Assembly: GCF_030060925.1 (NCBI RefSeq)
Contig: NZ_CP045455.1
Coordinates: forward strand, 1-64,000
Direction of reading: 5' to 3'
DNA from: Spiroplasma sp. SV19
Lineage (GTDB): Bacteria > Bacillota_I > Bacilli_A > Mycoplasmatales > Mycoplasmataceae
DNA: 64,000 bases
This document shows, piece by piece, positions 1-64,000 of this stretch. The position numbers and the translations under genes were made by a program. Every line of letters starts with the position of its first letter. The stretch's first letter is position 1. Under the pieces are notes generated by a model. That model did no database searches. It was given only the letters and a program-made list of their open reading frames with translations, and was not told the origin of the DNA.

Positions 1-2
1 TT

Positions 3-209
3 TGAGTATCAACTTTTAGTAACACAGATTTGACAATGCGCCGTGATGCTCCGCAGTTACCAGAGCGCGGGATTTATTTATTCTACTGAGATCATTATAA
101 TTTAGGATTTCAATTTGGGGTTAATTCAACAACTAATAACATTTATTACACCCCATGACCGGTTGATAAATGACATATTGCCTTTAAACCATATGGTTCG
201 CCAATGTAG
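3..209 (+). CDS. C-terminal end of an unrecognised protein (partial)
   Basis: An open frame enters from the left edge and ends at a TAG, giving 68 residues. In-frame TGA codons fall at Trp-like places (FYWDHYN, TPWPVDKWHI), which supports genuine coding under table 4. The tail is rich in Tyr, Phe, Trp and Asn, for example LFYWDHYNLGFQFG, and has no membrane segment or zinc motif. I do not recognise the family. A hairpin terminator follows 29 bases after the stop, so this is probably the last gene of an upstream unit. Confidence 0.5.
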
Positions 210-237
210 GAAATAATAGGAAAGTATAACACCGAGA

Positions 238-297
238 GTGTGTTTAAATTAGGAAAAATTAGTTTGAAATAATGCCTAATTTAAACACATTTTTTCT
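238..297 (+). terminator. Rho-independent terminator after the partial gene
   Basis: The arm GTGTTTAAATTAGG (240-253) pairs perfectly with CCTAATTTAAACAC (275-288) and is followed by ATTTTTT. The motif TTTAAACACATTTTTT occurs again at about 301-316, so part of the 3' arm and its T-run is duplicated. Confidence 0.7.
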
Positions 298-316
298 ATG
301 TTTAAACACATTTTTT

Positions 317-586
317 GCAAGTGAAAATATTGTAAGATTAAATAAAATTTTGATTTGTAAATGGTCTATTGTGTAAAAAACATTAAATCTTAGACAAAGA
401 GCAGAACTATCTTTTTTTATTTTGTTGCTAAAATAATGCTTAATTTTGCATAATATTTTACTATTTTTATTTTGTAATTAAAATAGCCTTGGTTTTAAGA
501 CTATTTTTTGCTTAATTTTGAACAATTATTATAATACAATAATATTAAAAATAATTTAGATATAATTAAATTAAATGGAGGAATAA
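317..586 (+). promoter_or_regulatory. Gene-free region with the presumed rbs operon promoter
   Basis: I see no open frame here. A plausible promoter is TTGCTT at 508-513 with TATAAT at 530-535 (16-base spacer). A second TATAAT lies at 561-566 without a clear -35. A GGAGG ribosome binding site precedes the ATG at 587. No obvious palindromic operator was seen. Confidence 0.4.
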
Positions 587-1321
587 ATGAAAATTTTAAT
601 AGCAGAACGCCAAAAACGAATTTTAGAATATCTTGAGAGCAAAGGATTTAGTAAATTAGAAGAATTAGCTTTGTTATTGCAAGTTTCCTTAACAACAATT
701 CAACGTGATGTTATTATTTTAGAACAACAAGGTTTATTAATTAGAGTATGGGGTGGTGTTAAATCAGTTGAAACCCTTGCTGAAGATGATACATTTTGAC
801 AAAAAAAGGATCTTAATTTTCAAAAAAAACAGAAAATTGCAAAGTTTGCTTGTGAATATTTAGGTGATAATGATTATATTTTTATTGATAATAGTACAAC
901 GAGTTATTTAATGTTGCCATTTTTACGTTCTTATCAGATTAAAATTATTACTAATTCGATTGATTTATTTTTACAAATAAAAGCTTTAAAATTAAGTGGT
1001 ATTTTAACTGGTGGGGAATTAATGGTGCGCAAAAATTCATTAGTGGGACCATTAGCACTTGATAGTTTAGAAACATTTAATTTTTCGAAAGTTTTTATTG
1101 GTGCAAGTAAAATATCATTAAATGGTATTTATACTACTAGTTTAGAAGATGCTGAAATTAAACAAAAAGCAATATCATTAGCAAAGCAAAGTTTTATTTT
1201 GGCTGATAGTAGTAAATTTATGGGAAAAGGATTTTGTAAAATTATTGGTCATCATAATTTAAAAATTATCTCAGATAGTATTCCGCCATTTAAATTAAAT
1301 AATGTAATTATTGCAAAATAA
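587..1321 (+). CDS. DeoR-family transcriptional regulator of the ribose operon
   Basis: The frame runs through one TGA (Trp) near 797 to give 244 residues, the usual DeoR length. Residues 1-55 form the winged helix: RQKRILEYLESKG, then LAL.LQVSLTTIQRDV, the DeoR recognition helix with its TxxRD signature. The remainder matches the DeoR C-terminal sensor domain (IDNSTTSYLM, TNSIDLFLQ, GGELMVRKNSLVG, ILADSSKFMGKGF), which binds a phosphosugar effector in this family. It is the first gene of the rbs cluster and is 21 bases from rbsK, so control of ribose use is the natural inference; the effector (perhaps ribose 5-phosphate) is not shown by sequence. GGAGG lies 8 bases before the ATG. Confidence 0.85.
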
Positions 1322-1342
1322 TAGGAAGGAAACAATATTTTT

Positions 1343-2266
1343 ATGCAAAAAATTTTAGTTGTAGGTTCAATTAATATGGATTTATCGTTTGAATGTAAAC
1401 GGTTACCTAATTTAGGTGAAACAATTATAAGTAATAATTATAAAAAATATTGTGGTGGTAAAGGTGCTAATCAAGCCGTAGCCTTAGCACGATTAGAAAG
1501 CGATGTCACAATGATTGGGGTTGTTGGAGATGATAATTATGGTCATGAATTATGTTCTAATTTAAAATTTAATCAAGTAAAAACAACTGGAATTAGATTT
1601 TCAAAAGAAGTTTCTTCTGGTTTAGCATCAATCATTGTTGATGAAACGGGTAATAATCAAATTGTTGTTTATCCAGGAGCAAATTATGAATTACTAGTTC
1701 CTGATATTGATAAATTAGAAGCATTAATCGTTGAAACAGATTATGTTGTTTGTCAGTTAGAAATCCCAATTGTTACGGTTGAATATGTCTTACAAAAAGC
1801 AAAACAACTTGGTAAAACAACGATTCTAAATTGTGCTCCAGCAAGAGAATTAACAAAAAAGATTTTAGAATATTGTGATTTTTTAATTCCAAATGAAACA
1901 GAATTGCAAGTGATTACAAATACCCACTACCCTTTAATCAATGAAACAGAACTTATCACAGCCACCCAAAAACTCTCAAAACAAGGTGTGAAAAATATTA
2001 TTGTAACCTTAGGGGCAAAGGGAGTCTTGTATGCTAATGCAGAACAAACACAGTTTTTAAAAGCATTTTCTGTCAAAGCAATTGATTCAACGGCGGCTGG
2101 GGATAGTTTTATTGGTGGCTTTGTTACTTCTTTAGCAAATGGAAAAACGATTGTTGATAGTTTAGAATTTGCCAATAAAGTTGCAGCAATTACAGTAACA
2201 CGTCGTGGTGCGCAAATATCATTGCCATATTTATATGAAGTAGAAAATTATCGATTTTCGTCATAA
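1343..2266 (+). CDS. rbsK: Ribokinase
   Basis: This 307-residue protein phosphorylates D-ribose to ribose 5-phosphate in the cytoplasm. The PfkB-family signatures are in place: GSINMDL at the N-terminus, the sugar-binding GGKGANQAVALARL near residue 35, and the C-terminal ATP and anion-hole motif DSTAAGDSFIGGF with the catalytic Asp near residue 250. No internal TGA occurs. AGGAAGGAAAC precedes the ATG. It sits between the regulator and rbsD, with only three bases separating it from rbsD, so the two are probably co-translated. Confidence 0.95.
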   Translation: MQKILVVGSINMDLSFECKRLPNLGETIISNNYKKYCGGKGANQAVALARLESDVTMIGVVGDDNYGHELCSNLKFNQVKTTGIRFSKEVSSGLASIIVDETGNNQIVVYPGANYELLVPDIDKLEALIVETDYVVCQLEIPIVTVEYVLQKAKQLGKTTILNCAPARELTKKILEYCDFLIPNETELQVITNTHYPLINETELITATQKLSKQGVKNIIVTLGAKGVLYANAEQTQFLKAFSVKAIDSTAAGDSFIGGFVTSLANGKTIVDSLEFANKVAAITVTRRGAQISLPYLYEVENYRFSS

Positions 2267-2269
2267 ATA

Positions 2270-2677
2270 ATGTATAGATCAACATTATTAAATAGTGATA
2301 TTATTGCTGCATTTTCGAAATTAGGGCATGGGGATATTATCTGCATTGCTGATGCGGGTTTACCAATTCCAAATTCTTGTCAACGAATTGATTTAGCCTT
2401 AGAACCACAACAACCAAGTTTTGCTTCTGTTTTAAGTATTTTACAAAAATATTTAGTGTTAGAAAAAGTTATTATTGCCAAAGAAATGAAAACTAATAAT
2501 GAATGTTTTACAACAGTTAATAACTTATTTCTTTCAAAAATTCCTATCAAAACTGTGCCACATTTTGTTTTTAAAGAAATTGTAAATAAAAAAGTTAAAT
2601 TAGTAATTCGAACGGGGGAATGTACTGCTTACGCAAATATTATTTTGACAGCGGGGGTGAATTTTAATGAATTATAA
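2270..2677 (+). CDS. rbsD: D-ribose pyranase RbsD
   Basis: RbsD interconverts the pyranose and furanose forms of ribose, supplying the form used by ribokinase. The 135 residues are full length for the family. Recognisable features are LNSDIIAAFSKLGHGDIICIADAGLPIP, which contains the catalytic His in LGHGD and the conserved ADAGLP, and the C-terminal VIRTGECTAYANIIL. The stop overlaps the start of rbsA by 11 bases. Start chosen as the ATG three bases after rbsK; no strong ribosome binding site is visible, which fits coupling. Confidence 0.93.
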   Translation: MYRSTLLNSDIIAAFSKLGHGDIICIADAGLPIPNSCQRIDLALEPQQPSFASVLSILQKYLVLEKVIIAKEMKTNNECFTTVNNLFLSKIPIKTVPHFVFKEIVNKKVKLVIRTGECTAYANIILTAGVNFNEL

Positions 2678-4166
2678 CCAAAAACCAATTTTAGAATTAA
2701 AACATATTACAAAAATTTTTGGTAATACCAAGGCATTAGAACAAGTTAGTTTACAAATTTTTGGTGGTGAAGTCTTAGGCATTATAGGTGAAAATGGGGC
2801 TGGAAAATCAACATTAATGAAAATTATAAGTGGAGTTTATAAAAAAACAATTGGGGAATATTATTTTAATGGCACTTTAGTTAATTTTCATAATATTAAA
2901 GAAGCTGAAAAAAATGGGATTATTATTATTCATCAAGAACTAATGTTAGTTCCAGAAATGAACATTTTAGATAATATTTTTTTAGGACATGAAATTCGTT
3001 ATCCGTGAGGAGCAATTAATTATTCTGAGCAAATTAAAAAAGCTTTAGTTGTTTTTAAGTTTTTAAATTTAACAATAGATTATCATGAAAAAATTAAGAA
3101 CATTTCTATTGCTGAACAACAAATGGTTGAAATTGCGAAAGCTTTATTAAAGCAGGCTAATGTAATTATCATGGATGAGCCAACATCATCTTTATCAGAA
3201 AAAGAAGTAAATGCTTTATTTAAGGTTATTGCAAAACTTCGTGATGAAGGAAAAGCAATCTTATATATTAGTCATCGCTTAGAAGAAATTCCTAAAATTT
3301 GTGACCGAATAACAATTCTGCGAGATGGCAAAGTGATTAATTCTTATTTAATTAGTACTTTTAATGAACAACAAATGATTAAAGATATGGTTGGTCGAGA
3401 AATTACGGAACAATATCCAACTAAAATAAAACTTCCTTTAATCAAACCAATTTTTACAGTAAATAATTTTAATACTTCAAAATTAAAAAATATTAGTTTT
3501 ACAATTAATCAATATGAAATTTTAGGTTTTGCTGGATTAGTTGGAGCACAACGATCAGAATTATTTAAAGCTCTGATTGGTTATGGTGATAAGGGAAAAG
3601 GTCAGATTTTATTTAATAATAAAACTTGTAAATTTAAAAATCCAGTTTCAGCAATTAAACATTTATTTTATTATGTAACTGAAAACAGGAAAACGGAAGG
3701 TTTATTTCTTGATTTTACAGTTAAAAATAATATTTCAATTTCGGCGTTATCAAAAATAACAAATCGTTATGGCTGTTATTTAGAATCAACAAAAGAAACA
3801 AAAACGATTCAAACTTTAATTACAAAAATGAAAATCAAAGTTACTGGTTTAAAACAACTTGTTAAGACATTAAGCGGAGGTAATCAACAAAAGGTTTTAA
3901 TTGCGAAAGCTTTAATGGCAACACCAGTAGTTTTAATTTTAGATGAGCCAACCCGAGGGATTGATGTTGGCGCACGAAAAGAAATTTATAATTTAATTTA
4001 TCAGTTAAAACAACAAGGAGTGGCTGTGGTTATTATTTCATCTGATTTACCAGAAATTGTTGGCTTATGTGATCGTGTCATAGTGATGGCGCAGGGTCAA
4101 ATTATGAGTGAATTAACTAATGATAATATTACCCAAGAACAAATTATGCAAAAAGCTATATTATAG
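2667..4166 (+). CDS. rbsA: Ribose ABC transporter ATPase (duplicated NBD)
   Basis: The protein has 499 residues, read through a TGA at 3006. It carries two ATP-binding domains, as in RbsA/MglA: Walker A GENGAGKST near residue 45, signature region IAEQQMVEIAKALL, Walker B VIIMDEPTSSLSEKE, and in the second half signature LSGGNQQKVLIAKAL with Walker B VLILDEPTRGIDVG. The second domain lacks a canonical Walker A (FAGLVGAQRSELFKAL), which is normal for this family. It energises import through RbsC with RbsB as receptor. It overlaps rbsD by 11 bases, and a 14-base gap leads to rbsC. Confidence 0.94.
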
Positions 4167-4180
4167 AAAGGAATTTTGTT

Positions 4181-5932
4181 ATGATAACAATTAATAGTCA
4201 AGATAAAGTGCAAGAACTAATTACTTCCGAAATTCAAACTGATGCTAATACAATTCAAAAATATTATGAAACAAAAATTAATCTTTTATATGATCGAATT
4301 TATTATTTAGCACTTATCAAAAATAAAAGAGTTGCTAAATATGAACAAAAAATTGCAAAAATTAATCAACAAAAAGAAATGCTAACAGCTAAAATTATTT
4401 TTCAATGAACTGATCATCAATTAACGCAAACCGAGTATGAACAAGTTTTATCAAATTTAAAAACTAAATTTGCAAAGAATCAGCAGCCAAAAATTGTTAA
4501 AATTAAGAACCAAAAGGAAAAATATCTTAATGCTTATGATACTAAGATTAGTGTTAAAATTAATCACTATAAGACACGAATTAAAGGTTATCAAGAACAG
4601 CAATCAAAAATGTTATTGAAATTAGCCAAAAAAAAAGATTTACTAATTAAAAGATATTTAACTAATCAAGAACAGAAGTGATCGCAATATAATGTAAAAC
4701 AAGAACAAAAATTTAATAAGAAAATTAATAATAATTATTTTAATATGAAATTGCAAAAATTAGAAATGAGTTATAAAGAACAACAAATTGGTCCGTTAAC
4801 TTATCAGAATACAAAAACAAAATTAGAACAAAAAAAAATCGTAAAAAAAGAACAATATCAAAACTCAGAATCATGGTTTAATAATTTTACTTTTAAAAAA
4901 ATGAAAATTATAATGAATGCTAATTTTATGTTTGGTCCTACAAAGTTATTGGCATGACAAGACCGAATTCGTGATATTTTGCGGAGTGCTCGTTTAATAA
5001 TTATTGTTGCTATTTTTGCAATTGTCGTTGGAATTATTAATAATATTTTTTTTAGTTCACAAAATTGAATTAATATTTTAAAACAGAATGTTGATTTAGG
5101 TGTTATTGCGATTGGAATGACATTAGTTATTTTAACTGGAGGAATTGATTTATCAGTTGGTTCATTATTGGCAATGTCCGGAGCTTTATCAGCAATGCTA
5201 ATTGTAAAAGGAATAGCAATAGGATATGCTTTATTAAGTAGTATTATTTTTGCAACATTAATTGGGATTTTATCTGGTTTTTTTGTTGGTTATTCAAAAC
5301 TCCAGCCTTTTATTGTAACACTAATTATGATGTTAATTATGCGAGGGGCAGCTTATGTTACGTTAAAAAGTAATACAATTGCTTTGCATTCACCAGTGAT
5401 TGATTTTATTGGTTTAGGAAATTTAGGCGCATTACCATTTAGTATTTTTTTATTTTTAATAATTGCGATTATTACTTATATTGTTACTAAATTTTATAAA
5501 TATGGCCGTTATCTCTATGCTGTTGGTAGTAATGAAAAGGCGGCATTATTATCAGGGATTCGGGTTAATTTAATAAAATTAAGTACTTATGCTTTAAGTG
5601 GATTATTAACTGGTGTTGCGATGTTACTATATTTGGGGCGTGTAGGAGCTATTTCACCAGCTGATGGAAATGGCTGAGAATTAAATGCAATTGCGGCGGT
5701 AGTTCTTGGCGGAACTAGTTTAGCAGGTGGAAAAGGCGGCATTCTTAATACAATTGTTGGTTGATTAACCTTAAGTATTTTATCAAATGCTTTGATTTTA
5801 ATTGATATTAACCCAAATGTGCAATTGATAATTAAAGGTCTTGTTATTTTGCTAGCTGTTTTATTAGATCGTGATTATCCAATTTTAGTTAATGTGAAGA
5901 CTTACTATCAACGTCTTTTTTATCGGTTTTAA
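4181..5932 (+). CDS. rbsC: Ribose ABC permease RbsC with a long N-terminal coiled-coil extension
   Basis: One uninterrupted table-4 frame of 583 residues. From about residue 258 it is a standard RbsC-type permease: a membrane segment RLIIIVAIFAIVVGII, then IGMTLVILTGGIDLSVGSLLA, the hallmark of the sugar permease family, further membrane helices, and LGGTSLAGGKGG near the end. RbsC is normally about 320 residues. The first 255 or so residues here are unlike any permease: Lys/Gln/Asn-rich, without membrane segments, and with heptad-like patterns (KYEQKIAKINQQKEML, KKDLLIKRYLTNQEQK) that suggest long cytoplasmic coiled coils. GAAAGGAA precedes the ATG at 4181, and no good internal start with a ribosome binding site was seen near the permease core, so the fusion looks real. 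Confidence 0.9.
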
Positions 5933-5935
5933 AAA

Positions 5936-6928
5936 ATGAAAAAGATTTTAAGTTTTTTAACAGCTAGTGTAATATTACTTTTATTGAGTATTAATCTTAT
6001 TAGTTGTAATTTTGACCGACGTCCCAAAATTGCTTTTATTGTTTCTACTAAAACAAATCCTTATTTTCAACTTATGTTAGATGAAGCCCGTACTGTTGCT
6101 AACCAGTATGGTTATGGTTTAAATGAATATGATAGTTCAACTCCAGCATCACCGAATGGAGATACTGGACAAGAATTAACAAATGTTCAAAATGCAATCA
6201 CCAAGGGAGATTCAGCAATTATTATTAATCCGGTTGATTCAACATTATATTCTGCAGCCCGAATAATTAATGCAGCCAATGTGCCTTTTGTTAGTGTTGA
6301 TCGAGCTTATCAAAATCGTGGTTATCAAGATTATATTTTTGCGACTGATAATGTGATAGCAGCTCAAAAATTACAAGAAGTTATTTATTCTTATTTAACA
6401 ACAGTTGGTGTAATTTCTCAAACTAACCCGCAAATAAAAGTATATGAATTATGAGGAACACAAAATTCTAATGCTGCACAAGATCGTCATCAGGGTTTTA
6501 TGAAAAATCATCCAAACCAAATCTTTAATGTTACTGGCGATACTCCGCAGGTTGCTAACTTTGATATGTCACAAGCGGTTATTAATATTACTCAAAATAT
6601 TAATAAAGTTAAAACAGCAGATGTTATTTTTGCCCACAATGATAATATGGCCTTAGGAGCTATTCAAGGTTTAAAACAGGCAGCTCCCAAATGATTAGAT
6701 AAACAACATTTAGTAATTGGATTTGATGCTATTACTGATGCTTTAAACCAAATTGAAAATTGAGAAAATAACGTTACTAATATGTTTGCAACAGTGCAAC
6801 AACAGCCAACATTAATGGCAAAACGTGCTGTTTTAAAAGCAATTACAATGATTAAGAATGGTCGGCCTGTTATTAAAGATCAATTTGAAAAAATTGATGT
6901 TAATATTATCAAACCTAAGAAGGTTTAG
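5936..6928 (+). CDS. rbsB: Ribose-binding lipoprotein
   Basis: The 330-residue substrate-binding protein has a type II signal peptide (KKILSFLTASVILLLLSINL) and lipobox LISC, so it should be lipid-anchored on the outer face of the single membrane. The mature part is a periplasmic-binding-protein fold of the RbsB type: IAFIVSTKTNPYFQLMLDEA, ITKGDSAIIINPVDS, DVIFAHNDNMALGAIQGL, LVIGFDAITDAL. TGA codons at Trp positions such as KVYELWGTQNSNAAQDRHQG confirm the frame. It begins three bases after rbsC and closes the operon. Spiroplasma has no periplasm, so the protein must work tethered. Confidence 0.93.
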
Positions 6929-6980
6929 AGTAATAATTTCTTAGATAATTTTCGTTTTGTTAAAGAGAAAAGCACGTAAT

Positions 6981-7106
6981 TATATTAATTGATACAATAA
7001 TGAACGAATTTTTACAAAATATAAAATGTCGCCTGTAAATGTATGAAATTTATGAGAAAACAAAATAAGTTTTAAAAACTTTAAAAAAGTGAACTTATGT
7101 GGTTAG
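6981..7106 (+). pseudogene. C-terminal remnant of an IS3-family transposase
   Basis: The 317 bases between rbsB and the next gene hold no intact gene, but one frame reads YINWYNNERIFTKYKMSPVN followed by VWNLWENK and a TAG. This matches the C-terminal block of IS3/IS150-type integrase proteins (YNNERIQ...K...SPVxYR), using TGA as Trp three times. The upstream transposase and DDE motif are absent, so only the last 41 codons survive. A similar, more decayed copy is at 40168-40290. Confidence 0.65.
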
Positions 7107-7245
7107 GTATATTTATAAAATTTATTTAATTATATTGTAATTAATATTATTAGTTTTAAAAGAAATAAGGTATAATTACTGTGTATATTTAGAAGATAAA
7201 TAATATATGTATGGTTGTTTCAGGATTAAAAGATAGGTGAAAAGA

Positions 7246-8601
7246 ATGAAGAAATTACGTGGAGTGTCATTAATTTTTCTAACAATTGGAGGACTTTTTA
7301 GTGCGCTATTTTTTGGGTTATTAATTATTTTTATAACTAAAATTAATCCTAATCATTTGTTTTTTAAAGCAGGACAGATGTTGCTTGAAGATATTGCACG
7401 GGTGGTATTGCAATTTTCTGATCAAGCAACATATCATAATGTCCTTGCTAAATCAGAATTAGTGGGAGGAATTCTAACCGGAATTTCTAGTTTTTTCGTG
7501 TTAATGTACTTAATTCCTAATTATTTAACAAAAAATGGTGGTTATAAAGGCTTTGGTGCTATTTTTGCCTTAATTTTTGGTTTTATCACTTGCTTTTTTT
7601 TGACACTTGCTGTTGTTTTTGCAACCCAAACACCAGATGGGAAGGTGGGGTTAAGTGTCTTTAAGTTAGGGATGAAAATTAATTCTGGTTTTGTGCTTTT
7701 ATTTATTGGCCCTGTGTTTACTTTTCTTGGTGGAATCTTGGCAACTGTTTATTATCGAAAAATTCGTCAAACAAAACCATTAACAAAAGATCAACAAAAT
7801 CGTTTATCAGCAATTAATTTAACAACAGGTAAAATTGGGGCAAAAGGATTAACACCACAAAAAGAAATGGTGCGTCAAGCAGAACTTCCGCCACGAGAAG
7901 ATCCAACATCTAATTTAGATAATAAACCTCCTGGTGCAACTGATTTAAAATCAAAAATGGCGTTATTAAAAGCGAAAATGGCGCGCAATGCAATGTTAAA
8001 TGAACAAGGTGAAGCACATTTGGCTGAACCAACGGCCGAATATGATAATAGTCGTTGAAAAGATAATAAGGCTCCTGAACCAAAACCAACTATTCGTGTT
8101 GGCAAAGAAGGGCAATATTTACGAACAATTAAAGAGGGTGTTGGTGTTGTTGATGAGTCACCAACTGGTGTTATGATTGAAAAAGAAGGTAATTTTGTTA
8201 AAAAAGGAGACATTATTAAGCACCATGATTATTCTGCCCCTGTTTTTAATGAAGAAGCTTCCGCATCACACCACAAAGGAACTGGTCCAGGTTCAATCAT
8301 TATTCCCAAATCAAAGCAACATATGCCGTTAGATACTAGAGAGTTAGAAGAACGCATTGGGTCAGTGCCCAAAATTAGTGGTAAACAACGCGTTAATCCT
8401 AATGCACGAGTTGATAATTCGTATGATGGAAAAGTCTTTCTAGGAGATATTGATAAAATTTGAACTGCGAGCAAAAAATATCGCGAAGCAATTACAAAGC
8501 AGTCAGAAAAATCAAAATCGCATGTTAATCCAACTGACAATTTTGATGATTATGTTAACAATAATAATGATAATACTGACGAACATGAAGATCATCATTA
8601 G
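7246..8601 (+). CDS. Unknown membrane protein with long hydrophilic tail
   Basis: The protein has 451 residues. Residues 1-190 contain about four membrane segments (VSLIFLTIGGLFSALFFGLL; LVGGILTGISSFFVLMYLI; FGAIFALIFGFITCFFLTLA; VLLFIGPVFTFLGGILATV). The rest is charged and low in complexity, with RQTKPLTKDQQNRLSAIN, a Met/Ala/Lys-rich helix (KSKMALLKAKMARNAMLNE) and a His/Asp/Asn-rich end. An upstream GTG at 7237 is in frame, but it lies inside the ribosome binding site AGGTGA (7235-7240), so the ATG at 7246 is the better start. I do not recognise a family; such proteins occur across Spiroplasma. Confidence 0.75.
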
Positions 8602-8631
8602 GTAAAAAACTGTTACTAAGGGAGGAACATT

Positions 8632-9321
8632 ATGGCATTTCAGAAGGTGCTACCTTATCAGGGTAATTTAATTAAATATGATTTAATTATTAAAGAGCAA
8701 AAAAATATTGTTTTAAATGTTAATAATGGCAAAATTAAAGTTTCAGCGCCAAGTCATGCCTATGACTGGGAAATTGAAGCGTTAATTTATAAAAATATTA
8801 AAAAAATTATTACGGTAATGGATGTGCATGATAATTATCGCAAAATTATGATTAATTCAGATGGAACAGGCTATGTTTTTATTTTTAATGAAAAGTATTT
8901 GTTGCAAGTAACACAAGAAAATGTTCATACCAAAATTATTAATCGCCAATCATTTTTAATGAAAGATGCTGGTAGTTATGATGAAAATATTAAAAAGTTG
9001 CACCAATTTTTAAAACAAAAATTTAGTTATAAGTTTGAACAATTATTAGATAAATGAGCAGCAACGATGGGTTTAACTTATAAAAACTTATCGGTAAAGA
9101 CAATGAATCGGAAGTGAGGAGTTTGTTATCCGCAAACTGAGAAAATTGTGTTGAACACAAAATTAATTCATTTTGACCCCACAGTTTTAGAATATGTTAT
9201 TGTCCATGAGTTATCTCATTTAGTTCATCATAATCATTCGAAGTCATTTTGATATCATGTTGAACGATATATGCCAAATTATCAGGAGAAAGTTGAAATT
9301 TTAAAAAAGCCAGGGATTTAA
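8632..9321 (+). CDS. YgjP-type zinc metallopeptidase (DUF45 family)
   Basis: The 229-residue frame continues through TGA codons at 9056, 9116 and 9250. The second half has the DUF45/YgjP core: WGVCYPQTEKIVLN, then VIVHELSHLVHHNHSKSFW, in which HELSH is the HExxH zinc-binding site and the following HNHS.SFW is the third-ligand region typical of YgjP. The end (YMPNYQEKVEILKK) also fits. The physiological substrate is unknown in this family. AGGGAGGAAC precedes the ATG. The gene stands alone between an unknown membrane protein and nnr. Confidence 0.82.
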
Positions 9322-9369
9322 CACTGGTTTTCTTTCTTAACTTACTAATTAAATAAGGAGATGAAAAAT

Positions 9370-10905
9370 ATGCTTTATATTACTAATCAAGCCGATAGTA
9401 AAAATATTGATGATTTTATTTTTAATCAGTTAGAAATCCCCCCAATTAAATTAATGGCCCAAGCAGCGGAGGGATTATTTAATCATGTTAATTTAACTGC
9501 TAATAATTTTTTGATCTTTAGTAATGCTGGGAATAATGGGGGCGATGGCCTGGCCTTAGCAAAATTAATTAGTGCTGCTGATGCGACGAAAAAAGTGCAT
9601 GTTTATATTTGTGTTTCAAAAGCAACTTTTGATACTGCCAAAACCCCAGAAGTAGCGGATTACTATCAACAATTAGAGGCCTTATCAAATGTAACAATTA
9701 GTTTTTTAAGTGATGATCTTGATAAACTTCTTTTATGAGCCGAGTTTATTGTTGATTGTATTTTTGGGATGGGTTATCATGGCAAAATGCCGCCTGAAAT
9801 TGCGGAAATTATTAAAAAAATAAATCAAGTGCAAAAGTATATCCTAGCTTGTGATATTCCGAGTGGAATTGAAAATGATAAAGGAATAATTCCGACAATT
9901 GCCATTAAAGCCAATAAAACAGTTACCTTTTTTACTTATAAAACAGCATTTATTAGTTATAATATTATTCCTTATTTAGGCGAAGTTGTGGTATGACAAT
10001 TAGGGTTTCATCCCCAAGCAGTAAATGATATTTGTTCACAATTAGTGAAAAACAATTTGTTTTATAGTAATAGTGTTGAGTTACGCTCACGAGAGTTACT
10101 GTCTCATAAGGGCACTTATGGTCATTTAATGGTTTTTGCATCAAGTTTAGAGTATTTAAATGCCGGAACATTAGTTGCTAATATGGCTTTAAATGCCGGA
10201 AGTGGGCTAGTGATTTGAGCGGTTTCCCCAGAAATATTAGGGAAAACAAATAATATTGCCCCAGAGATTACTTTTTGTGATTCTTCTGATCGGGGGCGCG
10301 TTTTAGATTTACTAACAAATAAAGTTAATATTGTTGCTTATGGGATGGGAAAAGGAAAAACAGAACGAACATATAACACTTTAAACTATATTTTAGATAA
10401 TTATAAGGAGCCAATTGTTGTTGATGCCGATGGAATTAATGTTTTAGATCTACCATTATTGCGGAAATTACGTGGTCGTGGGATTGTAACTCCCCACGTC
10501 TTAGAATTATCGCGACTAATTGATAAAACAGTGGAAGAAATTTTAGAAGACCGGGTAAATATTGCAAAAGAATTTGCCAATAAATATAAGATTATTGTTG
10601 TTTTAAAAGGGTATCAATCAATTATTACAGATGGTAATGTTGTTTATATTAATGGGACAGGTAATCCCTATATGGCAGTTGCTGGGATGGGTGATACTTT
10701 AACAGGTTTAATTGCTAGTCTCATTGGACAAGGTTATGAGTTATTTGAAGCGGCGATTATTGGTACTTACTTGCATGGTTTTGCTGGGGATGAAATTTCA
10801 CAATATAAAAAACCAGTCTTGCCAACAGATATTATTGCCCAAATTGGTTATGTTTTAGCAGAATTAATTGATTCTAAAAATAATTATTATAGGTTACTAA
10901 AATAA
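9370..10905 (+). CDS. nnr: Bifunctional NAD(P)HX epimerase/dehydratase
   Basis: This enzyme repairs hydrated NADH and NADPH. The N-terminal half (YjeF_N epimerase) has IPPIKLMAQAAEGLF, the loop NAGNNGGDGLALAKL near residue 60 and DCIFGMGYHG. The C-terminal half (ADP- or ATP-dependent dehydratase, ribokinase-like) has DADGINVL, ITDGNVVYINGTGNPYMAVAGMGDTLTG with the catalytic Asp, and a HGFAGD end. The length of 511 residues is normal for the fusion. An in-frame ATG at 9361 abuts the AGGAG (9356-9360) with no spacer, so the ATG at 9370 (nine-base spacer) is preferred. A weak hairpin with TTTTTTCTTTTTT follows the stop. Confidence 0.92.
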
Positions 10906-10957
10906 ATTGTGAACCTATTTTTTCTTTTTTGGCAATTAAAATAATTGAATTATTATC

Positions 10958-10966
10958 TGATATAAT
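10958..10966 (+). promoter_or_regulatory. Extended -10 promoter for the FtsX-type permease gene
   Basis: TGATATAAT at 10958-10966 is an extended -10 (TG-N-TATAAT). No -35 at proper spacing was found. It lies 43 bases before the ATG at 11009 and follows the T-rich end of the nnr unit. Confidence 0.45.
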
Positions 10967-11008
10967 CAAATAACTTAGAACAAAAAGAAAATTCAATGGG
11001 GAGATATT

Positions 11009-14000
11009 ATGCGTCAAATTTTAAAGAGTTATTTAAAATCATATTTTAAGAACTGAATTGAAGCATCAGGCTTAATTCTTTTTGTAATTATTATTATTGC
11101 CACGATTGCTGGGATTTTATCTGGCGCATTGCAATATAAGTTAAAATATAATGATTTAACGCAAACTTCTCAAAAATGAGATTATTTTTTTGTTGGTTCT
11201 TATGATCAGTATAATGACAACTTTATTGAAAACTATTATTTACATAATGAATTTATTGATAAAAATAATCATAAGTTCAAGGTCACTGGAGAAGATGAAG
11301 CAATTTTAGATGTTAATAGTACTTGATGAAAAACAACGGTAGCAGTTTGTAATGCAAGTCTTAATCCAGCGTTACAAAAGAACTGTCGTTTTGTTTCAAT
11401 TATGAATAAGCTTAACGAAATTGAAACAAGTCGGGGAACAAAGCAAAATATTGATGGAATTAACCCAATTGCTTGAAAATATTTTAAAAAATACAATTAT
11501 AATCGGAACAAAGAAATCGTTACACGGTTATTAACCCAAGCTGGACCAGTCGTATATTCGGCAGGTTTTTTCGAAACAATAGCAATTACACAACAATCAG
11601 CACCAAATTATAATTTTACGATTACAAGTGCTGTTGTGCCAAATCTTACTACGAGCGGAAATGTTAATTTTAACCAATTGAAGTTATATCAAGGACGGTT
11701 ACCAACTGCTAATAATGAAGTTGTTGTTAGTAGTTTATTTGCTGAACAAAATAATTTTAAAATTGGTGATACCATTGCGATTATTCCATCTAAGCCTGCG
11801 TTTAATTTAACAATTGTTGGGATTGGTAATAAGTTAGATAATTTTATTATGCAAACAAGGGGTGCTTTACGACCGACAAATAATAATGATATTCGCCAAT
11901 ATGGGGTGTTATTTACAACCCCAAAGGTAATGAGTGCCTTAGCTGACGCTAATGCCAAAGGTGAATTAGGAATTACGAAATTTAGAATGTCGCAGAAAGT
12001 TTTAATTAAGTTAAATAATGCTACAGCAATTTTATCTTTAAAAAATGATTTACATCAGGCCTATATTAATCCAACAACAACATTAGTTACCTATGATGAT
12101 GGTTATATTGCAACTCAAACGCAAAATATTAACATCCAAATTATTTTATATAGTGCTGTTGGTAGTGTTTTATTATTTTTAGGTTTTGTTTTTATTAACT
12201 ATACGATGAAAAAGGAAATGAATAAAACCCGGCGTCAAATTGGGATTTTTAAGGCCTTTGGTTATCGAACATCAGAATTATCATGGGTTTTTTCGACAAA
12301 GTTCTTTTTGACAATGTTTTTAGGGGTTGCTTTTGGTTATTGCTTTAGTATTCCAATTCAGCTGTATGTTAACACATTATATACCCCTGGGTTATTAATT
12401 CCGTTTAGTTTAATTTATGCGCCATGACAGTTTATGCTAATTCTATTTTTGGTAGTTCCAATCTTTTTTACAGGGTTATCATTTTTATTTATTTATAGTT
12501 ATCTGCGAAAACCAAGTTTAGTATTAATTCACGGTGGTGGAAAATTACGTTTTAATTTTTTAGTAACGGGAGTCAAGAAAGTCTTTCAAAAAACTAGTTT
12601 TTTATTTCGAATGCAATTAGCATTTACTTTAAAGGGCTTTTTAAAATGAATGATTGTAATGTTTATCTTTTTTATTTCGTCCTTATTATTTATTATTCAG
12701 TTTAATGCATCTGATATTTTTGGTGATATTGTGCAGTCTTTCAGTAATGTTTATCAAAAAGATGTTGACCACCGCTTTCAGTTTCCAAATACTTTAATGA
12801 TGGCTGCTCGTTATCAAACTCCTAGTGGTGATGAAAAGTTACAATTAATTAACAATAATCATTTCCGGGTAATACCCACAGCAAATGTTGAACAAACACA
12901 AGCAATTTCGTTGGCAACTTTTCATGCTCTTGCGGTTAAAATTCATAAAAACCCTGGTGATCTTGCTACTTTAAGAGAATTACTAGCGTATCAGCCAATT
13001 TATCAGTCCGTTTATTTAAGTGATTTAACCCAAGTTATTAATGATTTATCAAATGTGGGAGGATTACCACTACCAAGTTGATTAAAAAATATTGTTAATT
13101 GAACGGGAATCATTGATCAAACTCAAGTTAAAACTGTTCTTACTTTTAATACCTTATATTATAATCCTCAAACTGAATTACCATTAGTTAATTTACCAGT
13201 AACACCAAGTATTAATGAAACGGCAGTTACGAATGATGTTGTGTTAAAAGGAATTGAACCACAAACATGAGCTAAATTTTATCAAATGCAAGGAATTAAG
13301 CCAGAAGTCGTGGCTAATTTATTAGCAGCACCATTAAGTCGGACAGCAATTCCAGCGATAATTTCGGAAAAAATGGCGCGGTTGAATAAATTACATCTTG
13401 GTGATTTATATGAATTTAGTGTCAAAAATACTTCAACACCTTATAATATTTCAATTGTTGTTAAAGGTATTATTAAAAATGATACAACCCGCCGAAATGT
13501 TTTTGTTAATGTGGATGCTATTCGTTATTTTTTCCGTGATTTTCATGGCCAACCTGTTCCTGATTTGTATAATGGCGTAATTTCAAAAGAAATTATGGTG
13601 CATGATAAAATTAACCCGAAAGATTTATTAACGGGGAAACAAAATTATAAGATTACATTACAAAACTTAACAATTAATATTTTTAATCATGATATTACAG
13701 ATAGTTTGGATAAAATTATGCGAACTGTTACTAGTGATGGTACTGATGTTAGTATTTTTACTAGTCCCAATAACGTCGAAATGATTGCTTTGCAAAAACT
13801 ATTAGCGCAAGCAGGGCTAGGCGTATTAAATGATTCGTTGTTAATTTTACAAATTTTAAACGGAATGATTATTTTTATTATTTTAGCTGTCATTACTTCT
13901 TCGGTTATTGATGAAGCCAGTCAAATTATTTTAACAATGTGAGCATTAGGTTATAAACCACGGCAAGTAAACTTTATTATTATTGGTAATTATGTGCTTG

Positions 14001-14221
14001 GTGTTTTATTGATGTTTTTATTAGCATATGTTGTGTCCTTAGTTGTATGATATTTTGCGATTGACATTATTCTCAACCAGTTTAGATTCGTTATTAATTT
14101 ACCATTAAATTGACAAACGCCAGTTAAAGTCGGGGTCATTATTAGTACAATTTTAGTCTTTTCATGACTATTATCAATGTATTTGGTAAAAAAACGTAAA
14201 CTAAATGAACTAACAGAATAA
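11009..14221 (+). CDS. Large FtsX-type ABC transporter permease
   Basis: One table-4 frame of 1070 residues with many TGA codons. A single N-terminal membrane segment (LILFVIIIIATIAGILSGAL, about residue 25) is followed by a large extracellular region. Three membrane segments with the FtsX motif then appear near residues 385-500 (VLLFLGFVFINYTMKKE, RRQIGIFKAFGYRTSEL). A second cytoplasm-to-outside cycle follows, and a C-terminal FtsX domain (IIFIILAVITSSVIDE, TMWALGYKPRQVNFIIIGNY, VSLVVWYFAIDI). The arrangement is that of MacB/LolC-like mechanotransmission permeases, which need a separate ATPase. None is adjacent, so its partner and substrate are unknown. GGGGAGATATT precedes the ATG. Confidence 0.85.
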
Positions 14222-14261
14222 AATAGGTTATAATGTAATTATAAAATTTCAGATTAAATCG

Positions 14262-14493
14262 TTGAATTAGGAGTAGTACTTTCTAACTTAAGGCACAGAG
14301 AAGTTATGGTTGGTGGAAATAACTGCTTAGGTGGTTAGGAATTCACCTAAGGAGAGCTGCTAATCCCAGCCGGATTATTATTTTGATAATAATTTCGTTA
14401 ACTGTAATTAAGGCTAATTTATTAGTGAAAAAAGGATGGTACCGTAAGTAAATTACTCCTTGTTTATATTTTTTGATATAAACAAGGTTTTTT
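14262..14493 (+). promoter_or_regulatory. T-box riboswitch controlling pheST (tRNA-Phe)
   Basis: The leader has the AG-bulge region GAGAGCTGC, a candidate specifier TTC (Phe) within GGAATTCACC at about 14337-14347, and the T-box AGGATGGTACCG at 14433-14444 whose TGGT bulge would pair with the tRNA acceptor end. It ends in a terminator with arms CCTTGTTTATAT (14458-14469) and ATATAAACAAGG (14476-14487) followed by six T. A TATAAT at 14229-14234 is the likely -10. Uncharged tRNA-Phe is expected to favour the antiterminator. Confidence 0.9.
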
Positions 14494-14528
14494 CTTATTC
14501 AATAATCATTCAGGAAGAAAGGAAAGCC

Positions 14529-15566
<1,038 letters not shown>

Positions 15567-15576
15567 GAGGTCCATA

Positions 15577-17973
15577 ATGATAATTACAAGAAAATGATTA
15601 AATAGATATATTGATTTTGAAGATGTTAGTAATGATGAAATTGTTGCGGCACTAAATAGTTTAGGATTTGAAGTTGAACGTACCCATGACTTTGATCGTA
15701 ATACAAATGTTGTTTGTGGGCGAATTCAAGTTGTGAATGAAATTCCAGATACACACCTAAAATTTTGTTTAGTTGATACGGGGCAAGAATTAGTTGATCC
15801 AATTGTTTGTGGGGCGAAAAATCCAACGGAAAATGGTTATGCTGTTGTAGCCAAACCAGGAGCTGTTTTAGCAAATGGGATGAAAATTGAACCACGTCAA
15901 ATTAAAGGTTATGCCTCAGAAGGGATGCTTTGTTCGTTAAGCGAATTAGGGATTGCTGATAAATATTTAACCGCCGAAGAAAAAGATGAAATTATTTTAA
16001 CTTTTAATGAGAAAGAAGTTTCATATGATATGATTGGTGCTGATGATGTTCTTGCAAAAATTGGTTTAACAGATTATTTGTTTGAAATTGATTTAACATT
16101 GAATCGCAGTGATTGTTTAAGTGCTTATGAATTAGTACGGGAATTAGCGCATTATTTTAGTCGAGAATTATATCCGTTAGAACTTGAGTCAACTGAAAAT
16201 TTAAAAGAATATCAAAATCCATTAAAAGTTGAATTAGATTCATCAGCTGTTCAATCAGCGATTAGTGTCAACGTCAAGTTAACAACTGAACAAACCTCGT
16301 TAAAGTTAGCAGAGCGAATATGATTAAAAATTAGCGAGTATCAATCAAACATTGCTGATCCGTTAGGAGATTTAACAATTAAAACAGCATTAGAAACAGG
16401 ACAACCATTATTAATTTATGATTTTAATAAAATTAAAACAACTTTAAAAATTACTGATAATTATGAAAATAAAACTTTTGGAATTAAAAAAGGTGATTTA
16501 GTTGTTGTTGATGGTGCTGAATTTGTTGAATTAATCGGGGTGCGGGTAAATCCAATGTATGCTGTTAGTTCTGAAACAACAGAAATGACTGTTTTAGCGT
16601 TACATTTAAATCATATTATGATGCGTCAACAACAACGAAAAGTTGGGATTAGTAATATTAACTTACAACGTTATATTAAACCACTTAGTTATGCCACGGT
16701 GGGGTTAGGGTTATCCAGGTACTTATATTTATTAAAAATTAATGGTTTTTTAGAAGAATTATCGGTTTTAAATTTTATTAAAGAATATAAAAAAGCAGTT
16801 GAACCAATTAGTATTACTTTAACTGAAATTAACCACTTAGTTGGTCATAATTTTAAGATCACTGATATTAAAGCTTTGTTAGAACCATTAGCGTTCCGCT
16901 TACAAGAAACAGGAGAGAACTTATTAGTAACTCCCCCAGTAACAAGAACAGATATTTTTCAAAAAGCGGATTTAATTGAAGAAATTGCGCGCTTGTTTGG
17001 GTATGATCAAATTACACCCCAAGCCCCAGTTGCTCCACATTTAGCAAAAGTAAAACGTCCACGGGAAAAAACAATGAAGAATTTTGAAACCTTTTTACTA
17101 AATAATGGTTTTTATCAAGCAAAAACATATGCCTTAGTTAGTACAAAGGAAGTTGAGAATTTTAACTTTTTCAATTATCAAAAACCATATCATTTGTTAT
17201 CACCATTATCACAAGAACATGAAGTAATGCGTTTAAGTTTAACAAACAGTTTATTAGATAGTATTGCTTATAATAATGCACGGAATAATAAAAATGTAAA
17301 ATTGTTTACCGTTGAAAAGATTTATGCTAATGGTGGGGAAAGTTATTATCATGGGGCCTTTGTTAGTCAAAGTGAAATTGTGCAAAATAAGGCGACGGGA
17401 GATAAGTTAACAAATTCATATTATTATATGAAAAGTCTCTTAGAAGCTTACTTACAAAGTGAGCAAATTGATCTTAACGAATTAACATATCAAACTGCAC
17501 CAGCAAATAATGTTTATCATCCCTATCAAACTAGTGAAATTTGATTAGGAAACCAATTGCTAGCCGTGCTGGGGGTTATTCATCCGGTGTATAGTAAAGA
17601 ACATGCTTTAAAAAATCCAGTTTATTTTGGAGAAGTTAATTTTGACGTCATTTTTAATTATTCAGCAAAAAAACGAACTTTCTTTACTGATCTTTATAAG
17701 TTTACGCCAAGTAGTCGTGATATTTCCGTTTGAGTTCCCAACGAATTAAACTATCAAGATATTAAAAAAACAATTTTAACAGCCGTAGAAGATGTTGTCA
17801 CAATGGAAGTCATTGATCAATATTTTGATGAAAAAACAATGCCAAATCATCGGGCTTTAACAATTAGTTTTACCTTCAATAATATGGTAAAACAATTAAC
17901 CGAAGCAGAGATTAATCAGCAGTTTGATAAAATTAAAGCTAATTTAGCAAAGTTAAAATTACAAATTCGTTAA
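15577..17973 (+). CDS. pheT: Phenylalanine-tRNA ligase beta subunit
   Basis: The full-length beta subunit has 798 residues. Domains run in the usual order: an N-terminal part beginning MIITRKWLNRYIDFEDV; an OB/EMAP-type tRNA-binding domain (residues 45-150, VDTGQELVDPIVCGAKN); B3/B4 editing domain; the B5 domain (VTPPVTRTDIFQKADLIEEIARLFGYD) and catalytic-like core; and a C-terminal ferredoxin-fold anticodon-binding domain (FYTDLYKFTPSSRDISVWV). TAGGAGG stands six bases before the ATG. TGA codons occur throughout, including the sixth residue position region (ARKW). Co-transcribed with pheS under the T-box. Confidence 0.96.
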
Positions 17974-17988
17974 AAAATAAAATTTATT

Positions 17989-18032
17989 AAGGATTAAGGA
18001 CTTCTGGATTCAACAGGACTTAATCCTTTTAT
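17989..18032 (+). terminator. Terminator of the pheST operon
   Basis: AAGGATTAAG (17989-17998) pairs with CTTAATCCTT (18019-18028), followed by TTTATTTT. It lies 16 bases after the pheT stop. Confidence 0.8.
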
Positions 18033-18144
18033 TTTCCTTTGTGGTTTTCTTACCTTATAAAATTTAATATCTTAGCAACTCATTCAAGATATATCTTTTT
18101 TAATTTTAAAGGATAATCTTGTGATAATTATTTTTTTCTGTTTG

Positions 18145-18211
18145 ATATAAAAAAACATCGTTTTCATAAAGTTCTAACATAATGTTTTATCATTACTTTA
18201 TTTTCGATGTT
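18145..18211 (-). terminator. Terminator of the minus-strand rpiR gene
   Basis: On the minus strand, AACATCG (18211-18205) and TAAAGT pair with ACTTTA and CGATGTT (18160-18154) around an internal loop, then TTTTTTTATAT follows. It begins seven bases after the rpiR stop. The 110 bases between this and the pheT terminator show nothing recognisable. Confidence 0.6.
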
Positions 18212-18217
18212 CAAAAG

Positions 18218-19060
18218 TTATTTCATTTTTTTAACATATTCATGTCATTCGTCAATTGCCAAGTAATAATCTTGATACTCTTCATTATGAGTAGGATGGT
18301 ATTTGGCAATTAACATCCCAAATATTATATTAATTAACATTAAACGTGAAACATAACGGGGGTTATCAACATAAAAATTTAGGATTTCCGTATTTTCTAA
18401 AGTTAATTTTTGTAAATTGGCGGGTCCTTTATATTCTTTGTTAATTGTTAGTAAAATAATTTTAACATTTCGTTTGGTTGCAATTTCAATTAAAAAATGA
18501 TATTCCGCGTCTTGTAAACTTTTAGAAATTAAGATTAAGATGTCATCTGCTTCAAGTGTTTCAATAATTTGAATTGTCGCATAATAATTTGATAAATAAG
18601 TTGAATTATATTTTAAAACATTTAAATGGAGATTTAAGTTATCACATATTAAGCCATGCCTGGTAATCCCTCAAATAACAATTCGTTTACTATTATGAAT
18701 TGTATCAATGATTTTCTCTAATTGATTTACTTTTAAATTCCGATAAGTTTCATCCAAGGCATAAGTATGTAACTTATAAATATTATCAACAACATTATGT
18801 AAGGTTGTATTATCTTCTTGAATATCAAATTCTTTAATATTATTATATTTACCAGCAACTCATACTTTAAATTTACTATAATTTTCAAAACCTAATTTTT
18901 TAATTAACCGACTTAACGTTGATGTGTTAATAAAAAGACTGTCAGCTAATTCGTTGATGGTTAATTCTAAAACACTTTGAATATCTTTGTTTAATTTTTC
19001 AACTAATTGAACTTGCAATGCAGTTAATTGATTTTCTTTGTCATATGTTATGATCATCAT
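18218..19060 (-). CDS. RpiR/MurR-family transcriptional regulator
   Basis: The minus-strand frame of 280 residues has an N-terminal helix-turn-helix of RpiR type (LTINELADSLFINTSTLSRL, then IKKLGFENYSKFKVWVA) and a C-terminal SIS sugar-phosphate-binding domain (RIVIWGITRHGL, DDILILISKSLQDAEYHFLI). The family senses phosphosugars and controls sugar catabolic genes. AGGAGCCGAA precedes two adjacent ATG codons (19060 and 19057); the first is used here. TGA codons at Trp positions include the C-terminal IDEWHEYVKKMK. No sugar gene lies beside it, so its target is unknown and autoregulation is possible. Confidence 0.85.
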
Positions 19061-19079
19061 TTCGGCTCCTCATTTTTAC

Positions 19080-19119
19080 ACATTTATGATTTTAAAAATA
19101 AATGTATACCTATATTATA
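19080..19119 (-). promoter_or_regulatory. Promoter and palindromic operator of rpiR
   Basis: On the minus strand TATAAT (19119-19114) is a -10. Between it and the start codon lies an inverted repeat: ACATTTAT (19080-19087) and ATAAATGT (19098-19105) with a 10-base spacer. A dyad between -10 and ribosome binding site is a usual place for autorepression. Confidence 0.4.
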
Positions 19120-19203
19120 GCAATAATTTTCCAAAAAAAAATTTATTCATCAAATTAATTGTACGGAAAAATCTGTTAAAATAAGTAATAATGGGGGAGA
19201 ATA

Positions 19204-19722
19204 ATGATTTATACAGAAGCAGATTTGATCAAACAACCAATAATTGCAATTGAAACACCATTAATTATTACTGAGGAGCTACTAGCTTATTCACCAAACA
19301 TTAAGGCTCTGAACAACGTTGTTATTAAAGGAGTTATTGCATATCATTCAAATCTTAATGCAATTAATATTGTCGCAACAATTATAGGAGAAATTATCGT
19401 TGAAGATGCTCGAACTTTAGAGCATTTTAGGGTACCAATTAATATCGCATGAAACGATGAATATAGTTTTAAATTTTTTAAAAAAAGTGATATTAATTAT
19501 TTAAATGAGCAAAACTTTGATATAATAAAATATGCGTGAGATGAAATAATTATGAATATTCCTATTAATTTATCAAGAAATAGTGATAAAATAATTAGTG
19601 GTGATTCAACTTGACAAGTTTTTTCAGAAGAGGAATTTGCAGCATATCAAGCCACACAAGTGGATTCACGATGAGAACAATTACACGAAAAATTGGTTAA
19701 AACAACAAAGGAGGGGAAATAA
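19204..19722 (+). CDS. YceD/DUF177-family protein
   Basis: A 172-residue frame read through TGA codons at about 19450, 19538, 19611 and 19671. Its position directly before rpmF, overlapping it by one base, is the near-universal arrangement of DUF177 (YceD) proteins, which are implicated in 23S rRNA maturation. Sequence support is weaker than context: a conserved-looking middle ([24 protein letters not shown]-like segment) and an acidic, Trp-containing C-terminus ([14 protein letters not shown]). The usual CxRC motif of the family is not evident. GGGGGAGAATA precedes the ATG. Confidence 0.65.
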
Positions 19723-19898
19723 TGGCCGTACCATTTCGCAAAACATCCAAACAGGCAAAAAGAAAACGCCGTACCCATTTTAAATTAGTTGGGGCAACTT
19801 TAATAGCATGTAAAAACTGTGGGGCAACAATTAAGCCACACCGAGTTTGTCGTGAATGTGGATATTATAAAGATAAAGAAGTTATTAGGGTTGATTAA
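19722..19898 (+). CDS. rpmF: 50S ribosomal protein L32
   Basis: The 58-residue protein opens with [19 protein letters not shown] and carries the L32 zinc ribbon CKNCG (residues 31-35) and CRECGYY (residues 44-50). This is the four-cysteine (C+) form. The ATG overlaps the yceD stop as TAATG, with GGAGGGG seven bases upstream. Confidence 0.97.
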
Positions 19899-19916
19899 TT
19901 TAATATTTCATTAATC

Positions 19917-19945
19917 AAAGAATCTTATTTAAGATTCTTTTTTTG
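19917..19945 (+). terminator. Terminator after rpmF
   Basis: AAAGAATCTTA and TAAGATTCTTT form a hairpin followed by TTTTTG. Confidence 0.85.
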
Positions 19946-20052
19946 TTTTTTTGGTAAAACAAGGGGAAATAATGGGACACATAAGAAATCTTGCTAAAAA
20001 GGTATATTTTTTCATGGTTTAAAAATGTTGTTTTTTTGTAAAAAAATCGTTA

Positions 20053-20100
20053 AAAGTGTTGCAAAGTGGGTAATAGTATCATATAATATGTAGGAAAGTG
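20053..20100 (+). promoter_or_regulatory. mraZ promoter overlapped by MraZ-type direct repeats
   Basis: TTGCAA (20059-20064) and TATAAT (20082-20087) are spaced by 17 bases. AAAGTG occurs three times in direct orientation: 20053-20058, 20063-20068 (10-base period) and 20095-20100. MraZ is known to repress its own operon by binding direct repeats of this type, and an AAAGTG-like site has been reported for Mollicutes. Here one repeat overlaps the -35 and one lies just after the -10. Confidence 0.75.
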
Positions 20101-20117
20101 GGGGAGAATGGGATAAA

Positions 20118-20549
20118 ATGGCATTATTAGGAACTTACAACCATACTTTAGATGATAAAGGAAGATTAACAATTCCTTCTAAAATGCGAGAGCAATTTAA
20201 AGATGAAAAAGTCTTTATATCTCTTGGTTTTGATGGTTGTATTGATGTTCGTAATGAAGCAGAGTGATTGAAGTGAACAGAAAAAGTTGCTTCAACAGGA
20301 CAAGCCACACCCGAAGGACGGGCATTGACACGGAAAATTATGTCAATGTCTGATGAAACTACTTTCGATAATGCGGGGCGAATTAAAATCTCGTCCATTT
20401 TACAAACTAAAGCAAGTATTAGTAAAGATGTTGTTATTATTGGAAATAACGATCACTTGGAGTTATGAGATCCGCAAGTTTGAGAAAGTTATATTGACCA
20501 AGCACCAGGAATGGAAGAAGCGGCGAAGAATTTCGAGGAAAAAATTTAA
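20118..20549 (+). CDS. mraZ: Transcriptional regulator MraZ
   Basis: The 143-residue protein has two SpoVT/AbrB-like halves, each with the DxxGR signature: GTYNHTLDDKGRLTIPSKMR (residues 5-24) and TTFDNAGRIKISSIL in the second half. TGA codons read as Trp (EWLKWTEK; LELWDPQVWESYID). As first gene of the division cluster it is expected to repress its own promoter, and direct repeats suited to it lie upstream. GGGAGAATGGGATAAA precedes the ATG; a three-base gap leads to rsmH. Confidence 0.94.
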
Positions 20550-20552
20550 GTT

Positions 20553-21494
20553 ATGGAATTTAAACATCAAAGTGTTTTATTGCAAGAAGCTATTACTGGA
20601 TTAAATATTGTTCCCAATGGGATTTATGTTGATTGCACCTTGGGGCGCGCTGGTCATAGTCTTGCAATTTTAAAACACTTATCAGCTGGAAAACTATATT
20701 GTTTTGAACAAGATGAGGAAGCAATTGTTGCTTCCCAGCAAATTTTACAACAAAGTAATTATCGTAATTATGAAATTATTAAAAATAACTTTGTTAATTT
20801 AGCAGCTGAATTACAGTTACGTCAAGTAAAAGCGGTCAATGGGATTTTATATGATCTTGGAGTTTCCTCCCCACAGTTAGATGACGACAAACGGGGGTTT
20901 AGTTACCGTTATGATAGTATCTTAGACATGCGGATGAATCAAGACCAAGTGTTAACAGCGCAAACAGTTATTAATACTTATTCTGCTATGGCGTTAGCAA
21001 AAGTTTTTCAAGAGTATGGTGAAGAACCTTTTGCAAAAGTTATCGCAAAAAATATTGTAACAGCTCGTGCTGAACAAACAATTGAAACCACCTTTCAATT
21101 AGTGACAATTATTAAAAAAAGTTTACCGCAGAAGGTCTTAAGAAAAGCGAAACATCCGGCAAAGCGAATTTTTCAAGCATTACGGATTGAAGTAAATCAA
21201 GAATTATCTGTTTTACAAGCGTCATTAGAACAAGCAGTAAAATTACTCGCTGTTAAAGGGCGACTGGTGGTAATTTCGTTTCATTCGTTAGAAGACCGGA
21301 TTGTTAAAAAGTATTTTCAAACTTTAACACAAGACCCAAATTATGAAATTAATCAACAATTACCAACGATATCATATTTTGAAAGTAATTATCAAATTAT
21401 TACTAAAAAAGCCGTTGTCCCAGCGGCCGATGAACAAACGCTTAATCCGCGCAGTACGAGTGCAAAATTGCGAATATTAGAACGGGTGAAATAA
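20553..21494 (+). CDS. rsmH: 16S rRNA (cytosine-1402-N4)-methyltransferase
   Basis: A 313-residue protein of normal length. It starts MEFKHQSVLLQEAITGLNI, followed by the SAM-binding motif YVDCTLGRAGHS (family: DxTxGxGGHS), YDLGVSSPQLDDDKRGFSYR, and the RIFQALRIEVNQEL and VISFHSLEDRIVKKYF signatures. It methylates the ribosomal P-site nucleotide C1402. The gene follows mraZ with no clear ribosome binding site of its own (GAGGAAAAAATTTAAGTT), so coupling is likely. Confidence 0.96.
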   Translation: MEFKHQSVLLQEAITGLNIVPNGIYVDCTLGRAGHSLAILKHLSAGKLYCFEQDEEAIVASQQILQQSNYRNYEIIKNNFVNLAAELQLRQVKAVNGILYDLGVSSPQLDDDKRGFSYRYDSILDMRMNQDQVLTAQTVINTYSAMALAKVFQEYGEEPFAKVIAKNIVTARAEQTIETTFQLVTIIKKSLPQKVLRKAKHPAKRIFQALRIEVNQELSVLQASLEQAVKLLAVKGRLVVISFHSLEDRIVKKYFQTLTQDPNYEINQQLPTISYFESNYQIITKKAVVPAADEQTLNPRSTSAKLRILERVK

Positions 21495-21532
21495 TATTTG
21501 TTTTAAAAATATCCTAAAAGGAGGTGAACGAA

Positions 21533-22879
21533 ATGGACTATAAACTAAAAGAAGTTTATGCTGTGTTAGAAATCAAAAATTACAGTTTTAGTTTTATGGT
21601 TGGTGTTTATAGTGAATCACAAATTAAAGTGCTCTATAAAAGACATCTTGAATATCGCTTTTGTGATAATGGGGTCATTATTGATGAAAAAAATGTTGCA
21701 AAAGAATTAGCGAATTTAATTAAAGATGCCAATCGCCAATTAGGAATTGAAATTGAACGGGTTGCAATTACAGTTCCGGCTAATAATATGACAATTAAAA
21801 CTTCAACCAAAATGCTAAATTTAACACATAATCGTCTGATTACAAAAAATGATATTGATTCATTAATTACTTTAGCAAAAGAAGTACCATTATTAGATGA
21901 TGAAACGGCTTTCTTTATTAGACCATATCGTTACATCCTCAATGAACAAAAAGCATTATCAGCGCCACCAATAGGGCAGGCGGCGCATAAAGTAAGTATT
22001 AAGGCAATTGTATATGTAACAAAAAAACAAATTATTCAAAGTATTTTTGCTACTTTAAAATATGCCAAAATAGAAATTATGGGTATCCTTCCAGAAGGGT
22101 TTAGTTTTGCATGGAATCTTGCTTCGCCAGTTGATTTGCAGAACGGGATTACAATTATTGATTGAGATCATGACAGTATTAAAGCTTATGTCTTTGTGCG
22201 TGAGACTTTATGTGACCAAATTATTATTCCGGGTGGAATTAAAAAAATTATTAATCGGTTACGTCATGTCTTAAATTGTGATAATAAGCAAGCACTAAAA
22301 TATTTATATAAAATCATTAATCTAAATAATAATAGTAAAGATAATTTAATTATTTATAGTAAATACGATCAACAACAACAAAAACAATTGAATTTTACCC
22401 ATCATGATTTAAAACGGATTGTTCATCATGTTTTAAATGAAGAAATGGAAACCTTGAATGAAAAATTGGCAAATAGCTTAGGGCGCTATAATTATCCAAT
22501 GGTTGTTATTGGTGAAATTTTACGAATTAGTGGGTTTAAAGAAACCTTATTAGCGTTAAATAAAGACCGCAATATTTCGGTTTATACTTCTCCAACATTA
22601 GGGGCAAAAGAAACATGAACGACTGGTTTATTAGGAAATATTTATTATCAACATTTAGCTAATAAAGTTAGTGCAACCAATGTGCAATCAGTTGATCATC
22701 GTTATATTCGTTATCTAAATAATAACCTTGATAAAAAAGGACGTATGTTACCACACGAAGGAGGGGGCGAACAACCAGTAATGCCCGGGGGTGCTCCACA
22801 AGGGGTCGTGAATCTTAATAACCAACATTTAAATGGTTCACAACAATATCAACAAAAATATTACCAAAATATTAAATAA
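21533..22879 (+). CDS. ftsA: Cell division protein FtsA
   Basis: This 448-residue actin-fold protein tethers FtsZ to the membrane in other bacteria. Identity rests on the FtsA pattern EVYAVLEIKNYSFSFMVGVY, the SHS2-like region IERVAITVPANNMTIKTS, the ATPase segment NGITIIDWDHDSIKAYVF, and its place directly before ftsZ. The sequence is divergent. The C-terminus is Gly/Gln/Asn-rich and disordered (HEGGGEQPVMPGGAPQGVV), and I see no clear amphipathic membrane-targeting helix at its end. The GTG at 21524 overlaps the strong AGGAGGTG, so the ATG at 21533 is the start. TGA at 22163 and 22617 read as Trp. Confidence 0.85.
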
Positions 22880-22919
22880 ATAGTACAATATATATAAAAA
22901 AAATGGAGGAATAAAGGTT

Positions 22920-24167
22920 ATGGACAATTTTGATAATTATGAACAAGTTGCGTCGATAAAAGTGATTGGAATCGGTGGAGCTGGTAATAATGCTGTTAAT
23001 AGAATGATTGAAGCTGGTGTCCAGGGAGTTGAATTTATTGTTGCGAATACTGATGCCCAAATTATTAGTGTTTCAAAATCAAAAAATAAAATTGTATTAG
23101 GAAAAGAAACATCAAAAGGGCTTGGAGCAGGTGCTAATCCTGATGTTGGTCGACAAGCCGCAATTGAGTCAGCAGAAGAAATCAAAGAAGCTTTAAAAGG
23201 AGCAGATATGGTTTTTGTTGCCGCTGGAATGGGTGGTGGAACTGGAACTGGTGCGGCACCCATTATTGCTAAAATTGCAAAAGAACAAGGGGCATTAACG
23301 GTTGGAATTATTACAACCCCATTTTCCTTTGAAGGTCGTGCTCGAAACAGTTATGCGATTCAAGGAACCGAAGAATTACGAAAACATGTTGATTCATTAA
23401 TTATTATTTCAAACGACCGCTTATTGGAAGTAATTGGAGGAGTTCCCTTGAAAGATTCCTTTAAAGAAGCTGATAATATTTTACGGCAAGGAGTACAAAC
23501 AATTACCGATTTAATTGCGGTGCCATCATTAATTAACTTAGACTTTGCTGATATTAAAACTGTAATGAAAAGCAAAGGGAATGCTTTGTTTGGAATTGGA
23601 ATTGGTTCAGGAAAAGATAAAGCAATTGAAGCGGCCAACAAGGCGATTATTTCACCATTATTAGAAGCTTCAATTCGCGGCGCAAAAGATGCAATTATTA
23701 ATGTTACTGGTGGAAATACATTAACATTAAATGATGCTAATGATGCTGTTGATATTGTTAAACAAGCAATTGGGGGCGAAGTTAATATTATTTTTGGAAC
23801 AGCTGTTAATGAACACTTAGATGATGAGATGATTGTTACTGTAATTGCCACAGGGTTTGATGAAGATGAAAATTTTATTAACCCAGATAATAATTATCGT
23901 GCTTCAATGGAAGAATTTGAAGAACCAACCGCAAAAGGATCATCACGAACAACCGGAGCGGATGATGACGAAGAAGACCAAGAAGTGGTTCGCAAGCGTC
24001 CTAGTTATTTTAATAGTTTACAAGAAAATGCTGGTCGTGAAACAGCAAATGCAAATCGACGAATCAATGCGTGAAAAGAACATGTCAATGAAAATAATCG
24101 CTCAGCTGATAATGATAATGATGATGACGATGATGATTTACCACCATTTGTTCGTCGTAGTTGATAA
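22920..24167 (+). CDS. ftsZ: Cell division protein FtsZ
   Basis: The 415-residue tubulin homologue has [17 protein letters not shown] at its N-terminus, the GTP loop [14 protein letters not shown] (residues 97-110), the T7 loop with [11 protein letters not shown], and a disordered acidic linker ([10 protein letters not shown]-like). It ends in a classical C-terminal peptide, [12 protein letters not shown], in which the last Trp is encoded by TGA directly before TAA. That conserved tail is the docking site for FtsA and SepF, both encoded alongside. GGAGGAATAAAGGTT precedes the ATG. Confidence 0.97.
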
Positions 24168-24169
24168 TA

Positions 24170-24595
24170 ATGAGCATTTTTAAGAAAAAACCTAAAAGCA
24201 TTTACGATTCTCAGCCACGGATTGATTTTAATGACACTGCTGTTGAACCAATTGTCCAAACTGATCACAAGGAAACTAAACTATCACAACCATCATCGGT
24301 TCCTTTTCAAAAGGTTACTTTTGATGCGCCTAAACCAGTGCAAAATGATACTAGTGACGCCACTAGTTCAATGATGAGCACTGGTTTTGTTGCCGATAGT
24401 TATCATGATGCGCCCAAAATGGCGGATTTATTATTAAGTAAAGGACAATTAGTTGTCCATTTGGAAAAGTTATCAAAAGAAGAACGTATTCGCTTGTTAG
24501 ATTTTATGACTGGAGTAATGTATGCCTTGGATGGTGAGGTTCAGAAGTTAGAACATAAAACTTATCAATTTATGATTGCAAAAGATGCTGAATAA
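24170..24595 (+). CDS. sepF: Cell division protein SepF
   Basis: A 141-residue protein. It starts MSIFKKKPKSIYDSQPRID, followed by a disordered linker and the SepF fold near residues 75-140 (DAPKMADLLLSKGQLVVHLEKLSKEERIRLLDFMTGVMYALDGEVQKL), close to the family consensus of a dimeric ring-forming module that binds the FtsZ tail. The ATG at 24170 lies two bases after the ftsZ stop without a ribosome binding site, which implies re-initiation. An upstream in-frame ATG at 24161 is less likely. Confidence 0.9.
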   Translation: MSIFKKKPKSIYDSQPRIDFNDTAVEPIVQTDHKETKLSQPSSVPFQKVTFDAPKPVQNDTSDATSSMMSTGFVADSYHDAPKMADLLLSKGQLVVHLEKLSKEERIRLLDFMTGVMYALDGEVQKLEHKTYQFMIAKDAE

Positions 24596-25334
24596 AACGC
24601 AATTATTACAACATTACCAACAAGATTATGATCTAATTAACAAAATTAAAGGATGGTGTGCGCAAGCTCGTCAAGGCAAAATTGTTATGACGGGTTTTCT
24701 TGATTTACGCCAACTTGCAATTTTAGCGGCGATTTTACGCCAAGAAAAAATTACAGATTATACTATTCATACTCCATTTACGAATGGCTTTCGCCAAACG
24801 GTTAGTTTCAATAGTCGCCAAGATAATACCGTTGTTTTAGGTGCCTTACAGCCAACCCCCGGAAGTTTACAACATCATACTGTGCTGGGGTTTATTTTAA
24901 ACCAGTTGCAGTTAGATTTACGGGTAATTGGTGATTTATATGTCACAGCAACAATGATTTTCCTTAGTGTCTTAACAACAATTAAACCAGTTTTTACAGA
25001 GACGCCAATGGTAGTTCAAAAACAGCTTTTAACATGACAAGAAGTAACAGCCCCCGTTGTGTTAGATCATCAATTTACGATTTTGACAAAAACGGTCAAA
25101 AGTTTACGATTAGATGCTATTGTTAGTGCTATTTGTAATATGTCACGTCAAAAAGCACAAGCATATGTGGAAGCAGATAATGTTTATGTTAATTTTTCGA
25201 TGGTAAATAATAAGACTTTTCAAGTTGCTTGTGATATTATAATATCGATAAGGCGGTATGGGCGTTTTAAAATTAATGAAATTATTCTTACCAAAAATCA
25301 ATATTATCGTATTACAATTGCAAAATTTGCATAA
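24585..25334 (+). CDS. ylmH: YlmH-type S4 RNA-binding protein
   Basis: The 249-residue protein has an N-terminal domain (TGFLDLRQLAILAAILRQEK, LGALQPTPGSLQHHTVLGFIL) and a C-terminal S4 domain (LRLDAIVSAICNMSRQKAQAYVEADNVYVNFS). This is the layout of YlmH, which lies beside sepF in Gram-positive dcw clusters and has been linked to ribosome rescue. The start at 24585 overlaps the sepF stop by 11 bases. A TTG at 24576 is an alternative. A TGA near 25036 reads as Trp. Confidence 0.87.
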
Positions 25335-25348
25335 AAGTAGGGGAAATT

Positions 25349-25753
25349 ATGGCAGAACAAGATAGAGATTTACGAACAGTTATTCGAGAGCAAAATGAAA
25401 TTATTGAGAAGCTAACAATAGATAATCGCCAATTAGTCCAACGGTTGCAAGAACTACAACATTTAGAACATATTTCACGCTATAATATTGAGAAATCGCG
25501 AGAAGCTTTTGAAGTTGCTAGTCATAATGCCGGGCGCATTATTATGAAAGCGGTTGATTTTTCGTATGCCTTTAAAGAAGAAATTGCGACATTATTAGAA
25601 ACCATTGACCAGCACCGCCATAATCCGCAAAATGTGTTAAAAGTAATTGATGAGTTTTTGGAACGAAATAAACGCATTTATGCTTTTTCAATTAATGATG
25701 GGGAACGCATTACCGAAATGATTAAAAAAGAAATTATTAACAAAATTAGATAA
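25349..25753 (+). CDS. divIVA: DivIVA-like coiled-coil protein
   Basis: A 134-residue protein that is almost entirely helical. The first 60 residues (LRTVIREQNEIIEKLTIDNRQL, VQRLQELQHLEHISRY) form a coiled coil in the position of divIVA in the Gram-positive division cluster (sepF-ylmH-divIVA-ileS). The N-terminal lipid-binding FxxxxRGYD motif of classical DivIVA is not present, so the assignment depends mainly on synteny and coiled-coil nature. GTAGGGGAAATT precedes the ATG. An ileS T-box follows at once. Confidence 0.65.
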   Translation: MAEQDRDLRTVIREQNEIIEKLTIDNRQLVQRLQELQHLEHISRYNIEKSREAFEVASHNAGRIIMKAVDFSYAFKEEIATLLETIDQHRHNPQNVLKVIDEFLERNKRIYAFSINDGERITEMIKKEIINKIR

Positions 25754-25774
25754 ATAGTGTAAGATTTATCTATA

Positions 25775-25969
25775 AGAAAACAAACCACAATTATTTGGCC
25801 TTTTTATCGCAGCAAGATTAGGATGATGAGAGCTAATTATAAAACCCAAATAATTATCCCTTGTTTTTACAACTAAACAAGCATTGTAAAAAAAGGTAAA
25901 TATTGTCATGATATTTATAAAGTAAGATGGTACCGCGCTATATAGCGCTCTTATAGTCTTACTTTTTTT
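25775..25969 (+). promoter_or_regulatory. T-box riboswitch controlling ileS (tRNA-Ile)
   Basis: The leader has the AG-bulge region (GATGATGAGAGC), a specifier region ending AATTATCCC in which ATC (Ile) fits, and the T-box AGATGGTACCGCG beginning at 25925. The terminator pairs AGTAAGA (25921-25927) with TCTTACT and ends in a run of T at about 25969. The inner GCGCTATATAGCGC is a perfect palindrome within the hairpin. Confidence 0.88.
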
Positions 25970-25991
25970 ATGACAGAAAGGAACGATTTTA

Positions 25992-28718
<2,727 letters not shown>

Positions 28719-28750
28719 TAATAGCAAATATAAAAAAGGAGTTAGAAAAA

Positions 28751-29338
28751 ATGAGAGAACGAACAAAGCAATTTTGAAATGATGTTCATGAGCATTTTAA
28801 AAATCGCAATTATAATTGAAAATTTAAGCTCCAAGTTTGCTTACCAATTTTTATTGGGTTATTAATCTTAGATATTATTACAAAGCAATTAGCTTTTCAT
28901 TTATTATCCCATGATATTAATGCCCCTCAAGTTAAGTTTCTTGATGGTTTTATTAACTTTCAGTTTGTTATTAATACTGGAATTGCGTTTGGTGCCAATG
29001 CCGATAATTTAGTGGGAACAATTATCGGTGCTGTTTTAATTACCGCATTAGCTTTTACTATTTTTCTATATATTAATAGTAAAACAGCCGCGGTTGGTTT
29101 AATTATGATTACTTGTGGTGGAATTGGGAACTTGATTGACCGTATGTGAAACCATGGTGGCGTTATTGACTTTTTAGCTTGAGTGCTCTTTCCGCCCTAT
29201 AGTATTTTTAATTTAGCTGATACTTGAGTAACATTTGGCATTGTTGTTTTAGTGTTAGCAATTATTATTGAAATTGTGCGCTTTTATCGTGAACGTGCGC
29301 GTAGTAATCGCGAAGAAAGTATTATTAATAATGGATAA
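28751..29338 (+). CDS. lspA: Lipoprotein signal peptidase (SPase II)
   Basis: This 195-residue membrane protein has four membrane helices and the catalytic Asp pair in GIGNLIDRMWNHGGVIDFL and FNLADTWVTFG. NTGIAFG is the conserved block before the first Asp. It cleaves prolipoproteins at the lipobox Cys, so it should process RbsB and spiralin in this window. The N-terminus has about 30 extra cytoplasmic residues with several TGA-encoded Trp. AAAGGAGTTAGAAAAA precedes the ATG. Confidence 0.95.
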
Positions 29339-30251
29339 AATTACTGTTATTGCCACAGCAAGTGGTCGGATTGATAAAGTTTTGGTTGCTGTGTTAGCAA
29401 CAACAACTACTCCTTTATCACGAACAAAAATTCAAGAATTAATCACCGCTAGGCAAGTCGAAGTTAATGACCAAGTTGTGCACCAAAATTATCTTGTACA
29501 AAAAGGTGAGACAATTATTGTAACTTTACCACCTGTAGTACCAACAGAACTAGTGCCAATGACAGTACCATTAACGGTGTTATATGAAGATGATATGTTA
29601 CTGGTGATTGATAAACCAAATAATTTAGTGGTTCATCCAGCCCCAGGGCATACTAATGATACTTTGGTTAATGTGTTAATTGCTCGAAGTAAAGCTTGAT
29701 CAACTGTTAGCGGGGAATTACGACCAGGAATAGTGCACCGAATTGATCGCCAAACAACGGGAACTTTAATTATTGCTAAAAATGATTTTATTCATCAGCA
29801 ATTACAAGAACAAATTCAAACCAAGCAATTACAACGTCGTTATTTAGCTCTTGTTCATGGTAATATTGTTGAGAATCGGGCAAAGATTGATGCCCCAATT
29901 GGGCGTGATTTACATGATCGCAAAAAAATGGTTGTTACTGCAAAAAATTCTAAAAAAGCAGTGACTAATATTCTTGTAATTGAGCGCTTTAATGATTATA
30001 CTTATATAGAGTGTGAGTTAGAAACTGGTCGCACACATCAAATTCGAGCGCATTTAAAGTACATTAACCATCCGATTGTTGGTGACCCTTTATACGGGAT
30101 GAGTGTTGATAAACAAGAACCATTTGGGCAATATTTGCATGCGTACCAGTTGACTTTTATACATCCAATTACAAAACTTCCCATTACGGTATCAGCAGCA
30201 TTACCAGTGGAATTTGAAAATAAATTAATAGCATTACGCGCGAAAGGATAG
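29331..30251 (+). CDS. rluD: RluD-family 23S rRNA pseudouridine synthase
   Basis: The 306-residue protein has an N-terminal S4 domain (RIDKVLVAVLATTTTPLSRT, KIQELITARQVEVNDQ) and the RluA/RluD catalytic core with HRIDRQTTGTLIIAKN, where the Asp is catalytic. ETGRTHQIRAHLKYINHPIVGDPLYG completes the signature. The ATG at 29331 overlaps the lspA stop by eight bases; the frame is open further upstream but only inside lspA. It is usual downstream of lspA in Firmicutes and Mollicutes. Confidence 0.94.
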
Positions 30252-30257
30252 GAAACA

Positions 30258-31634
30258 ATGAGTTTTGATAAAGACAAGTTATCATTGGTTGATTATTTTC
30301 TTAAACAAGAAAAATATAGTGTTTATAAAAATAAACCCCGAGGTAATAACAATGTTTATTTATATAAAGTTGATAGTAAAGAATTTCAGATAATTAAGAT
30401 TATTGATGATTTTAGTGGTGAATTTAAGGATTATGTTATTACTGATGAAGTTGTACAAGATTTAAGAGCTTTTTTAAATAAAAAATTTCAACGCGTAAAA
30501 CTTTCTATTTTATCAATTGTTTTAATTGAAAATCGTTCGCAAGTTTATAAAGAAGATAATGGTGATGTGGTGTTATTTGTTGATGGTCATAATTATCTTG
30601 ATCGGTTAAGTAATTATTATCCAAAAATTAAAATGTTACAAGATAATAATGATGGGAATTCGATGGCGGGGATGTCACCAGAAGAAATCTTAGATGGAAT
30701 TAAAGACCCAAATAGTAAATTAACAAAAAACTTAAAACAATTAAGTGACAAGTTAAGTGTCAATAATTTAGGGGTAACGTGAGTTTTAATTGCCTTATTA
30801 CTAGTTATTCCTATTGTTGGAATCTTTTTTGGTGCCCAAATTTTTAACACCCAAGGTTTAAATGCCAATGGAACATCGCTTGTTTATGGGGGAATTACTC
30901 GCGATTTATTAATTTGAAATAATCAATGGTGAAGACTATGAACGTATGTTTTATTTTCAGGGAATCCATTATTAGTTGTTTTAAATTTATTTATGATTTT
31001 TAGTGTTGTGCGTTATGCCGAAGCTTTATTAGGACGGTGACGGTTAGTTATTATTTTAATTGTCGGAATTCCGTTAGCGGGGTTATTTTTAGCTGCCGTG
31101 TTACCAAATTGAATTTTTGGTGGTTCTACTATTTTATTAGCAATTTTATGAGGTAGTTTATTTAGTTATAATTATGGGAAAGATGATTTAGGTGCTTTAA
31201 TTGCCAACCAACGAACTCTAATTGTTATTATTTGGTTGTTATTAATGCCTTTATTTTTAGGTTATTCATATTATTTAATTAATCTTGTTGGTTTTTTTGC
31301 GGGGAGTGCGATTGGTTATTGCTTAGAGTTTAATCGTTCAAACCGGGTAAATTGAACGATCTTATATCCTGTTTTTGTTGTTGTGACAATGGCGATTGTG
31401 ATTGGTGTTACTTTAGCGTGAAGACGTTATGTCCCCCCATATAATGGTGATGTGATTGATGCTTTAATGAGTTATTGACGAGCGGGATTAATGAGTAAGG
31501 GGAGCATTGAAGATATGTTGGGTAACTATTATTTTTATCCAAAAAATAATTGACCAAATTTCTTATCATCATCTAACCAACAAGTGGTTCAGAATGCTGT
31601 TAACATGATTGGAATGAGTTTATGACACCGCTAA
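30258..31634 (+). CDS. Rhomboid-like membrane protein, catalytic His missing
   Basis: A 458-residue protein. Residues 1-170 are soluble, and about six to seven membrane segments follow. The rhomboid landmarks NNQWWRLWTYVLFSGNPLLVVLNLFMIF (WR motif and the conserved Asn of TM2) and FGGSTILLAILWG (Ser in a GxSx loop) are visible. The TM6 motif HxxGxxxG reads NLVGFFAGSAIG, so the catalytic His is Asn, and the TM2 His residues are also gone. It is therefore probably an inactive rhomboid homologue. A TAGGAAACA site precedes the ATG, and its 3' end overlaps the next gene by 13 bases. Confidence 0.75.
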
Positions 31635-32119
31635 TAACAAAAAAACGAGCTGATTATTTATCATGAGATGATTTTTTCTTAAGTGTGGCACATGTTTGTG
31701 CTATGCGTAGTAAGGATCCGCATACCCAAGTGGGTAGTTGTGTTGTGAATGCGCTTGGTCAAATTATCGCAACGGGTTATAATGGTTTACCACGGGGGTT
31801 AAATGATGATGAATTTCCTTGAGCTCGTGACGGAGAATATTTAGAAACAAAATATCCTTATGTTGCACATGCGGAATTAAATGCGATTTTAAGTGCTCGT
31901 ACTAATTTAGAAAACTGTCGCATTTATACAACATTATTTCCTTGTGCTGAATGTACAAAAATTATTATTCAAGCGGGAATTAAAGAAGTCATTTATGATG
32001 ATGATAAATATGTTGATAGTGATGATAACAAAGCAGCAAAACGAATGTTTAAACAAGCACAAGTTAAATATCGTTTGTTACCTGTTATTAACGTGACAGT
32101 AACGCGACAAGCAAAATAA
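31622..32119 (+). CDS. dCMP deaminase family protein
   Basis: A 165-residue zinc deaminase of the dCMP/ComEB type. DPHTQVGSCVVN and ATGYNGLPRGLNDDEFPW form the substrate part, HAELNAIL gives the zinc His and catalytic Glu, and PCAECTKIIIQAGIKEVIY gives the two zinc Cys. It deaminates dCMP to dUMP for dTMP synthesis. The start overlaps the end of the preceding gene by 13 bases, so translation is probably coupled. TGA codons at SWDDFF and FPWARD read as Trp. Confidence 0.92.
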
Positions 32120-32170
32120 TATAAAACCATTTTCTTATTAAATTTTAATTAGAAAGGTTCACTTTTAATA

Positions 32171-33391
32171 ATGAAGAAATATTTTACTGATCGAAAGTTA
32201 TTTATATACCGAATTATTGGCATTATGTTAATTTTTGTTTTTTTAGTGTGTGATTTTATTTTAGTTTTAAAAACACAAAGTGGGGTGTATGGCCAACTGC
32301 CATCCTATGGGGAACGATTAAGTCATTATTATGCTTATTTTACAACCCAGTCAAATTATCTTGTTTTTGTTTATTTTGTTTTTTATTTATTTCAAAAGAA
32401 ATTTAAAAACACGAAACCCGATTTTATTATTCGCTTAATGGTCACTGTTTATATTACGATGACAATGCTTGTTTTTTGGTTTGGCTTATTTGTCCAAGGT
32501 GATCTTGTGAAAAATATGAGTGTTTATGAATGAATTTCAACTTTTATTTTACATACAATCATTCCGCTGGTGATGATTTTAAGTTATATTGTTACCGCAG
32601 GGGATACTTTTTATAAATTTGAAACCCATCATAAAGCTAATTACTGATTAATTTGTTTATATCCGTTTTTATATTTAATTTGTATTTTAATTCGGGGTTA
32701 TATTCGTCATGTTGACCACCAACCAGATAACACCTTATTCCCATATTTCTTTTTAAATTTCTATGCCACCAATGGTTTTGCAATGTTGGCGGTAGGTAGT
32801 GTTTTTATTTTTACGTTATGTACCTCGTTTCAATATTTTTTTATTTGGATTAATAACTTATTTTATTTTCGAAAACAAATTAAAGAAAATAATATTACAA
32901 AAGTTGATCAAATTAAAATTATGTTGAATGTTAAACAATATCGCCAATTAGATCATAAGGGTAAAATTGCGATGATTTTAGCCATTGTTGTTGCCATTTT
33001 TAACATTATTTTTTCCATTTTATATTATGTTCTTCGCAATGTTTGGTCAAAAATCTTAAATTATCCTTATAAAAATGAAATTGTGTTAGCATTTAGTATT
33101 ATCATTGTTATTTTCAGTATTATTACTTTAGTTTTTGCTATTTTAGGGTTAGCAAACTTTTATTGAGCACGGATTGTTGTTGGTTTTTGTTCGATTGCCT
33201 TAGTCTGTTTTAATTGGATTTGAATTGCCGGACCAATCTTTGATATTGTCATTGCCACTTTATGCTTAAATAATCATAAGTATTCAAAAAATGATTTAGA
33301 TCGTTATTTAGCAACCCATAATAAACCATTAAAATTAAAAAGTAAAATTGTGGTTGATGAAATGCTAGATTTAACAGAAGATGAAAAATAA
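32171..33391 (+). CDS. Pr6Pr-like multi-spanning membrane protein
   Basis: A 406-residue protein with about eight membrane segments. The segment YYAYFTTQSNYLVFVYFVFY matches the conserved F-T-x-Q-S-N motif of the Pr6Pr/FAR-17a-like family found in Spiroplasma and Actinobacteria; GYIRHVDHQPDNTLFPYFF and YATNGFAMLAVG also look conserved. The C-terminal half continues with two to three further membrane helices and a basic cytoplasmic end. The function is unknown. AGAAAGGTTCACTTTTAATA precedes the ATG. Confidence 0.65.
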
Positions 33392-33411
33392 TCCTTTCCA
33401 AGGATTATTTT
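33387..33411. terminator. Bidirectional terminator between convergent genes
   Basis: AATAATCC and GGATTATT pair around TTTCCAA, followed by TTTG on the plus strand. It covers the stops of the plus-strand membrane protein and the minus-strand rnhC, which end 13 bases apart. Confidence 0.7.
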
Positions 33412-34292
33412 GTTGTTAAGTTAAAATGCAGTTTTAAAAAATGTTGATAATCATGGGGTGGATAAGTTGCTTTGTATTTTTGAGCCAATGCTTTAACTTT
33501 TTCACTCGCTCCCAATGGCAAGGCAAGATGGTATTTTGCTTCCAGATTCTTAATGGCGGTTAAGAAAGCAGCACGACTAAGAATCGCACTACAAGCAATT
33601 GCTAAGGATTTTTCTTCGCCTTTGGTGATAAAAATTAAATTATCTTTAATCACAGGTGTTATATTTTGCAAATATTCAAAATACTTCGTAGCATTCACAA
33701 ATTGATCAATAAAGATTGCTTTATTTCTTAGGTGGTAATTTGCGATTAATTGTTGGAGCGCTTGATTATGAGCTAATGCTTTAATGACGTGAGCATTCTG
33801 ATATTGGTCATATCATTGGTTATATTGGTTATTATCAACAACAATTGTCACACTTTGGACAAGTTTTTTAATTACGGGAGCCACGCTCATAATTTGTTCG
33901 GTGGTCATTTTTTTACTATCTTTAATTGGTAAAACCTTTAATTGGTCAAAAGTTACTGGGGGTAAATAAGTGGCAGTAACAACAAGAGGACCAAAAACAT
34001 CACCAACCCCAACTTCATCATTCCCAATAACATCTTTTTGAAAGTAAGATGTTGTTTGGGGAATATTATTTGAGATTGTTATTGGAACTGTAAAAAATTT
34101 TGTTGCTTCTTTATCGGCATGATAGCCTTGGAATAAAACACTATTTGTTTTATAAATTGTAATAGTAATGCCGTTTTTATTAAAAGCTTTAACTTTATTA
34201 GGGTCTGTATTATTGACTTCATAAGGTTGATAAGCATTGATAATTTCTTCAATAATTTTTGGATCAACTTTTTTAAAACTAACATTATTCAT
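33405..34292 (-). CDS. rnhC: Ribonuclease HIII
   Basis: A 295-residue protein on the minus strand. The catalytic motif DVIGNDEVGVGDVFGPLVV matches the RNase HIII consensus GxDExGxGDxFGP, SDSKKM (here IKDSKKMT) supplies the next acidic residue, and SILSRAAFLTAI the last block. The N-terminal TBP-like substrate-binding domain precedes it. The frame extends to an ATG at 34343, but the ATG at 34292 follows GGGGATAAACAG and suits the family length. The enzyme removes RNA from RNA-DNA hybrids. Confidence 0.93.
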
Positions 34293-34389
34293 CTGTTTAT
34301 CCCCATTATTTTCTTTCTTAAAATTATTATATCGTTTTTTCATTCAATTTGTTAAAATATTATTAAGTTAAAACAAGGGGAGATGATTG

Positions 34390-34734
34390 ATGATGATTAA
34401 AAATGTTGGGATTGATATTGTTCAAAATAAACGAATTAAACCATCAGTAGCATTAAGCCAGAAATTGTTAAGTTCAACTGAATTAAAAGAATATGAAACC
34501 TTTTTTGATAAAGAACGACAACGTCAGTTTTTAGCGGGGCGTTGAGCAGTTAAAGAAGCTTTAATTAAAGCTTTAGAAATAAAGTTAATTCTAAATGAAG
34601 TAACAATTAAGTTAAAAGATGATAATAAATTGCATGTGGAAGGAATTACCTTAGGTGCAGATGAAATTATTCATGTTTCACTTAGTCATGAACGTGATTA
34701 TAGTGTTGGTTTTGCTATTTGATCCACAAATTAA
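34390..34734 (+). CDS. acpS: Holo-[acyl-carrier-protein] synthase
   Basis: A 114-residue protein with the phosphopantetheinyl transferase motifs VGIDIVQNKRI (Mg-binding Asp), FLAGRWAVKEALIKAL (the WAxKEAxxKA signature) and HVSLSHERDYSVGFAIW. It loads CoA-derived phosphopantetheine on ACP. Two ATG codons (34390, 34393) follow GGGGAGATGATTG, and either could serve. Divergent from rnhC across about 97 bases. Confidence 0.93.
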
Positions 34735-34755
34735 ATGTTTTTTTGCAAAAAACAG

Positions 34756-34789
34756 TTTTTTTTTTTTTTTTGTAAAAGGAGTGTATAAT
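34756..34789 (+). promoter_or_regulatory. Run of 16 T followed by TATAAT, promoter of the next gene
   Basis: A homopolymer of 16 T (34756-34771) ends 12 bases before TATAAT (34784-34789). The -35 position would fall inside the T-run. The run could also serve the acpS terminator (TTTTTTGCAAAAAA stem just before it). Confidence 0.45.
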
Positions 34790-34830
34790 GAAAATGGGTA
34801 AGTTTATTTTGTAAAGGAGGGAGCAAAAAA

Positions 34831-35754
34831 GTGTATTATTCATTTGATGAAATTATTTTTAAAGATTATTTAGACAATTCATTTTTACGTGAATGAATTA
34901 TTAATAATCGGTATGCCGCTGATGGTGTTTTTAAATTCTTCTTGTGAATGTTTATTTTTGCTGCCTTTTTCTTGTTTACAATTATTTCATCATGAACGTT
35001 TTTGCATTATAAAAGTAAAAAGATTCGTGCTTCACAGGGATTATTGAATTTTGTTGTAATTATTGGCGGAATTAGTATCTTTTTCTTTAGTAGTATTATT
35101 TGAAATTTAGTGTTAGTTCCCGATTATTCAATTGATCCAAATTATTATCGAACTTTGTTAACGGGATATTCATATGTCCAGTTAGCAATTACGTTGGCAA
35201 TGATTTTTAATAGCCGTAGGTTAGTATCTATTTTATTATATGTTGTTTATGCTTCACCATTTATTATTATTGGTCCTGTTATTCTGAATAATTTAAATAA
35301 TATCAATGTTCGCTATGATAAAGAGTTATTCCTTTTATTTACTTTCTTAGTAATGTTCTTTTTTGTTGTTATTTTACAATTTTGTGGTTATTTAACACGC
35401 CAAGATGAAAAAAGTAATATTATTCGATTTGTGACGATTTTAGTTTTATTTAGTGTAGTTAATTTGACAAAATTATCATTACCGTTTGTACTAGATGATA
35501 ATATTAAAATCCGCCAGTTATTACAACAAATTTGATCAATGGCAACTTTAATTGTTGATTTATTTGTTTGGTTTGTTTTAATGCTTTATCTTTGCCAGTT
35601 TTTTACCAAAGATCATGATGAAATTGATCAAAAATACGATTTGGATTTAATTGAAGTTTTAATGCTACAGCGATTAAATCGTAATTTCGCTTTAAATAAT
35701 CTCTCAAAAGAGGAAATTAATCCTAATAATTGAAAATTAAAAATGTTGAATTAA
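34831..35754 (+). CDS. Unknown multi-spanning membrane protein
   Basis: A 307-residue protein starting at a GTG placed seven bases after AAAGGAGGGAG; no ATG lies nearby in frame, so the GTG is firm. About seven membrane segments (FIFAAFFLFTIISSW, LLNFVVIIGGISIFFFSSII, SYVQLAITLAMIF, FLLFTFLVMFFFVVILQF and others) are followed by a charged cytoplasmic tail (FFTKDHDEIDQKYDLDLIEV). TGA codons lie at Trp sites near membrane boundaries. I do not recognise a family. Confidence 0.75.
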
Positions 35755-35841
35755 AAATGCTTGTTATTTTTGATTTACTTATTTACTATGAGAAAAATTA
35801 TTAAATTTGAAAAACAAACAATTTTTAATTAAAATGATAAT

Positions 35842-35878
35842 TTTTATAAAATGAACAGCTTTATAAAATGAACAAGCT
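35842..35878 (+). repeat. Tandem direct repeat, 19-base unit
   Basis: Two copies of TTTATAAAATGAACA(A)GCT lie head to tail between the membrane protein gene and its terminator. The rest of 35755-36089 holds a terminator and the rpsB promoter and leader but no gene. Confidence 0.6.
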
Positions 35879-35879
35879 A

Positions 35880-35914
35880 AAAATGCTTTTTATTCCCCAT
35901 AAAAAGCATTTTTT
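35880..35914 (+). terminator. Terminator before rpsB
   Basis: AAATGCTTTTTAT and ATAAAAAGCATTT pair perfectly around TCCCC, then TTTTATTT follows. A partial copy of the arm (AAAAATGCTTG) occurs earlier, just after the membrane protein stop. Confidence 0.85.
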
Positions 35915-35916
35915 AT

Positions 35917-36089
35917 TTGCTTGATTAAAACAAAGTATGTTATAATTTTAATGCTTGTATTCAATAAAATTAATGGTATACAATACACATTTATGGATTC
36001 ATTTGCCCAGTGCTATTTATTTTAATAAGATAGTGGTAAATGTTAGAAATAAGTGGAAGTTTTAACGAAAAGGAGAATTTAATAGAAAT
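35917..36089 (+). promoter_or_regulatory. rpsB: rpsB promoter and 140-base leader
   Basis: TTGCTT (35917-35922) and TATAAT (35941-35946) with an 18-base spacer are the likely promoter. The leader to the ATG is about 140 bases, long enough for autogenous control by S2, as known for rpsB-tsf in other bacteria. I see no match to a described S2 leader. Confidence 0.5.
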
Positions 36090-37283
36090 ATGGCAAAAGA
36101 ATTAACAAGAGAAATGTTATGAGAATCTGGTGCGCAATTTGGGCATCAAACAAAACGATGAAATCCAAAAATGAAACCATACATTTATGGAGAAAAAAAT
36201 AAGATTCATATTATTGATTTGCAACAAACATTATGACGCTTAGAAGATGTTAAAAAATTAATGGCAACAATTGCTGCCCGTAAAGGAAAAATTTTATTTG
36301 TTGGAACAAAAAAACAAGCAAAATGAATTGTCAAGGATGCTGCTGAACGTTGTGAATGTTTTTATGTTAATCAACGTTGATTAGGAGGAACATTAACTAA
36401 TTTAAAAACAATTCATTTACGTGTAAAACGTTTATGAAACATTGAACGGCAAGAAAAAAATGGTGAATTAAAATTATTACCAAAAAAAGAACAAATGTTA
36501 ATTAAAAAAGAAAAAGAAAAATTAGAAAAGTTCTTAGGTGGAATTAAGGGAATGAAAGAATTACCACAAGCATTATTTGTGGTTGATCCCAAAGAAGAAC
36601 ATATTGCTGTTCGAGAAGCACGCAAATTACGAATTCCAGTAATTGCCATTTGTGATACAAATGTTGACCCTGATCCAATTGATTATGTTATTCCAGCGAA
36701 TGATGATACTTCTCGTTCAATTGCAATTATTACGCATCATATTGCTGATTTATATGGTGATGCAATGGGACTGAAAATGCCTGAACCACAATTTAAACCA
36801 AATGAATTTGTTCGTCGTGAAGGAGATGAAAACCGTGGTCCACGTGGTGGTCAATATGACAATCGTCGTTCATTTAACCGTCATACCCCTAACCGCGATT
36901 ACCGCCAAGAAGGAGTAGCTGCGTCAGCGCCAGTGGCAGCTGATCAAACAGTTGAAAAAATTGTTTCATCAACACCAGCAACTGAACAACCATCGGCTTC
37001 AGCAGCGCCAGAAAAAGTTGTTTCAGAACCAACTAGAACTGAAAAACCAGTAGCGACAGTGAAGGCTGAAAAAGCAACTTCAACTGTTAAAACACCAGGT
37101 TTTGATTTAGATACAATTAAAGTTGTTGATAATAATTTGGAAAAAACATTAACAAAATTAAAAGTTGATGAATTAGAAGGTTTAGGAAGTTTATTTGGAT
37201 TATCAAAAGGTAAAAAAGCCGACATGGTTAGTGCTTTAGAAGAGCATTTAACAATTGTTGATAGCAAAGTAGTAAAAAAATAA
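36090..37283 (+). CDS. rpsB: 30S ribosomal protein S2 with long C-terminal extension
   Basis: The S2 core (residues 1-235) opens [20 protein letters not shown] and includes [19 protein letters not shown] and [14 protein letters not shown]2 is usually 230-260 residues; this one has 397. Beyond the core comes a basic Arg/Gly/Asn stretch, a Pro/Ala/Thr-rich linker (residues about 255-345), and a compact end whose [20 protein letters not shown] segment resembles SAP or Rho-N-type nucleic-acid-binding helices. The tail is in frame with no shift. GGAG lies 15 bases before the ATG, a long spacing. Transcribed with tsf. Confidence 0.95.
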
Positions 37284-37351
37284 CAAAAATTAAATTGTAT
37301 TAACTGATTAGTTTCAATACAAGCAGCATTAAATTTGAAAGGAGAATCAGT

Positions 37352-38242
37352 ATGGCAGTTACTGCACAATTAGTAAAAGAATTAAGAGAAAGAACTGGGG
37401 CCGGAATGCTAGATTGTAAAAAAGCATTAGAAGCCACAGATGGTAATATTGAAGAAGCAATCACTTGATTGCGTGAAAAAGGAATTACGAAAGCTGCAAA
37501 AAAATCTGACCGTGTTGCGGCAGAAGGATTGGTAGGTTTAGTCACAAAAGGAGATAAAACAGTTGTTTTTGAGGTTAATTCAGAAACTGATTTTGTGGCG
37601 CAAAATAAACAATTTTTAGATTTAATGGCAACTGTTGGTGAAACTTTATTAAATAATGACCCAAAAACAGTTGAAGCAGCTTTACAATTATCAGTTAATG
37701 GTGAATCATTAGAAACAGTTATTGTTCATGCAATTGCTACCATTGGTGAAAAAATTACACTTCGTCGTTTTAAAACATTGCATTTACAACAAGACCAATC
37801 GTTAGGAGTTTATTTACATTCTAACCAACGAATTGCAACTGTGTTAGTTTTTGCTGGGAAAATTGATGAGACAGTTGGAAAACAATTAGCAATGCATGTT
37901 TCAGCAATGCGTCCTCAATTTATTTCCCGAAATGATATTTCAGCAGACTTTTTAGCAAGTGAAAAAGCAATTTTAACAAATGAAGCAAAAAATGATCCAA
38001 AAAATGCTGGAAAACCAGATAATATTTTAGAAAAAATGGTTGAAGGACGTTTGAATAAACAATTAGCTGAAATATCATTACTTGATCAAGTTTTTGTTGT
38101 TAATCCTGACCAAAAAGTTAGTGATGTTATTAAAGCAAACAATGTTAGTGTAATTGATATGATTCGTTATGAAGTTGGCGAAGGAATTGAAAAAGAAGAA
38201 GTTGATTTTGCAACGGAAGTAATGGCACAAGTTCGAAAATAA
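37352..38242 (+). CDS. tsf: Elongation factor Ts
   Basis: A 296-residue nucleotide exchange factor for EF-Tu. The N-terminus [20 protein letters not shown] and the signature [20 protein letters not shown] are standard; [12 protein letters not shown] and the dimerisation core follow. AAAGGAGAATCAGT precedes the ATG. A TGA at about 37467 encodes the Trp of ITWLRE. The frame is intact and it lies 68 bases after rpsB, the normal pairing. Confidence 0.97.
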
Positions 38243-38271
38243 CACTACTTGGCCAGAAAGGAGGGCATGAA

Positions 38272-38892
38272 ATGGATGCTCAAAAAGGAACCATCATTGC
38301 AATCGCAATGGCAGCATTTTTATTTGTTGCTGTTAGTTTGTCAGTTGGTGGTTATCTAATTAGTTTTACAAAACGAGAATTTAAAGAACGTTTTGTTAAT
38401 AAAAAGATTTTAATTATTTTATTTAGTGTATTAGGAATTAATTTACCAGTTGTTATTGTTGGTTTTTTACTAGAATTTGTGATTAAACCTGCATCAAATG
38501 CATCAGTAATTGCTGTGATTGTGATTGCTTTTGTTTTAACAGTTGGGGTTGGAGTTTATATTTTCTTATTTTTGCAAACAATTGCAATTGGTATTGATGA
38601 AAAAGAAATTGCTTTCTTAGGAGAACGAATTTTAATTCGGAAAATTACTCGCGTTGAACGTAATGATAAAACTAACCAGTTAATTATTCATTATACAGAA
38701 GGTAGTCGCAGTAAGAAGAAAACTCGTTTTTCATTAGCAAGTCAAGCTGGTCAATTTATGGTTAATAATGTAGCTTTATTAAACCAAGAAATTATGACGT
38801 TTGTGTCAGATCGTGAGCAAGCAGCAGATTCTAAACCATCAACAGCAGCTGAAACACCATCAAGTGCTCCAACAAAAGCCGAAAAAGATTAG
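38272..38892 (+). CDS. Unknown membrane protein between tsf and spiralin
   Basis: A 206-residue protein with three membrane segments in the first 105 residues (IIAIAMAAFLFVAVSLSVGGY; ILIILFSVLGINLPVVIVGF; IAVIVIAFVLTVGVGVYIFL). A soluble domain follows (EKEIAFLGERILIRKITRVE) and then an Ala/Ser/Pro-rich tail. AAAGGAGGGCATGAA precedes the ATG at 38272. It corresponds in position to the unnamed open frame known upstream of spiralin in S. citri. No family is recognised. Confidence 0.75.
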   Translation: MDAQKGTIIAIAMAAFLFVAVSLSVGGYLISFTKREFKERFVNKKILIILFSVLGINLPVVIVGFLLEFVIKPASNASVIAVIVIAFVLTVGVGVYIFLFLQTIAIGIDEKEIAFLGERILIRKITRVERNDKTNQLIIHYTEGSRSKKKTRFSLASQAGQFMVNNVALLNQEIMTFVSDREQAADSKPSTAAETPSSAPTKAEKD

Positions 38893-38910
38893 TCAATTTA
38901 ATTGAAAATC

Positions 38911-38927
38911 TTTTTTTTTTTTTTTTT
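38911..38927 (+). repeat. Homopolymer run of 17 T
   Basis: Seventeen T follow AATTGAAAATC just after the membrane protein stop. It may serve as terminator tail, but no matching GC-containing stem precedes it. Confidence 0.8.
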
Positions 38928-38949
38928 GAAAAAAATTACTTATTGATTT

Positions 38950-39151
38950 TAAAACAAATATGATATTGTTATTGGTATAAGGGAAAGAATTTAGGAAACA
39001 TATAGATAAAAACAGTGGGGTTGAAAGCGGTTAAAGTACAATTAAAATTATTTAATAGTAAATTAACTTTCCTCTTATGTATAATAATTTTTAATTACAA
39101 TAATTACTTTTGCTTTCATAGGACCTACTTAAACAGAAAGGAAACAAAAAA
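38950..39151 (+). promoter_or_regulatory. Leader of the spiralin pseudogene (copy 1)
   Basis: About 200 bases that match 40340-40533 almost throughout. TGAAAGC (39022-39028) and AAAGTA (39033-39038) can pair with TACTTT (39105-39110) and GCTTTCA (39112-39118), a long-range two-part stem kept in both copies. GGTATAAGGG near 38975 is common to both and may be the -10. AGAAAGGAAAC is the ribosome binding site. Confidence 0.6.
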
Positions 39152-39979
39152 ATGAAGAAACTTCTAGCAATTTTAGGAGCATTCGGATTAACAGCAACCG
39201 GAGCAACAACTGTTGTTGCATGTAACAAAGGTGATAAAGATAAAACAGATACTTTAGGAGGGTTAAAAGCATCAGATTTTGCTGATGTTTTGTATAATGT
39301 TAATAAAGATCCTTAAATCTGACAGTAATTTCTGTCGTTGCTAAGACAGTAACAAATAAAGATCAAATCAAGGAAATGGCAAAAACCCCTCAATTATTTT
39401 GAACCGCTTTTGTTGTTACTTATGAATTAGCAGAAGGTGATGCTTTACCATTAACAGAAGGTAAAAAAATTACTTTAACAATTAAAAAAGCAACTGATGA
39501 AGAAATCAAAGACTTTTATAACAAAAACCAAGGTAAAGCAATTAGTTCTGATGACTTAACAAAAACTAAAAGATTCCAAGGCTATGTTTCAGGAACTGAA
39601 TTTTCAGGGGAAATTACGATTAAAAAACCAACACCAAAATTTAATATTTCACTGGCAGATGTTACTGAAATTGCAAATCCATTTGAATTTACTGTAGCTA
39701 AAATTGACCAGGTTACAGAACAAGAATTAGATGATCTTAATAATAACACAACGATTATGGCCGCTGTTTTAGCAGCAATTAAAGCATTAAAAGATGCGCC
39801 GCAAGATGTTGCATTAAATGTAGATTATTTTATCAAAAATGATGGACAACCAGGTGATTATACAAACAGGTGATTATACAAATCCACAAAAAGTTATATT
39901 TACAGTAGGTGGTGCTATAGGTGATAAAATTACTGGAGGATTTATTTTTACAGTTAATGTTAAAGGTAAAACAGCTTAA
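39152..39979 (+). pseudogene. Spiralin-type lipoprotein pseudogene
   Basis: The first 39 codons (signal peptide, VVAC lipobox, CNKGDKDKTDTLGGLKASDF) are nearly identical to the intact spiralin downstream. The frame stops at TAA 39314 but continues one frame over (LTVISVVAKTVTNKDQIKEM), consistent with loss of one T from CCTTTAAATC. A second lesion is a perfect 16-base tandem duplication, CAGGTGATTATACAAA at 39851-39866 and 39867-39882. The third segment ends FIFTVNVKGKTA. Homology covers the whole length (KTKRFQGYVSGTEFSGEITI is shared), so this is a decayed paralogue. Confidence 0.88.
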
Positions 39980-40004
39980 TTATTGAACATCTCTTAATTA
40001 AATC

Positions 40005-40046
40005 AAGTGTAAAAAAACTAATTAATTAGTGTTTTTTACACTTTTT
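40005..40046 (+). terminator. Terminator of the spiralin pseudogene
   Basis: AAGTGTAAAAAA pairs with TTTTTTACACTT around CTAATTAATTAG, then TTTAG. It is homologous to the terminator behind the intact spiralin, but with a longer stem. Confidence 0.85.
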
Positions 40047-40135
40047 AGATAAAAATCTTTACAGTTCTAGAAAATTCACTAAAGAAAAAAGCGTATCAAT
40101 ATGTTGGAAAAATATGGATTTGATAACGTGAGGAT
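40047..40135 (+). pseudogene. Decayed copy of the pfkA upstream region and first codons
   Basis: This stretch aligns with 41405-41525. AATCTTTACAGTTCTAGAA matches AATCTTTACAATCATAGAA, and GTATCAATATGTTGGAAAAA matches the pfkA start GTATCTCAATATGGTGAAAAA. Similarity runs past the ATG into TTGGAATTCTAAC of pfkA. It shows that the duplicated block reached into pfkA. Confidence 0.7.
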
Positions 40136-40167
40136 TATTAAAGAAAAAGTAGATATTTGCATTGATT

Positions 40168-40290
40168 AATATAACATTGAACATGTTTTTATAAAATATA
40201 AAATATCACTAGTAAAAATGTGCTCTTTATAAGAAAATAAATTAAATTTTAAAAACTTTTAAAGAAGTTAATTTATTTGAGTTGGCACAA
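40168..40290 (+). pseudogene. Second decayed IS3-family transposase C-terminus
   Basis: The sequence aligns with 6981-7106. AAAATATAAAAT is identical, and AAATTTTAAAAACTTTTAAAG matches AAGTTTTAAAAACTTTAAAAA. The reading frame (YN-E---KYK-S-V then ENK) is broken by several TAA codons. It sits between the two spiralin copies, so an IS once lay in this gap. From 40136 to 40339 nothing else is recognised. Confidence 0.5.
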
Positions 40291-40339
40291 TCTTTTTTTA
40301 TTTTTTTCTTTAACATTTATTGCTTTTTTAAAAAAATAT

Positions 40340-40533
40340 GATATTCTTATTGGTATAAGGGAAAGAAATTAAGAAAGATATAAATAAAACAGTGGGGTTG
40401 AAAGCGGTTAAAGTATTATTAAAATTATTTAATAGTAAATTAACTTTCCTTTCCTCTTATGTATTACAATTTTTAATTGTAATAATTACTTTTGCTTTCA
40501 TAAGACCCACTTAAACAGAAAGGAAACAAAAAA
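40340..40533 (+). promoter_or_regulatory. Leader of the intact spiralin gene (copy 2)
   Basis: Copy of 38950-39151. TGAAAGC (40399-40405) with GCTTTCA (40494-40500) and AAAGTA (40410-40415) with TACTTT (40487-40492) form the same long-range stem. Inside it ATTACAATT and AATTGTAAT make a second hairpin that is degraded in copy 1. AGAAAGGAAAC precedes the ATG. Confidence 0.6.
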
Positions 40534-41340
40534 ATGAAGAAACTTCTAGCAATTTTAGGAGCATTCGGATTAACAGCAACCGGAGCAACGACAGTAGTCG
40601 CATGTAACAAAGGCGATAAAGATAAAACAGATACTTTAGGAGGGTTAAAAGCATCAGATTTTGAGAAAGCTTTATTAGGAGCAACAGCAGCTGACTTAAA
40701 TAGTAAAGTAATAGGTGTTATTGCTGGTAAAGTAACAGATACAGATAAAGAAATCAATGCAAATCTTGAATTATTTGGATATGCTTTTGTTGTTACTACT
40801 AATGAGGGTGTTAAATACCCATTAGTAAAAGATAGCAAAATTACTTTAACAATTAAGAAATCAACTGATGATCAAATTAAATCTTTTTACAAAGAGGCAA
40901 AAAAAACTGACATTTCTGATGCTGATTTAACAAAAACTAAAAGATTCCAAGGCTATGTTTCAGGAACTGAATTTTCAAGTGAAATTACAATCAAGGAAGA
41001 CGCACCAACAACAGTTGATGTTTCAGGAGCACAAGTTGCCACAATTGCAGAACAAACAATTAAGGTAGATGCCCCAGAAGCTGTTACAGCTGATGATTTA
41101 CTTACACTTAATGATCTTGCAGCTATTACAGGACCTGTTCAAACAGCAATTACAGCAGTAGTAGCAGGTGTGCCTGCTGATGTTGATGTTGCAAAAGGAA
41201 CAGATTATGATATTACAAATAGTGCAACACCAGGTGATTTCACTACTAAAAAAGAAGTTACATTTACAGTAAAAGCTAAAGGTAATAAAATTTCAGGACA
41301 ATTTACTTTTACAGTAGAAGTTAAAGCTGAAGCTAAATAG
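40534..41340 (+). CDS. spi: Spiralin-type surface lipoprotein
   Basis: The 268-residue prolipoprotein starts with MKKLLAILGAFGLTATGATT, and the lipobox VVAC places the lipidated Cys at residue 24. The mature part is soluble, low in aromatic residues, rich in Thr, Ala, Val and Lys, and contains repeated beta-type segments (ITLTIKKSTDDQIKSFYKEA; KKEVTFTVKAKGNKISGQF). Spiralin is the major membrane lipoprotein of Spiroplasma and functions in host interaction. Its place directly before pfkA matches S. citri. No TGA codon is needed. The sequence differs from the classical S. citri protein as I recall it, so a species-specific spiralin or paralogue is possible. Confidence 0.85.
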   Translation: MKKLLAILGAFGLTATGATTVVACNKGDKDKTDTLGGLKASDFEKALLGATAADLNSKVIGVIAGKVTDTDKEINANLELFGYAFVVTTNEGVKYPLVKDSKITLTIKKSTDDQIKSFYKEAKKTDISDADLTKTKRFQGYVSGTEFSSEITIKEDAPTTVDVSGAQVATIAEQTIKVDAPEAVTADDLLTLNDLAAITGPVQTAITAVVAGVPADVDVAKGTDYDITNSATPGDFTTKKEVTFTVKAKGNKISGQFTFTVEVKAEAK

Positions 41341-41375
41341 TTTTTGAACATCTTTTAATTAAACTAAAAAATCAC

Positions 41376-41402
41376 AAAAACACTAATTAATTAGTGTTTT
41401 TT
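41376..41402 (+). terminator. Terminator of spiralin
   Basis: The palindrome AAAAACACTAAT/ATTAGTGTTTTT is followed by TTATGCTTTT. It contains the same CTAATTAATTAG core as the pseudogene terminator. Confidence 0.85.
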
Positions 41403-41490
41403 ATGCTTTTGGTTAAAAAAATCTTTACAATCATAGAATATCCACTAAAATTAATATAACAAGATGAAAAGAGAAAAGGAGTATCTCAAT

Positions 41491-42474
41491 ATGGTGAAAA
41501 AAATTGGAATTCTAACATCCGGGGGCGATTCACAAGGAATGAATGCTGCTATTGCGGGGGTAATTAAAACAGCACAAGCCAAGGGTTTAGAAACTTATAT
41601 TATTCGCGATGGTTATTTAGGATTAGTTAATAATTGAATTGAACTTGTTGATAATAATTTTGCTGATAGTATTATGCGGTTAGGAGGAACTGTGATTGGT
41701 AGTGCACGGTTACCAGAGTTTAAAGAAATAGCAGTCCGCGAAAAAGGTGTTGCTAATTTAAAACAACACGGCATTGAAGCATTAGTTGTTATTGGTGGGG
41801 ATGGTAGTTATCAAGGAGCACAACGTTTAACAGAAATGGGTATTAATTGTGTGGCGTTACCAGGCACGATTGATAATGATATTGCTTCATCAGATTACAC
41901 CATTGGCTTTGATACGGCAATTAATATTGTTGTTGAAGCAATTGACCGACTACGTGATACTATGCAGTCACACAATCGTTGTGCAATTGTTGAAGTAATG
42001 GGACATGCTTGTGGTGATATTGCGTTATATGCTGGTATTGCCGGGGGTGCTGATTTAATTTCAATTAATGAAGCAGCGTTAAGTGCTGATGAAATTGCCG
42101 AACGGGTAGCAGCTTTCCATCGCGCCCAAAAACGGAGTGTTATTGTTGTTGTTAGTGAGATGATTTATCCTGATGTTCATGAATTAGCAAAATTAGTGGA
42201 AAAGAAAAGTGGTTATGTAACTCGTGCGACAGTGTTAGGACATATTCAACGTGGGGGAATGCCAACGGCAATGGAACGTTATCGTGCTTTTCAAATGGCC
42301 CAATTTGCAGTTGAACAAATTATTGCTGGACATGGTGGTTTAGCTATTGGTAATCAAGGTGATCAAATTGTTGCACGACCAATTATGGAAGCATTAAGTA
42401 TTCCCCGTTCTTCACGTAAAAAAATTTGAGCACAATTTGATGAATTAAATCAGAATATCTATCAAAAATCATAA
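41491..42474 (+). CDS. pfkA: 6-phosphofructokinase
   Basis: A 327-residue glycolytic kinase. The ATP loop [19 protein letters not shown] is at the N-terminus; [11 protein letters not shown], the catalytic block LPGTIDNDI near residue 127 and [15 protein letters not shown] follow, with [15 protein letters not shown] in the effector/substrate region. The usual PGMN motif reads QGMN. AAAGGAGTATCTCAAT precedes the ATG. TGA at 41636 and 42428 read as Trp. A 53-base gap leads to pyk; together they control the committed and last steps of glycolysis. Confidence 0.96.
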
Positions 42475-42527
42475 TTTTACGATAAAATAAAGTGGTAAGA
42501 TATTTTTAGAAGGAGATTGTCAAAAGA

Positions 42528-43964
42528 ATGGATAACTTTAATATTAAAGAAAAAATGAAACGAACAAAGATTATTACAACAATTGGTCCAAGTACGCATT
42601 CAGCGGGAGCGATTGAAGAATTGTTCAAAGTGGGAATGAATACGATTCGATTAAATTTCTCACATGGAGATCATGAAGAACAAGGAGCTCGTATTGTTTG
42701 AGCAAAAGAAGTTAGTACCAAAATTGGAAAACCAATTTCAGTTTTATTAGATACGAAGGGGCCAGAAATTCGTGTTGGAATCATGAAAGATGGTAAACAA
42801 GAAATTCTGGCTGGAGCAACGGTAACCATTTATTCGTTACCGAAGGAATATCAAACCCGTGAAGGAACGGGAACGGAAATGACAGTTTCTTATGATATGT
42901 CACAAGATTTAAAAACTGGTGATGTTGTGTTAGTTGATGATGGCAAATTACAATTAAATGTTACAGCAGTTAAACCAGGAGTGATTGAAACAAAAGCCTT
43001 TAATCACCACATTGTAAAGACAAACAAAAGAATTAATTTACCAGGGGTTGATTTTACCTTACCCTTTTTAGCCGAAAAAGATATTAATGATATTAAATTT
43101 GGAGTTGAACAAGGAATTGATTATATTGCGGCATCATTTGTGAACACGGCTGCAAATATCAAAGAAATTCGCCAATTATTAAAAGAATGCCATGCTGAAC
43201 ATATTCAAATTATTGCCAAAATTGAATCACAAATTGGAATTAATAATATTGATGAAATTATTGCCGCAGCGGATGGAATTATGGTGGCACGAGGGGACTT
43301 AGGATTAGAGATCCCTTATTATGATGTACCATATTGAGAAAAAATCATTATTCGTAAATGTCGCGAAGCAGGAAAAATTGTAATTGTTGCAACACAAATG
43401 TTAGAAACAATGACCGAAAATCCTTCGCCAACCCGTGCAGAAGTAACTGATGTTTACTTTGCAACAGAATTAGGGTCTGATGCAACAATGTTATCAGGAG
43501 AATCAGCAAATGGTGATTATCCCTTTATTACTGTTAGCACAATGGCATTAATTAATAAACGAGCAGAACATGAATTTTATTCAAAACTATACTATGATAA
43601 ACAATTAGAGGATGCAACGCGTTCAACATCAGGACCACGTGCTGAAATTGCTAAAAAATTAGCAAATAAAGCCAAAGATGGGAAATATGAATATGCCGTT
43701 GTTGTTTCTAACACTGGTGAATTATTGAAAACAATTTCAAAATTCCGTCCCAATGTTGTTATTTTAGGAGTTACTCCAATTCCACAATTATATACAGCTT
43801 TTGGCGCATGACATTCAATTTTTATGAACAAAGTTGATAATTATGAAGATTTTAAAACTAATGAGCAAGCAATTTGTGAAGTTGCAAAAAAATGAGGAGC
43901 AAAAGTTGGTTCAACAATCTTATTTGCTCGTAATGAAGAAATTAAAGAAATTACAATTAAATAA
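42528..43964 (+). CDS. pyk: Pyruvate kinase
   Basis: A 478-residue enzyme of normal length. The N-terminus has KRTKIITTIGPSTHS and NTIRLNFSHGDHEEQ (catalytic Arg and Asn), and the barrel has LLDTKGPEIRVG, the Lys region IQIIAKIESQIGI, MVARGDLGLEIP and VATQMLETMTENPSPTRAEVTD. The C-terminal domain holds LSGESANGDYPF and the effector-binding region. AGAAGGAGATTGTCAAAAGA precedes the ATG. In Mollicutes this step yields most ATP and can also phosphorylate other NDPs. Confidence 0.96.
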
Positions 43965-43967
43965 TTA

Positions 43968-44195
43968 AACAAGTTGACCATGGTTTAATCACTCTTCTTT
44001 TCCCAGCAAGTTAAGGATGATGAAAGCTTAATAAAAGAACGGTTAAATTACTAGCAACAACAAAGTTTACGTTTAAGCACTTTTCGTTATTAAGTGTGAA
44101 AGATAAATTAGGTTAAACTCTAATTTAATTAGGATGGTACCGCGAGAAACTCGCTCCTAGTGTTATTAAGCAATAATATTAGGAGTGAGTTTTTC
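43968..44195 (+). promoter_or_regulatory. T-box riboswitch controlling thrS (tRNA-Thr)
   Basis: Stem I includes GATGATGAAAGC and a candidate specifier ACT (Thr) in GTTAAATTACTAGC. The T-box AGGATGGTACCGCG lies at 44131-44144. The terminator pairs AAACTCGCTCCTA (from 44147) with TAGGAGTGAGTTT, then TTC, ending near 44195. Confidence 0.9.
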
Positions 44196-44216
44196 TTTTA
44201 GAAAGGAAACAAAAAA

Positions 44217-46259
44217 ATGATTAAAATTACTTTACCTGATGGTCAAATTCGTGAACTATCAGCACCACAAACAATTCAAGCAATTGCAACTAGTATTGCT
44301 CCCAGTTTAGGAAAAACAGCTTTAGGCGGAGTCTTTGCCAACAAAGTTTGTAACTTAGATTATTTAATAACAACCGATGGCCCATTAGAAATTATTACTG
44401 ATAAATCACCGTTAGCATTATCAATAATTAATTATACAGCGGGGTTAATAACTGCTAAAGCTATTACTAATTTGTACCCAACAGCGCATATTGCCCATAT
44501 TGCTTACCAAGATGACACTTTCTTGGTTGATATTGATGTTGAACCACATTTAAAAGAAAGTGATATTAGTGCTGTTGAAGCAGAAATGACAAAATTAATT
44601 AATAGTAATGTTGTAATTAATACTGTTTGTGGGTCAGTAGCAGCAGCAAAAAAATGATATCAAAATAATGAATACTTATTAACAAAAATAGGGGACCAAC
44701 CAACTGGGCAACAATGTGCTTATTTTGTTGATGAAAAATTATATTTACCAAATGATTATCCTGTTATTCCAGTTAAAAATATTAAAGTTTTTAAATTATG
44801 AAGCTTAGCTGGTGCTTATTGACAAGATGATGCAAAGAATAAAATGCTACAACGAATTACTGGTAGTGCTCATTTTTCTCGTGAATTATTCGAGCAATTA
44901 ATGCTTGCTTATCAAGAACGCAAAGAACGTGATCACCGTAAAATTGGCAAAGACCTTGAAATCTTTACTTTTGATCAGTTAGTTGGACCAGGATTACCAA
45001 TTTGATTACCAAATGGAATGGCGTTAAAAAAAGTGTTACAAGAATATATTCGGGATAAAGAATGAGAATATGATTTTATTGAAGTTGATACTCCTGTTAT
45101 CGGGACAAGTGAAATGTATAAGATTTCTGGACATTGAGATCATTATCAGGAAAATATGTTTGCCCCAATGGCACAAGACAATGAAATTAGTGTTTTACGA
45201 CCAATGGCTTGCCCTCATCATATTGCTGTTTATAATTATAAGCAACGTAGTTATCGTGATTTACCGCTTCGGATTGCTGAACATGCAATTTTACACCGTT
45301 ATGAAACATCAGGGAGTTTAACGGGGTTAGAACGAGTACGAATGATGCAATTAACTGATTCGCATATTTTTCTTCGTCATGACCAGTTAAAAGAAGAATT
45401 TAAGCGTTGCTTTAAGTTAATTAGTGAGGTTTTAGCAACTTTAAATATTAGTGTTGATTATTATTCATTATCATTACGTGATCCTGTTAATAAGGAAAAA
45501 TATTATGATGATGATCAAATGTGAAACCATGCTGAACAAATGTTGCAAGAAGCATTAGATGATTTAAAAATTCCATATGTACCGATGATTGGGGAAGCTG
45601 CTTTTTATGGTCCAAAATTAGATGTCCAAATTAAAACAGCTTTGAACCATGAAATTACTGTTTCAACATTACAATTTGATTTTTTACTACCACAAAAATT
45701 TAAGTTAAGTTATATTGATTCAAATGGGGCAAAAGCAATGCCAGTAATGTTACATCGTGGTTTGATTGGAACTTATGAACGTTTTATTGCAATTTTATTA
45801 GAGCAATCAAAAGGAGTATTACCATTTTGATTAGCACCAAAACAAATTGTTTTAATGCCGGTTAATAACCAACACCACTTAGCATATGCGGAAGAACTGC
45901 ATCAGCAGTTTAAAAAGTTAAAATTACGAACAAATATTGATGATCGTGATGAACGTTTAAGTTATAAAATTCGTGAAGCCCAAGTGGCGAAAATTCCATA
46001 TCAAATTGTTATTGGTGATCAAGAATGTAATCAAAAATTAATTACATACCGTGTTTATGGTCAAGAAGAACAAATAACTGTTAGTTTTGATGAGTTTATT
46101 GTGCTAATTAATGACCAAATTGTTAATAAAAATAGGGAAAATATTTTTTGGGAAAAATTTTATTTCCTGTTTTTTTTTTTTTTTTTTTGTTTAACTGAAA
46201 ACTGTGATAAACTAAAAGTAGAAAAAGCGTGGAATTTAGAACTATTTGCTCTTATATAA
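44217..46259 (+). CDS. thrS: Threonine-tRNA ligase, C-terminus running through its terminator
   Basis: The frame of 680 residues has an N-terminal TGS domain, the SAD editing domain, the class II core ([20 protein letters not shown]-type motif 1 to 2 region, [11 protein letters not shown] with the zinc Cys) and an anticodon-binding end ([36 protein letters not shown]). Homology fades near residue 635 ([12 protein letters not shown]). The remaining 45 residues read through a hairpin and a run of 19 T, giving [12 protein letters not shown] cluster of stops (TAA 46124, TAA 46127, TAG 46133) lies in another frame, so a small indel probably removed the usual end. Regulated by the T-box. Confidence 0.93.
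46137..46188 (+). terminator. thrS terminator with run of 19 T, inside the extended frame
   Basis: GGGAAAA and TTTCC-type arms form a weak hairpin, followed by 19 T at 46170-46188. It lies within the thrS reading frame as now written. The bases 46260-46316 are AT-rich (ATTTAT repeated) and hold only the ribosome binding site of the next gene. Confidence 0.55.
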
Positions 46260-46316
46260 TAACTAATATTTATATTTATATTTATAATTACAATTTTAAA
46301 GAAAGGAACACAAATA

Positions 46317-46631
46317 ATGGAGGCAAAACCAGTTATTATGTTGGCTTGTTCCGCCGGAATGAGTACATCAATTTTAGTACAACGAATGGAAGAAGCTGCA
46401 AAAACGTTAAATTGTGATGTAACTGTTTTAGCAATTCCGACAATTGAAGCAATTCACCGTTGGCAAGAAGCCAGTATTTTATTGTTAGGACCACAAGTTC
46501 GTTATGAATTAGATCGCTTTAAAAAAGCGATTAAGGATCAAATTCCAGTTTTTGTAATTGACCAGATGGATTATGGAATGGGTGATGGCCAAAAAGTTTT
46601 AACCTTTGCGTTACAACAATTAAATTTATAA
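46317..46631 (+). CDS. celA: PTS lactose/cellobiose-type IIB component
   Basis: A 104-residue cytoplasmic phosphotransfer protein. The phospho-accepting Cys is in VIMLACSAGMSTSILVQRM (Cys-10), as in lactose/cellobiose IIB; LLLGPQVRYELDRFKK is the second family block. It passes phosphate from IIA to the sugar bound by IIC. AAAGGAACACAAATA precedes the ATG. A IIA gene is missing from this window. The 3' end is echoed upstream of the second IIC gene. Confidence 0.92.
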   Translation: MEAKPVIMLACSAGMSTSILVQRMEEAAKTLNCDVTVLAIPTIEAIHRWQEASILLLGPQVRYELDRFKKAIKDQIPVFVIDQMDYGMGDGQKVLTFALQQLNL

Positions 46632-46655
46632 TTTAAGAAAGGAGTTGATTTAATT

Positions 46656-48554
46656 ATGGGAGAATCAGTGGCGACAAAACCAAATAAATTTACCACATGA
46701 TTAAATAACAAATTTATTCCTACTGTTGGAAAAATTGGAAACCAGACGCACTTATCAATTATTCGGGATAGTTTTGCTTTAATTACGCCGTTACTAATTG
46801 CAGGAGCCTTAGCTGTGTTTATTAATCAAATTATCTTAGGTTCAAGTGTTATTTCATTATCGTATTGGATTGCTTATTGAAGCAAAATGTACGATGGTTT
46901 TGAGGGCGATAACATTATTTTTTTACCTAACGCTCTGAAGGCACTTGATGCCTTACGATCTGTTAATGGGGTAATTTGAAATGCTTCATTAATGGTAATG
47001 ACGTTATATATTGTTTTTCTAATTGGTTATTTATTAGGAAAACGCCGTGGGCAAGATCCAGCAATTATGGCTGGAATTGTGTCATTTGCAACTTTTATTG
47101 TGGCGGGAGCTGGAATTGCTGGCTGAGAGTTTGCACAAAAATTTATGGGCGCTGAAGGGTTGTTTTCGGGAATTATTATTGCCTTTTTAAGCGCAGAATT
47201 ATTTATTTTTTTACAACGCAATAATCGTTTAGCGATTAGAATGCCAAAAAACGTCCCGCCTGCCGTTGGTCATGCTTTTGCCAAATTATTACCAATGATT
47301 ATTACTACTTTTTTGTTTGGAATTGTATCGCAATTATTAATTTGAGCACCAATTGAATACACGGTGATTGATCAATTCAACCAAGAATTTATTAAACAAG
47401 ATAATTTTGCAGGAATTTATCGAAATACCCACGGTGAAATGTTTCAATTATTAAATGGAACTTTACAACCATTAACTAATGCTCAAACTGCATTGGTAAC
47501 AAAAATTGAATATTTAACAATGACTGCTAATCCAATGTGAGGGGAATTTGGTCCGTTGGATAAAATTACAACAGAACCAGAATATAGTGCTTTTAATACA
47601 AATTTTAAAGCCTTAACATTAGTTACTTTAATTTATAAATTTTTCACATATCCCTTTATGAACGCAGCATCTAATCCCAATGTTGGATTAGGATTTGCCT
47701 TATTATATATTTTATTTGTTTCAATTTTTTGATTCTTTGGTTTACATGGTACAAACATTATGAATGGAATTTTTGCGCCAGTTTGATTATATGCAACAGC
47801 ACAAAATTCAATTGCTTTTAAAGCAGGACAAAACTTACCATTTATTTTTTCACAAGGATTTTTTGATGGATTCATCTTTTTAGGGGGATGAGGAATGTCT
47901 TTAGGGTTATTACTGATTACTTTAATTATGGGACGCGATAAACAAGCACGAGCTATTTCAAAAAGTTCAATTGCCCCCGGAATATTTAACATTAATGAAC
48001 CAGTAACCTTTGCGTATCCCTTAATTTTAAACCCCGTGATGGCAATTCCAGCCATTATTGGGCCATGTTTACTAGTAATTTGAACCTGATTTTGAATCTC
48101 AACTGGTGTTGTGCCCGGCGCAGCATTATTAATTCCATGGGTCGCACCGGTGGGAGTAGGAGCCTTTATTACAACAGGAAGCTGAAAGGGAATTCTGTTA
48201 GCCCTCTCAAATTTAATATTAATGGCTATCCTTTATATTCCGTTCATTTTTATTGCTAATAAAATTGCAAAAAATAATGATACCGCTGTTTCGCTTAATT
48301 ATTTAGGACGAATTCAATTCTTGTTTACTGGTCGTAATTATGCCGAACCACAAGCAAAAGAATTACGTCTTCGTCAACGTGCTGAATTAAAACAGAGTTT
48401 AAATCCACAAGAACGTCGTGTTCTCAAAGAACGTTATCGTAATGAATGAAAAACTTTACATAATGAATTAGTAACAAAATATCGCCAAATTCGCAGTGAT
48501 AAAAAAACTGCACGGCAATTAGCAAAAAAAGATCGTAAAACAAAAAAAGAATAA
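46656..48554 (+). CDS. celB: PTS cellobiose/diacetylchitobiose-type IIC permease, copy 1
   Basis: A 632-residue membrane protein. NQTHLSIIRDSFALITPLLI starts the membrane domain, HGTNIMNGIF carries the conserved His region, and FNINEPVTFAYPLILNP matches the NEP signature of the lactose/cellobiose IIC family. The usual length is 430-460. The excess comes from a segment between membrane helices (residues about 240-320, with GEMFQLLNGTLQPLTN) and a charged helical tail of about 90 residues (KELRLRQRAELKQSLNPQER). AAAGGAGTTGATTTAATT precedes the ATG. Beta-diglucosides or chitobiose are likely substrates; the exact sugar is not determined. Confidence 0.9.
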
Positions 48555-48578
48555 TTAACTGGAGGTGCCAAAGAACAG

Positions 48579-49061
48579 ATGGGAATTTGAAAAACAGCAG
48601 CTAACGCGAATAGTCCCGATCGAAAATATCATAATAATTTTGATGAAGTTCACCGCTTTTGTGAAGGACATTATACTTTTGATGTTTTTGAAGCAGTTGA
48701 ACCGTTATTTCAAAAAATTGTAACATTATCGTTATTAACAATGCGAGAAAAACTCCGCTTAGAGCACTTAAAACCAGAGCTTGTTTTACATGATAAAGTT
48801 ACTGGGCAAAGTTATTTATGTAATGAATATGTTCCAAACCAAGTTTATAGTTTAAAAACAAAACTTGATTCAGATACTTATTGAACAATTTTTCGATTTG
48901 AGAAAATCAAACCAAATCGTACGCGAATTACATATTTACAACGGGTTCAAAAAGACCAAACAATTGGGGGTGCAGTACGGTTTTTAGGCAGACGAACTTT
49001 TTTAAAAAATATTCGTAAAAAAGGTGCTCAAATTGCTCTTTATTTATCCCAACAAAAATAA
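48579..49061 (+). CDS. DUF3284-like protein of the PTS locus
   Basis: A 160-residue soluble protein. Residues 25-160 suggest the DUF3284 fold found beside cellobiose PTS genes in Firmicutes and Mollicutes: FDVFEAVEPLFQKIVTLSLL at the start, YVPNQVYSLKTKLDSDTYWT, then RITYLQRVQKDQ and the basic end FLGRRTFLKNIRKKGAQIAL. The match is from memory of the pattern and not from a search. AACTGGAGGTGCCAAAGAACAG precedes the ATG. It lies 24 bases behind IIC and is probably co-transcribed. Function unknown. Confidence 0.6.
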
Positions 49062-49143
49062 AGTTATTTTGGAAAAGATAATTGTGCTGTTTTAGTTTTT
49101 ATGATAAGGTTAAAATAATAGAAAAAGGAACAGTGGTGAAATA

Positions 49144-49527
49144 ATGCAAGTTAATCTTTTCGAAATTGATTATTTACAATTATGTTTTTCTGATTTAGGT
49201 TCAGAATATCTTCATAAAACTAATATTGAAGATATTATTTTGTATCAAACTGAAGTTCAAGTTGATAAATTACGGGTTAATTATCATCAAATGAATTTAG
49301 ATAAAGAATGAGATTCTTTTAAATTGAAGATTATTGATTCAACAGCAGCAGTTAATGTTTATCAAACTTGTCAAAATTTAAATTTTAATTCAACAAATAA
49401 AATTAAAGTTCTTTGTAAGTTAAAACCACAAGGCAAAATGATTATGCGTTGTGTTGCAAGTATTAGTCAATCTTCTGTATCTTCACCAGTTTCTTTTGAC
49501 ATTAATATTTTAAATCAACCTTATTAA
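49144..49527 (+). CDS. Small unknown protein
   Basis: A 127-residue frame with one TGA read as Trp (DKEWDSF). It starts MQVNLFEIDYLQLCFSDLG and ends in beta-type segments (KIKVLCKLKPQGKMIMRCVA; SPVSFDINILNQPY). No membrane segment or motif is visible. It lies 82 bases behind the DUF3284-like gene with a weak TAAAAT box between (about 49112), and a terminator follows. Such small proteins with the DUF3284-like partner could belong to the PTS locus, but no function is recognised. Confidence 0.6.
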
Positions 49528-49579
49528 TGGTAATGATTATGATAAAATTTTCTAATTAATAAATTTGATGAAAATCACA

Positions 49580-49617
49580 AATATTATTTGTTTTTCAGAA
49601 ACAAATAATATTTTTTA
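49580..49617 (+). terminator. Terminator before the agmatine deiminase homologue
   Basis: AATATTATTTGTTT pairs with AAACAAATAATATT around TTCAG, then TTTTAATT follows. Confidence 0.85.
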
Positions 49618-49682
49618 ATTATGAAATCTAGTTGTTATAACAGCAATTATTATTCATACTTTAGAATGGAGGAACTCATAAA

Positions 49683-50801
49683 ATGAGTAAATTATTAACA
49701 ACAACACCCAAACAAGATGACTTTTATTTACCAGCTGAAACAAATAATCACCTTCGTACTTGAATGATGTGACCACATATGAAGGATAATTGACAAAAAG
49801 ATGCCTTTCCGGCACAAAAGATTTTCACTTTAATTGCAAAAATAATTAGTACTTATGAACCAGTTGAAATGATTGTTAATGAACAAAACTATTCTCGTGC
49901 TAAAAAAATGTTGGGAAATGCAAATGTTAATTTATTAAAGCTTAAGTATTATGATAGTTGAGCGCGTGATTTGGGGGCTCTTTATTTAGTAAATGCAACT
50001 GGTGATCGTCGAGCAGTTAGTTTTCAGTTTAACGGTTGAGGCATGCAAAATAGTTTAGTGTTAAAAGAACGACAGTTTAAGTGAGATTATACAATTGACA
50101 ACCAAGTTGCAATTGCGATGGCTCACGCTAGTGGACTTGATTATTATGCTTGTCCGTTAGTGCTAGAAGGTGGGGCTATTCATACCGATGGGGAAGGAAC
50201 ATTGTATACAACCGAAGAATGCCTATTAAATTCAAATCGTAATCCGTCATTAACAAGGGACGAAGTTGAAGAATATTTAAAGCAATACTTAAATGTTGAG
50301 AAAGTAATTTGAATTCCACGGGGAATGTATAGTGATGAAACAAGCGGTCATATTAATAATTTATTGCATATTGTTGAACCGGGACATCTTTTATTAAACT
50401 GAACAGATAATAAAATTGATCCCCAATATGAACGCAGTTTAGAAGCATTATTATTGCTAGAAAAAACCGTTGATGCGAAAGGACGAGTATTAAAAATTAC
50501 TAAGTTACATCAACCAACCCCACTTTTTTTGACAAAACGCGAAGCAAGTGAGCGTAAAGATAGTGCACGGTTAGTGCATCGAATTGCTGGTTTTCGAATG
50601 CCAGCAAGTTATTTAAATTTTCATCTTGTTAATAAAGCTTTAATCTTACCAATTTTTGGCGACCCAATTTGAGATCAAAATGCAATTACTGTTTTAACAA
50701 AATGTTTTCCAACTCGTGAAGTGATTCCTGTTTATGCTCGTGAAATTGTTTTAGGGGGTGGGGGAATTCACTCTATGACTCAGACAGAATTTTTGTTCTA
50801 G
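49683..50801 (+). CDS. aguA: Agmatine deiminase homologue lacking catalytic residues
   Basis: A 372-residue member of the agmatine deiminase family, which hydrolyses agmatine to N-carbamoylputrescine. Family landmarks are clear: RTWMMWPHMKDNW...FPAQ near the N-terminus, [29 protein letters not shown] with the Glu, and LNWTDN. However, the C-terminal GGGNIHCITQ signature reads [10 protein letters not shown], so the nucleophilic Cys is Ser (TCT at 50772), and GHxDN reads GHINN, so the catalytic Asp is Asn. RDxGP reads RDLGA. The protein ends six residues later. The frame is intact with TGA as Trp, and GGAGGAACTCATAAA precedes the ATG. Likely inactive or repurposed. Confidence 0.88.
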
Positions 50802-50825
50802 CAAGATACTAATTAAAACATTGAC

Positions 50826-50870
50826 TATCAAAAATTAAATTTATAATTTGAGAAAGGAAATAATTTAGTT
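50826..50870 (+). repeat. Remnant of the IIB 3' end before the second IIC
   Basis: AAAATTAAATTTATAATTTG then AGAAAGGA copies the end of the IIB gene and IIC ribosome binding site (46616-46650: CAATTAAATTTATAATTTAAGAAAGGA). Only the last four or five codons of IIB are present, so the duplication began inside IIB. Confidence 0.75.
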
Positions 50871-52769
50871 ATGGGAGAATCAATCGTAAGAAAGCCGAGC
50901 AAATTTACAACATGAATTAACAACAAATTTATTCCTGTTGTTGAAAAAATTGGGAATCAAACCCACTTGTCGATTATTCGAGATAGTTTTGCGCTAATTA
51001 CCCCGTTATTTATTGCGGGGGCTTTAGCTATCTTTATTGATCAAATTATCTTAGGTTCGAGTGTTATTTCATTATCGTATTGAATTGCTTATTGAAGTAA
51101 AATGTATGAGGGTTTTGATGGGGATAACATTATTTTTCTATCTAATGTTGGAAAGACATTTGATGCTTTAAAATCCGTTAATGGAGTAGTTTGAAACGCT
51201 TCATTAATGGTGATGACATTATATATTGTCTTTCTAATTGGCTATTTATTAGGAAAACGGCGCGAACAAGACCCGGCAATTATCGCTGGAATTGTCTCTT
51301 TTGCAACTTTTATTGTGGCGGGAGCTGGGATTGCTGGTTGAGAGTTTGCACAAAAATTTATGGGGGTAGATGGTTTATTTTCGGGAATTATTGTTGCCTT
51401 TTTAAGTGCAGAATTATTTATTTTTTTACAACGTAATAATCGTTTAACGATTAGAATGCCAAAAAATATCCCTCCTGCCGTTGGCCATGCTTTTGCTAAA
51501 TTATTACCAATGATTATTACCACTTTTTTGTTTGGAATTGTGTCGCAATTATTAATTTGAGCACCAATTGAATACACGGTAATTGATCAATTCAAGCAAG
51601 AATTTATTAACCAAGATAATTTTGGGGGAATTTATCGAAATACCCACGGTGAAATGTTTCAATTATTAAATGGAACTTTACAACCATTAACTAATGTTCA
51701 AACTGCATTGGTAACAAAAATTGAATATTTGACAATGACCTCTGATTCAATATGAGGGGCATTTGGTTCGTTGGATGAAATTACAACAGAACCAGAATAT
51801 AGTACTTTCAATTTAAATTTTAAGACCTTAACATTAGTTACTTTAATTTATAAATTTTTTACATATCCTTTTATGAATGTTGCCGCTAATCCCAATATTG
51901 GGTTAGGATTAGCCTTATTATATATTTTCTTTGCCTCAATTTTTTGATTCTTTGGTTTACATGGCACAAACATTATGAATGGAATTTTTGGTCCAATCTG
52001 ATTATATGCGACAGTTCAAAATTCAATTGCTTTTAAAGCGGGTCAAAATCTACCATTTATTTTCTCCCTAGGATTTTTTGATGCCTTTATTTTTTTAGGA
52101 GGATGAGGAATGTCGCTGGGATTAATTCTTATTACCTTAATTATGGGACGCGATAAGCAAACACGTACTGTTTCAAAAAAATTAATTGTACCAACAATAT
52201 TTAACATTGATGAACCAGTAACCTTTGCATATCCGTTATTTTTAAACCCTGTGTTGGTAATTCCAAGCATTATTGGCTCGCTCTTATTAGTAATTTGAAC
52301 CTGATTTTGAATTTCAATTGGCGTTGTGCCCGGTGCAGCATTATTAATTCCATGAATGGCTCCGGTCGGAATTGGTGCTTTTATTACAACAGGCAGCTGA
52401 AAGGGCATTATTTTAGCGTTTTCAAATTTAATTTTAATGGTTGTTCTTTATATTCCATTTATTTTAATTGCTAATAGAATTGCAAAAAATAATGGTACCA
52501 CTGTTTCGCTTAATTATTTAGGACGAATTCAATTTTTGCTTATTGGTCGTAATTATGCTGAACCACAGGCAAAAGAATTACGTCTTCGTCAACGGGTTGA
52601 ATTAAAACAGAGTTTAAATCCACAAGAACGTCGTATTCTCAAAGAACGTCATCGTAATGAATGAAAAACTTTACATAATGAATTAGTAGCAAAATATCGT
52701 CAAGTTCGTCATGACAAAAAAAGGGCACGACAATTTGCCAAACAGAATCGAAAAACAAGTAAAATTTAG
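50871..52769 (+). CDS. PTS cellobiose-type IIC permease, copy 2
   Basis: A 632-residue paralogue of the permease at 46656-48554, identical in length and highly similar throughout. It includes the same internal segment and the same basic C-terminal tail (KELRLRQRVELKQSLNPQER). One difference lies in the sugar-binding signature: FNINEPVTFAYP in copy 1 is FNIDEPVTFAYP here. The membrane helices and NQTHLSIIRDSF are kept. AGAAAGGAAATAATTTAGTT precedes the ATG. No IIB is attached; it would have to share the IIB at 46317. The frame is intact with many TGA codons, which argues that it is functional. Confidence 0.9.
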
Positions 52770-52790
52770 TATAAAAAAAGTCTTTTTTGC

Positions 52791-52818
52791 TTTACAATTA
52801 AAATCTTTTTGGTATTAT
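52791..52818 (+). promoter_or_regulatory. pyr operon promoter
   Basis: TTTACA (52791-52796) and TATTAT (52813-52818) with a 16-base spacer. It lies 22 bases before the leader ATG. An upstream AAAAAAAGTCTTTTTT stretch may end transcription from the IIC gene. Confidence 0.5.
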
Positions 52819-52839
52819 ATATTATTAAGGTGATAGTAA

Positions 52840-52989
52840 ATGCAAATGAGAAAGTTAAACAACTGTGCTAAAAATAAAGGTAAACATCGTCTGCAACGAG
52901 TTCTTACTTTTCTTTCTCATTTGTTCTTAAGTTTATTTTATCCCCATCATTTTAAAACTTACTTAATTAATTGGAATTTATCTTATTAA
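52840..52989 (+). CDS. pyrL: Leader peptide of the pyr operon (49 residues)
   Basis: An open frame of 49 codons beginning MQMRKLNNCAKNKGKHRLQR, with ribosome binding site AAGGTGA (52827-52833) six bases before the ATG. Its middle codes for VLTFLSHLFLSLFYPHH, which makes the RNA from about 52899 to 52953 a pyrimidine-rich, U-rich tract. The stop codon (52987-52989) lies inside the 3' arm of the terminator at 52955-53006. This is the layout of the enterobacterial pyrBI attenuator, where a ribosome close behind RNA polymerase blocks the terminator when UTP is scarce. The gene name is by analogy; sequence similarity to the E. coli leader is not claimed. Confidence 0.7.
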   Translation: MQMRKLNNCAKNKGKHRLQRVLTFLSHLFLSLFYPHHFKTYLINWNLSY

Positions 52990-53006
52990 TTAAGTAAGTT
53001 TTTTTT
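52955..53006 (+). terminator. Attenuator terminator of the pyr operon
   Basis: AAACTTACTTAATTAAT (52955-52971) pairs perfectly over 17 bases with ATTAATTAAGTAAGTTT (52985-53001), followed by a run of T to 53006. It stands between the leader peptide and pyrB and overlaps the last 12 leader codons. A small hairpin TCGT-CTGCA-ACGA (about 52888-52900) just before the U-rich tract could pause RNA polymerase. Confidence 0.85.
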
Positions 53007-53042
53007 ATGTTCAAAATAGTGATAGAAAGTGAGAATATTGGA

Positions 53043-53924
53043 ATGAAAAGTAAAAGTCTTTTTAATTTAGATGATTGAAATCAGCAAGAAGTTAATAATT
53101 TTTTAACAGAAGCTTTGCAATTTAAAAATAATGTTAAAAAAGTTGATTATCAGCAACGAAAAATTGTTGCAAACTTATTTTTTGAACCTTCAACACGAAC
53201 ACATTATTCGTTTGATGTTGCTGCTCATAAATTAGGATGTAAAACATTAAACTTTAATGAACAATTTAGTGCGACAAAAAAAGGGGAAACATTATATGAT
53301 ACCATCAAAACTTTCGAAGCATTAGGGGTTGATGCCTTAGTAATCCGCCACCCAGAAAATAATTATTATAATGCTCTAATTGATAAAATTAAGGTTCCCA
53401 TTTTAAATGGAGGTGACGGTTCGGGAAATCATCCAACGCAAAGTCTTTTAGATTTATTAACAATTAAAGAACAATTTGGTGAGTTTGCTGGTTTAAATAT
53501 TATTATTGTTGGTGATATTAAGTACTCTCGTGTTGCAAAAACTAATATTCAAATTATGCAAAAATTAGGAATGAATGTTTATACAACAGGAATTAACGAA
53601 TTACAAATTCCGGGAGTTGTAAGTGTTGATTTTAAAGCGAATCTTCCCAAAATGGATGTTGTGATGTTATTGCGTTACCAATTTGAACGTTTTGCAGATA
53701 ATGAACAATACCATTTAGATTATTTACATAATTATAAATTAACATCTGCCTTAGTTGCGACAATGAAACCAACGGCTATTATTATGCATCCAGCACCATT
53801 TAACCGTGGGATTGAAATCGATGATGATGTTGTTGAATGTAAACAGGCAAAAATATTTGAGCAGATGACTAATGGTGTTTTTGTGCGAATGGCATTATTG
53901 AATAATATTTTAAGTACTAACTAA
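53043..53924 (+). CDS. pyrB: Aspartate carbamoyltransferase catalytic subunit
   Basis: A 293-residue enzyme joining carbamoyl phosphate and aspartate. The carbamoyl-phosphate loop FFEPSTRTHYSFDVAAHKLG is near residue 45, ATKKGETLYDTIKTFEALG the Ser/Lys loop, HPTQSLLDLLTI the next block, and MHPAPFNRGIEI the C-terminal signature. The start ATG at 53043 gives the normal N-terminus SLFNLDDWNQQEVNNF with Trp from TGA; the ribosome binding site is weak. No regulatory subunit gene is present, as in Gram-positive bacteria. Confidence 0.95.
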
Positions 53925-53925
53925 A

Positions 53926-55194
53926 ATGATTTATACTTTTACTAATGCTAAGGTGTACTTGCCAACTGGTTTTCAACAAACAAATATTACAATCGAAGAT
54001 AATAAGATTATTCAAATTGGGTCTAAAGTGCTAGGGACAGAAATCAAATTATCACCAACTTGTATTATTGTGCCAAGTTTTATTGATTTACATGCTCATT
54101 TTCGTGAACCTGGTCAAACAGATAAAGAGGATTTAGTAACTGGCGCCCTAAGCGGACTATACGGTGGTTATCAGACGGTTTGTGTGATGGCAAATACCAT
54201 TCCCGTTATTGACCATCCTACAGTTTTAGCCCCATTATTAATGAAAGCAAAAAAAATTCCAATTAATATTCAGTTTTTCAGTGCGATTACTAATAATTTA
54301 GCAGGTCAAAAAGCAGTTGATTTTGCTAGTTTTGGTGAAGATGTTATTGGCTTTAGTGATGATGGGGTCTATTTGGCTAACCAAGCCTTATTAATAACAG
54401 CCTTAAAATATGGTCAAGCTAATCATAAATTAGTTTCATTGCATGTTGATAACCGTCATCAATTAACATCAACAACAACGATACTAAATCACGAAGTTGC
54501 CAAAAGATTTAATTTAACTGGAGTTGATAAAGACTATGAAGTAGGTTCATTAAGCCAAGATTTAACAATTGTTAATCAACTGCGACTGCCATATCATCTA
54601 TGCCATCTTTCTACGGCCGAAAGTGTCGCTTTAATTCGAGCGAGTAAAACAATTAACCCATTTTTAACTTGTGAAGTAACTCCACATCATTTAACCTTAT
54701 CAACTGATGATATTTTAATGAATGATGGGAATTACCTAATGAATCCACCTTTAAATCTAAAAAGTGATCAATTGAGTCTAATTGCGGCTTTAAATGATGG
54801 AACAATTGATGTCATTGCAACAGACCATGCTCCACATCAAACAACAGAAAAAGGGTTGTTTGCAACTAGTGCAATGGGAATCATTGGTTTGCAATTAACT
54901 TTTCCGGTACTATATACAAAGTTAGTTCAACCACAAAAAGTGTCATTAGCAACAATTATTAATGCTTTAACAGTTAATCCCCAAAAGTTAATCCACCATC
55001 ATGATGTTCAATTAAAAGTTAATAATCAGGCTAACTTTACGATAATTGATTTAGCATTAACCCAAATGGTAACTAGTAAATTATTAAAATCAAAAGCAAC
55101 AAATACTCCTTTTTTAGGGACTGTTTTAACTGGTTGACCAATTATGAATGTTCATAATGGGACAATTCATCATTTAAATGAGGAAGGAACATAA
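53926..55194 (+). CDS. pyrC: Dihydroorotase
   Basis: A 422-residue metalloenzyme of the Gram-positive PyrC type. The zinc site DLHAHFREPGQTDKEDL is near residue 55, VSLHVDNRHQL and PYHLCHLSTAESVALI supply further metal-region residues, TCEVTPHHLTL the next His pair and IATDHAPHQ the catalytic Asp. The C-terminus is LTGWPIMNVHNGTI, where TGA is Trp. One base separates it from pyrB, indicating coupling. Confidence 0.95.
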
Positions 55195-55197
55195 CTA

Positions 55198-55968
55198 ATG
55201 GAAAAACAAATAATTGAAACAACAACATTACTAGTAAATGAACAACTAGGACCTGATTTATGACTAGCAACTTTTAAAGCACCCCGCCTTAGTAAAATTG
55301 CTCAGCCAGGTCAGTTTATGCTAATTGAACCATCACAACAATTCTTCTTAAAACGACCATTTAGTTTTTTTGATATTAACGCCAAAGCAGAAACAATTGC
55401 GGTTTATTATCAAAATAAAGGCTTGGGAACTTGATTTATGGCAAATAAATGACTAATTGGTCAAGCCGTTCAGATTCAAGGTCCGCATGGTCAAGGCTTT
55501 CAAATTACTAAGGAAACGGATGATTTGTTAATTGTGGCGGGAGGAATTGGCATTGCGCCAATGAAAGCCTTAATTGATGATTTAATTACAAAGAAAGTTA
55601 AGTATACGGCTATTTTTGGGGGGCGAACAAAAAATGCGCTTAATGTTTTGTCCTTATTTCAAGATAATACCCGGTTTTTATTAAATACTGATGATGGAAC
55701 AATTGGCCAACAACAAAATATTATTGTGGCATTAGAACAATATTTAGAAACACATCAACCACAAATGATTGTGGCATGTGGACCAGAAGTTGCTTTAACA
55801 AAAATTAATCAAATTGCAAAGGAAAATCGCATTACAACCCAAATTTCTTATGAAAGTCATATGGCTTGTGGGGTTGGTGCATGTATGGGTTGTACAAAAA
55901 CAATTGATGGAACTAATAAAAAAATTTGTACTGATGGCCCCATTATTACTGTTAAATATGACAAATAA
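55198..55968 (+). CDS. pyrK: Dihydroorotate dehydrogenase electron transfer subunit
   Basis: A 256-residue flavoprotein with an iron-sulfur cluster. The FAD-binding domain holds PGQFMLIEPSQQFFLKRPFS, the NAD domain LLIVAGGIGIAPMKALIDDL, and the C-terminus the 2Fe-2S ligands CGVGACMGCTK...CTDGPI. PyrK passes electrons from type 1B PyrD to NAD. It begins three bases after pyrC. Its value depends on PyrD, which is interrupted downstream. Confidence 0.95.
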
Positions 55969-55985
55969 AAAGGAGAATGACAAAG

Positions 55986-56912
55986 ATGTTAAAAACAGAG
56001 TTTTTAGGGTATAACTTAAATTCCCCATTAACAACCGCAAGTGGTACCTTTGGCTATGGTGAATGTTATCGAGATTTTTTTGATGTAAGTGAATTGGGAA
56101 TGTTAACAACAAAAGGGATTACATTAGAACCAAGACCAGGAAATGCTTCCCCACGTTTAGCTGAAGTGACGGGGGGCATTATTAATTCAATTGGATTAGA
56201 AAATCCGGGCTTAAAATAATTTCAGACAAAAATTGTTCCAACTTTTCAAGCTTTTCAAATTCCAATTGTTGTTAATTTAAATGGTAAAACAATTGAAGAA
56301 TATGAAATGTTAGCAAAAGTAATTAACGATATTTCAGTTATTGCTTTTGTTGAATTAAATATTTCTTGTCCAAATGTAAAAGAGGGGGGAATTTTATTTG
56401 GTACTGACCCCGTTATTACACGAGAAATTGTAAAACGAGTACGTCAGGTTTTAACAAAAAAGAAATTAATTGTTAAATTATCACCATCAGTTACTGATAT
56501 TAAGCGTTTTGCTCTTATTTGCCAAGAAGAACGAGCTGATGCGATTAGTTTAATTAATACAATTCCGGCAATGCAAATTGATCTTAAGACAAAAAAACCA
56601 ACCTTAGGGAATATTATTGGTGGTTTGAGTGGTCCTTGTATTAAACCAATTGCGGTTCGCATGGTTTATGAGGTTGCTAGTGTTGTTAACATTCCAATTA
56701 TTGGGATGGGTGGTGTTAGTTCAACAAATGATGTTTTAGAATTTTTAATGGCTGGTGCGCGGGTGGTTGCTGTTGGAACTAGTTTATTTTCAAATCCTAA
56801 TTTAGTAACAGAGATTAAAACAGGACTATTAGAATATTGCCAACAGCATCAGTTAAATAATATTAGTGAGATTATTGGAGTTGCTCACCAAAAGGAGGGA
56901 GAAGATGAATAA
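55986..56912 (+). pseudogene. pyrD: Dihydroorotate dehydrogenase (type 1B) interrupted by a TAA
   Basis: The frame encodes about 308 residues of a PyrD-B enzyme: SPLTTASGTFGYGECYRDFF, TTKGITLEPRPGN, the catalytic Cys in ELNISCPNVKEGG, GLSGPCIKPIAVRMVYEV and the FMN-binding GMGGVSSTNDVLEFLMAGA. It is interrupted by an in-frame TAA at 56217-56219, in GLENPGLK-stop-FQTKIVPTFQ. Homology continues in the same frame. A TGA (Trp) there would give LKWFQTK, so a single G-to-A change explains the stop. AGGAG ends 10 bases before the ATG at 55986; the ATG at 55977 is too close to it. Confidence 0.9.
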
Positions 56913-57600
56913 AGTTTTTATTGCTTGTGATTTTAATTCACGCGAACAGTTAACAGCTTTTTTAGCAAAATTTCCCCCACAACCATTAGCATTGAAATTG
57001 GGAATGGAATTAATTTATGCTATTGGTTTTGAAATTATTTCGGAGCTGAAACAACAAGGTCATACTATCTTTTTAGATTTAAAATTAAATGATATTCCTA
57101 TTACAGTTGAAAAAGCATTAACTGCATTAAAACATTATCAAGTTGATTTTGTAACAATTCATTTAACAAGTGGCCAAAAAACGTTACAATTAGCCCATAG
57201 GATTGTTCAAAATACTAACATTAAATTATTGGGTGTCACAGTCTTAACTAGCTTAGATAATATGGATGTACAAGAAATGTTTTTATCATCAACATTGACA
57301 ACAAATGAGCTAGTTAAAAATTTAGCTAAAATGGCTGCTAATAATTGTTTTTATGGGGTTATTTGTGCACCATCAGAAGTAACAGTTATTAAACAACATT
57401 TTCCAAATTTAAAGACAGTAACACCAGGAATTCAATTAACATCAGATCAAACAGACCAAAAACGAGTTGCAACCCCCTTAACAGCAAAAAAATTAGGAGC
57501 CGACTATTTAGTCGTAGGGCGAGCAATTACAATGGCAGTTGATCCTGTTGCAGCTTATCAAGAGATTTTAACGATTTTTACAAAAGGAGCAGAAATATAA
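56905..57600 (+). CDS. pyrF: Orotidine 5'-phosphate decarboxylase
   Basis: A 231-residue enzyme that makes UMP. FIACDFNSREQLTAFL starts the barrel, IFLDLKLNDIPITVEKAL holds the catalytic Asp-Lys-Asp charge network (DLKLNDIP), and TPGIQLTSDQTDQKRVATP with GADYLVVGRAIT binds the phosphate. AAAGGAGGGAGAAG stands directly before the ATG, which overlaps the pyrD stop by eight bases. The upstream open frame is inside pyrD. Confidence 0.95.
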   Translation: MNKVFIACDFNSREQLTAFLAKFPPQPLALKLGMELIYAIGFEIISELKQQGHTIFLDLKLNDIPITVEKALTALKHYQVDFVTIHLTSGQKTLQLAHRIVQNTNIKLLGVTVLTSLDNMDVQEMFLSSTLTTNELVKNLAKMAANNCFYGVICAPSEVTVIKQHFPNLKTVTPGIQLTSDQTDQKRVATPLTAKKLGADYLVVGRAITMAVDPVAAYQEILTIFTKGAEI

Positions 57601-57601
57601 A

Positions 57602-58210
57602 ATGAAAAAAATTATTACTGAATTAGTTAATATTAAAGCAATTAATATTAATACAACGACACTATATACATGAGCATCAGGCATTAAATCGCCAGTTTAC
57701 ATTGATAATCGGTTAATTATGGGTTATCCACAGTTGCGATGGGCAATTGCTCAGGAATTTGCTCATATTATTCATTCTAAATTAGCAGGAATTAAGATTG
57801 AAAATATTTTTGGCACCGCCACAGCAGGAATTCCACACGCTACTTTGCTGGGGCATTTATTGCAATTACCATTTGGATATGTTCGTAGTAGTAAAAAAGG
57901 GCATGGTAAACAAAATCAAATTGAAGGTGTTTATCAACACGGTCAACGCGTAATTGTGATTGAAGACTTGATTTCAACGGGTGGGTCAGTGCTTGAAGTT
58001 GTTAAAACATTGCAGCAAGCAGGAATGGAAGTTGTTGCCGTCTTAGCGATTTTTAGTTATCAATTACAAAAAGCGATAACCAAATTTAATAGATTACAAA
58101 TTCCATTATATATTTTAACTAATTTTGATACATTAATTGCTAATACCGATATTTTAACAAGTGAACAACAAATAATGTTACAACAGTTTCATGAACAGTT
58201 AAACCAGTAG
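57602..58210 (+). CDS. pyrE: Orotate phosphoribosyltransferase
   Basis: A 202-residue enzyme adding PRPP to orotate. SGIKSPVYIDNRLIMGYPQL is the N-terminal signature, GTATAGIPHATLL the substrate region, YVRSSKKGHGKQNQIEGVY the flexible loop, and VIVIEDLISTGGSVLEVVKT the PRPP-binding motif. It begins one base after the pyrF stop with no ribosome binding site. Last gene of the operon; no hairpin terminator was found immediately behind it. Confidence 0.95.
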
Positions 58211-58245
58211 CAAAATCTCAAAAGATCTAGGGTAGATTGTCAACT

Positions 58246-58621
58246 TAAGTGCAAGTTTTCCTAAATCAAAATAAAGACTAAACATTTTAAACCTGTTGTA
58301 AAGCAAACTGGAATGCGAATAATTTGTTCAAATTTTTCTCACACGGTAAATTCGGAACAATTATCCAATACTAATGATTTAACATATTTCATAATTGTTG
58401 GATTTTTAAAGTTGATATTTATAATGTAATATTGTTTGTTTTACAATGTATTTGTTAACTTTACAGCGTTTTAATTTGTTCCAACTGAAGGAATTCCAAT
58501 TTAACCGTTAGGTCACATTCACGATTTTTTCATCTTTGAATTTTATAACTTTCAAGTAATGTTCATTCTTTTATGAAAAAATGTTTATAATTCATATTTA
58601 TTATATATAAACTTGCACTTA
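58246..58621 (-). mobile_element. Degraded IS30-family element with terminal inverted repeats
   Basis: TAAGTGCAAGTTT (58246-58258) and AAACTTGCACTTA (58609-58621) are perfect 13-base inverted repeats bounding 376 bases. Between them, on the minus strand, lie two pieces of an IS30-type transposase. A full IS30 element is about 1 kb, so the middle has been deleted. It starts 36 bases after pyrE. Confidence 0.7.
58262..58595 (-). pseudogene. IS30-type transposase fragments
   Basis: From the ATG at 58595 the minus strand reads MNYKHFFIKEWTLLESYKIQ, then RWKNRECDLTV, the N-terminal helix-turn-helix pattern of Spiroplasma IS30 transposases, and soon meets stops. Further on it reads YVKSLVLDNCSEFTVWEKFE with IIRIPVCF, resembling the DNG-E-F block of the catalytic domain. 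The DDE core between them is missing. Not functional. Confidence 0.7.
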
Positions 58622-58701
58622 TTATAATAATCTGCGCTAAACAATATTTTACAAGATAGGATGAAATAATTGGAACCAAGACTAATTTTATAACAATCAA
58701 C

Positions 58702-58728
58702 AAAAAGACTGAAAAATCAGTCTTTTTT
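58702..58728 (+). terminator. Rho-independent terminator
   Basis: AAAAGACTGA and TCAGTCTTTT pair, then TTAC. It could end the pyr transcript after read-through of the IS30 relic. Confidence 0.8.
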
Positions 58729-58738
58729 ACTTATTTAG

Positions 58739-58873
58739 GAACACATATGCATAATTCTTGGGATTAGTCAAACTTCGTATAAAAAGTTCTCTAAACCCTA
58801 CGAGAGCCTCCTTTCTAAATAGTTGTTGATAATATAATTAGCGATTAGTCTCAAGAGTTATGCATATGTGTTT
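58739..58873 (+). ncRNA. Candidate structured RNA with 31-bp closing stem
   Basis: Bases 58739-58769 pair with 58843-58873 without interruption if read as plus-strand RNA: 26 Watson-Crick and 5 G-U pairs (58739:58873, 58755:58857, 58761:58851, 58764:58848, 58767:58845). The 73-base loop contains smaller hairpins, AACTT/AAGTT (from 58771) and CTCT/AGAG around AAACCCTACG. All departures from perfect complementarity are G-U in this orientation, which favours an RNA or single-stranded structure over a plain DNA palindrome. It does not match tmRNA, SRP RNA, RNase P RNA or a riboswitch known to me. A MITE with 31-base ends is the alternative. Confidence 0.45.
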
Positions 58874-58959
58874 GGTGAAAGGAAGCGATAAAAGGGGATA
58901 AAGATTATTTCATTGCAAGAAAAATAAATGTAAATGATCAGAAAAGGTATTGTGACAAA
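58874..58959. other. AT-rich gap without recognisable content
   Basis: No frame above 20 codons with a ribosome binding site and no clear repeat was seen between the structured element and the small peptide unit. Confidence 0.5.
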
Positions 58960-58992
58960 TGAAAAGATAGTTAATGGTTGTTAACTATCTTA
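58960..58992 (-). terminator. Terminator of the minus-strand small peptide gene
   Basis: AGATAGTTAA (58965-58974) pairs with TTAACTATCT (58981-58990). On the minus strand the stem is followed by TTTTC. It lies about 10 bases beyond the peptide stop. Confidence 0.75.
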
Positions 58993-59002
58993 GTAAAAGT
59001 TA

Positions 59003-59098
59003 TTACATTATATATGGAATCAGAATTATTAAAATTGTTAAGTATGTTTGGTAGAACATAATCAAAACAATTAAAATATCAATAAACCAAGTATTCAT
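59003..59098 (-). CDS. Tiny hydrophobic membrane peptide (31 residues), toxin-like
   Basis: The minus strand has GAGGTG eight bases before an ATG, then 31 codons starting MNTWFIDILIVLIMFYQTYL and ending IPYIM. Nearly all residues are hydrophobic, so it is a single membrane helix with one Asp and no basic tail. Spacing of ribosome binding site and start is ideal, and strong hairpin terminators lie on both sides (58960-58992 and 59148-59183). Size and composition resemble type I toxin peptides (TisB, Ldr, Fst classes) or small plectrovirus or plasmid membrane proteins. I know no direct homologue. TGG encodes the only Trp. Confidence 0.55.
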   Translation of the reverse strand: MNTWFIDILIVLIMFYQTYLTILIILIPYIM

Positions 59099-59142
59099 AA
59101 ATATTTCACCTCATTTCAAAATAATTTGTCATATACCAATAT

Positions 59143-59183
59143 AAAAAACACATGTCAGACATTTTTAAATGTCTGACATGTGT
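59143..59183 (-). terminator. Perfect 17-bp palindromic terminator upstream of the small peptide
   Basis: ACACATGTCAGACATTT (59148-59164) and its complement (59167-59183) are separated by two bases. Read on the minus strand, five T and an A follow. There is no T-run on the plus side. It lies 45 bases upstream of the small peptide start. Confidence 0.8.
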
Positions 59184-59550
59184 CATTGGTCATCTACACA
59201 AATATTATACATAACTTAAATATAATTAAATAATGTGTCAAAAGTCAATCTACAGACTTATTTCAAATTTTATTAAAATATCAAAACTTATTTGTCAAAA
59301 TCATATCAAGCGCGCAACTTAATTACATAACATTTAGCTTTTAAAACTAAGAGAAAAAACAAGTTAGTTATGAAAAGTTATTTTAAGTGCGTAAAATTAA
59401 TTAATTTTGCAGACACATCATTGATTAAAACAAAGATTTAGAGATTGCTTAAAAAACAATGAGGAGAGGCGGTTAAAAAAATCAATGATTATTCTCAATG
59501 AATACAACACTGAGAATGCAATACAGTGATTTTGAAAGGAGAAATAAAAG
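59184..59550. other. AT-rich gap before the mobile-type gene block
   Basis: No gene is recognised. On the minus strand TTGACT and TTGACA boxes (about 59230-59250) with TTATAT and TATAAT further on could start a short transcript ending at the palindromic terminator. AAAATTAATTAATTTT (59395-59410) is a perfect palindrome. The ribosome binding site of the next gene is GAAAGGAGAA (from 59534). Confidence 0.4.
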
Positions 59551-60081
59551 GTGAAGAAAACAGTTAAAGAACGATTAAAAGAATATGTCGATAAACATTA
59601 TTGTGAAGATGGAGTTTGTACAGCAGATGATATTCAAAACTGCGTGTGTTTAAATTCAATGTTATATCGAGCACTAAAAATTTGTGAACAAGAAATAACA
59701 GAAAAAGATGAGTTAATTGCAACACAAGATAAAATAATTGGCAATTATGTTTCAACAGAAAGGTATTGATTTGATAAGTTTAATAAAGTTAATGTTAAAT
59801 ATATTGAATTATCTAATAAAGAATATCAACAATCAAAATCTCAATTATCTAAAGCAGATTTTTTTAAAGCATGTCCATATAGTGATATTGAAAAGTTACC
59901 AGGACAATTTATTTGTGAAAACTGTCGAAGTCCGAAAGAATTTCAGGATGCAGAAACGAGACTAGATAGTAATAGTTTCCATATGTACGAGTGAATAGTG
60001 AAGAGTGATGCCTTGGCAAAAATCGATAACTTACCGGAAGGAGAACATGCTAATGAAGAAATCTTGAAAAAAATTGAGTAA
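59551..60081 (+). CDS. Unknown cysteine-containing protein of the accessory block
   Basis: A 176-residue protein starting at a GTG after AAAGGAGAAATAAAAG. It begins KKTVKERLKEYVDKHYCEDG; Cys residues occur in pairs (CEDGVC, CVC, CPY, CENC) that could bind metal. The middle is helical (residues 45-100), and two TGA codons read as Trp. No family is recognised. It opens a run of small genes typical of Spiroplasma plasmids or integrated elements. The 3' end overlaps the next small frame by 29 bases. Confidence 0.65.
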
Positions 60082-60160
60082 AAAGCAGTTACATAAAAAG
60101 AAAAAACAGCGCTCAGATAATAGATTCTTAATTGAAACAAATAAGAAAAATAAACCTTAG
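60053..60160 (+). CDS. Small basic peptide (35 residues)
   Basis: AAGGAG ends nine bases before an ATG inside the previous gene. The product begins MKKSWKKLSKKQLHKKKKQR, with about 14 Lys or Arg, and one Trp is encoded by TGA. The good ribosome binding site supports translation. A nucleic-acid-binding role would fit its charge, but this is only inference. Confidence 0.5.
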
Positions 60161-60191
60161 TTAATTATGGTAGAAAGGAAATCAAAATAAA

Positions 60192-60647
60192 ATGGCAAAG
60201 AATATAACGGATTTATATATTTTAACATCTGAAATACATTCAAAAATATATGATAAAAACAATCAAAATAAACTATTAGGTTATTTTATTAATATTCCAA
60301 ATACCGATAATAAAGTATTTTATGTGCAAAAGAGTTGAGTATATAACGATGAAGCTTTTATTAATTGCTTTAAGGTTGGAATTTCACAAAACTTATATCC
60401 AGTTTTTAACAAAGATGATTTGACTACAATGGTTGATTACATTAATGGTTCAGAAATAATTGCGGCTTTTATTAGTAAGTTAAATAAAAAAACAAATAAT
60501 AGTCACCAAGAGTTAACCACAATAAATAATGATGAAGATATTGATATACAAAAGTTGTTAGAAGATTTAAAACATATTGATGAACCAGATTGTTGAAAGG
60601 ATGGTGTATATCTTGGAACAAATCAAGGAACAAGTTTTTCTAAATAA
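60192..60647 (+). CDS. Unknown protein of the accessory block
   Basis: A 151-residue soluble protein. It starts MAKNITDLYILTSEIHSKIY; VFYVQKSWVYNDEAFINCFK contains a TGA-encoded Trp. The C-terminal third is acidic (NNDEDIDIQKLLEDLKHIDE). AGAAAGGAAATCAAAATAAA precedes the ATG. Its 3' end overlaps the next gene by 47 bases. No family is recognised. Confidence 0.65.
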
Positions 60648-61053
60648 GCGTTATTTAATAAAATGAACTGAAAAGAAAACAGCTTTTGCGGTACAATCCC
60701 CAGTTAATCCCCAAGCTGTGATTTGATGATCACGGGAATGATTTCGAGTTAGTAAAAAGTGACCTTGTAAATTTGATGAAACATGCTTGGGCGTTGGTGA
60801 AAATAATCCTAACCATGAGTATTGCCCAATCGGGTATTTTGCGACAGCTTGTCTTTTTAATAAAGATTATGAACAAATTATTTATACAGAAAAAGGGGTT
60901 GAAGAAATAATTCCCATCAATGGCAAAAAACTTTATGAAGCTTTTGAAAGTCTTAAAAAAAATAATAGTAAGCAATATTTACAACAAGCAAAAGAATTAC
61001 AAGTTTTATTATCAAATAAAGATGATCAATTTGTAAGAGGAGGAATAAACTAA
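60601..61053 (+). CDS. Unknown Trp- and Cys-rich protein of the accessory block
   Basis: A 150-residue frame with six TGA codons in the first 60 positions read as Trp (VIWWSREWFRVSKKWPC), so a standard-code reading would shred it. Four Cys in WPCKFDETCLGVGENNPNHEYCPIGYFATAC suggest a metal site. The start is uncertain: ATG 60601 directly follows AAAGG, while TTG 60613 would have better spacing. No family is recognised. Confidence 0.65.
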
Positions 61054-61056
61054 TAT

Positions 61057-61266
61057 ATGACTAAAAAAAGGTTTCTAAAAATAAATAGAGAAATTTGAAA
61101 ATCATGTTTTGTTTGTAATAAAAGTATAGAAATTAAAAAATATTGGATTAAAGTACCAATATTTGATAAATTTGATACCTATGAAGGTATTAAAATAAAT
61201 AGACAAGTTTGTTCAAAAAAATGTCAGATACAAAACAGTTGCTTGTTTGTTCACCTAGATTCCTAG
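61057..61266 (+). CDS. Small zinc-ribbon-like protein
   Basis: A 69-residue protein with CFVC near residue 17-20 and CSKKC near residue 52-56 plus a later Cys, spaced like a treble-clef or zinc ribbon. AGGAGGAATAAACTAATAT precedes the ATG, with a long spacer. The end overlaps the convergent minus-strand gene by 12 bases. Function unknown; such proteins are common on mobile elements. Confidence 0.6.
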
Positions 61267-61446
61267 TCAAGAGCTTATATATTTTTCAAATTGATCTAAC
61301 TTATTTAAATCTGCTACTAAAAATAATCGTTTTTCATATTTTTTAAGTTTTAATAATGCAACTGTATTGTAACCATAAAAAATAATTTTAATTCTTCTAT
61401 TTTCATTAAAATTATTAACTTTATTTTTAAGTAAATCTAAACTCAT
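61255..61446 (-). CDS. Small unknown protein, minus strand
   Basis: A 63-residue frame beginning MSLDLLKNKVNNFNENRRIK and ending SSWLGI with TGA as Trp. The middle reads IIFYGYNTVALLKLKKYEKR. Its ATG overlaps the original stop of the frameshifted gene before it (TTATGAGTTTAG), which implies translational coupling. AATAAGGAATTT precedes it. No family is recognised. Confidence 0.5.
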
Positions 61447-61729
61447 AAATTCCTTATTATCTTTGGTATAAAAACTCCGCGTTTATTTTTATCATTTATA
61501 TTTTTATTAAAATATTAGAATTATGCTGATTTACATCATGAAATTCATCTTTGTTATTTCTAATTAGAAAATAAAATAAAATAATTTCATTATTTGTTCT
61601 GAGATATTTATCATTATAAAAATCTCTAAATGAACCGTCTATAAAATTTTGTAATATTCTACCGAGTGGTTTATTTTTAAAATAAATTAAAATTCTATTT
61701 CACATATCATTTGAATAATCTATTGGCAT
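61437..61729 (-). pseudogene. Unknown protein, frameshifted near its end
   Basis: From the ATG at 61729 (AAAGGAAATTGTAT upstream) the minus strand codes for MPIDYSNDMWNRILIYFKNK and on to a TAA at 61496, 77 residues. One frame over, coding continues NDKNKRGVFIPKIIRNLWV to 61437, exactly overlapping the next start. One missing A in the A-tract near 61500 would rejoin them. It could be a natural truncation or a sequencing error. Confidence 0.5.
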
Positions 61730-61785
61730 ATACAATTTCCTTTCATATATAAATTATAGCAATCAGATAGAAAGAAGGTGCTAAA

Positions 61786-63576
61786 TTGAAGTATTTAGTA
61801 GTTTTAGAATCGCCAAACAAAATAACAAAAGTTAAAGCTTATTTGGAACAAGCCTTTCCTAACCATAATTTTATTGTAAAAGCTTCGATGGGACATATAA
61901 CTGAGTTAGCTATTAAGAATCAAAAATATGCATTAGGAATTGATTTAGAAACAATGACCCCCGTTTATAATTTATTAGAAACTAAAAAAGATACAGTTAA
62001 ACAATTACATGAACTATCGAAAAAAGTTGATAAGGTTATTTTAGCGACTGACCCTGACCGCGAAGGCGAAGCAATTGCTTGGCATTTACAAGAACAATTA
62101 AACTGTAAAAATAAAGCAGTTCGTTTAACATTTAATGAAATTACGGAGAAAGCAGTTAAGGAAGCTTTTGCAAAACAAAGTGCGATAAATTATAGTTTGG
62201 TTAATGCCCAACAAGCCCGCCAAATGATTGACCGGATAATGGGTTTTAAATTATCTGGGTTGTTACAAAAAGCAGTTAATTTAAAATCAGCAGGGCGTGT
62301 ACAATCGGTAGCATTAAAATTAGTTGTTGAACGTGAATTAGAGCGAAAAGAACATAACAAGTTAGAATATTGGACAATTAAACAAGAATATCAAAATGGT
62401 AATGATATCAAATTATTTTTAAATAAAGCAAAACAAGAAATTGTGAAAGAAAAAGTAATTAATTCAAAAACATTAGCAAATCAAATATTAAATGAGTTAT
62501 CAAATAAATTGGTTGTAAAAGAAATTATGATAGAAAATTTTAGCAAAAATAGATACACTCCTTTTACAACATCAAGTATTTTACAATATGCTAGTGTAAT
62601 GTTAAATTTCCCAAGTGAAAAAACAACAAGTTTACTACAGCATTTATTTGAAACGGGTTATATTACATATCCAAGAACTGATTCCGTTCGAATAAATGAT
62701 GATTTTATTTTAGATACATATGAATATATTGAAAATAATTATGGCAAAGAGTATGTTGGCAGTTATAAAACAAAGAAATTAGGAGAAAATGCTCAAGATG
62801 CCCATGAAGCAATCCGCCCAACAAATATTACGTTAACAGTTGAGCAAACTAAAAGAGAAATTGGCAATCATAGTGAATTTATGCTATATGAATTAATTTA
62901 TAATAATACGTTATTTGCTTTAATGGCAAACGAAGTGGGGAAAAAATACCAAGTTCTTTTTGAGAATAATGGTTATATCTGTAAAATGGATTATAAAAAA
63001 TATACTTTTACTAGTTATTATGATCTCCAAGAAATAGCTTTAGATAGTTTTGATTATCAATTTCAAGTTGGCCAAATCCTAAATTTAACTACAAAATGAT
63101 TAGCAGAACAAAATTTTACAAAACCTAACGCTAGATACACTGAACCAAATTTAATTAAGAAATTAGAAATAGAAGGAGTAGGACGCCCTTCAACCTATGC
63201 AACTGTTATGAAAACTTTGATTAATAGAGAGTACATCAAATTTGAGAAAAAAAGTATTGTTCCTACCGATAATGGGATAAAAGCCTATACTATTTTACAA
63301 AAATATTTTGCAAACATTATTAATGAAAAATATACTTCGGAAATGGAAGACATCTTAGATCATATTGCTGATAATAAAATTAATAAAACGGAATATTTAA
63401 AATTATTTTATAAGAATTTTATTTTAGATTATAGTAATGCCACAAATGTTATTTTTAAAGATTCTATAAAATGCAGTAAATGTCAGATAGGTTATATTAT
63501 TCAACAGAAAAGTTATAAAGGAAATTTGTTTAAAGCTTGTAATAATTATCCAGATTGTAAAAACATCGTGAGCTAA
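61786..63576 (+). CDS. topA: Type IA DNA topoisomerase
   Basis: A 596-residue enzyme starting at a TTG that follows AGAAGGTGCTAAA. The Toprim domain has KYLVVLESPNKITKVKAYL and ATDPDREGEAIAWHL with the acidic metal site; GFKLSGLL and SAGRVQSVALKLV follow, and the catalytic Tyr is in GYITYPRTDSVRI near residue 294. DAHEAIRPT and GVGRPSTYATVMKTL complete the core. One C-terminal zinc finger remains (CSKCQIGYII...CNNYPDC). Chromosomal TopA is usually longer with more fingers, so this is probably the accessory version typical of plasmids and conjugative elements. Few TGA codons: one near 63099. Confidence 0.9.
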
Positions 63577-63578
63577 AT

Positions 63579-63734
63579 ATGACAAAAAAAGATTATTCAA
63601 AACCCAAAGCTTGTATTAATGGTGTTATTCTCATTGACTGTATTAGATGTGATAAAGAGTTTAAAATTACAAAATCTGAATGATTAGCAATGAATAAATT
63701 CTATAAATGTAAAGAATGCAGAGGAGTGATTTAA
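63579..63734 (+). CDS. Small zinc-finger protein (51 residues)
   Basis: The protein has CIRC (residues 21-24) and CKEC (near residues 44-47), a four-Cys zinc ribbon, and one TGA-encoded Trp (SEWLAMNKF). The ATG lies two bases after the topA stop and its own stop overlaps the next ATG (TTTAATGG), so the three are one translation unit. Confidence 0.6.
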
Positions 63735-63871
63735 TGGCAAATCATAGTTTAATTTTAGATAAAAGAAAAATGATAATTACATGCCAAATAGTAAAAAAAT
63801 ATAAAGATATTTTTTTATTAAATGATGGTGAAATAATATTAAAAAAGAATCCTTTTGAAAGGACGATATAG
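63734..63871 (+). CDS. Small unknown protein (45 residues)
   Basis: The ATG overlaps the previous stop; AGGAG lies nine to ten bases upstream. The product begins MANHSLILDKRKMIITCQIV, and its pattern (KYKDIFLLNDGEIIL) suggests a small beta-rich fold. Not recognised. Confidence 0.5.
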   Translation: MANHSLILDKRKMIITCQIVKKYKDIFLLNDGEIILKKNPFERTI

Positions 63872-63879
63872 TTTAATAA

Positions 63880-64000
63880 ATGATAAGATTTATGAACGAG
63901 TTAATGAAGAATTCAAAAAAAAATTGAGAGGAAGAAAAATTTAAATTACGTATTGATGAAAATTATAAAGTAAATTTAAAAAATTATTTAAAAAAGAAAT
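63880..64000 (+). CDS. Start of an unknown protein (partial, runs off the window)
   Basis: An open frame from ATG 63880 (or 63892) to the right edge: MIRFMNELMKNSKKNWEEEK and on, Lys-rich and helical, with one TGA as Trp. The ribosome binding site is poor. It may be the N-terminus of a coiled protein of the element. Confidence 0.45.

Follow-up and report, generated by a model that had tools for sequence, protein, structure and literature searches.

Purifying selection on an agmatine deiminase-like gene of Spiroplasma that lacks the catalytic cysteine and aspartate

Introduction

When a gene of an enzyme family has lost the residues on which the chemistry depends and still presents an open reading frame, the question arises whether it is decaying or is kept for another task. 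This question is raised by a locus in a stretch of 64,000 nucleotides of Spiroplasma sp. SV19 (the whole stretch is called the window), where a first-pass annotation had described an agmatine deiminase (AguA) fold with the nucleophilic Cys and a catalytic Asp replaced. The comparison described here covers a genus sample of 14 genomes, in which the window's own genome is G000 and G004, G005, and G007 are together referred to as the trio. The gene probably encodes a pseudoenzyme that was inactivated before two species groups split and that purifying selection has since maintained in a role other than deimination.

Identity of the gene and its replaced residues

The gene and its key codons lie at the following positions of the window.

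49683 to 50801, plus strand: inactive agmatine deiminase-like protein, 372 residues under translation table 4 (from ORF reading, profile searches, and an AF2 model)
49968 to 49970, plus strand: codon 96, guanidinium-binding Asp kept (DSWARD), corresponding by alignment to Asp94 of MtAIH (PMC6447857)
50349 to 50351, plus strand: codon 223, catalytic His kept (from pocket comparison and codon alignment)
50355 to 50357, plus strand: codon 225, AAT (Asn), replacing the catalytic Asp of GHxDN (from alignment with relatives)
50772 to 50774, plus strand: codon 364, TCT (Ser), replacing the nucleophilic Cys (from alignment with relatives)

The coordinates, frame, and length in the first-pass annotation were borne out under translation table 4, by which nine TGA codons of the frame are read as Trp; all 372 codons are open, with none of the stops or frameshifts that mark a pseudogene. 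The product matches the agmatine deiminase profile TIGR03380 above its cut-off (E 8e-131, 436 bits against 381.8) and PF04371 with E 1.7e-104, the homology being full-length. The loss of the two catalytic residues was likewise found, as residues 222–226 read GHINN where GHxDN is expected (D225N) and residues 358–364 read GGGGIHS where GGGNIHC is expected (C364S), while His223, Asp96, Glu162, and Asn312 are retained. Because three other genomes carry the same replacements, these are not attributable to chance or to a sequencing slip.

Although TIGR03380 is an equivalog model that stands for agmatine deiminase as a function, the Cys of GGGNIHC is here Ser364, the HxD pair keeps its His while the Asp is Asn225, and the accompanying putrescine carbamoyltransferase and antiporter are absent at the locus, being present around a canonical copy elsewhere in the genome. 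The gene fits the description of a pseudoenzyme, namely a homologue without residues needed in catalysis whose gene is kept by selection.

Predicted fold and binding pocket

The AF2 model (pLDDT 91.0 and pTM 0.90 from a 19-row alignment) has the pentein propeller fold, with a Foldseek TM of 0.93 to 3h7k and a VIA Z of 56.1 (rmsd 1.7, 359 aligned), the similarity of the model to agmatine deiminases of plants and enterococci extending over nearly the whole length; the entrance region 122–131 has a pLDDT below 50, a point against a ligand having been retained. In the available part of the account of the Medicago agmatine iminohydrolase (PMC6447857), Cys366, Asp226, and His224 are named as catalytic, and the ligand is surrounded by Asp94, Asp220, Asp89, Trp91, Trp125, and Gly361, residue 94 being given there as both Asn and Asp. 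The equivalents by alignment are, in the same order, Ser364, Asn225, His223, Asp96, Glu219, Asp91, Trp93, Trp119, and Gly359. Of the 13 pocket positions examined, only the two catalytic ones are changed in the window protein; every one of the 11 non-catalytic positions is retained there, and 10 of the 11 are retained in all four intact inactive copies, the exception being W119L in G007.

The effect of the two replacements can be judged from P. gingivalis PPAD, whose residues 351 and 238 appear to correspond to residues 364 and 225 of the present protein. According to the available text on PPAD, C351A/S and D238A/N each abolish activity while the protein level stays normal (PMC4487231). By this analogy the earlier claim that deimination should be impossible is well supported, and the protein would be unable to deiminate. 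Binding is a separate matter, since the C315S agmatine deiminase of C. jejuni, deposited with substrate bound (PDB 6B2W), indicates that a change of Cys to Ser need not abolish it; PPAD C351A is also described as having been crystallised with substrate (PMC4487231). Lost chemistry with retained ligand binding is therefore, by analogy, plausible for the Spiroplasma protein. The PPAD variants C351A/S and D238A/N and the C. jejuni variant C315S are laboratory versions of the substitutions found here, with the difference that they were made by hand, whereas the present change is natural, double, and conserved.

Among the positions that are invariant in live sequences, the trio has changed at 9 of the 28 that lie in active-site motifs and at 7 of the 69 that lie elsewhere (p 0.014); H363N and G163S are among the motif changes, as is W119L in a single copy. 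For the window alone the counts are 4 of 28 and 5 of 69 (p 0.28). This erosion in the trio speaks against a strictly conserved ligand. The net charge of the inactive copies ranges from -1 to +5, compared with -7 to -26 in ten active-type copies, although the sign tests for this shift are weak (p 0.036 to 0.085) and non-independent. Such a loss of negative charge would be odd for a binder of cationic agmatine and would better suit a neutral or anionic partner. The concentration of changes in the active-site motifs with the rest of the fold kept, together with the shift towards a neutral or basic charge, would also accord with a purely structural role, or with the binding of protein, RNA, or membrane, to which the old pocket is irrelevant. 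This alternative deserves serious attention even if it is on the unlikely side, the 10 non-catalytic contacts that are unchanged in all four copies standing against it.

Distribution and origin of the inactive copy

AguA-like matches occur in 9 of the 14 genus genomes, with none of any kind in the other 5. Four genomes hold an intact inactive copy (the window's genome and the trio) and two a broken copy of the inactive type, in three frameshifted pieces in G002 and cut short in G012. The gene is absent from the remaining 8. Two of these, G009 and G010, do have a second AguA copy, but one of a separate, active-type lineage, intact in G010 (GHVDN, GGGNIHCITQ) and broken in G009. Canonical AguA is present in four genus genomes (G000, G003, G009, and G010), and at wider ranks AguA matches were obtained in 11 of 60 family genomes and 48 of 395 in the class sample. 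Since the inactive gene is absent or broken in 10 of the 14 genomes, its role is conditional and, as far as these genomes indicate, it is dispensable in some lineages.

Six key positions were read by tblastn in 59 fetched AguA-like loci, 48 of which show D-E-H-D-N-C. The other 11 comprise the four intact inactive copies (D-E-H-N-N-S), three pieces of one broken copy, one cut copy, one broken copy with His changed to Tyr, and two alignments that stop short of the Cys. Outside the inactive clade, the double replacement was seen in none of these 59 loci, which represent matches with a locus and not a full census. No close relatives of the gene appeared in a wider contig scan (18 loci, all Bacteroidales-type by title), all 69 records from a plasmid search were below 60% identity, and no match was found in PHROGs. 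A search by title among open-licence papers returned no publication on a conserved inactive agmatine deiminase in Spiroplasma-type bacteria.

Six changes, D225N, C364S, N361G, D140N, D243N, and M16L, are fixed in all four intact inactive copies, which form a single clade with 100/100 support in a 21-row protein tree; the nearest outgroup consists of the second copies of G010 and G009. This gene tree differs from the species tree given by thrS, in which identity to the window's genome is 91% for G010, 89% for G009, and 80–81% for the trio. Most simply, the inactive gene would predate the split of the two species groups, the active-type second copy would be a paralogue of greater age, and the replacements would have been inherited from one ancestor. 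Independent loss in the two groups is unlikely in view of the six shared fixed changes and the TCN codons for Ser364 in all four copies.

The order thrS, c5 (a small ORF described below), and the AguA-like gene recurs in each of the six genomes that carry the gene, whole or broken, which fits vertical descent, and pyrB follows in G005 and also in the window beyond an EIIC gene. Horizontal transfer of the inactive copy between the groups is not favoured, since the fourfold divergence between window and trio (0.51–0.54) is not below that of thrS (0.45–0.49) and the gene order is common to both groups.

Selection on the inactive copy

Codon models were run with table 4 under GY+F3X4, the branch model covering 9 sequences and 361 codons. 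As estimated from four sequences only, with synonymous sites between window and trio near saturation, omega is 0.071 for the inactive copies and 0.082 for the trio, compared with 0.060 for canonical aguA (three genomes), 0.056 for thrS, 0.034 for pyk, and 0.054 for pfk. In the branch model, the inactive clade has an omega of 0.074, not different from 0.061 elsewhere (p 0.33), and an omega of 1 is rejected with 2 delta lnL of 319.6; for the less diverged trio the corresponding figures are 0.083 and 117.2, and for the window branch alone 0.056 and 18.9. These codon models show purifying selection on the inactive copy that is as strict as that on the active paralogue.

Simulations of neutral evolution at the observed fourfold divergence give the same picture. 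The window and the trio would be expected to share about 14% identity, with 28 stops, and in fact share about 75%, with none; between G005 and G007, the expectation is about 59% identity and 12 stops, against 93% and none. Among the positions invariant in 10 active-type sequences, 78 of 97 are kept in all four inactive copies. The new residues are constant while third bases have drifted between window and trio (codon 140 AAC/AAT, 225 AAT/AAC, 361 GGA/GGC, 364 TCT/TCA), so the replacements themselves seem to be held.

The first-pass annotation had offered early decay as one of its two readings, meaning a functionless gene that happens to be open still. This does fit the broken copies of G002 and G012, which make up two of the six genus copies of the inactive kind, and the motif erosion in the trio and an omega of 0.322 on the two youngest tips, G007 and G004, lend it some support (p 0.0009 against a single omega, an omega of 1 being rejected at a 2 delta lnL of only 4.3). 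The rise on these tips possibly reflects recent relaxation; in an informal comparison with thrS it does not seem peculiar to the gene, since 3.2% of its residues and 3.6% of those of thrS differ between G007 and G004, as do 3% of the fourfold sites in each gene. For the window copy, decay is rejected, because omega is 0.056 on its branch and 0.074 for the clade instead of near 1 as in a pseudogene, neutrality would have left many stops, and the replacements are common to both sides of a deep split. As an account of the gene as a whole, it is very unlikely.

On the stem where the residues were lost, omega is raised (0.272, p 0.047), as in a change of function. It is conceivable that the protein became a different enzyme of the pentein fold, acting on another substrate through Ser364 or with no use of the former nucleophile; the binding residues are retained along with His223 and Asn312, and the whole second-copy lineage, its active-type members included, has an altered entrance loop (FNGWGMQN). 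The complete inactivity of both PPAD C351S and PPAD D238N, as given in the available text (PMC4487231), and the variation of motif residues around the pocket in the trio make such a change improbable.

Genomic setting

The surroundings of the gene in the window contain the following features.

46656 to 48554, plus strand: PTS EIIC copy 1, upstream, neighbour only (profile search)
48579 to 49061, plus strand: DUF3284-like ORF below the Pfam cut-off, neighbour only (profile search)
49144 to 49527, plus strand: c5, a 127-residue ORF of unknown family, directly upstream of the gene in all 6 genomes that have it, whole or broken (neighbour survey)
49579 to 49613, plus strand: 16-pair hairpin with a T-rich tail, terminator-like, between c5 and the gene (z -6.85)
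49668 to 49673, plus strand: GGAGGA, Shine-Dalgarno-like, nine bases upstream of the start codon ATG, also present in the aligned relatives
50871 to 52769, plus strand: PTS EIIC copy 2, DNA 87% identical to copy 1, neighbour only (profile search)

The terminator-like hairpin, which is visible in the upstream alignment of G005, G007, G004, and G002, may set the gene apart as its own transcription unit, and together with GGAGGA it suggests that the gene is translated from a separate unit. Promoter-like sites are not enriched over chance (27 found, 35.3 expected).

The ORF c5 is without a match in NCBIfam or PHROGs, and in Pfam nothing reaches the cut-off (best E 0.083); it lies close to thrS in several genomes and is under weaker constraint (omega 0.188, codon model). 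A functional pair of c5 and the inactive gene is not supported, as c5 occurs in 10 of the 14 genus genomes and 4 of these are without any copy of the gene.

Two directly oriented PTS EIIC genes with 87% identical DNA bracket an island of the DUF3284-like ORF, c5, and the AguA-like gene, and G010 has a single frameshifted EIIC gene at the corresponding place. The three EIIC genes, two in the window and one in G010, are 84–87% identical to each other. Deletion of the island's AguA-like gene in G010 by recombination between EIIC genes is not supported, since a hybrid would be expected and 241 informative sites are mixed throughout. The earlier description of the gene as lying between two PTS permeases is correct for the window and fails as a conserved setting, since the 5 other genomes that carry the gene, whole or broken, do not have these permeases there; a functional link to the permeases is thus not supported, and the PTS-flanked setting explains nothing about the gene.

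Relation to the canonical agmatine operon

The genome of the window (1.46 Mb) contains a second, canonical AguA at 771472–772554, with GHIDN and GGGNIHCITQ motifs and 47% identity to the inactive product. It is grouped with a carbamoyltransferase and an amino-acid antiporter at 768988–772554, the carbamoyltransferase upstream of it scoring 493 bits with the putrescine carbamoyltransferase model TIGR04384, just under the cut-off of 500. The earlier remark that a putrescine carbamoyltransferase is missing therefore holds at the inactive locus and not genome-wide. With canonical AguA, carbamoyltransferase, and antiporter all present, a functional agmatine pathway that does not need the inactive gene is very likely present in the organism. 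In the trio, no canonical AguA, no such antiporter, and no close match to a putrescine-type carbamoyltransferase were found.

A regulatory subunit that enters mixed oligomers with the canonical enzyme of the same cell might be imagined from the intact canonical operon of the window's genome and from the tetramers of the E. faecalis and S. mutans enzymes mentioned in the available text of PMC6447857. The copies of the trio are nonetheless constrained as strongly where those canonical partners are missing, which makes this hardly credible; more generally, the role of the inactive gene cannot depend on canonical AguA, because three of the four genomes with an intact copy have none.

Possible role of the protein

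Between the two readings of the first-pass annotation, that of a binding or regulatory protein is thus favoured over decay, with the ligand a matter of inference. The contacts still present in the pocket (Asp91, Trp93, Asp96, Glu162, Asp218, Glu219, His223, Asn312, and Gly359) would allow a guanidino or ureido compound to be taken up, and with no nucleophile left and the catalytic pair deprived of its Asp it would not be turned over. The protein would then act as a binding protein, possibly as a sensor, a buffer, or a partner-binding protein, and what it binds is probably a guanidino or ureido compound or a partner.

A more specific proposal is that the two substitutions yield a stable binder of a ureido product such as citrulline or N-carbamoylputrescine. 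The charge of PPAD Asp238 has been proposed, in the available text, to repel the neutral ureido product (PMC4487231); a change of Asp to Asn would remove this repulsion, and Cys to Ser would stop turnover. The trio keeps an arginine deiminase-like gene whose score is below the family cut-off. In this specific form the proposal is rather doubtful, and if true, it would mean that a pentein has come to serve as a receptor for metabolites in cells that have few regulators.

Other AguA-like loci

Several other loci in the survey are of interest in their own right. In the class-level genome of L071 (positions 1–2613), AguA stands behind an Orn/Lys/Arg decarboxylase domain (PF01276 and PF04371) in a single frame of 870 residues, which would apparently carry arginine to N-carbamoylputrescine on one polypeptide. 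Similar open frames of about 870–930 residues are present in L068, L069, and L072–L080, the domain scan having been made on L071 only, and a nitrilase-like ORF, recognised by eye, follows the fused gene in L071 and L073.

Among the family-level genomes, G052 has a second AguA (L046) that ends in LGGEIFTV in place of the Cys motif, perhaps an independent loss by frame change. In the canonical operon of G009 (L042; G009:C1:1658451-1660276 and 308305-308625), the putrescine-type carbamoyltransferase gene is in pieces, and the antiporter and AguA are open. The active-type second AguA of G010 (L036:9705-10811) has the entrance loop FNGWGMQN, compared with FNAWGG in canonical AguA, and adjoins a P-type cation ATPase with no carbamoyltransferase or antiporter there; its substrate may be other than agmatine.

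Comparison with known systems and significance

The inactive protein shares 36–44% identity over 343–362 aligned residues with canonical AguA (TIGR03380; E. faecalis 2JER, Arabidopsis 3H7K, and Medicago 6NIB), as well as the predicted fold (Z about 55–56 to 3h7k and 2jer), the binding residues, and the His and Asn; it differs in the replaced Cys and Asp and in its place outside the agmatine operon. The pentein fold also serves in a non-enzymatic binding role in eIF6, whose absence from the fold-search matches listed for the model excludes nothing.

Inactive deiminase paralogues are already known, an example being AguA2 of Listeria monocytogenes, a second agmatine deiminase homologue for which no activity is shown in the available text (PMC7698193). 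Likened by description, it accompanies an active AguA as an inactive second homologue, an arrangement resembling that of the window's genome, whereas G004, G005, and G007 keep the inactive copy only, and selection has been measured for the Spiroplasma gene. The inactivity of the Listeria protein has reportedly been put down to a Gly/Cys difference at position 157; the loss described here concerns the catalytic Cys and Asp. Human PAD6 is another natural deiminase homologue, in which, according to the available text, the usual active-site motifs are missing and no activity is shown (PMC4487231), although it is a distant animal protein that has lost other residues.

The family model TIGR03380 names the protein agmatine deiminase, and it is also above its cut-off for the inactive copy of G005, so that pathway reconstructions would credit these genomes with a step that is probably beyond them. 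Should the protein indeed be a binder, it would represent a naturally occurring double mutant that selection maintains in small, otherwise gene-shedding genomes and a clean case of an enzyme fold reused after its chemistry has gone.

Follow-up and report, generated by a model that had tools for sequence, protein, structure and literature searches.

The window, the whole 64,000-nucleotide stretch of Spiroplasma sp. SV19 that was analyzed (genetic code 4, TGA = Trp), carries a pyr operon whose first gene, pyrB, is preceded by a short open reading frame (ORF), a pyrimidine-rich tract, and an intrinsic terminator. The features of this region are as follows:

52791..52818, +, promoter-like site, TTTACA and TATTAT separated by 16 nt, with TG ahead of the -10 element (from sequence)
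52827..52834, +, leader Shine-Dalgarno (SD), AAGGTGAT; SD then ATG in 6/6 intact pyrB leaders
52840..52989, +, leader ORF of 49 codons, MQMRKLNNCAKNKGKHRLQRVLTFLSHLFLSLFYPHHFKTYLINWNLSY
52842..52854, +, 5' strand of a start-closing helix in the predicted fold, GCAAATGAGAAAG
52887..52899, +, small 4-bp hairpin, TCGTCTGCAACGA
52900..52945, +, pyrimidine-rich tract, putative NTP-sensitive slow zone and anti-start strand
52912..52924, +, 3' strand of the start-closing helix in the predicted fold, CTTTCTCATTTGT
52954..53006, +, intrinsic terminator, arms 52954-52971 and 52985-53002, U-run to 53006
53026..53033, +, pyrB SD, AAAGTGAG
53043..53924, +, pyrB, aspartate carbamoyltransferase (NF002032 and TIGR00670 above cut-off)
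53926..58210, +, pyrC, pyrK, pyrD, pyrF, and pyrE, the remaining operon genes

The -35 and -10 elements resembling the promoter-like site align in most g1 relatives. An ATG at 53007 was rejected as the pyrB start, as it is unaligned in relatives, whereas the SD and start for 53043 do align. The window pyrD contains an in-frame TAA at 56217-56219, after 80 codons, and is uninterrupted in four relatives (G001, G003, G005, and G010); the stop may reflect a sequencing error or a decaying de novo pathway in this strain. Just upstream of the operon lies a cluster in which near-identical lactose/cellobiose-type PTS IIC genes (46656-48554 and 50871-52769) stand on both sides of an agmatine deiminase gene.

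Examination of the leader bore out most of the anatomy described in the initial annotation, which had likened it to the enterobacterial pyrBI leader: a well-started 49-codon frame, with its SD, passes through the tract and ends ahead of pyrB at a stop codon (52987-52989) lying within the 3' arm of the terminator. The terminator stem is perfect, as claimed, and measures 18 bp rather than 17. The tract reaches 78% C+T over 55 nt, a value found in none of 15,851 same-size coding windows of the 64-kb window, and its T content is reached by 0.6% of such windows. The hairpin at 52887-52899, proposed as a pause element, proved weak, with 4 bp, and too small to weigh; its G010 version, TCTTCTGCAAAGA, is a compensated variant. 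Folding pairs the leader start region with its own tract in a helix longer than this hairpin, and in the predicted fold the helix continues upstream across the leader SD and ATG. A 49-codon open frame in a single AT-rich sequence is by itself not improbable; it is conservation that carries the case.

Conservation of the leader and a second locus at uraA

Genes for pyrB of the window type occur in only six family genomes (75-100% identity), and the leader frame, tract, and terminator are kept in all six, across two genus-level groups, as the earlier reading of this leader predicts for relatives. Each of these leaders combines an SD and ATG with a 39-53-codon ORF, which runs into or past a terminator, and with a stretch rich in pyrimidines. 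The nucleotide difference is 26-47% for the pyrB leaders vs 17-26% for pyrB (closest pair omitted), and the leader frame is still held, in a comparison that rests on six pyrB leaders and in which between-clade alignments are unreliable. In neutral simulations of the four relatives with greater divergence, each taken separately, 15-28% of runs retained an open frame. The terminator arms show compensated changes in G003, and G096 has a different 19-bp stem. The pyrB of G096 is 75% identical to that of the window, against 45-48% for other members of its genus group, and the pyr operon may on this evidence have moved between genus groups. A contig scan with PyrB as query returned Geomicrobium as the only match. 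In a seventh genome, G002, pyrB is a pseudogene, most of the leader is gone, and the terminator is retained, which fits joint decay.

The observation is wider than the initial annotation stated, as the same design also stands before the uracil permease gene. A scan of 464 kb of the window genome (G000) for started ORFs that enter a terminator closely followed by a gene returned, besides pyrB and L33, a sole match, a 40-codon leader before the uracil permease gene (uraA; TIGR00801 above cut-off, best model NF007995, uracil permease). Extended to 131 terminators before genes in 864 kb of G000 and G018, the scan yielded leader ORFs at pyrB and uraA in G000 and at uraA in G018, with no further credible leader among these terminators. 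Three other matches were removed: L33, a real ribosomal protein gene; a lipoprotein ORF, which is part of another gene; and an out-of-frame ORF read as lying in L27. Within the family, 42 of 60 genomes carry the uracil permease gene, and open uraA leaders of 20-43 codons were found in 34 genomes, one of them (G022) from another family; the stop codon mostly lies a few nucleotides from the terminator 5' arm and in others inside the hairpin. As upp and pyrG of the genus carry no leader of the pyrB/uraA kind, the design marks, within the sampled DNA, both ways of supplying UMP, its de novo synthesis and the import of uracil. In G007, the uraA leader is broken (SD GAGG to TAGG, nonsense after codon 7) and the uraA frame is open, making this leader a natural test case for loss of uraA expression. 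A lost frame beside a kept terminator, which the initial annotation had counted against its own reading, is thus seen both ahead of the G002 pyrB pseudogene and ahead of the open uraA frame of G007.

The claim that no PyrR anti-antiterminator is present was upheld by a search for the RF00515 PyrR site, which gave no hit at gathering level in the window and, for the pyrB and permease loci, none even at E ≤ 0.5. Likewise, no PyrR gene was found in the genus, where the closest family matches fall far below cut-off and a PyrR from a Spiroplasma relative used as query gave zero matches. Five relatives carry a family-confirmed PyrR, and RF00515 precedes pyrR-pyrB above the gathering score in G116 and G161, which serve as positive control for the search, and below it in G176 and G099. 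A uraA leader is found in one of four PyrR-bearing genomes with uraA and in 32 of 35 PyrR-less genomes with usable uraA upstream sequence, a contrast that is suggestive only, the genomes being related; G181 and G187 have neither PyrR nor a uraA leader.

Selection on the leaders and pairing of the start region with the tract

The analysis of the uraA leaders in two clades gave pN/pS values of 0.90 and 1.00, and no stop codon arises in them, whereas only 4/2000 and 0/2000 runs of simulated neutral drift at the variable sites kept every frame open. One leader, that of G158, reads ATT where other members read ATG. This pattern indicates that translation of the leader, which we infer from the SD, start, and frame conservation, is preserved, whereas the peptide sequence is not kept, an argument against both arrest by a specific peptide and sensing of an amino acid. 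Ratios of the pN/pS type are somewhat lower in the pyrB leaders, where the tract and terminator also constrain bases. Maximum-T windows are raised over 18 leaders (Fisher 2e-5); the U-richness is modest in some clades, and the g2 leaders have a single short U-run and are not T-rich.

The complementarity of start region and tract was assessed by permutation, since variation within clades was too shallow for covariation of the helix to be counted formally. In a set of 19 leaders drawn from different clades, pairing of the starts with their own tracts is overall stronger than with permuted ones (z = -6.05, P = 5e-6), compared with a mean z of +0.48 (sd 0.83) in 60 control sets of ordinary SD-bearing genes. 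Shuffling the dinucleotides of the tract gave a concordant result (Fisher 5e-7). The pairing does not hold in G161 or G060, and the pyrB leader of G003 shows it weakly. In pyrL of E. coli K-12, the SD CGGGAGGA has its complement, TCTTCCCG, within the U-rich tract (P = 0.01), and in one Klebsiella pyrL most of this pairing is kept in the predicted fold (P = 0.13); judged from these sequences, SD-tract pairing is possibly an unrecognized part of the classic pyrBI attenuator. A literature search found no earlier description of start-tract pairing, which is not proof of novelty.

A candidate mechanism and its alternatives

Taken together, these leaders probably act as translation-coupled attenuators of the pyrBI type that raise pyr expression when pyrimidine nucleotides are scarce, with a second copy governing the uracil permease. 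We infer UTP and CTP as the signal, the slowing of the polymerase, and the gating by the helix, and the closing of the start is perhaps a part of the attenuator. Under this model, transcription would begin just upstream of the leader SD. With UTP (and CTP) plentiful, RNA polymerase would cross the pyrimidine tract fast and the transcribed tract would fold onto the leader start region and close it, so that no ribosome would follow close behind and the terminator would form before pyrB. With UTP low, polymerase would slow in the tract, and a ribosome would initiate first and then trail it, its footprint covering the terminator 5' arm and letting polymerase read into pyrB. The decision would thus lie in whether a ribosome loads before the polymerase has crossed the tract. 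Weighing against this model are the short distances from stop codon to terminator, the g2 leaders that lack T-richness, the leaders in which the helix is weak or absent (G161, G060, and pyrB of G003), the broken G007 leader before an open uraA, the genomes with neither PyrR nor leader (G181 and G187), and the in-frame stop in pyrD. In its most specific form, a single pyrimidine tract would do two jobs, as an NTP-sensitive slow zone and as the anti-SD strand, and the UTP level would decide which comes first, the loading of a ribosome or the completion of the tract; this arrangement would serve pyr and uraA across Spiroplasma-group Mollicutes and perhaps E. coli pyrBI too. We advance it tentatively, as a serious possibility.

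The nearest alternative is classical pyrBI coupling alone, in which a ribosome loaded beforehand gains on a polymerase paused in the tract, and the helix has no role or acts only as a pause hairpin. In its favor, the anatomy of the leader is like that of E. coli pyrL, where a leader ORF overlaps a U-rich stretch and UTP alters coupling (PMC3641672), and polymerase-ribosome complexes have been described in cells of Mycoplasma pneumoniae, as related in PMC7858274 (O'Reilly et al. 2020). Against it stand the start-tract pairing, which is specific to these leaders, and the spacing of terminators. Among the terminators examined in G000 and G018, the median stop-to-terminator distance is 11-14 nt, and about half are ≤12 nt; such short distances are a signature of uncoupled transcription in B. 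subtilis (PMC7858274) and suggest that trailing ribosomes usually leave terminators undisturbed here. This abutting of terminators on stop codons favors either control at initiation or an absence of coupling, and a gate at the start would suit an organism with terminators close behind its stop codons. Coupling without the gate is on this evidence unlikely, a minority reading.

Less probable again is a leader in which a protein or ligand, and not UTP, acts on the SD-closing helix to gate initiation, with the tract pyrimidine-rich solely for pairing with the purine-rich SD. The complementarity of tract and start region and the modest U-richness of some clades would suit such a gate, whereas no sequence or structural motif beyond SD, ORF, tract, and terminator is common to the clades, and the Rfam search gave neither a riboswitch nor a PyrR match.

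An amino-acid attenuator of the trp/leu kind could draw on the abundance of Phe/Leu codons near the tract, but it is disfavored to the point of being very improbable: a codon run common to the clades is absent, an antiterminator pairing with the terminator 5' arm is not conserved, the targets are pyrimidine genes, and the stop codon lies at or inside the terminator instead of >20 bp ahead of it. In E. coli, amino-acid attenuators have their terminators >20 bp past the end of the leader gene, and pyrBI has its terminator within that gene (PMC4824070). We also disfavor, as scarcely credible, the reading of the ORF as a constitutively expressed small-protein gene that has a terminator to itself, with pyrB served by a separate promoter, since despite a strong SD and start the ORF overlaps the terminator, the peptide is unconserved between clades, and the 36 nt that separate terminator and pyrB hold no promoter-like site.

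If the attenuator reading is true, pyrimidine-nucleotide sensing through a translated leader arose outside the enterobacteria, in Mollicutes mostly without PyrR, and these leaders are a genetically simple system, provided by nature, for reading out transcription-translation coupling in relatives of bacteria that are considered to transcribe without it. The pairing of start and tract, moreover, makes a prediction that can be tested in E. coli pyrBI.

Comparison with known attenuators

The closest known system is the enterobacterial pyrBI (pyrL) leader, which likewise places a short ORF with a good start across an intrinsic terminator immediately ahead of pyrB, with a U-rich tract preceding that terminator and, in E. 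coli, sequence pairing of the SD CGGGAGGA with TCTTCCCG in the tract. The likeness is one of design only: the Spiroplasma leader belongs to an AT-rich Mollicute and is unrelated in sequence, and sequence comparison found nothing shared with the enterobacterial pyrL leaders. As the leader sequences and proteins are unrelated to pyrL, the independent origin of UTP sensing that the initial annotation had proposed appears plausible; a literature search of partial coverage found no report of pyr attenuation in Spiroplasma, in keeping with its statement that none was known. The Mollicute leaders further differ in that the ORF end ranges from the 5' arm to past the terminator, the start-tract pairing recurs across leaders, the design also stands before uraA, and the UTP response is proposed by analogy.

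In the PyrR/RF00515 attenuator of Bacillus and some relatives, a leader terminator controls the same genes, whereas the window genome has neither a PyrR gene nor an RF00515 site and carries a translated leader instead. The trp, his, and leu attenuators share with the proposed mechanism a translated leader peptide that decides termination; they differ in their regulatory codon run and antiterminator, both lacking here, where the ribosome itself would cover the terminator.
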